Assembly (NCBI GenBank): GCA_008080515.1
Contig: VIKH01000028.1
Span: forward strand, 2,959 to 38,995
Reading direction: 5' to 3'
Source: Gallionellaceae bacterium
GTDB lineage: Bacteria; Pseudomonadota; Gammaproteobacteria; Burkholderiales; Gallionellaceae
Length of the DNA: 36,037 bases
Each line of letters starts with the position of its first letter. Positions within the stretch are counted from its first letter, which is position 1. The translations under genes and the position numbers were made by a program. Below, piece by piece: positions 1 to 36,037 of this stretch. The notes under the pieces are model-generated. The model was not told where the DNA came from, did no database searches, and saw only the letters and a list, made by a program, of their open reading frames with translations.

Positions 1-200
1 TTGCCAAAAAAAACGACAAGCTGGTGGTCAAGGCCGGTGCCTATAACGGCAAAGTGCTGGATGCGGCAGGCGTCAATGCGCTGGCCACCGTGCCGAGCAA
101 GGAAGTGTTGCTGGCGCAGCTTTGCGGTTTGTTGCAGTCGCCGGTATCGGGATTGGCACGTGTGCTGGGCGCCGTGGCGGAGCAAAAGACGGCAGCTTAG
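1..200 (+). CDS. rplJ: Ribosomal protein L10, C-terminal part (cut by window start)
   Basis: Only the last 65 codons are present, read in frame 3 and ending at TAG 198-200. The visible part contains [19 protein letters not shown] followed by a segment with [19 protein letters not shown], which is the usual C-terminal helical part of L10. L10 is the base of the ribosomal stalk and carries L7/L12 dimers on its C-terminal helix, matching the next gene, rplL, 40 bp downstream. In other bacteria L10 represses its own mRNA through a leader that would lie outside this window. No defect is visible in the part shown. Confidence 0.93.
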
Positions 201-240
201 CCGCAGTTCACAATTAAATTTTAAACGTTAGGAAAATAAA

Positions 241-618
241 ATGGCATTCGATAAAGACGCATTTTTGCAGGCATTGGACGGCATGTCTGTTCTGGAACTG
301 AACGATCTGGTAAAGGCAATCGAGCAGAAGTTTGGCGTTTCTGCCGCTGCGATGGCCGCGCCAGCCGCCGGGGGTGGCGCAGCTGCCGCTCCGGCAGCCG
401 CGGAGCAAACTGAGTTTGCAGTTGTGCTGAAAGCTGCGGGCGACAATAAGGTGGGTGTAATCAAAGTGGTTCGCGCGATTACCGGCTTGGGTCTGAAGGA
501 AGCCAAGGATCTGGTGGATGGCGCGCCGAAACCCGTCAAGGAGGGTGTCAACAAGGCGGACGCCGACAGCATTCTGAAACAGTTGGTCGAGGCGGGCGCG
601 GCGGCTGAAATCAAATAA
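241..618 (+). CDS. rplL: Ribosomal protein L7/L12
   Basis: A complete 125-residue protein, normal for the family. It has the N-terminal dimerisation domain (about residues 1-33), an Ala/Gly/Pro-rich hinge (about 35-53) and the C-terminal factor-binding domain with [20 protein letters not shown] and a [12 protein letters not shown] segment. It forms the flexible stalk that recruits EF-G, EF-Tu and IF2. The ATG is preceded by an AGGA-type ribosome binding site. It follows rplJ closely and is followed by a strong hairpin before rpoB, the classic rplJL-rpoBC arrangement. Confidence 0.97.
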
Positions 619-632
619 CCATTGCGCGCATA

Positions 633-662
633 AAAAGGCTGGCGGGCATCCGTCAGCCTTTT
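633..662 (+). terminator. rplL-rpoB intergenic hairpin (attenuator-like)
   Basis: AAAAGGCTGGCGG (633-645) pairs with CCGTCAGCCTTTT (650-662) around the loop GCAT: 13 base pairs including one G-U. The 3' arm ends in TTTT and is followed by GCCATTTTT, so it can act as an intrinsic terminator. In E. coli a partial attenuator in this gap sets the lower level of rpoBC relative to rplJL; the same role is inferred here. A second small hairpin, AAACCT-GAAA-AGGTTT (683-698) followed by TT, lies just downstream. Confidence 0.75.
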
Positions 663-784
663 GCCATTTTTAAGCGGACAGCAAACCTGAAAAGGTTTTT
701 ACATCTTGTATCACGGGCAGGCGGCCCGCCGCGCGGAAACACTCGCGAGAAATGCCATTCTTTTTCCCCGGTCGTGGAGATATT

Positions 785-3700
785 ATGAACTATTCGTTTA
801 CTGAAAAAAAACGTATCCGCAAGAGTTTCGCAAAACGGGTCGGCGCTTTGCCGGTGCCTTTTTTGCTTTCCACCCAGCTGGAGTCTTACAGCGCTTTTCT
901 GCAGGCTGACACGCCGCCCGAACAGCGCGTCAACTACGGTTTGCAGGCCGCGTTCAATTCGATATTTCCGATCGAAAGCCACAACAAATATGCGCGCCTC
1001 GATTTTGTCAGCTACATGCTGGGGGCACCGCCGTTTGACGTGAGGGAGTGCCAGCAGCGCGGTTTGACTTACGCATCTCCGTTGCGCGCGCGCGTACGCC
1101 TTACCCTGCTGGATAAGGAAGCCTCCAAGCCGACCGTGAAGGAAGTAAAAGAGCAGGAAGTGTACATGGGCGAAATTCCGCTCATGACCAATACTGGATC
1201 TTTCGTCATCAACGGCACCGAGCGGGTTATCGTATCTCAATTGCACCGTTCGCCCGGGGTGTTTTTCGAACACGACCGCGGCAAGACGCACAGCTCCGGC
1301 AAGCTGTTGTTCTCGGCGCGCATTATTCCCTACCGGGGCTCCTGGCTCGATTTTGAATTCGACGCCAAGGACTATGTCTATTTCCGCATTGATCGCCGCC
1401 GCAAGATGCCGGTCACCATCCTGCTCAAGTCGCTGGGATATACACCGGAAGAGATTCTCGGGAAATTTTTTGAGGTTGATACCTTTCTGTTGGGCAAAAA
1501 GGGGATTCAGTTTGAAGTGGTACCGGAGCGTATGCGCGGCGAAATTGCGCGCTTCGATATCGCTGGCAAAGATGGCAAGCCCATTGTGGCTACCGGCAAG
1601 CGTATTACTGTGCGGCATATCCGCGAGATTCAGGATGCGGGCATAGACAAACTGGTAGTGGGAGACGATTTCCTGCTCGGGCGAGTGCTGGCGCATAACG
1701 TGGTGGATAAGGATAGCGGCGAGATCATCGCCAACGCCAACGATGAGATCACCGAAACCCTCCTCGGCAAGCTCCGCGCGGCGGGCACCGGCAAAATCAA
1801 TACGCTGTATACCAACGACCTGGATCAAGGCGGGTACATATCGCAGACCTTGCGCACCGATGAAACCACCGACCAGTGGACTGCGCGCGTCGCCATTTAC
1901 CGCATGATGCGACCGGGGGAGCCGCCCACCGAGGATGCGGTGGAAAACCTGTTCAACGGGCTGTTTTTCTCCGAAGAGCGCTACGACCTGTCGGTGGTGG
2001 GCCGCATGAAATTCAACCGCCGTGTGGGCCGCGAGGAGTTGACCGGAGCCGCCACGCTATCGAACGACGACATTGTGGCGGCGATCAGGATACTGGTCGA
2101 ATTGCGCAACGGGCGTGGCGAGATTGACGATATTGACCACCTCGGCAACCGCCGCGTACGCGCGGTGGGGGAGCTGGCGGAAAACCAGTTCCGCGCCGGT
2201 TTGGCGCGGGTGGAGCGAGCGGTGAAGGAGCGCCTCGGCCAAGCGGAAACAGACAACCTGATGCCGCACGACCTGATCAACGCCAAGCCGATTTCTGCGG
2301 CGGTGAAGGAGTTCTTCGGTTCCAGCCAGCTTTCGCAGTTTATGGATCAGACCAACCCTTTGTCCGAGGTGACCCACAAGCGCCGTATTTCCGCGCTGGG
2401 CCCGGGCGGATTGACGCGCGAGCGCGCCGGGTTCGAGGTGCGCGACGTGCATCCGACGCACTATGGGCGGGTGTGCCCGATCGAGACGCCGGAAGGCCCG
2501 AACATCGGCCTGATCAACTCGCTGGCGCTGTATGCGCGCACCAACAGTTACGGCTTTATCGAAACCCCCTATCGCCGGGTGAGCAAGGGCAAGGCCATGG
2601 ATGAGGTGGATTACCTGTCGGCGATCGAGGAAGGCAAGTTCACCATCGCTCAGGCCAATGCCGAACTGGACAAAAAAGGCAAGTTCGTCAACGACATCGT
2701 GTCATCGCGCCAGCACAACGAGTTTGTTCTGGCTGCGCCCGAGAAGATCGAATACATGGACGTGGCGCCGGCGCAGGTGGTGTCGGTGGCCGCTTCGCTG
2801 ATTCCGTTCCTGGAGCACGACGACGCGAACCGCGCCCTGATGGGTGCCAACATGCAGCGCCAGGCGGTTCCTTGCCTGCGCGCCGAAAAGGCGCTGGTGG
2901 GCACCGGCATCGAGCGCACCGTGGCGGTGGACTCCGGCACGACGGTGCAGGCGTGGCGCGGCGGGCGGGTGGATTACGTGGACGCGAGCCGCATCGTGGT
3001 GCGCGCCCACGATGAGGAGACGACGCACGGCGAAGTGGGTGTGGACATTTACAATTTGACCAAGTACACCCGATCCAACCAGAACACCAATATCAACCAG
3101 CGACCGCTGGTCAAGATGGGTGACGTAATCGCGCGCGGCGACGTGATTGCCGACGGCGCGTCCACCGACATGGGAGAGCTGGCGCTGGGGCAGAACATGC
3201 TGGTGGCGTTCATGCCGTGGAACGGCTACAACTACGAGGACTCGATCCTGATTTCCGAGCGCGTGGTGGCGGAAGACCGTTTTACTTCCATTCACATCGA
3301 AGAGCTGGCGGTGGTGGCGCGAGACACCAAGCTGGGTGCGGAAGAAATTACCCGCGACATACCCAACTTGTCGGAAGTCCAGATGGCGAGGCTGGACGAA
3401 TGCGGTATCGTGCATATTGGCGCGGAAGTTGCCGTGGGCGACGTGCTGGTAGGTAAGGTCACCCCCAAAGGCGAGACCCAGCTGACTCCGGAGGAGAAAC
3501 TGCTACGCGCCATTTTCGGCGAAAAGGCCTCCGACGTGAAAGATACCAGCCTGCGCGTGCCGGCCGGTATTTCCGGGACGGTGATTGATGTGCAGGTGTT
3601 TACGCGCGAAGGGTTGCAGCGCGACCAGCGCGCGCAGCAGATTATTGATGACGAGTTGAGCCGCTACAAGAAAGACCTCGCCGACCAGATGCGCATTGTC

Positions 3701-4861
3701 GAGGCGGACGTGTTTGCCCGCCTAGAAAAATTGCTGGTGGGAAAAACCGCCAACGGCGGCCCGAAGAAGCTTGCCAAGGGCACCAAGCTGGGCAAGGAAT
3801 ATCTCGCCGGGCTGGAACATCACCAGTGGTTCGATATCCGCCTTGCCAGCGAGGAGGCGGCGGAGCAGCTCGAACAGGTGAAGGAAGGTTTGGCGCAGAA
3901 GCGAGTGGAATTCGATGCCGCATTCGAGCTGAAGAAAAAGAAGCTCACACAAGGCGACGAGCTGCAGGCGGGCGTGCAGAAGATGGTCAAGGTTTATGTG
4001 GCGGTGAAGCGGCGCCTGCAATCGGGTGACAAGATGGCGGGCCGCCACGGCAACAAGGGCGTGGTGTCGCGCATCGTGCCGGTGGAGGATATGCCCTGCA
4101 TGGCGGATGGCACACCGGTAGATATCGTGCTGAACCCGCTGGGTGTTCCGTCGCGTATGAATATCGGACAGGTGCTCGAAGTTCACCTCGGGTGGGCGGC
4201 CAAGGGTTTGGGCAAGAAAATCGGAGCGATGCTGGAAGCGCAAACCAAGATTGCCGACGTGCGGAAATTTCTGGGCCGGATTTACAACCCCGATGGCGAG
4301 AAGACCGTGGACATCGCCGCGTTCGGCGATGAGGAGGTAGTCGAGCTGTGCCGCAACTTGAGCAAGGGGGTGCCGTTCGCCACGCCGGTATTCGACGGCG
4401 CGTCCGAAGAAGAGATCAAAAACATGCTGGAGCTGGCCGACCTGCCTCGCAGCGGCCAGATTATCCTGCACGATGGGCGCACCGGAAACGCGTTTGACCG
4501 GCCTGTTACGGTGGGTTACATGCACGTGCTCAAGCTGCACCATCTGGTGGATGACAAGATGCACGCGCGCTCCACCGGCCCCTACAGTCTGGTGACACAG
4601 CAGCCGCTGGGAGGAAAGGCGCAGTTCGGCGGCCAGCGTTTCGGCGAGATGGAAGTCTGGGCGCTGGAAGCGTACGGTGCTTCCTACACCCTGCAGGAAA
4701 TGCTCACCGTCAAGTCCGACGATGTGACCGGGCGTACCAAGGTTTACGAGAGCATCGTCAAGGGCGAGCACAAGATCGATGCCGGCATGCCGGAGTCGTT
4801 CAACGTGCTGACCAAGGAAATCCGCTCGCTGGGCATAGACATTGATCTGGAGCGGCACTAG
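785..4861 (+). CDS. rpoB: RNA polymerase beta subunit
   Basis: A 1358-residue protein, full length for Proteobacteria. I chose ATG 785 ([15 protein letters not shown]) over an in-frame start 33 nt upstream because it matches the family N-terminus and has a GGAG-type ribosome binding site just before it. The rifampicin region, with [20 protein letters not shown] followed by [10 protein letters not shown], starts near residue 512 and has the wild-type, susceptible residues. The [12 protein letters not shown] motif near the active site is present at about residue 1082. It forms the catalytic cleft with RpoC, encoded 76 bp downstream, and is probably cotranscribed with it. Confidence 0.98.
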
Positions 4862-4937
4862 CCGTTAGCCGCACGCGGGGAGTTGCTTCGCAGTTTTGAT
4901 TGGCCCCACTCACTAAGATTTTTAGGAGTAACAAGAC

Positions 4938-9163
<4,226 letters not shown>

Positions 9164-9167
<4 letters not shown>

Positions 9168-9192
9168 CAGATACGGCGTTCCCCAATAGAAT
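9164..9192 (+). promoter_or_regulatory. Sigma-70 promoter for the str operon (rpsL)
   Basis: TTGACA at 9164-9169 is a perfect -35 box. It is followed by a 17-nt spacer and TAGAAT (9187-9192), which matches 5 of 6 positions of the -10 consensus. The -35 box overlaps the rpoC stop codon (9165-9167). Transcription would start near 9199, leaving a leader of about 105 nt before rpsL. This is the strongest promoter-like sequence I noticed in the window. Confidence 0.8.
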
Positions 9193-9303
9193 GCGCGGTC
9201 TTTTTGGCCGTCACGACGAGAATGTGCGGAGTCGCTGTGATGGCTGTTGTTTTTACAGCATATTGATTATGAATGATTTTTTATATCAGGAAGGTGGGAA
9301 TCC

Positions 9304-9681
9304 ATGCCAACCGTAAACCAGTTGGTGCGCCAAGGCCGTTTGGTCGAGCCATCGAAAAGCAAAGTTCCCGCGCTGGCGGGCAGCCCGCAAAAACGTGGGG
9401 TATGCACTCGCGTTTACACGACTACTCCGAAAAAACCCAACTCCGCTTTGCGTAAAGTTGCCAAGGTTCGCCTCACCAACGGGTTCGAGGTGATTTCTTA
9501 CATCGGCGGTGAAGGGCACAACCTGCAAGAGCACTCGGTGGTGCTGATCCGTGGCGGTCGCGTAAAGGATTTGCCGGGCGTGCGCTACCACATGGTGCGC
9601 GGTAGCCTGGACACAGCTGGCGTGAAAGACCGCAAGCAGTCGCGCTCCAAATACGGTGCGAAGCGCCCGAAAAAAGCGTAA
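9304..9681 (+). CDS. rpsL: Ribosomal protein S12
   Basis: A complete 125-residue protein. [11 protein letters not shown] at the start, [19 protein letters not shown] near residues 40-58 and [20 protein letters not shown] near the end are hallmark S12 sequences. The lysines where streptomycin-resistance changes usually occur are present, so the protein reads as wild type. S12 acts in decoding in the 30S subunit. The ATG is preceded by a strong AGGAAGG ribosome binding site. First gene of the str operon, behind the promoter at 9164-9192. Confidence 0.98.
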
Positions 9682-9713
9682 CTCCGAATCAGACAGATAT
9701 AACCGAGGTAGAT

Positions 9714-10184
9714 ATGCCAAGACGCAGAGAAGTCCCCAAACGTGAAGTTTTGCCGGATCCCAAGTTCGGCAATCAGGATCTTTCCAAGTTCGTTAACGTG
9801 CTGATGACTTCCGGCAAGAAGTCGGTCGCCGAGCGTATTTTATACGGTGCGCTGGAGCAGGTTGGAAAGAAGAGCGGCAAGGATCCGGTCGAGGTGTTCA
9901 ATCAGGCCGTTAACAATGCCAAGCCGCAGGTCGAAGTGAAGAGCCGCCGTGTCGGTGGTGCCAACTACCAGGTTCCCGTCGAGGTGCGTCCATCCCGCCG
10001 TATGGCGCTGGCGATGCGCTGGCTGAAGGAGTTTGCACGCAAGCGTGGTGAGAAATCCATGGGAATGCGCTTGGCGGGTGAGTTGATCGATGCCGCTGAA
10101 GGTCGCGGCGGCGCAGTCAAAAAGCGCGAGGAAGTGCATCGCATGGCCGAGGCCAACAAGGCATTCTCGCATTTCCGTTTTTAA
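9714..10184 (+). CDS. rpsG: Ribosomal protein S7
   Basis: A complete 156-residue protein with the expected start ([16 protein letters not shown]) and the conserved [17 protein letters not shown] segment at about residues 80-96. S7 nucleates folding of the 3' domain of 16S rRNA and contacts tRNA at the E site. In E. coli it also represses the str operon through the rpsL-rpsG gap; here that gap is only 32 nt, and no equivalent structure was recognised. Confidence 0.98.
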
Positions 10185-10200
10185 CAGCTTGTGGTTCGTA

Positions 10201-10237
10201 GCTTGCGGCGGGCAGCTAACCCCGTTTTGCCGCAAGC
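10201..10237 (+). other. Intergenic hairpin between rpsG and fusA
   Basis: GCTTGCGGC (10201-10209) and GCCGCAAGC (10229-10237) are perfect reverse complements, giving a 9-bp stem with a 19-nt loop. The sequence just before it (AGCTTGTGG then AGCTTGCGG) is an imperfect direct repeat. There is no U-run after the stem, so it is not a standard terminator. It may modulate fusA expression or be a remnant of a dispersed intergenic repeat. Confidence 0.45.
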
Positions 10238-10280
10238 CGTGTGCCACCGCTCAAGTTTGATAATTTTTTAGGTACTTATT

Positions 10281-12377
<2,097 letters not shown>

Positions 12378-12401
12378 TGACTTGTAGAGAGGAAAACCAC
12401 C

Positions 12402-13530
12402 ATGGCAAAGAGCAAATTTGAGCGGACGAAGCCGCACGTAAACGTGGGGACGATCGGGCGGCGGCGAAGCCAAGGCCTACGACCAGATTGACGCGGCGCC
12501 GGAAGAAAAGGCGCGCGGCATCACCATCAACACCGCGCACGTCGAATACGAGACGGCGAACCGGCACTACGCCCACGTGGACTGTCCGGGGCACGCCGAC
12601 TACATCAAGAACATGATCACCGGCGCGGCGCAGATGGACGGCGCCATCCTCGTCGTATCCGCCGCCGACGGCCCCATGCCGCAGACGCGCGAGCACATCC
12701 TGCTGGCGCGCCAGGTCGGCGTACCCTACATCGTCGTCTTCATGAACAAGGCCGACATGGTGGACGACGCCGAACTGCTGGAACTCGTCGAAATGGAAGT
12801 GCGCGAGCTGCTCACCAAATACGAGTTCCCCGGCGATGACACCCCCATCGTCATCGGCAGCGCCCTCAAGGCCCTGCAGGGCGACCAGAGCGAACTGGGC
12901 GAGCCCGCCATCTTCCGTCTGGCCGAAGCGCTGGACACCTACATCCCCGAGCCCAAGCGCGCGCTGGACGGCGCCTTCCTGATGCCCGTCGAAGACGTCT
13001 TCTCCATCTCCGGGCGCGGCACCGTCGTGACCGGTCGCGTCGAGCGCGGCATCGTCAAAGTGGGCGAGGAAATCGAAATCGTGGGCCTCAAGCCCACCCT
13101 CAAGACCACCTGCACCGGCGTCGAAATGTTCCGCAAGCTGCTTGACCAGGGCCAGGCGGGCGACAACGTCGGCGTGCTGCTGCGCGGCACCAAGCGCGAA
13201 GAAGTCGAGCGCGGCCAGGTGCTGGCCAAGCCCGGCTCCATCACCCCGCACACCAAATTTACCGCCGAGATCTACGTTCTTTCCAAGGACGAGGGCGGCC
13301 GCCACACCCCGTTCTTCCAGGGCTACCGCCCGCAGTTCTACTTCCGCACCACCGACGTGACCGGGGCGGTGGAGCTGGCGGCGGGCACCGAGATGGTGAT
13401 GCCCGGGGACAACGTGTCGGTGACGGTGAGCCTGATCGCCCCGATCGCGATGGAAGAAGGGCTGCGCTTCGCGATCCGCGAAGGCGGTCGCACCGTCGGC
13501 GCGGGCGTGGTGGCGAAGATCATCGAGTAA
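12402..13530 (+). pseudogene. tuf: Elongation factor Tu gene with 62-nt deletion removing the P-loop
   Basis: The start ([19 protein letters not shown]) and everything from [20 protein letters not shown] to the C-terminal [10 protein letters not shown] are normal EF-Tu. Between them, codon GGG 12456-12458 is followed by one base and then GGC 12460, where the family has about 21 residues including HVDHGKTT (G1/P-loop). The remaining 1129 nt plus 62 gives 1191 nt, exactly a 396-residue EF-Tu. Reading from the ATG, the frame shift runs into TGA 12489-12491. DCPGHADY and NKADM are intact downstream. The product could not bind GTP. A second tuf copy near the upstream secE-nusG-rplKAJL region is common in this class, making an assembly artefact plausible. 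Confidence 0.93.
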
Positions 13531-13618
13531 AGCAGTCGTTAGATGCCGGACGTTAGTCGTTAGTAAAGGCGAAACCCGCGTAGCGGACAACGCCAACTGG
13601 CGACTAAAAGCTGAATAA
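13531..13618 (+). repeat. Imperfect palindromic intergenic repeat, copy 1
   Basis: This spacer after tuf contains CGTTAG/GTTAGT words on the left, a central CCGC-GTA-GCGG hairpin within CCGCGTAGCGGACAA (13576-13590), and inverted ACT-type words on the right (GGCGACTAAAAGCTGAAT). The 15-nt core recurs exactly at 14095-14109 after rpsJ, with similarly arranged flanks. This suggests a dispersed intergenic repeat. No transposase is associated. Confidence 0.6.
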
Positions 13619-13628
13619 CCGTTTTTGT

Positions 13629-13657
13629 TTGCAAAGCTGGTTGAGTAAGACTACAAT
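13629..13657 (+). promoter_or_regulatory. Putative promoter for the S10 operon
   Basis: TTGCAA (13629-13634, 4 of 6 matches), a 17-nt spacer and TACAAT (13652-13657, 5 of 6 matches) lie 84 bp before the rpsJ ATG. The position fits the promoter of the S10 operon. The leader is too short for the long L4-responsive leader known in E. coli, so regulation probably differs. Confidence 0.5.
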
Positions 13658-13741
13658 GCGCGCCCTCGCGTGGTTCCGGGTTGCGCGGTTTGTTTTTTGA
13701 TATGCAGCCGTATCGTGGTTGCAAGAAGCAGAGTGAATATT

Positions 13742-14053
13742 ATGCAAAGCCAAAAAATCCGCATCCGCCTGAAAGCCTTCGATTACCACCAGATAGACCA
13801 GTCCGCGTTGCGGATAGTGGATACCGCAAAGCGCACTGGCGCCGTGGTAAGAGGCCCGATTCCGCTGCCAACCAAGATCGAGCGGTTCGACGTGCTGCGT
13901 TCTCCGCATGTCAACAAGACATCGCGTGACCAGTTCGAAATCCGCACGCACTTGCGCATGATGGATATTGTTGACCCCACTGAAAAGACCGTGGATGCAT
14001 TGATGAAACTGGATTTACCCGCAGGCGTGGATGTGGTAATCAAGTTGCAGTAG
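13742..14053 (+). CDS. rpsJ: Ribosomal protein S10 (NusE)
   Basis: A complete 103-residue protein. ATG 13742 ([17 protein letters not shown]) was chosen because it matches the family N-terminus; the frame is open 24 codons further upstream, but that extension is unlike S10. The [20 protein letters not shown] loop near residues 37-56 is diagnostic. S10 assembles into the 30S head and also acts as NusE in antitermination complexes. First gene of the S10 operon, followed by a repeat-filled gap before rplC. Confidence 0.97.
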
Positions 14054-14055
14054 TA

Positions 14056-14147
14056 GATCAGTTGTTAGGCGTTAGACGTAAGTTAAAGCAGGCTCCGCGT
14101 AGCGGACAAGATTAACTAATGACTAGCGGCTAACGACCAGCAACTGA
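14056..14147 (+). repeat. Imperfect palindromic intergenic repeat, copy 2
   Basis: The left arm CAGTTGTTAGGCGTTAGAC is roughly mirrored by the right arm, which ends in GGCTAACGACCAGCAACTG. The centre is a TCCGC-GTA-GCGGA hairpin. The 15-nt core CCGCGTAGCGGACAA (14095-14109) is identical to the one after tuf. Long cruciform-like symmetry plus repetition at a second intergenic site suggests a family of noncoding repeats spread in this genome. Confidence 0.65.
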
Positions 14148-14200
14148 ATTTAGAATCGGCTGGCCAATTGCAGTCAGCCCCTTAAATTAAGGATATAAAA

Positions 14201-14845
14201 ATGAGTTTAGGACTTGTCGGTCGAAAGATTGGCATGACCCGCATTTTTACCGACGATGGCGCATCGTTGCCGGTGACCGTGCTGGACGTGTCCAACAATC
14301 GCATAACCCAGATCAAATCTCCAGCTACGGACGGCTACAGCGCGGTTCAGGTCACGTTTGGCACACGTCGCGCCAGTCGTGTGACAAAAGCCGCAGCGGG
14401 GCATTTTGCCAAGGCAGGTGTAGAGGCGGGCAGCGTTCTCAAGGAGTTCACGGCCACCCCGGAGGAGTTGGGCAGCCTCAAGGCAGGCGGCGCGCTGGGT
14501 GTGGATCTATTCAAGGTTGGCCAAAAAGTTGATGTCACCGGCGTGACGTTGGGCAAGGGCTACGCCGGCACGATCAAGCGCTATCACTTCAAATCGGGTC
14601 GGGCGACGCACGGCAATTCCAAGTCGCACAATGTGCCGGGCTCCATCGGGATGGCGCAGGATCCGGGGCGCGTATTTCCGGGCAAGCGCATGACGGGCCA
14701 CTTGGGCGATGTGCAGCGCACCGTGCAAAACCTTGAAATTATCCGTATTGATGCAGACCGCCAGCTTCTGCTGGTCAAGGGTGCCATTCCAGGCTCCAAG
14801 GGGGGCGACGTGATCGTGCGCCCGGCAGTGAAGGCAGGTGCATGA
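14201..14845 (+). CDS. rplC: Ribosomal protein L3
   Basis: A complete 214-residue protein with the L3 start ([20 protein letters not shown]) and the extended loop that reaches the peptidyl transferase centre ([20 protein letters not shown], then [12 protein letters not shown]). An AAGGA ribosome binding site precedes the ATG. Its stop overlaps the rplD start region (ATGA), which implies translational coupling. Confidence 0.98.
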
Positions 14846-15471
14846 TGGAACTGAAAGTAATAGACGACAACGGCCAGGCGACCGCCAGCGTTTCCGCTTC
14901 CGACGACTTGTTTGGCCGCGAGTACAACGAGGCACTGGTACACCAGCTGGTGACCGCATATCAGGCCAACGCCCGTTCTGCCAACAGCAAACAGAAGGGC
15001 CGTAGCGAAATCGCCAAAAGCACACGCAAGCCATGGGCGCAGAAAGGCACGGGGCGTGCCCGTTCCGGTATGGCATCCAGCCCGCTTTGGCGTGGAGGCG
15101 GCAAGATTTTTCCGAACAGCCCAGACCAGAACTATACCCAGAAGATTAACCGCAAAATGTATCGCGCCGGCTTGGCTTCTATCTTTTCGCAGCTGGTGCG
15201 CGAAAACCGCCTGACCGTAGTGGAAAGCCTGACGCTTGCTGCACCCAAAACCAAATTGCTGGCACAGCGGATGAAGGGGTTAGGTTTGCACGATGATCGT
15301 GTGCTGATTATCACCGATAGCATGGATGAGAATCTTTATCTGTCTTCGCGCAACTTGCCGAATCTGCTTGTACTTGAGGCGCATCAGACGGATCCGGTGA
15401 GTCTGGTGAGGTTCCAAAAGGTGCTGGTAACGCGTAGCGCGATGGCTCTAATCGAGGAGATGCTGGCATGA
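14842..15471 (+). CDS. rplD: Ribosomal protein L4
   Basis: A 208- to 209-residue protein. Two in-frame ATGs exist (14842 and 14845); either fits, and the first forms an ATGA overlap with rplC. The long exit-tunnel loop is present ([17 protein letters not shown] followed by [10 protein letters not shown], about residues 61-90). L4 lines the exit tunnel and, in gamma-proteobacteria, represses the S10 operon; whether it does so here is unknown. Confidence 0.97.
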
Positions 15472-15785
15472 GCGAGAACAAATACAGCCAGGAACGCTTG
15501 ATGAATATCTTGCTCGCCCCGCAAGTTTCCGAAAAAGCGACATATGTTGCCGAAAAGCACGAGCAAGTAATTTTTCGTGTGGCATCCGATGCGACCAAGC
15601 CGGAAATCAAGGCGGCGGTAGAGATGATGTTCAAGGTGAGCGTCGCAAGCGTACAAGTTGCGGTTGTGAAAGGAAAGAAGAAGCGTTTTAGCAGGTTTAT
15701 GGGGCGGCGCAAGGATTGGAAGAAGGCATTTGTTTGCCTCGCGCCGGGACAGGAAATCAATTTTGCCGCAGGCGAGCAAGGGTAA
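15468..15785 (+). CDS. rplW: Ribosomal protein L23
   Basis: A complete 105-residue protein starting [20 protein letters not shown] and containing the conserved [20 protein letters not shown] segment. L23 sits at the polypeptide exit and is the docking site for trigger factor and SRP, the partner of FtsY encoded later in this window. Its ATG overlaps the rplD stop in an ATGA. Confidence 0.97.
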
Positions 15786-15789
15786 CATT

Positions 15790-16617
15790 ATGGCACTGGT
15801 CAAACTTAAACCAACTTCCCCCGGACGGCGCGCCGTGGTGCGCGTGGTCAACCCCGACCTGCATAAGGGCAAGCCGCATGCCGCGCTGGTGGAAAAGAAA
15901 AATAGAACCGCTGGTCGCAACCACAACGGCCATATTACGGTTCGCCATATGGGTGGTGGACACAAGAAGAATTACCGCGTGGTGGATTTCAAGCGCGACA
16001 AGGATAGCATTCCCGCTACCGTCGAGCGCTTGGAATACGATCCGAACCGCACCGCGCACCTTGCTTTGCTGTGCTACGCCGACGGTGAGCGCCGCTACAT
16101 CATTGCACCGAAGGGTGTTGCGGTGGGAGCGCAGCTGGTGAGTGGGCCGGAAGCGCCGATCAAGATGGGCAATGCGCTGCCGTTGCGCAACATCCCGGTG
16201 GGTTCGACTATCCATTGTGTCGAGATGTTGCCGGGCAAGGGAGCGCAATTGGCGCGTTCAGCCGGTGCTGCTGTGCAGCTGCTGGCGCGCGAAGGTGATT
16301 ACGCCCAGCTCCGTCTGCGCTCCGGCGAAATTCGTAAAGTGCATGTGAACTGTCGCGCGACTATAGGTGAAACCGGTAATGGCGAACACTCTCTGCGCTC
16401 TATCGGGAAGGCTGGCGCAACGCGGTGGCGCGGTATTCGCCCGACCGTACGCGGTGTGGCGATGAACCCGGTTGATCACCCGCACGGCGGGGGCGAGGGC
16501 AAGACTGCGGCGGGCCGTAACCCTGTTAGTCCGTGGGGTGTGCCTGCCAAAGGCTTCCGTACACGCCGCAATAAACGCACGAGCGGAATGATTGTTCGCC
16601 GCCGTTTCCAGAATTAG
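15790..16617 (+). CDS. rplB: Ribosomal protein L2
   Basis: A complete 275-residue protein from ATG 15790 ([17 protein letters not shown]). It holds the RNA-binding core ([20 protein letters not shown], about residues 39-58) and the near-catalytic C-terminal motif [18 protein letters not shown] (about 221-238), including the conserved histidine close to the peptidyl transferase centre. The frame is open 20 codons upstream, but that segment overlaps rplW and is not L2-like. Confidence 0.97.
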
Positions 16618-16631
16618 TAAGGTAGAGAAAT

Positions 16632-16913
16632 ATGGCACGTTCAATCAAAAAAGGCCCATTTGTTGACAACCACTTGATGAAGAAAGTGGAGACTGCTCGC
16701 GCCACCAGCGACAAGCGGCCGGTCAAAACCTGGTCGCGCCGCTCGACAGTTCTGCCGGAATTCGTCGGCCTGACCATAGCGATACACAACGGCAAGCAGC
16801 ACATCCCGGTGTATATCTCGGAAAATATGGTGGGGCACAAGCTCGGCGAGTTCTCGTTGACCCGCACATTCAAGGGGCATGCTGCCGACAAAAAAGCGGT
16901 AGTTAAGAAATAA
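16632..16913 (+). CDS. rpsS: Ribosomal protein S19
   Basis: A complete 93-residue protein beginning [20 protein letters not shown] and including the conserved [20 protein letters not shown] and [16 protein letters not shown] segments. S19 binds the 30S head with S13. It lies 14 nt after rplB and 6 nt before rplV. Confidence 0.98.
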
Positions 16914-16919
16914 GGAGGC

Positions 16920-17252
16920 ATGATGAGCACAACCGCAATAATTAGAGGCGTTCGACTGTCAGCCCAGAAAGGCAGGCTGGTGGCGGATCAGATTCGCGGC
17001 TTGCCGGTTGGCAGCGCGTTGAACATCCTGGCATTTAGCCCGAAGAAGGGCGCAGTGCTAATCAGGAAAGGGCTGGAATCCGCTATTGCCAACGCCGAGC
17101 ATAACGATGCAGCAGACATTGATGAGCTGAAAGTCACCACGATATACGTGGACAAAGGTGCCTCTCTGAAGCGCTCCATGGCGCGTGCCAAAGGCCGCAA
17201 CTGCAGAATCGAGAAGCAGACCTGCCACATTACGATAGTTGTTGGAAGCTGA
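16920..17252 (+). CDS. rplV: Ribosomal protein L22
   Basis: A complete 110-residue protein. The N-terminal half ([19 protein letters not shown]) and the exit-tunnel beta-hairpin ([20 protein letters not shown], about residues 80-99) are typical. A GGAGG ribosome binding site overlaps the end of rpsS. Two adjacent ATGs (16920, and the one 3 nt later in the ATGATG run) are possible starts. Confidence 0.97.
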
Positions 17253-17264
17253 GGGTAAACATAT

Positions 17265-17978
17265 ATGGGACAGAAAATTCATCCAATCGGCTTCCGGTTG
17301 AGCGTACAGAAAAACTGGACTTCCAAGTGGTTCGCCAACAGCAAGAATTTCGCTGGCATGTTGCTCAGGGATATCGAGGTGCGGGATTATCTCAAGAAGA
17401 AACTGGCCAATGCGGGCGTCTCGAAAATAATCATAGAGCGCCCGGCTAAAAACGCCAAGATCACCATTTACACCGCCCGCCCCGGTGTGGTGATCGGCAA
17501 GAAAGGCGAGGATATCGAGGCCTTGCGTTCCGAATTGAGGAAACGCATGCAATTGCCCGATGTGGCGCTGAATATCGAAGAAGTGCGCAAGCCGGAAGTG
17601 GACGCGCAGTTGATAGCGGAAAGCATCACCTCGCAACTCGAAAAGCGCATCATGTTCCGTCGCGCTATGAAACGCGCCATGCAAAACGCCATGCGCCTGG
17701 GTGCGCAGGGCATCAAGATCATGAGCGCGGGGCGTTTGAACGGTATCGAGATTGCGCGCACCGAGTGGTATCGCGAAGGGCGCGTCCCGCTGCATACGCT
17801 GCGCGCCAACATTGATTATGGCTTCTCGGAGGCTAAAACTACGTACGGCATCATCGGCGTTAAGGTCTGGGTATACAAGGGCGACCAAACAAACGCCGAG
17901 GAAGCGGCTGCACCGGCAGCGCTTGAGCCGGAAAAGAAAATAAGGAAGTCGGGGGCAAAACATGCTACAGCCAGCTAA
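17265..17978 (+). CDS. rpsC: Ribosomal protein S3
   Basis: A complete 237-residue protein. [20 protein letters not shown] opens the protein; the KH-domain loop [16 protein letters not shown] lies near residues 72-87, and the mRNA-entry helicase region [20 protein letters not shown] near 155-174. The Ala/Glu/Lys-rich tail is usual for the class. Its end overlaps rplP by 17 nt. Confidence 0.98.
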
Positions 17979-18378
17979 AAGAAAATACCGCAAAGAGCAA
18001 AAGGGCCGGAATACCGGCATTGCGACGCGCGGGAATTCGGTAAGTTTCGGTGAGTTTGGCCTTAAGGCGGTCGGGCGCGGTCGTTTGACGGCGCGCCAGA
18101 TAGAGGCTGCGCGCCGTGCCATGACTCGCCACATCAAACGCGGTGGCCGTATCTGGATACGCATATTCCCGGACAAGCCAATCTCGAAAAAACCCGCCGA
18201 GGTGCGCATGGGCAATGGTAAGGGCAACCCGGAATATTATGTGGCAGAAATTCAGCCGGGCAAGATGCTATATGAAATGGATGGCGTAGATGAGGTATTG
18301 GCGCGCGAAGCGTTTCGCCTGGCTTCTGCCAAGCTGCCAATCTCCACCACATTTGTGATCAGACAGGTAGGGGCATAA
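17962..18378 (+). CDS. rplP: Ribosomal protein L16
   Basis: A complete 138-residue protein starting [19 protein letters not shown], with [20 protein letters not shown] and the [19 protein letters not shown] region. L16 helps position A- and P-site tRNAs. The start lies 17 nt inside rpsC. Confidence 0.98.
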
Positions 18379-18383
18379 GTGAC

Positions 18384-18578
18384 ATGAAAGCGAGCGAACT
18401 GAGAACGAAAACCGTAGCGGAGTTGCAAGATGAGTTGCTGTCCCTGGTCAAGGCATTGTTCGGCATGCGTATGCAGCTGGCAACGCAACAGTTGAGCAAC
18501 CACAGCCAACTGTCCAAAGTGCGCCGCGATATTGCCCGCGTGAAAACCGTAATGAAAGAGAAGGGTGCGCAGCGATGA
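18384..18578 (+). CDS. rpmC: Ribosomal protein L29
   Basis: A complete 64-residue helical protein ([20 protein letters not shown], ending with [11 protein letters not shown]). L29 sits next to L23 at the tunnel exit. Its stop overlaps the rpsQ start as ATGA (18575-18578). Confidence 0.97.
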
Positions 18579-18838
18579 GTGCAACGAGCTTGAAACGCAC
18601 GCTGACCGGAACCGTGGTCAGCGACAAGATGGACAAGACCGTAACCGTGCTGGTCGAGAGGAAAATCAAGGACCCGGTAGTGGGCAAGGTGATGCGCGTA
18701 TCAAAGAAATATCATGCGCACGATGAAAAGAACGAGTACCGCCAGGGTGATGTGGTTGCTATTGAGGAGTGCCGACCGATTGCCAAGACCAAGAGCTGGC
18801 GGGTAGTCGAGCTGATCGAAAAAGCGGAAGCGGTTTAG
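18575..18838 (+). CDS. rpsQ: Ribosomal protein S17
   Basis: A complete 87-residue OB-fold protein with [20 protein letters not shown] near the start and [20 protein letters not shown] near the end. Last gene of the S10 operon; a 181-bp gap with a probable promoter separates it from rplN. Confidence 0.97.
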
Positions 18839-18897
18839 CAACTGACTGACGACCAGTAATCTAGAAATATATTTGGTTCTGCCGCTGTATTTTCTCC

Positions 18898-18926
18898 TTG
18901 CGTTAATCGCCAAGGTCGAATAAAAT
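18898..18926 (+). promoter_or_regulatory. Putative promoter for the spc operon (rplN)
   Basis: TTGCGT (18898-18903), a 17-nt spacer and TAAAAT (18921-18926, 5 of 6 matches to the -10 consensus) lie about 95 bp upstream of rplN. This is where the spc promoter sits in other bacteria. The -35 match is weak (3 of 6). The start of the same gap (18841-18860) has words resembling the right arm of the intergenic repeat seen after rpsJ. Confidence 0.42.
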
Positions 18927-19019
18927 TCGCGGCTTCGTTTTGCACCGCCTAATGCGGCGGCCCAACCCGAACGGGTTCCAAAACTGGCCGCTACGTGCGG
19001 ATAAAGTTGGAGATTGACA

Positions 19020-19388
19020 ATGATACAAATGCAATCAGTTTTGAATGTCGCCGACAATACTGGCGCACGCTCTGTCATGTGCATCAAGGTGCTGGGCGGT
19101 TCTAAGCGCCGTTATGCGGCCATCGGCGACGTTATCAAGGTGAGCATCAAGGATGCCGCCCCGCGATCGCGCGTTAAAAAAGGTGAAGTATACAGCGCGG
19201 TGGTGGTGCGTACCGCACGGGGTGTGCGCCGTTCCGACGGTTCGCTGGTCAAGTTTGACGGCAACGCTGCGGTGCTGTTGAACAACAAACTTGAGCCGAT
19301 TGGCACCCGCATTTTTGGCCCGGTGACGCGCGAGTTGCGCACCGAACGCTTTATGAAAATCGTGTCGTTGGCCCCTGAAGTGCTGTAA
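19020..19388 (+). CDS. rplN: Ribosomal protein L14
   Basis: A complete 122-residue protein. ATG 19020 gives the canonical start [20 protein letters not shown]; a TTG two codons earlier is in frame but less likely. [20 protein letters not shown] and the C-terminal [20 protein letters not shown] are typical. L14 forms an intersubunit bridge and is the target of the silencing factor RsfS. Confidence 0.97.
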
Positions 19389-19406
19389 AGCAACCGAGGA
19401 AGACTC

Positions 19407-19721
19407 ATGCGCAAGATCAAGAAAAACGATGACGTCATCGTCATTGCCGGTAAGGATAAGGGCAATCGCGGCAGCGTGCTGCGTGTGCTGGAAGACCGTG
19501 TGCTGGTGAGCGGCATCAACAAGGTCAAGAAGCACACGAAGCCGAACCCGGTAAAGGGTGAGGCGGGCGGTATCGTGGAGCAGGAAATGCCCATTCACAT
19601 TTCAAATGTTGCCATTTATAACGCGATCACGAAGAAAGCGGATCGTGTGGGAATCAAGATGCTGGAAGACGGGCGCAAGGTGCGCATTTTTAAATCCAGC
19701 GGTGAAGCGATTGACGCTTAA
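19407..19721 (+). CDS. rplX: Ribosomal protein L24
   Basis: A complete 104-residue KOW-domain protein ([20 protein letters not shown], then [20 protein letters not shown]). L24 initiates assembly of the 50S subunit. It is followed 11 nt later by rplE. Confidence 0.97.
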
Positions 19722-19732
19722 GGAGCAAAAGC

Positions 19733-20272
19733 ATGGCTCGTCTGTTTGATTATTACAAGGACAAGGTGGCGCCGGAGTTGGTGAAGAAGTTCGGCTACAA
19801 GTCCGTGATGGAAGTGCCGCGCATCGAGAAGATCACCCTGAACATGGGGGTGGGCGAAGCGGTGGCGGATAAGAAGGTGATGGAGCATGCCGTTGGCGAT
19901 ATGCAGAAAATCGCTGGACAGAAACCTGTTGTAACCAAATCCAAAAAATCCATCGCGGGCTTCAAAATCCGTGAAAACTATCCGGTCGGTTGCAAGGTCA
20001 CATTGCGTCGCGCGCATATGTACGAGTTTCTGGATCGCCTGGTGACGGTTGCCATACCCCGTATCCGCGATTTTCGCGGATTGTCCGGCAGAGCCTTTGA
20101 TGGTCGTGGCAACTACAACATGGGCATCCGGGAGCAGATCATTTTTCCGGAAATCGAGTACGACAAGATTGATGCGTTGCGCGGCATGAACATCACCATC
20201 ACTACCACCGCGAAGACCGATGCGGAAGCGCGTGCGCTGCTGCTGGCATTCAAGTTTCCACTGAAGGGTTGA
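19733..20272 (+). CDS. rplE: Ribosomal protein L5
   Basis: A complete 179-residue protein with the conserved [20 protein letters not shown] and [20 protein letters not shown] segments and the [20 protein letters not shown] motif. L5 binds 5S rRNA in the central protuberance. An AGGAG ribosome binding site precedes the ATG. Confidence 0.98.
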
Positions 20273-20279
20273 GGGAAAA

Positions 20280-20585
20280 ATGGCCAAGAAATCTATCATC
20301 AACCGCGACCTGAAGCGCCGCGCTACAGTGAAAAAATTTGCATCCAAGCGTGCGGCGCTGCTGGCGATTATCACCAATATCAAATTGGGCGAGGAAGATC
20401 GTCACGCCGCGCGCCTGAAATTGCAAGCGTTGCCGCGCGATGCCAGCCCGGTGCGCCTGCGCAACCGTTGTGCGCTGACCGGTCGCCCGCGCGGCGTATT
20501 CAGCAAGTTTGGACTGGGCCGCTCGAAATTGCGCGATATTGCGATGCGCGGCGAGATCCCGGGTGTTATTAAGGCAAGCTGGTAA
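20280..20585 (+). CDS. rpsN: Ribosomal protein S14 (zinc-independent type)
   Basis: A complete 101-residue protein. It is the long form without the four-cysteine zinc site; only one cysteine is present, in [15 protein letters not shown]. The C-terminal [20 protein letters not shown] is typical. The spacing to rplE is 7 nt. Confidence 0.97.
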
Positions 20586-20615
20586 GGGCAAATTGACTTT
20601 TAGAGGTGTCCAAGT

Positions 20616-21011
20616 ATGAGCATGAGTGATCCTATCTCCGACATGCTGACGCGCATTCGCAATGCGCAGATGGCGGAAAAAACAACCGTCGTGATGCCTT
20701 CTTCCAAACTCAAGGTGGCAATCGCCAAGGTGTTGCAGGATGAGGGTTATGTTGAAGGTTTTAACGTTTCCAGCAACAGCGGCAAGCCGGTGCTGGAAAT
20801 CGGCCTGAAATATTATGCCGGGCGTCCGGTGATCGAAAAAATCCAGCGCGTAAGCCGACCGGGCTTGCGTGTTTACAAGGGGCGTGATGACATCCCCAGC
20901 GTGATGAACGGTTTGGGTATTGCCATCGTATCCACCTCCAAAGGGCTGATGACCGACCGTAAGGCGCGCGCCAGCGGGTTCGGGGGCGAAGTATTGTGCA
21001 TCGTCGCGTAA
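20616..21011 (+). CDS. rpsH: Ribosomal protein S8
   Basis: A 131-residue protein starting [22 protein letters not shown] 20616 and ATG 20622 are both possible; GAGGTG seven bases before the first favours 20616. The C-terminal RNA-binding part, with [14 protein letters not shown] and [11 protein letters not shown], is intact. S8 binds the central domain of 16S rRNA and represses the spc operon in E. coli. Confidence 0.97.
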
Positions 21012-21021
21012 CGGGGTAAAC

Positions 21022-21555
21022 ATGTCCAGAATCGCTAAAAATCCTATCGTGGTGCCTGCCGGAGTTGAAGTGACGCTGGCCGCCAACGAGATTACCGTAA
21101 AGGGGCCGCTGGGCACCCTGAAGCAGGCCTTGAGCAGTGATGTGTCCGTGCATCGTGACGGCGCTCAATTGCAGTGCAAGGCCGCTAACGACTCCATGCA
21201 GGCAAACGCGATGTCCGGCACCGTCCGGGCGCTGATCGCCAACATGGTGGCGGGGGTGAGCAAAGGCTACGAGCGCAAACTGACTCTGGTGGGAGTGGGG
21301 TATCGTGCACAGGCTGCCGGTGACACCCTTAACCTCACCCTTGGCTTTTCACACCCCGTGGCCTACAAGATGCCTGCTGGGGTTGCAGTGGCGACCCCGA
21401 CCCAGACTGATATTGTGCTGAAAAGTGCTAGCAAGCAGCAGGTCGGGCAGGTTGCCGCCGAGATTCGTGCGTTCCGTGCGCCCGAGCCCTATAAAGGGAA
21501 GGGAGTACGCTACGCCGACGAGGTGGTCATCCTGAAAGAAACCAAGAAGAAATAG
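21022..21555 (+). CDS. rplF: Ribosomal protein L6
   Basis: A complete 177-residue protein ([20 protein letters not shown]) with the two-fold L6 domain repeat and the signature [16 protein letters not shown] near residues 154-169. L6 lies near the factor-binding site of the 50S subunit. Confidence 0.98.
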
Positions 21556-21566
21556 TTGAGGAAACC

Positions 21567-21923
21567 ATGGTTAACAAGATCGAGGCGCGCCAGCGCAGAG
21601 CACGCAAAACCCGTGCTCGTATAGTCGAGCAGAAGGTGGATCGTTTGGCGGTTCACCGCACCAATCTGCATATTTATGCGCAGGTGATTTCCGCCTGTGG
21701 CAGCAAGGTTCTTGCAAGCGCTTCCAGCCTGGAGGCGGATCTTCGCAAGGAGCTGGCCAATGGCGGCAATACCAAGGCGGCAGCTTTAGTGGGCAAACGT
21801 ATCGCCGAGAAAGCCAAAAGCGCAGGTATCGAGTCGGTAGCTTTTGACCGTGCCGGCTACAAATATCATGGTCGTGTCAAGGCGCTGGCAGAAGCCGCGC
21901 GCGAGTACGGCTTGAAGTTTTAA
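21567..21923 (+). CDS. rplR: Ribosomal protein L18
   Basis: A complete 118-residue protein with the basic N-terminus ([12 protein letters not shown]) and the conserved [13 protein letters not shown] and [20 protein letters not shown] segments. It binds 5S rRNA together with L5, encoded four genes upstream. Confidence 0.98.
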
Positions 21924-21933
21924 CCGGGGGTAA

Positions 21934-22458
21934 ATGATGGCGAAGGCGCAAGGAAAAGTTCAGCAACCCGAAGATCGCGGTGATGGTCTTATCGAGAAGA
22001 TGATCTCGATTAACCGTGTGACCAAAGTCGTAAAGGGCGGTCGCATCATGGGTTTTGCCGCACTGACCGTGGTGGGCGACGGCGATGGACGGATCGGCAT
22101 GGGTAAAGGCAAGTCCAAGGAGGTGCCGGTGGCGGTGCAGAAGTCCATGGATGAAGCGCGTCGCAAGATGATCAAGGTGAGCCTCAAGAACGGCACCCTG
22201 CACCACACAGTCATTGGGCGACATGGCGCGGCCAAGGTGTACATGCAGCCGGCGTCTGAAGGTACTGGAATTATTGCGGGCGGCGCAATGCGCGCCGTAT
22301 TTGAGGCGGTGGGCGTGCACAACATCCTGGCGAAGTGTATCGGGTCCAGTAACCCTTATAACGTGGTGCGGGCAACCCTGAACGGTTTGCAGGCGCTGAA
22401 TTCTCCATCTGAAATTGCAGCCAAGCGCGGCAAGAGCATAGAAGAAATTCAGGGGTAA
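21934..22458 (+). CDS. rpsE: Ribosomal protein S5
   Basis: A complete 174-residue protein. The N-terminal RNA-binding domain ([20 protein letters not shown]) and the C-terminal [20 protein letters not shown] motif are intact. The loop where spectinomycin resistance arises (VTKVVKGGR) reads as wild type. The start ATG follows GGGGGT. Confidence 0.98.
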
Positions 22459-22460
22459 TC

Positions 22461-22646
22461 ATGGCGCAGAGCAAAAAAATCAAGGTAACCCAAATCAAGA
22501 GCACGATCGGCACCAAGGAATCGCATCGCGCGTGCATACGCGGATTGGGTTTGCGCCGTATGAACCAGACTGTAGAGGTGGAAGACACCCCGGCGGTGCG
22601 CGGTATGATTAACAAGGTGTATTACCTGGTCAAGTGGGAGGCGTAA
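22461..22646 (+). CDS. rpmD: Ribosomal protein L30
   Basis: A complete 61-residue protein ([40 protein letters not shown]). L30 is a small 50S protein beside 5S rRNA. It is packed two bases after rpsE and abuts rplO directly. Confidence 0.97.
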
Positions 22647-23081
22647 GTGCAGCTCAATCAAATTAAACCTGCTTCAGGTTCCAAGCATGCAAAGCGCCGC
22701 GTCGGTCGCGGCATCGGCTGCGGCTTGGGCAAAACCTGCGGTCGCGGCCACAACGGCCAGAAGTCCCGCTCCGGCGGCTTTCACAAGGTCGGTTTCGAGG
22801 GCGGGCAAATGCCGTTGCAGCGCCGGTTGCCGAAGCGCGGTTTCGTTTCACTGACGCGCAACGACAGCGCCCAGGTGCGCCTGTCCGATTTGGAGAAAAT
22901 GCCCGTGGACGAGATTGATTTGCTGGCGCTGAAACAGGCCGGTGTGGTACCTGCTGCGGCGTTGACAGCCAAGGTGATGAAGTCCGGCGAAATCAAACGG
23001 GCGGTCAAGCTGCGCGGCCTGCGGCTGACCAAAGGTGCGCGCGCTGCTGTGGAAGCAGCCGGCGGCAGCATCGCGGAGTAA
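22647..23081 (+). CDS. rplO: Ribosomal protein L15
   Basis: A complete 144-residue protein starting at GTG directly after the rpmD stop. The basic N-terminal extension with [20 protein letters not shown], then [18 protein letters not shown], is diagnostic. L15 organises the interior of the 50S subunit. Confidence 0.97.
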
Positions 23082-23088
23082 GGCCAGC

Positions 23089-24486
23089 TTGGGCGTTGCG
23101 GACAACAAGGTTGCGAGCAAGGGCAAATACGGTGATTTGAGCCGTCGGCTCTGGTTCCTGTTGGGCGCGTTAGTGGTATATCGCATCGGGGCGCATATTC
23201 CGGTGCCGGGCATAGATGCAGGGGTGCTTGCCGATCTGTTCAAGTCGCAGAAAGGTGGAATTCTTGGCATGTTCAACATGTTCTCCGGTGGCGCCTTATC
23301 GCGCTTTACGATTTTCGCGCTGGGGATCATGCCGTACATCTCTGCTTCGATCATCATGCAGCTCGCAACTATCGCGGTGCCGCATCTCGAACAGTTGAAA
23401 AAGGAAGGCGAAGCCGGGCGGCGCAAGATTACTCAATACACCCGCTATGGCACCTTGGTGCTGGCGTTGTTTCAGGCGTTTGGAATTTCGGCGGCGCTGC
23501 AGGCGCAGCCTGGCCTGGTGCCAAACCCGGGGCCGATGTTCCAGTTGACTTCAGTCATTACGCTGGTTACCGGTACGCTGTTCCTGATGTGGTTGGGCGA
23601 GCAGATTACAGAACGCGGCTTGGGCAATGGTATTTCGCTGATTATTTTTGCCGGTATTGCGGCAGGATTGCCCAGCGCAATAGGAAGCACGCTGGAATTG
23701 ACTCGCACTGGTGCCTTTTCTATTCCGCTGGTGCTGTTCCTGTTTTTTGGGGCGATTGCGGTGACGGCTTTGGTGGTATTTGTCGAGCGGGGCCAGCGAA
23801 AAATACTGGTGAACTACGCCAAGCGGCAAGTAGGCAACAAGGTGTACGGCGGGCAAAGTTCCCACCTTCCGCTGAAGTTGAATATGTCGGGCGTGATCCC
23901 GCCGATTTTTGCATCCAGCATTATTTTGTTCCCGGCGACGCTGGCGGGCTGGTTTGGTAGCGGGGCGGGAATGAATTGGTTGAGGGATATCAGCGATAAA
24001 CTGTCTCCCGGCCAGCCGATTTACGTGTTGTTATATGCGGCGGCGATTATCTTCTTCTGTTTTTTTTATACGGCGCTGGTGTTTAGCCCGAAAGACACGG
24101 CTGACAACCTGAAGAAGAGCGGTGCGTTCCTGCCGGGAATTCGCCCGGGAGAACAGACTGCACGCTATGTCGAGAAAGTCATGCTGCGGCTGACGCTGGT
24201 CGGTGCGGTGTACGTGACGCTGGTGTGTTTGGTGCCGGAATTTCTGGTGGTTAAGTGGAATGTGCCTTTTTATTTCGGGGGCACATCGCTACTGATCATC
24301 GTGGTGGTAACGATGGACTTTATGGCTCAAGTGCAATCCTACATGATGTCGCACCAGTACGAGAGCTTGTTGAAGAAGGCCAATTTTAAAGGTGGGTTTG
24401 CTCGCATTCTCCCAGGGGATAAGGTGACGGTCGAGATGACGCCATACGACTTGACCAAAGGGCGTATCGTGTTTCGCGCCAAGTAA
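23089..24486 (+). CDS. secY: SecY translocon channel fused in frame to the C-terminal 27 residues of IF1
   Basis: I chose TTG 23089 as start because AAGG lies just upstream and it gives the family-like [20 protein letters not shown]. Residues 1 to about 438 are SecY: ten hydrophobic segments, the first with [10 protein letters not shown] after it, and conserved [20 protein letters not shown] and [18 protein letters not shown]. SecY forms the inner-membrane channel with SecE and SecG. The normal end KKANFKGG is then followed, without a stop, by [20 protein letters not shown] and RIVFRAK, which is the end of translation factor IF1. Family length is about 440; here it is 465. The tail would be cytosolic. 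Probably an artefact or a recent deletion. Confidence 0.93.
24403..24486 (+). pseudogene. infA: Remnant of infA (IF1), last 27 codons, joined to secY
   Basis: Codon 24403 corresponds to Arg46 of the 72-residue IF1. The sequence from there to the TAA matches the IF1 C-terminus ([20 protein letters not shown] then RIVFRAK). The first 45 codons, including the start, are absent. infA normally sits between secY and rpmJ in beta-proteobacteria, exactly this place. IF1 is essential, so a live copy must exist elsewhere, or this junction is not real. Confidence 0.9.
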
Positions 24487-24555
24487 TTCTTGATGCATTT
24501 TGATGTTTGAAATGTAAGTGGAAGCAGGGCGGTTTGGAACGAGTGGAGAATGCAA

Positions 24556-24672
24556 ATGAAAGTACAGGCGTCAGTAAAAAAGGTATGTCGCAACTGCAAG
24601 GTGGTACGGCGCAAGGGGATCGTCCGCGTGATTTGCAGCAGCGACCCGCGCCACAAGCAACGCCAGGGTTGA
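24556..24672 (+). CDS. rpmJ: Ribosomal protein L36
   Basis: A complete 38-residue protein ([20 protein letters not shown], ending PRHKQRQG). Cys11, Cys14, Cys27 and His33 form the zinc ribbon of the zinc-binding L36 type. GGAG precedes the ATG at normal spacing. It is the last gene of the spc operon. Confidence 0.95.
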
Positions 24673-24702
24673 TTGAACCGGCTTTGCAACTGGTGGTATA
24701 AT
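24673..24702 (+). promoter_or_regulatory. Putative promoter for the alpha operon (rpsM)
   Basis: TTGAAC (24673-24678), an 18-nt spacer and a perfect TATAAT (24697-24702) begin directly after the rpmJ stop. The start would be near 24709, giving a short leader of about 23 nt before rpsM. The alpha operon could therefore be transcribed independently of the spc operon. Confidence 0.6.
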
Positions 24703-24731
24703 TCTCAATTTTTTAACGATGGGGTAGCCGG

Positions 24732-25097
24732 ATGGCCCGTATTGCAGGGGTAAACATTCCCAATCACCAACACGCCGTCATCGCCTTGACTGCGATTTAT
24801 GGCGTTGGTCTTACGCGTTCGCGCGGCATTTGCGCCGCTGCTGGAATCAACGCTTCCACGAAAATAAAAGAACTCACCGACGCCGAGATGGACAGGCTGC
24901 GCGATGAGGTCGGCAAGTTTACCGTGGAAGGTGACCTGCGGCGCGAGATTTCAATGAACATCAAGCGGCTGATGGATCTGGGCTGCTATCGCGGCCTGCG
25001 CCACCGTCGCGGCTTGCCGGTGCGCGGCCAGCGCACCCGCACCAACGCGCGCACCCGCAAGGGGCCGCGCAAGGCAATCGCCGGGGCGAAAAAGTAA
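24732..25097 (+). CDS. rpsM: Ribosomal protein S13
   Basis: A complete 121-residue protein: [20 protein letters not shown], then the helical core and the basic C-terminal tail ([20 protein letters not shown]) that contacts P-site tRNA. First gene of the alpha operon. Confidence 0.98.
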
Positions 25098-25118
25098 TTC
25101 TTACCGAGGAATAGAGAC

Positions 25119-25511
25119 ATGGCCAAAGCCAGCAGTGCGCGAGTGCGCAAAAAAGTCAAGAAGAGCGTAGCCGAAGGCATAGCTCACGTGCATGCTTCTT
25201 TTAACAACACCATCGTGACGATCACCGATCGCCAGGGCAATACCTTGGCGTGGTCTACCAGCGGCAGCAACGGTTTCAAGGGGTCGCGCAAGAGCACGCC
25301 GTTCGCGGCGCAGATTGCGTCCGAGCAGGTTGGCAAAGCGGCGCAGGAATGTGGCGTGAAAAATCTCGAAGTCCGGATAAAGGGACCCGGCCCGGGCCGC
25401 GAGTCGGCAGTGCGCGCGCTGAACGCAGCGGGTTTCAAGATCACCAGCATTTCCGATATTACGCCCGTGCCGCATAACGGTTGTCGTCCGCCCAAGAAGC
25501 GCCGTATCTAA
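25119..25511 (+). CDS. rpsK: Ribosomal protein S11
   Basis: A complete 130-residue protein with [20 protein letters not shown] near residues 23-42 and the C-terminal [19 protein letters not shown]11 lies on the 30S platform next to the Shine-Dalgarno helix. Confidence 0.98.
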
Positions 25512-25530
25512 TTTTAGTTAGGAGAGTACC

Positions 25531-26160
25531 TTGGCAAGAAATCTTGACCCCAAGTGTCGTCAATGCCGCCGCGAAGGCGAAAAGCTGTTTTTGAAGGGCG
25601 AGAAGTGCTTTACCGACAAGTGCGCGGTGGAGCGTCGCGCCTACCCGCCCGGCCAGCACGGGCAAAAGAAAAACCAGCGCCTGTCCGATTACGGCGGGCA
25701 GTTGCGCGAGAAGCAGAAATTACGCCGCGTCTACGGCCTGCTGGAAAAACCGTTCCGCCGTATTTACCGCTCTGCGGAAATCCAGCGCGGCATCACCGGC
25801 GAAAACCTGTTGCAGTTGCTGGAGTCGCGCCTCGACAACGTGTCTTACCGCATGGGTTTTGGCGCATCGCGTTCGGAAGCGCGCCAGACGGTGCGTCACA
25901 ACGGCATCATGGTGAACGGCAAGCGCGTCAATATCCCCTCTTACCAGGTTCGCCCGGGAGACGTGATCGAGGTTGCTGACAGGAACAGGGCGCATTTGCG
26001 GATCAAGGCCGCAGTGCAGGCTGCCGAGCAGCGCGGCTTTCCGGAGTGGATCGAGGTTGACGCCAAGGCGATGAAGGGCACGTACAAGGCCAAGCCACAG
26101 CGCTCCGAGCTGCCCGCGACGATCAACGAGCATCTCGTGGTCGAGCTCTATTCCAAGTAA
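25531..26160 (+). CDS. rpsD: Ribosomal protein S4 (zinc-binding type)
   Basis: A 209-residue protein starting at TTG 25531, with AGGAGAG upstream; the sequence [19 protein letters not shown] fixes this start. Cys9, Cys12, Cys26 and Cys31 form the four-cysteine site found in the zinc-binding S4 type, which E. coli S4 lacks. The S4 RNA-binding domain ([20 protein letters not shown] onward) starts near residue 97. S4 starts 30S assembly and represses the alpha operon in E. coli. The rare TTG start may limit its synthesis. Confidence 0.97.
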
Positions 26161-26177
26161 TCCACGCGGAGGCGGAT

Positions 26178-27149
26178 ATGCAAAAAAACGATTTTCTGAA
26201 ACCTCGCATCATTGACGTACAAAGGATTTCCAGCACCCAGGCCAAGGTGGTGATGGAGCCGTTCGAGCGCGGCTACGGACACACGTTGGGCAACGCCATG
26301 CGCCGCATTCTGCTTTCCTCCATGCAGGGCTTTGCGCCAACCGAGGTGAAAATTGCTGGCGTGTTGCACGAATACTCGTCCATTGACGGCGTTCAGGAAG
26401 ATGTCGTGGAAATTCTGCTTAACCTGAAGGGGTTGGTGCTCAAACTGCACAACGCCAGCGAGGCCGTTCTGACCTTGAAGAAGGAAGGGGCGGGTGTAGT
26501 CACGGCGGGCGATATCGTTATAGATGCGGACACCGAGGTGATCAATCCGAGCCACGTCATCGCCCACCTGACTGCGGGTGGCAAGCTGGACATGGAAATC
26601 AAGATCGAGCGCGGACGCGGTTACGTTTCCGCCATTTCGCGCCAGATCTACGGTGAAACCCGCCCGGTTGGACATATCGTTCTGGATGCTTCGTTCAGCC
26701 CGGTGCATCGCGTCAGCTATGCCGTAGAAAGCGCGCGCGTGGAGCAGCGCACCGACCTTGACAAGCTGATCATGGACATCGAAACCAACGGTGCCATTGA
26801 CCCTGAGGAGGCGATTCGCCATGCGGCGCGCATTCTGGTCGAACAATTCTCGGTGTTTGCTGCGCTGGAAGGCACGCCAGCTCCGGTCGAGAAGCCGCAA
26901 GCGCCCAAGGTTGACCCGATGCTGCTGCGCCCGGTTGATGATCTTGAGCTTACTCCGCGTTCGTCCAATTGCCTCAAAGCGCAAAGCATCCATTACATCG
27001 GCGACCTGATCCAGTACACCGAAAACGATCTGTTGCGCACCCCCAATCTGGGCCGAAAATCGCTGAACGAAATCAAGCAGGTGCTGGCCGAGCATGGTTT
27101 GTCGCTGGGTATGAAGCTGGAGAACTGGCCAGCAGCAGTCGAGAAATAA
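26178..27149 (+). CDS. rpoA: RNA polymerase alpha subunit
   Basis: A complete 323-residue protein. The N-terminal assembly domain has [20 protein letters not shown] (about residues 34-53). After a Pro-rich linker, the C-terminal domain ([20 protein letters not shown], then [13 protein letters not shown]) has the residues used for UP-element and activator contacts. It lies between rpsD and rplQ, as usual. Confidence 0.98.
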
Positions 27150-27168
27150 GCAGCAAGAAAGGATAATC

Positions 27169-27561
27169 ATGCGTCACCGTTTAGCACTCAGAAAACTTAA
27201 CCGCACCAGCAGCCATCGCTTGGCCATGCTGCGCAATATGACGGTTTCCCTGTTGCGCCACGAAGTCATCAAAACAACTCTGCCAAAAGCAAAAGAATTG
27301 CGCCGCGTGGCAGAGCCGATCCTGACTTTGGGCAAGACTCCCAGCCTGGCTAACCGCCGCTTGGCGTTTTCGCGCTTGCGTGACCGCGAAATGGTGGTCA
27401 AGCTTTTCGATGAGCTAGGTCCGCGCTACGCTGCCCGCAACGGCGGTTACTCGCGCATCCTCAAGTTTGGTTTTCGCAAAGGCGACAATGCGCCGATGGC
27501 GCTGGTTGAGCTGCTGGATCGTCCGGCCGAGGCTCAGCCGGTTGAGGTCGCCGACGAATAA
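27169..27561 (+). CDS. rplQ: Ribosomal protein L17
   Basis: A complete 130-residue protein ([20 protein letters not shown]). The conserved [20 protein letters not shown] and [20 protein letters not shown] segments are present. It closes the alpha operon. Downstream, GGGGC-GTC-GCCCC (27588-27600) could form a short hairpin, but no U-run follows, so termination here is not clear. Confidence 0.97.
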
Positions 27562-27713
27562 GCCTGGTTTGTCGGGTTTGGCGCGCCGGGGCGTCGCCCC
27601 AAATGAGTTGGCCTGAATACTGGCCATACCGTCTGTTTGGCTCATCGGCTGTATCCTATCCGCAACATTGACCGGTAATATTGCGTGCTGCCGCACCCGG
27701 CAATCCGAGGGAC

Positions 27714-28064
27714 ATGGAAAAACTGACGTACGATCAAATAGAGTTCGGCCTGACAAATGAAGATGTCAGCACCAGAAAAGAATTTGCCGAATGCAGGGAC
27801 TACCAGCCCACTCCAGAGCAGATCGAGCGCGGCCTGACTGACGCGAGCAGCGAGGTCAGAGCAAGGTTTGCCGACCGCAAGGATTACATACCGACAGCCG
27901 CGCAGATAGAACGCGGCCTGACCGATACGGAAGTCAACGTCAGGTACACCTTTGCGGAACGCGAAGACTACACCCCCACCCACGAGCAAATGGAGCGCGG
28001 ATTAAAGGATCCGCACCGTTTTGTCAGGCTGCTGTTTGCCCAGCGCAAGGACAGCATGCATTAA
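27714..28064 (+). CDS. Small protein of four tandem 28-residue repeats, unknown function
   Basis: A 116-residue protein starting at ATG 27714 (MEKLTYDQIEFGL), with GAGGG very close upstream; a TTG 33 nt earlier is an alternative. Residues 4-31, 32-59, 60-87 and 88-116 are four copies of a unit with consensus PTxEQIERGLTDxxxxVRxx followed by FAxRxDY. Each unit looks like two short amphipathic helices, similar in style to HEAT-like or leucine-rich-repeat-variant proteins; this is inference from pattern only. No signal peptide, membrane segment or catalytic motif is seen. It is convergent with ftsY, 35 bp away, and is not part of the ribosomal cluster functionally. It may be a protein-binding scaffold. 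Confidence 0.75.
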   Translation: MEKLTYDQIEFGLTNEDVSTRKEFAECRDYQPTPEQIERGLTDASSEVRARFADRKDYIPTAAQIERGLTDTEVNVRYTFAEREDYTPTHEQMERGLKDPHRFVRLLFAQRKDSMH

Positions 28065-28099
28065 CTGTCGGTCTGTTGCGGCTCCGCCGAGCGGCCCGG

Positions 28100-29056
28100 T
28101 CATTCCTCCGTACCCAGCAGCGCAGCAACAAAATCCTCGGCCACAAACGGGCGCAAATCGTCCAGCCCTTCGCCTACCCCGATAAAACGCACCGGAATCG
28201 GGTGCGCCTTGGCGATGGCAGCGATCACGCCTCCCTTTGCTGTGCCGTCCAGCTTGGTGAGAACCAGCCCGGTGACACCCAGCGCGTCGCCGAACGCCTT
28301 GACTTGAGAGAGCGCGTTCTGCCCGGTGTTGGCATCCAGCACCAGCAGCACTTCATGCGGCGCAACCGGCAGCGCTTTGGAAATGACGCGCTTGACCTTT
28401 TTGATTTCCTCCATCAGGTGCGTCTGCGTGGTTAACCGCCCTGCGGTATCCGCCAGCACCACGTCTATCCTGCGCGCCACTGCCGCCTGCACCGCATCAA
28501 AAATCACCGCAGCGGGGTCGCCCCCCTGCTGGGAGATGACGGTGACATTGTTGCGCGCCCCCCACTCCATCAACTGCTCGCGCGCGGCGGCGCGAAAAGT
28601 ATCGCCCGCAGCCAGCAGCACCGATTTGCCTTGCCCCTGAAAATATTTGGTCAGCTTGCCGATGGAGGTGGTTTTCCCGGCACCGTTGACACCGGCCAGC
28701 ATGATAACGAATGGTTGATGCGCGCCGGTTTCCAGCGGTTTAGCCAGAGGGGCAAGCAGCTTGAACAGGCATTCCGCCAGCGCTTCTTTGAGCTGGCCCG
28801 CCTCGGTGAGATGCCGCGTTTTAACAAGATGGCGCAGCTCGGCGAGCAGGGAGCGGGTGGCATCCATGCCGACATCGCTGGTGATGAGGATGGTTTCCAG
28901 CTCTTCGTACAGATCTTCGTCTATCCTGCCGCCGCGCCCGAACAGATCGGCCAACTGGTTGCCGGTGCGCGCCAGCCCGTTTTTCAGCTTGTCGAGCCAG
29001 CTTGTTTTTTCGGGCGTGCGCTGCTCGGGGGCGGTTTTTTTCAGGAAAGCGAACAT
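28100..29056 (-). CDS. ftsY: Signal recognition particle receptor FtsY
   Basis: A 318-residue SRP-family GTPase. I chose the start at 29056 (MFAFLKKTAPEQR) because it matches short FtsY N-termini; the frame is open 19 codons further upstream. NG-domain motifs are present: P-loop GVNGAGKTT, DTAGR, and TKLDGTAKGG near the C-terminus, which ends with the expected FIGVGEGLDDLRPF. The acidic A domain is very short. FtsY docks ribosome-SRP complexes at the membrane for delivery to SecY. It is divergent from the M16 peptidase genes. Confidence 0.96.
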   Translation of the reverse strand: MFAFLKKTAPEQRTPEKTSWLDKLKNGLARTGNQLADLFGRGGRIDEDLYEELETILITSDVGMDATRSLLAELRHLVKTRHLTEAGQLKEALAECLFKLLAPLAKPLETGAHQPFVIMLAGVNGAGKTTSIGKLTKYFQGQGKSVLLAAGDTFRAAAREQLMEWGARNNVTVISQQGGDPAAVIFDAVQAAVARRIDVVLADTAGRLTTQTHLMEEIKKVKRVISKALPVAPHEVLLVLDANTGQNALSQVKAFGDALGVTGLVLTKLDGTAKGGVIAAIAKAHPIPVRFIGVGEGLDDLRPFVAEDFVAALLGTEE

Positions 29057-29176
29057 GGTTTGCAGTTGTTCGGGGAGTGGCGGAAAGGTAACAAAATAGC
29101 GCATAATGCGCACTTGGTGCGGCGGGTTTCCCGCCGCTGCTATTTTATGCTGATCGGGCTGGTTCGGGCTATAACT

Positions 29177-30544
29177 ATGCGTGCAAAGTTACCGGGTTTT
29201 CTGCTGTTTCTGTTGCTGTTGTCCGCCTTCTCGGTTCGCGCGGAGGTGTTCGAAAAAACATTGAGCAACGGCCTCAAGGTCGTCGTCAAGGAAGATCACC
29301 GCGCGCCGGTGGTGGTGCAGCAGGTCTGGTACCGCGCGGGCAGCATGGATGAACCCAGCGGTGCCACCGGCATCGCCCACGTGCTGGAACATATGATGTT
29401 CAAGGGCACCAGGAGCGTGCCCAAGGGGGAGTTTTCCAAGCGCATCGCGGCTGCGGGCGGGCGCGAGAACGCCTTCACCAGCTCCGATTACACCGCCTAT
29501 TTTCAGCAGTTGCACAAGTCCAAACTGCCGCTGGCCATGAAGCTGGAATCAGATCGTATGCGCAACCTGCTGCTGTCCGAGGTCGAGTTCGGCAAAGAGG
29601 TCAAGGTGGTCATGGAGGAACGACGCACGCGCACCGACGATGAGCCGCGCGCTTTGCTGTACGAAAAACTGATGGCTACCGCCTATCAGGAACACCCTTA
29701 CCGGCACCCGGTTATCGGCTGGATGAACGATTTGCAGTCGGCGGGCGTCGGCGATGCGAGAGAATGGTACCGGCGCTGGTATGCGCCCAATAACGCGACG
29801 CTGGTGGTGGCGGGCGACGTCAAGGCGGCAGAAGTGTTCGCGCTGGCGCAGCATTATTACGGTGTCATTCCGGCGCGCGCGTTGCCCGTTCGGAAAAACA
29901 CCGAGGAGCCGCAGCAGGTCGGCACCAAGCGCCTGGTGGTCAAGGCGCCAGCCAAGCTGCCTTATCTGGTGATGGCCTACCACGCGCCGGTGCTGCGCGA
30001 TCCGGCGCAGGATTGGCGCCCTTACGCGCTGGAAGTGCTGGCGGGCGTGCTGGACGGGAACGAGTCGGCGCGCCTGAACAAGGCGCTGGTGCGCGAGCAG
30101 CAACTCGCCAGCAGCACCGGTGCCGGCTACGATTCCAGCGCGCGTGGGCCGGGCATGTTCATGCTGGAGGGAACGCCCAGCGAAGGGAAAACCGTGGCCG
30201 AACTGGAGGCGGGCCTGCGCGAGCAAATTGCCCGGCTGGCGCGCGACGGGGTGAGCGAGGAAGAGTTGCGGCGCGTCAAGGCGCAAGTGACTGCCAGCGA
30301 GGTTTACAAGCGCGATTCGCTGTTCTACCAGGCGATGCAGATCGGGCAGACCGAAAGCATCGGCCTATCCCACAAAGACATCCCGCTGATGCTGCAAAAA
30401 CTTCGGGCGGTCACCGCGCAACAGGTGCAGGAAGTGGCTGGCGAGTTTCTCAAAGACGACAGCCTGACGGTGGCTACGCTCGACCCCTTGCCACTATCCG
30501 GCGAGAGCAAGCGCGTGAAGGGAGCGGGCCACCATGCGCATTAA
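29177..30544 (+). CDS. M16-family zinc peptidase, catalytic subunit, exported
   Basis: A 455-residue protein. ATG 29177 gives a clean signal peptide (MRAKLPGFLLFLLLLSAFSV, cleavage near RA-EVF); an in-frame ATG at 29147 is an alternative. The inverted zinc motif HxxEH is at His68-Glu71-His72, with a third ligand Glu near 147-148 in MEERRTRTDDEP. This marks the active insulinase/processing-peptidase-like half. It probably works in the periplasm together with the next gene, which overlaps it by 11 nt. The order ftsY, two M16 genes, rsmD, coaD is familiar in beta-proteobacteria as I recall it. Confidence 0.92.
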   Translation: MRAKLPGFLLFLLLLSAFSVRAEVFEKTLSNGLKVVVKEDHRAPVVVQQVWYRAGSMDEPSGATGIAHVLEHMMFKGTRSVPKGEFSKRIAAAGGRENAFTSSDYTAYFQQLHKSKLPLAMKLESDRMRNLLLSEVEFGKEVKVVMEERRTRTDDEPRALLYEKLMATAYQEHPYRHPVIGWMNDLQSAGVGDAREWYRRWYAPNNATLVVAGDVKAAEVFALAQHYYGVIPARALPVRKNTEEPQQVGTKRLVVKAPAKLPYLVMAYHAPVLRDPAQDWRPYALEVLAGVLDGNESARLNKALVREQQLASSTGAGYDSSARGPGMFMLEGTPSEGKTVAELEAGLREQIARLARDGVSEEELRRVKAQVTASEVYKRDSLFYQAMQIGQTESIGLSHKDIPLMLQKLRAVTAQQVQEVAGEFLKDDSLTVATLDPLPLSGESKRVKGAGHHAH

Positions 30545-31870
30545 AAATTTATTGGGCAACCTGAAATGGTTTTTGGCGGTCGCATTCCTCGGCGCTGCTT
30601 CTGCGGCACTCGCCACCCCAAAAATCCAGCACTGGCAGGCACCGAGCGGCGCGCGTGTGTATTTCGTGGAAAACCGCGACTTGCCGATGCTGGACGTGGC
30701 GGTGGATTTCGCGGCGGGCAGCAGCTTCGATCCGGCTGAAAAATCCGGGGTTGCAGGGTTGACGCAAGGCTTGCTCGATCTCGGCGCGGAAGGCATGAGC
30801 GAAGATGACATCGCGCGCGGCATGGCTGACATCGGCGCGCAATTGGGCGGAAGGGTGGATGCGGATCGTGCCGGGTTGACCCTGCGCACTTTGAGCGGCG
30901 CGGCGGAGCGGGATCGGGCGCTGGAGATTCTGGCGCGCGTGTTGCAGCGACCGCTGTTTCCGGAAGCCGTGCTGGCACGCGAGAAGTCGCGCCTGATCGC
31001 CAACCTGAAGGAAGCGGAAACCAGGCCGGAAAGCATCGCCAGCAAAACCTTCGCCAAAGCGGTATTCGGCGATCACCCTTACGGGCAGACGCCGTCTGCG
31101 ACCAGTGCTGAAAAAATTCAGCGCGACGATATCGAAGCGTTCTATCGCACCCATTATGCGGCCCGCGCTGCCGTGGTCTCCATCATGGGCGACGTGTCTC
31201 GCGCCGAAGCGGAGGTCATCGCGCAAAACCTGACCGCGCAATTGCCGCCGGGCGGCGAGTCTTTGCAGCTCCCGCCAGTGACCATGCGGATCGCGGCAAA
31301 CGAGCAACGTATCACCCATCCGGCCACGCAGAGCCATATCATGATCGGCGCACCGGGCATGGCGCGCAACGACCCGGACTATTTCCCGCTCTATCTGGGT
31401 AACTATATTCTCGGCGGCGGTGGTTTCGTGTCGCGTCTGATGAACGAAGTCCGCGAAAAGCGGGGTATGGCTTACAGCGTCTACAGCTATTTTGTGCCCA
31501 CCATGCAGCCGGGCATGTTCCAGGTCGGGCTGCAAACCAAGAAGGAACAGGCCGATGAAGCGTTGCAACTGGTACGCGCCATTTTGCGCGATTTTGCCGC
31601 CAAGGGGCCGACGGCCAAGGAGTTGGTCGCCGCAAAGCAGAATATTATTGGCGGCTTTCCGCTACGCATTGACAGCAATAAAAAGATAATCGAATATCTC
31701 GCCGTCATCGGGTTTTACGGGCTGCCTTTGACTTACCTCGACGATTTCACCGGCAGGGTGGAAAAGGTCACCGCCGCCCAGGTTCACGATGCGTTCAGGC
31801 GGCGCGTGAGCCCGGAAGCGATGGCAACGGTGATTGTCGGCGCTCCTGAAGGAAAAGCGGAACCGGTAAA

Positions 31871-31874
<4 letters not shown>
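30534..31874 (+). CDS. M16-family peptidase-like partner lacking the zinc motif, exported
   Basis: A 446-residue protein with a signal peptide (about residues 1-28, hydrophobic WFLAVAFLGAASAALA). The M16 fold is clear, but GVAGLTQGLLDLGA stands where HxxEH should be, so it is not catalytic by itself. The Arg/Tyr pair used in substrate binding is retained in REKRGMAYSVYSYF near residue 305. In the family such subunits pair with an active partner, here the gene just upstream. Its TAA overlaps the rsmD start region. Confidence 0.9.
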
Positions 31875-33113
<1,239 letters not shown>

Positions 33114-33590
33114 CACTCGGTGTTTCCCGTGAATTATTGCTGAGATTAACCCGGCACCCCCGTGGTTCGGCCACGGGGGAATTCGGCTTGTGTCTCCCCG
33201 GTTCAAAATTCCGGAAGAAAGACTGGATCACCCCATGCGCGACGCGGTGGCGGGGCCGGGAGCCGCTTGTCGGCCTATCGGTCCGGGCAGCAGTTTCAGG
33301 CAAGATTGCTGCGTCAATATCTTGCTGACCCCCTTTGCAGGATTTCAAGGGTCCGCGCCTGTAATACGCCTGCGGCTTTATGCTCAAACTGGCCGACACA
33401 TGTGCCGTCTGTGCGAAAGAGCGCCGGCAGTCAGAAAACAAGCCGCCCACCTTCAAGCAAATGATGCCGCTCGTCTGCGCCAGGCTGTTGCGCGCCGCCG
33501 CCGACAAGATAAATCTGTGACGGATCAGCTATCAGCGTCCCAACCCCGCAGTAAGCTGGCGCGGCGCAAAGCAAACCCACGGGAGAACGT
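33114..33590. other. Gene-poor stretch between ferredoxin remnant and lipoprotein
   Basis: About 480 bp without a recognisable gene. It has a perfect 9-bp hairpin at 33157-33179 and a smaller one, GCAAGAT/ATCTTGC, at 33300-33325. Several short frames are open on both strands, including a 46-codon plus-strand frame at 33380-33520 with CAVCAKERR, but none has a clear ribosome binding site or a family match. It could hold an untranslated leader, decayed gene material or a small RNA. Confidence 0.5.
33157..33179 (+). terminator. Strong hairpin downstream of the ferredoxin gene
   Basis: CCCCCGTGG (33157-33165) pairs perfectly with CCACGGGGG (33171-33179) around TTCGG. The stem is very GC-rich. 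No U-run follows (AATTCGGCTTG), so it may be a weak or factor-assisted terminator or an mRNA-stabilising 3' end, about 44 nt after the ferredoxin TAG. Confidence 0.45.
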
Positions 33591-33968
33591 ATGCGAATTG
33601 CATTGATAGCACTCATGCTTGCCGGATGCTCGTCGCTGGAGCAGATCGTGCAGGAGGAGCCGGTCGAACAAGGTTCGGCGCAGAAGCAGACCTCCAGGAA
33701 GATCGCAGATGCCAAACGGCTCTGCACAAAAAGGTACGGCTATCTTCCCGGCTCCAGCGCGTTTGAGAAGTGCATGGAGGAAAATGCTCCCGGAATGAAA
33801 GCGGAGATAGACAAGGTCGTAGAAAAAGAAGAAATGATTGCCGCTGCCAAGGCCCAATGCGAAAAAGCCGGATATCCAAAAAATACCGACGCCTATTACG
33901 AGTGCATCAGCAATGCCATGGAAAATGCTTTAAGGGCAGTGACCACCCAGAAAAAGCAGCGGAGATAG
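33591..33968 (+). CDS. Small lipoprotein with duplicated cysteine motif, unknown function
   Basis: A 125-residue protein with GGGAGA upstream of ATG 33591. MRIALIALMLAGCSS is a short lipoprotein signal with lipobox LAGC, so Cys13 would be lipidated. Two related units follow: CTKRYGYLPGSSAFEKC (about residues 45-61) and CEKAGYPKNTDAYYEC (about 88-103), each C...GY...[FY]xxC, suggesting two disulfide loops in the periplasm. The tail is basic. It is 22 nt upstream of hypC and may be cotranscribed, but no link to hydrogenase maturation is known to me. Confidence 0.75.
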   Translation: MRIALIALMLAGCSSLEQIVQEEPVEQGSAQKQTSRKIADAKRLCTKRYGYLPGSSAFEKCMEENAPGMKAEIDKVVEKEEMIAAAKAQCEKAGYPKNTDAYYECISNAMENALRAVTTQKKQRR

Positions 33969-33990
33969 ACCCCGAAGGAGCAAACGCATA

Positions 33991-34233
33991 ATGTGTTTGG
34001 CGCTACCGGCCCGCATCGTGGAACTGCGGGAAAACGAGCTGGGCGTGGTTGACCTTGGCGGGGTGCGCAAGGAAATCTCGCTGGCTCTGGTCGAAGAGGT
34101 GCGGGTGGGCGATTACGTCATCGTGCATGTGGGGTACGCCTTGAGCAAACTGGATACCGCAGAGGCGGAAGCGACCCTGCGCCTGTTTGCCGAGATGGAA
34201 GAACTGCGTGCAGACGCCGGAAGCGCGCCGTGA
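33991..34233 (+). CDS. hypC: Hydrogenase maturation chaperone HypC
   Basis: An 80-residue protein beginning MCLALPARIVE, with the essential Cys2 of the HypC/HupF family and the C-terminal GDYVIVHVGYALSKLD motif. HypC works with HypD to carry the Fe(CN)2CO unit to the large subunit of NiFe hydrogenases. AAGGAG precedes the ATG. Its TGA overlaps the GTG start of hypD. Confidence 0.96.
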   Translation: MCLALPARIVELRENELGVVDLGGVRKEISLALVEEVRVGDYVIVHVGYALSKLDTAEAEATLRLFAEMEELRADAGSAP

Positions 34234-35372
34234 AATACGTGGACGAGTTCCGCGACGGCAAGCTGGCGCAGAACATCGCGCGCGCGATCGCGCGGGAAGC
34301 CGATACCGGTCGCAGCTACCGCTTCATGGAATTTTGTGGCGGGCATACGCACGCCATCTCGCGTTACGGCATCGCGGATTTCCTGCCTCACAACGTTCGC
34401 ATGATCCACGGCCCCGGCTGTCCGGTTTGCGTGCTGCCAGTCGGGCGCATTGATCTCGCCATCAAGCTGGCACTGGAACAGAGCGCAATCTTGTGCAGCT
34501 ACGGCGACCCTTTGCGCGTGCCGGCATCGGGCGGGCTTTCCCTGTTAAAAGCCAGGGCGCGCGGCGGCGATGTCCGCATGGTGTATTCCTCTACCGATGC
34601 GCTCGCCATCGCGCGGGCCAACCCCGGGCGGGAGACCGTGTTTTTTGCCATCGGTTTCGAGACCACCACGCCGCCGACCGCCATGTTGATCAAGCGGGCG
34701 CAAGCGGAGGGGATCAATAACCTCGGCGTGCTGTGCAACCACGTGCTGACGCCGCCCGCCATCACGCACATCCTGCAATCTCCGGAAGTGCGGGAATACG
34801 GCACCGTGCCGATAGACGGTTTCATCGGCCCCGCGCATGTGAGCGCGGTGATCGGCTCGCGCCCCTACGAGCATTTTGCGGAAGAGTACCGCAAGCCCGT
34901 TGTCATCTCCGGTTTCGAGCCGCTCGACGTGATGCAGAGCATCCTGATGCTGGTCCGCCAGATCAACGCGGGCCGCGCCGCAGTAGAAAATGAGTTTTTT
35001 CGCGTCGTGACGCGCGAGGGCAACCGCAAAGCGCAGGCGCTGATGGCGGAGTTGTTCGAGCTGCGGTGCAGCTTCGAGTGGCGCGGCCTGGGCGAAGTGC
35101 CCTATTCCGCCTTGAAGATACGGGGCGAATATGCCGCCTTCGATGCCGAACACCGCTACGATTTGCGCTATGTTGCTGCGCCCGATAACCGGGCCTGCGA
35201 GTGCGGCGCCATCCTGCGCGGCGTCAAAGAGCCTGCTGACTGCCAGCTTTTCGGCACGGTTTGCACGCCGGAAAACCCGGTGGGATCGTGCATGGTGTCC
35301 TCCGAGGGCGCCTGCGCCGCGCACTACACCTATGGGCGCTTCAGGCGCGCGGCTGTTTCCGCCATACCGTGA
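34230..35372 (+). CDS. hypD: Hydrogenase maturation protein HypD
   Basis: A 380-residue protein starting at GTG 34230 in a GTGA overlap with hypC. Key features are CGGHTH (Cys36), GPGCPVC (Cys64 and Cys67) and GFETTTPPTA. The C-terminal cysteines of the [4Fe-4S] site are in NRACECGAILRG and CQLFGTVC...GSCMVSSEGAC. HypD is the iron-sulfur scaffold on which the Fe(CN)2CO group is built with HypC and HypE. No defect is visible; length is near the usual 370-380. Confidence 0.97.
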   Translation: MKYVDEFRDGKLAQNIARAIAREADTGRSYRFMEFCGGHTHAISRYGIADFLPHNVRMIHGPGCPVCVLPVGRIDLAIKLALEQSAILCSYGDPLRVPASGGLSLLKARARGGDVRMVYSSTDALAIARANPGRETVFFAIGFETTTPPTAMLIKRAQAEGINNLGVLCNHVLTPPAITHILQSPEVREYGTVPIDGFIGPAHVSAVIGSRPYEHFAEEYRKPVVISGFEPLDVMQSILMLVRQINAGRAAVENEFFRVVTREGNRKAQALMAELFELRCSFEWRGLGEVPYSALKIRGEYAAFDAEHRYDLRYVAAPDNRACECGAILRGVKEPADCQLFGTVCTPENPVGSCMVSSEGACAAHYTYGRFRRAAVSAIP

Positions 35373-35395
35373 CGCGCTATCCCAAAGAAACCCCC

Positions 35396-36037
35396 ATGCA
35401 ACCTTACGATCTGTCGCGGTGGTCGCACGACCACATATTCGATGAAGGCAACCGCGCAGCCGAACGCGGCACCCGCGCCGTGATGTGGATCACTGCCGCG
35501 ATGATGGTGGTCGAGATCGTTGCGGGCTGGTGGTTTAACTCGATGGCCTTGCTGGCGGATGGCTGGCACATGAGTTCCCATGCCGTGGCCATCGGCTTGA
35601 GCGCCTTTGCCTACGCTGCCGCCAGGCGCCATGCGCAAGATGCGCGCTTCGCCTTCGGGACATGGAAGATAGAAGTGCTGGGTGGTTTTGCCAGCGCGAT
35701 CTTCCTGCTGGGGGTTGCCGCCATGATGGTGTTCGGTTCAACCGAACGATTCTTCTCGCCTCAGCCCATCCATTATCTGGAGGCCATGATCGTTGCCACC
35801 GCTGGCCTGGTGGTCAATGTTGTCTGCGCCGCGATCCTCGGCAAGGCGCACGATCACCATCACGCCGAAGACGCGCACCATCACGGCCATGCCCATCATC
35901 ACGACCTCAACCTGAAATCGGCGTACCTGCATGTCATCGCCGATGCGGCCACCTCTGTTCTTGCCATCGTCGCCCTAGCGGGTGGCTGGATATACGGCTG
36001 GTCCTGGCTGGATCCGCTCATGGGGATTGTCGGCGCC
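35396..36037 (+). CDS. dmeF: DmeF-like cation diffusion facilitator, N-terminal part (cut by window end)
   Basis: Open from ATG 35396 to the window end (214 codons). LSRWSHDHIFDEGN at the start is typical of DmeF proteins. ADGWHMSSH (Asp55, His58, His62) and HVIAD (His179, Asp183) are the transport-site residues, and a His-rich loop (about residues 151-170, with DHHHAEDAHHHGHAHHHD) lies between membrane segments. DmeF members export cobalt and nickel. It starts 23 bp after hypD, so it is probably in the hyp operon, which would link nickel use for hydrogenase with nickel/cobalt efflux. The exact metal is inference. Confidence 0.85.
   Translation, partial: MQPYDLSRWSHDHIFDEGNRAAERGTRAVMWITAAMMVVEIVAGWWFNSMALLADGWHMSSHAVAIGLSAFAYAAARRHAQDARFAFGTWKIEVLGGFASAIFLLGVAAMMVFGSTERFFSPQPIHYLEAMIVATAGLVVNVVCAAILGKAHDHHHAEDAHHHGHAHHHDLNLKSAYLHVIADAATSVLAIVALAGGWIYGWSWLDPLMGIVGA

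Follow-up and report, generated by a model that had tools for sequence, protein, structure and literature searches.

Does this bacterium make a SecY protein that ends in the tail of IF1, or has the DNA joining the two genes been lost from its assembly? The question is raised by positions 23089-24486 (+) of the window, which is the whole stretch of 36,037 nucleotides analysed here. As the earlier note had described, these positions form one open frame, running from TTG to TAA and encoding 465 amino acids, with no stop where secY ends. If true, such a fusion would link translation initiation with the protein export channel. Judged by comparison of genome sequences, the SecY-IF1 chimera is almost certainly an assembly artefact, arising most likely from scaffolding.

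The frame consists of two unequal parts. The secY part (23089..24405, +) has a complete coding region of 439 amino acids from the TTG and lacks a stop codon, as delimited by the TIGR00967 profile and the proteins of sister genomes. Its score against TIGR00967 (SecY, NCBIfam) is 441.5 bits, compared with a cut-off of 253.6, over profile positions 2-414 of 414, which places it in the SecY family. The infA part (24406..24486, +) is a 3’ remnant that comprises codons 47-72 and the stop, namely the last 26 residues of IF1. It reaches 44.3 bits against TIGR00008 (infA, NCBIfam), below the cut-off of 61.15, and covers only positions 42-68 of the 69-position profile, so that it does not qualify as a member of the IF-1 family. 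Directly downstream lies an intact rpmJ for ribosomal protein L36 (24556..24672, +; TIGR01022, 70.4 bits, positions 1-37 of 37), and rpsM, also intact by NCBIfam, is the next gene after it.

The window belongs to contig C26 of a draft assembly (G000; 2.91 Mb, 183 contigs, 90.49% complete). It was compared with two other genomes of the genus, here called the sisters (G001 and G002; the completeness of G002 is given as 100). In both sisters, secY ends in GGFAR-TGA, the TGA overlaps the ATG of infA, and IF1 has 72 residues. At the junction in the window (24401..24406, +), 140 bp of both sisters are absent, and the breakpoint shows 3-4 bases of homology; this net loss was obtained separately against contig 67 of G001 and contig 20 of G002. 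The missing 140 bp correspond to the overlap of the secY stop and the infA start (TGATG) together with infA codons 1-46. A join that remains in frame is a 1-in-3 outcome for a random loss. The possibility that the 140 bp had been dropped as a segment common to several species was considered and rejected; its k-mers are no more widely shared than those of its flanks.

These comparisons alter several details of the first description. An IF1 tail is indeed present, with 26 residues and with codons 1-46 lost, not the 27 residues and 45 codons first counted; the discrepancy arises because R46 of infA coincides with the last R of SecY. SecY had been taken to end at KKANFKGG, and its own C-terminus in fact extends to GGFAR, as in both sister proteins. 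The secY stop is missing as claimed, and no intergenic gap was lost with it, since the sister TGA overlaps the infA ATG and leaves none to lose.

No precedent for the fusion was found among related loci. The sample contained 110 loci: 30 from a set of 61 genomes, and the 80 best out of 581 or more (L036 and L071 denote one locus entered twice). SecY terminates at its own stop in 110/110, and a fusion occurs in 0/110. IF1 beside SecY is complete in 77 of these loci, a partial match in 3 and not found nearby in 30; the one-base overlap of TGATG type joins secY and infA in 22 of the 110. Ca. Ferrigenium straubiae, at 91%, and a Gallionella sp., at 90%, supply the nearest named SecY loci among those 80. 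Among the matches listed, long open frames surround infA in G134 (581 codons), G090 (499) and G185 (313). They were rejected as precedents: in all three SecY has its own stop and the long frame does not share its reading frame, and in G134 and G090 infA is read in another frame. The long frames of L149 (G134) and L150 (G090) extend across secY in a different frame. When the junction region was searched against plasmids, 15 records matched in part, none of them spanning 80% of the query. In the literature, the excerpted text of PMC9514032 describes a "gene fusion" cassette that contains secY, not infA.

A genuine fusion would need a separate, intact infA to supply the function of IF1, and a search for one had been proposed. 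None was found in G000 (183 contigs, 90.49% complete) besides the remnant, either by the family search or by a protein search at E<=10. IF1 scores above the cut-off in 57 of the 61 genomes and is without any match in 3; across the order, the corresponding figures are 287 of 300 and 12, G000 being included in both totals. Among the high-quality genomes of the order, 4 of 270 are without an IF1 match. In both sets (61 and 300), G000 is the only genome with just a below-cut-off match. The IF1 search was positive in 10 of 14 control genomes and negative in Corynebacterium glutamicum; because the match is missing in some control genomes, a negative result does not prove that IF1 is absent. PMC11660809 terms infA essential for viability in E. 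coli, citing earlier work.

These results bear on the first alternative: a real deletion, of recent date, that left secY joined to the 3’ end of infA, with an intact infA in sequence missing from the assembly. In its favour, SecY is complete and the frame has no stop. G001 carries a second infA away from secY (L045, contig C53, 4253-4459), and G000 is only 90.5% complete. Against it, G002 has one copy only, and a search of G000 for the neighbourhood of the second infA of G001, with 40 of 125 candidates scored, recovered only short repeats and the far end of that neighbourhood. In L045, positions ~1072-1184 form a short dispersed repeat that matches many G000 contigs and makes up most of the 43 neighbourhood matches. 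The remnant itself also speaks against a deletion. Over the 27 retained infA codons, stop included, there are 14 synonymous and 1 nonsynonymous differences from G001, and 9 and 1 from G002. With these ratios (14:1 and 9:1), the remnant looks like a sequence that evolved as IF1, and it shows no sign of relaxed constraint. A real deletion of this kind is thus very unlikely, and it would account for one locus only.

Other loci in the same assembly are affected. The earlier note had suspected a second junction artefact in the window, and this is borne out by tuf, the gene of EF-Tu (12402..13530, +). At a blunt junction between 12458 and 12459, 62 bp coding for the P-loop region are absent and the frame is shifted, so that residues 1-20 of the profile are matched in one frame and 37-394 in another. 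The GHVDHGKTT motif of the P-loop is gone from this gene. No intact tuf was found in G000, a 90.49% complete assembly. In the sisters tuf is also poorly assembled, as fragments at contig ends in G001 and with a frame-broken end in G002; therefore the tuf junction, taken by itself, does not set G000 apart, and tuf is difficult to assemble. Viability would not be expected of a cell that lacked infA and had this frameshifted tuf as its sole copy. Downstream of tuf, two copies of a 56-nt element, 71% alike and with the core CCGCGTAGCGGACAA, were observed at 13551-13606 and 14070-14125, flanking rpsJ (13742-14053).

The comparison was extended to 352,696 bases of G000 (8,292 of them in all-N contigs) and 545,933 sister bases, of which 81,785 were comparable. 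A break was counted as blunt when its offset was between -15 and 8 bases at one edge and between 30 and 400 at the other. The count excludes an 837-bp break in contig C57, breaks where sequence is unmatched on each of the two sides, and seven gaps of 20-36 bases within alignments. Over this comparable length, eight blunt losses of 62-140 bp are seen in G000; 7 of them cut genes, and the homology at their breakpoints is 0-4 bases. Besides infA (140 bp) and tuf (62 bp), they affect cysC (65 bp; L163, contig C10, 7605), tRNA-Gln (72 bp; L163, 12918), an efflux periplasmic adaptor (63 bp; L194, C52, 9867), tktA (90 bp; L195, C55, 9276), the nusA-infB spacer (65 bp; L195, 18021) and lepA (109 bp; L198, C158, 9729). 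The genes cysC, tktA, lepA (the end-of-contig part, by best match) and the adaptor were named by NCBIfam from the sister genes, and the nusA-infB spacer from reading of translations and search results. The adaptor was not accepted as macA, as it scored 78.6 bits compared with a cut-off of 342.

The losses in tuf, cysC and lepA are out of frame, and those in tktA and the adaptor are in frame, the latter near the end of the gene. For tRNA-Gln, ARAGORN detects the gene in the sister stretch and no tRNA in that of G000, where the 5’ end of the gene is lost. By source, two losses fall in C26 (30,434 comparable bases), two in C1-C20 (20,533) and four in chosen contigs (30,818). The contigs C1-C20 were taken regardless of content, and their losses are those in cysC and tRNA-Gln; the chosen contigs (C52, C55, C57, C93, C158, C169 and C172) had been named by earlier searches and are biased towards translation GTPase genes. 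The reverse comparison gave 3 blunt gaps in the sisters relative to G000, all between genes as read from translations. As a control, G001 was compared with G002, and a single blunt gap was found in 37,144 comparable bases, also between genes as read from translations. The losses in the adaptor and in the nusA-infB spacer could be natural, and real deletions can likewise show 0-4 bases of homology. Junctions like that in infA are present in unrelated conserved genes of G000 (tuf, lepA, cysC, tktA and tRNA-Gln). These equally blunt losses support the artefact reading of the secY-infA junction, and one deletion at secY-infA leaves them unexplained.

The N runs of G000 suggest at which step the bases may have been lost. 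Runs of 2, 19, 30 and 88 N in the sampled part of G000 suggest that its contigs had been scaffolded; some of these N could be masking. One N run (49 N) also occurs in G002. The 19-N run of G000 (L039, contig C26, 2940-2958) lies just before base 1 of the window and interrupts rplJ. Its edges overlap by ~4 bases, so the size of the gap is wrong there.

A minor strain, or damaged or chimeric sample DNA, might also have supplied a deleted variant that the assembler then took up. Blunt junctions without N would look alike in that case. Such an origin would require several independent variants in unrelated conserved genes, and the N run in rplJ, whose size is wrong, points instead to the joining step; we consider it more improbable still than the real deletion. 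A natural SecY that displays a C-terminal portion of IF1 on the cytosolic side of the translocon, in a bacterium whose own IF1 has moved or been replaced, is equally implausible, and a real chimera gains no support from a genome with no other IF1 found, from related loci with 0/110 fused, or from blunt losses in other conserved genes.

The assembly artefact remains the preferred explanation, and scaffolding would be its most likely cause. A contig that stops within the final codons of secY may have been abutted to a contig starting near infA codon 47, with the ~140 bp between them lost. The other joins would similarly have been given a zero gap where 60-140 bp are missing, and the secY-infA join would have fallen in frame by chance (1 in 3). 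The living population presumably retains an intact infA. The organism, a betaproteobacterium near Ferrigenium and Gallionella, most likely has the order secY-infA-rpmJ with the TGA/ATG overlap and a full-length IF1. The locus also serves as a warning: blunt losses of 60-140 bp occur in conserved genes of G000, and where such a loss falls in frame by chance, it mimics a new fusion protein. Claims of fusion or gene loss from such drafts require read support.

Two known systems may be compared with this locus. In Gallionella-like betaproteobacteria the order is secY-infA-rpmJ-rpsM, and the infA remnant, rpmJ and rpsM follow in the same order here; the nearest loci also share the SecY C-terminus KKANFKGG(F/L)AR. 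The locus differs from theirs in that 140 bp are absent, no stop follows SecY, and infA is reduced to codons 47-72. Junction errors in draft assemblies are the second, and are known as a general kind. G000 resembles them in its several blunt losses of tens to hundreds of bases in conserved genes and in its short N runs; the difference is that the secY-infA join is in frame, and so passes as an intact fusion gene.
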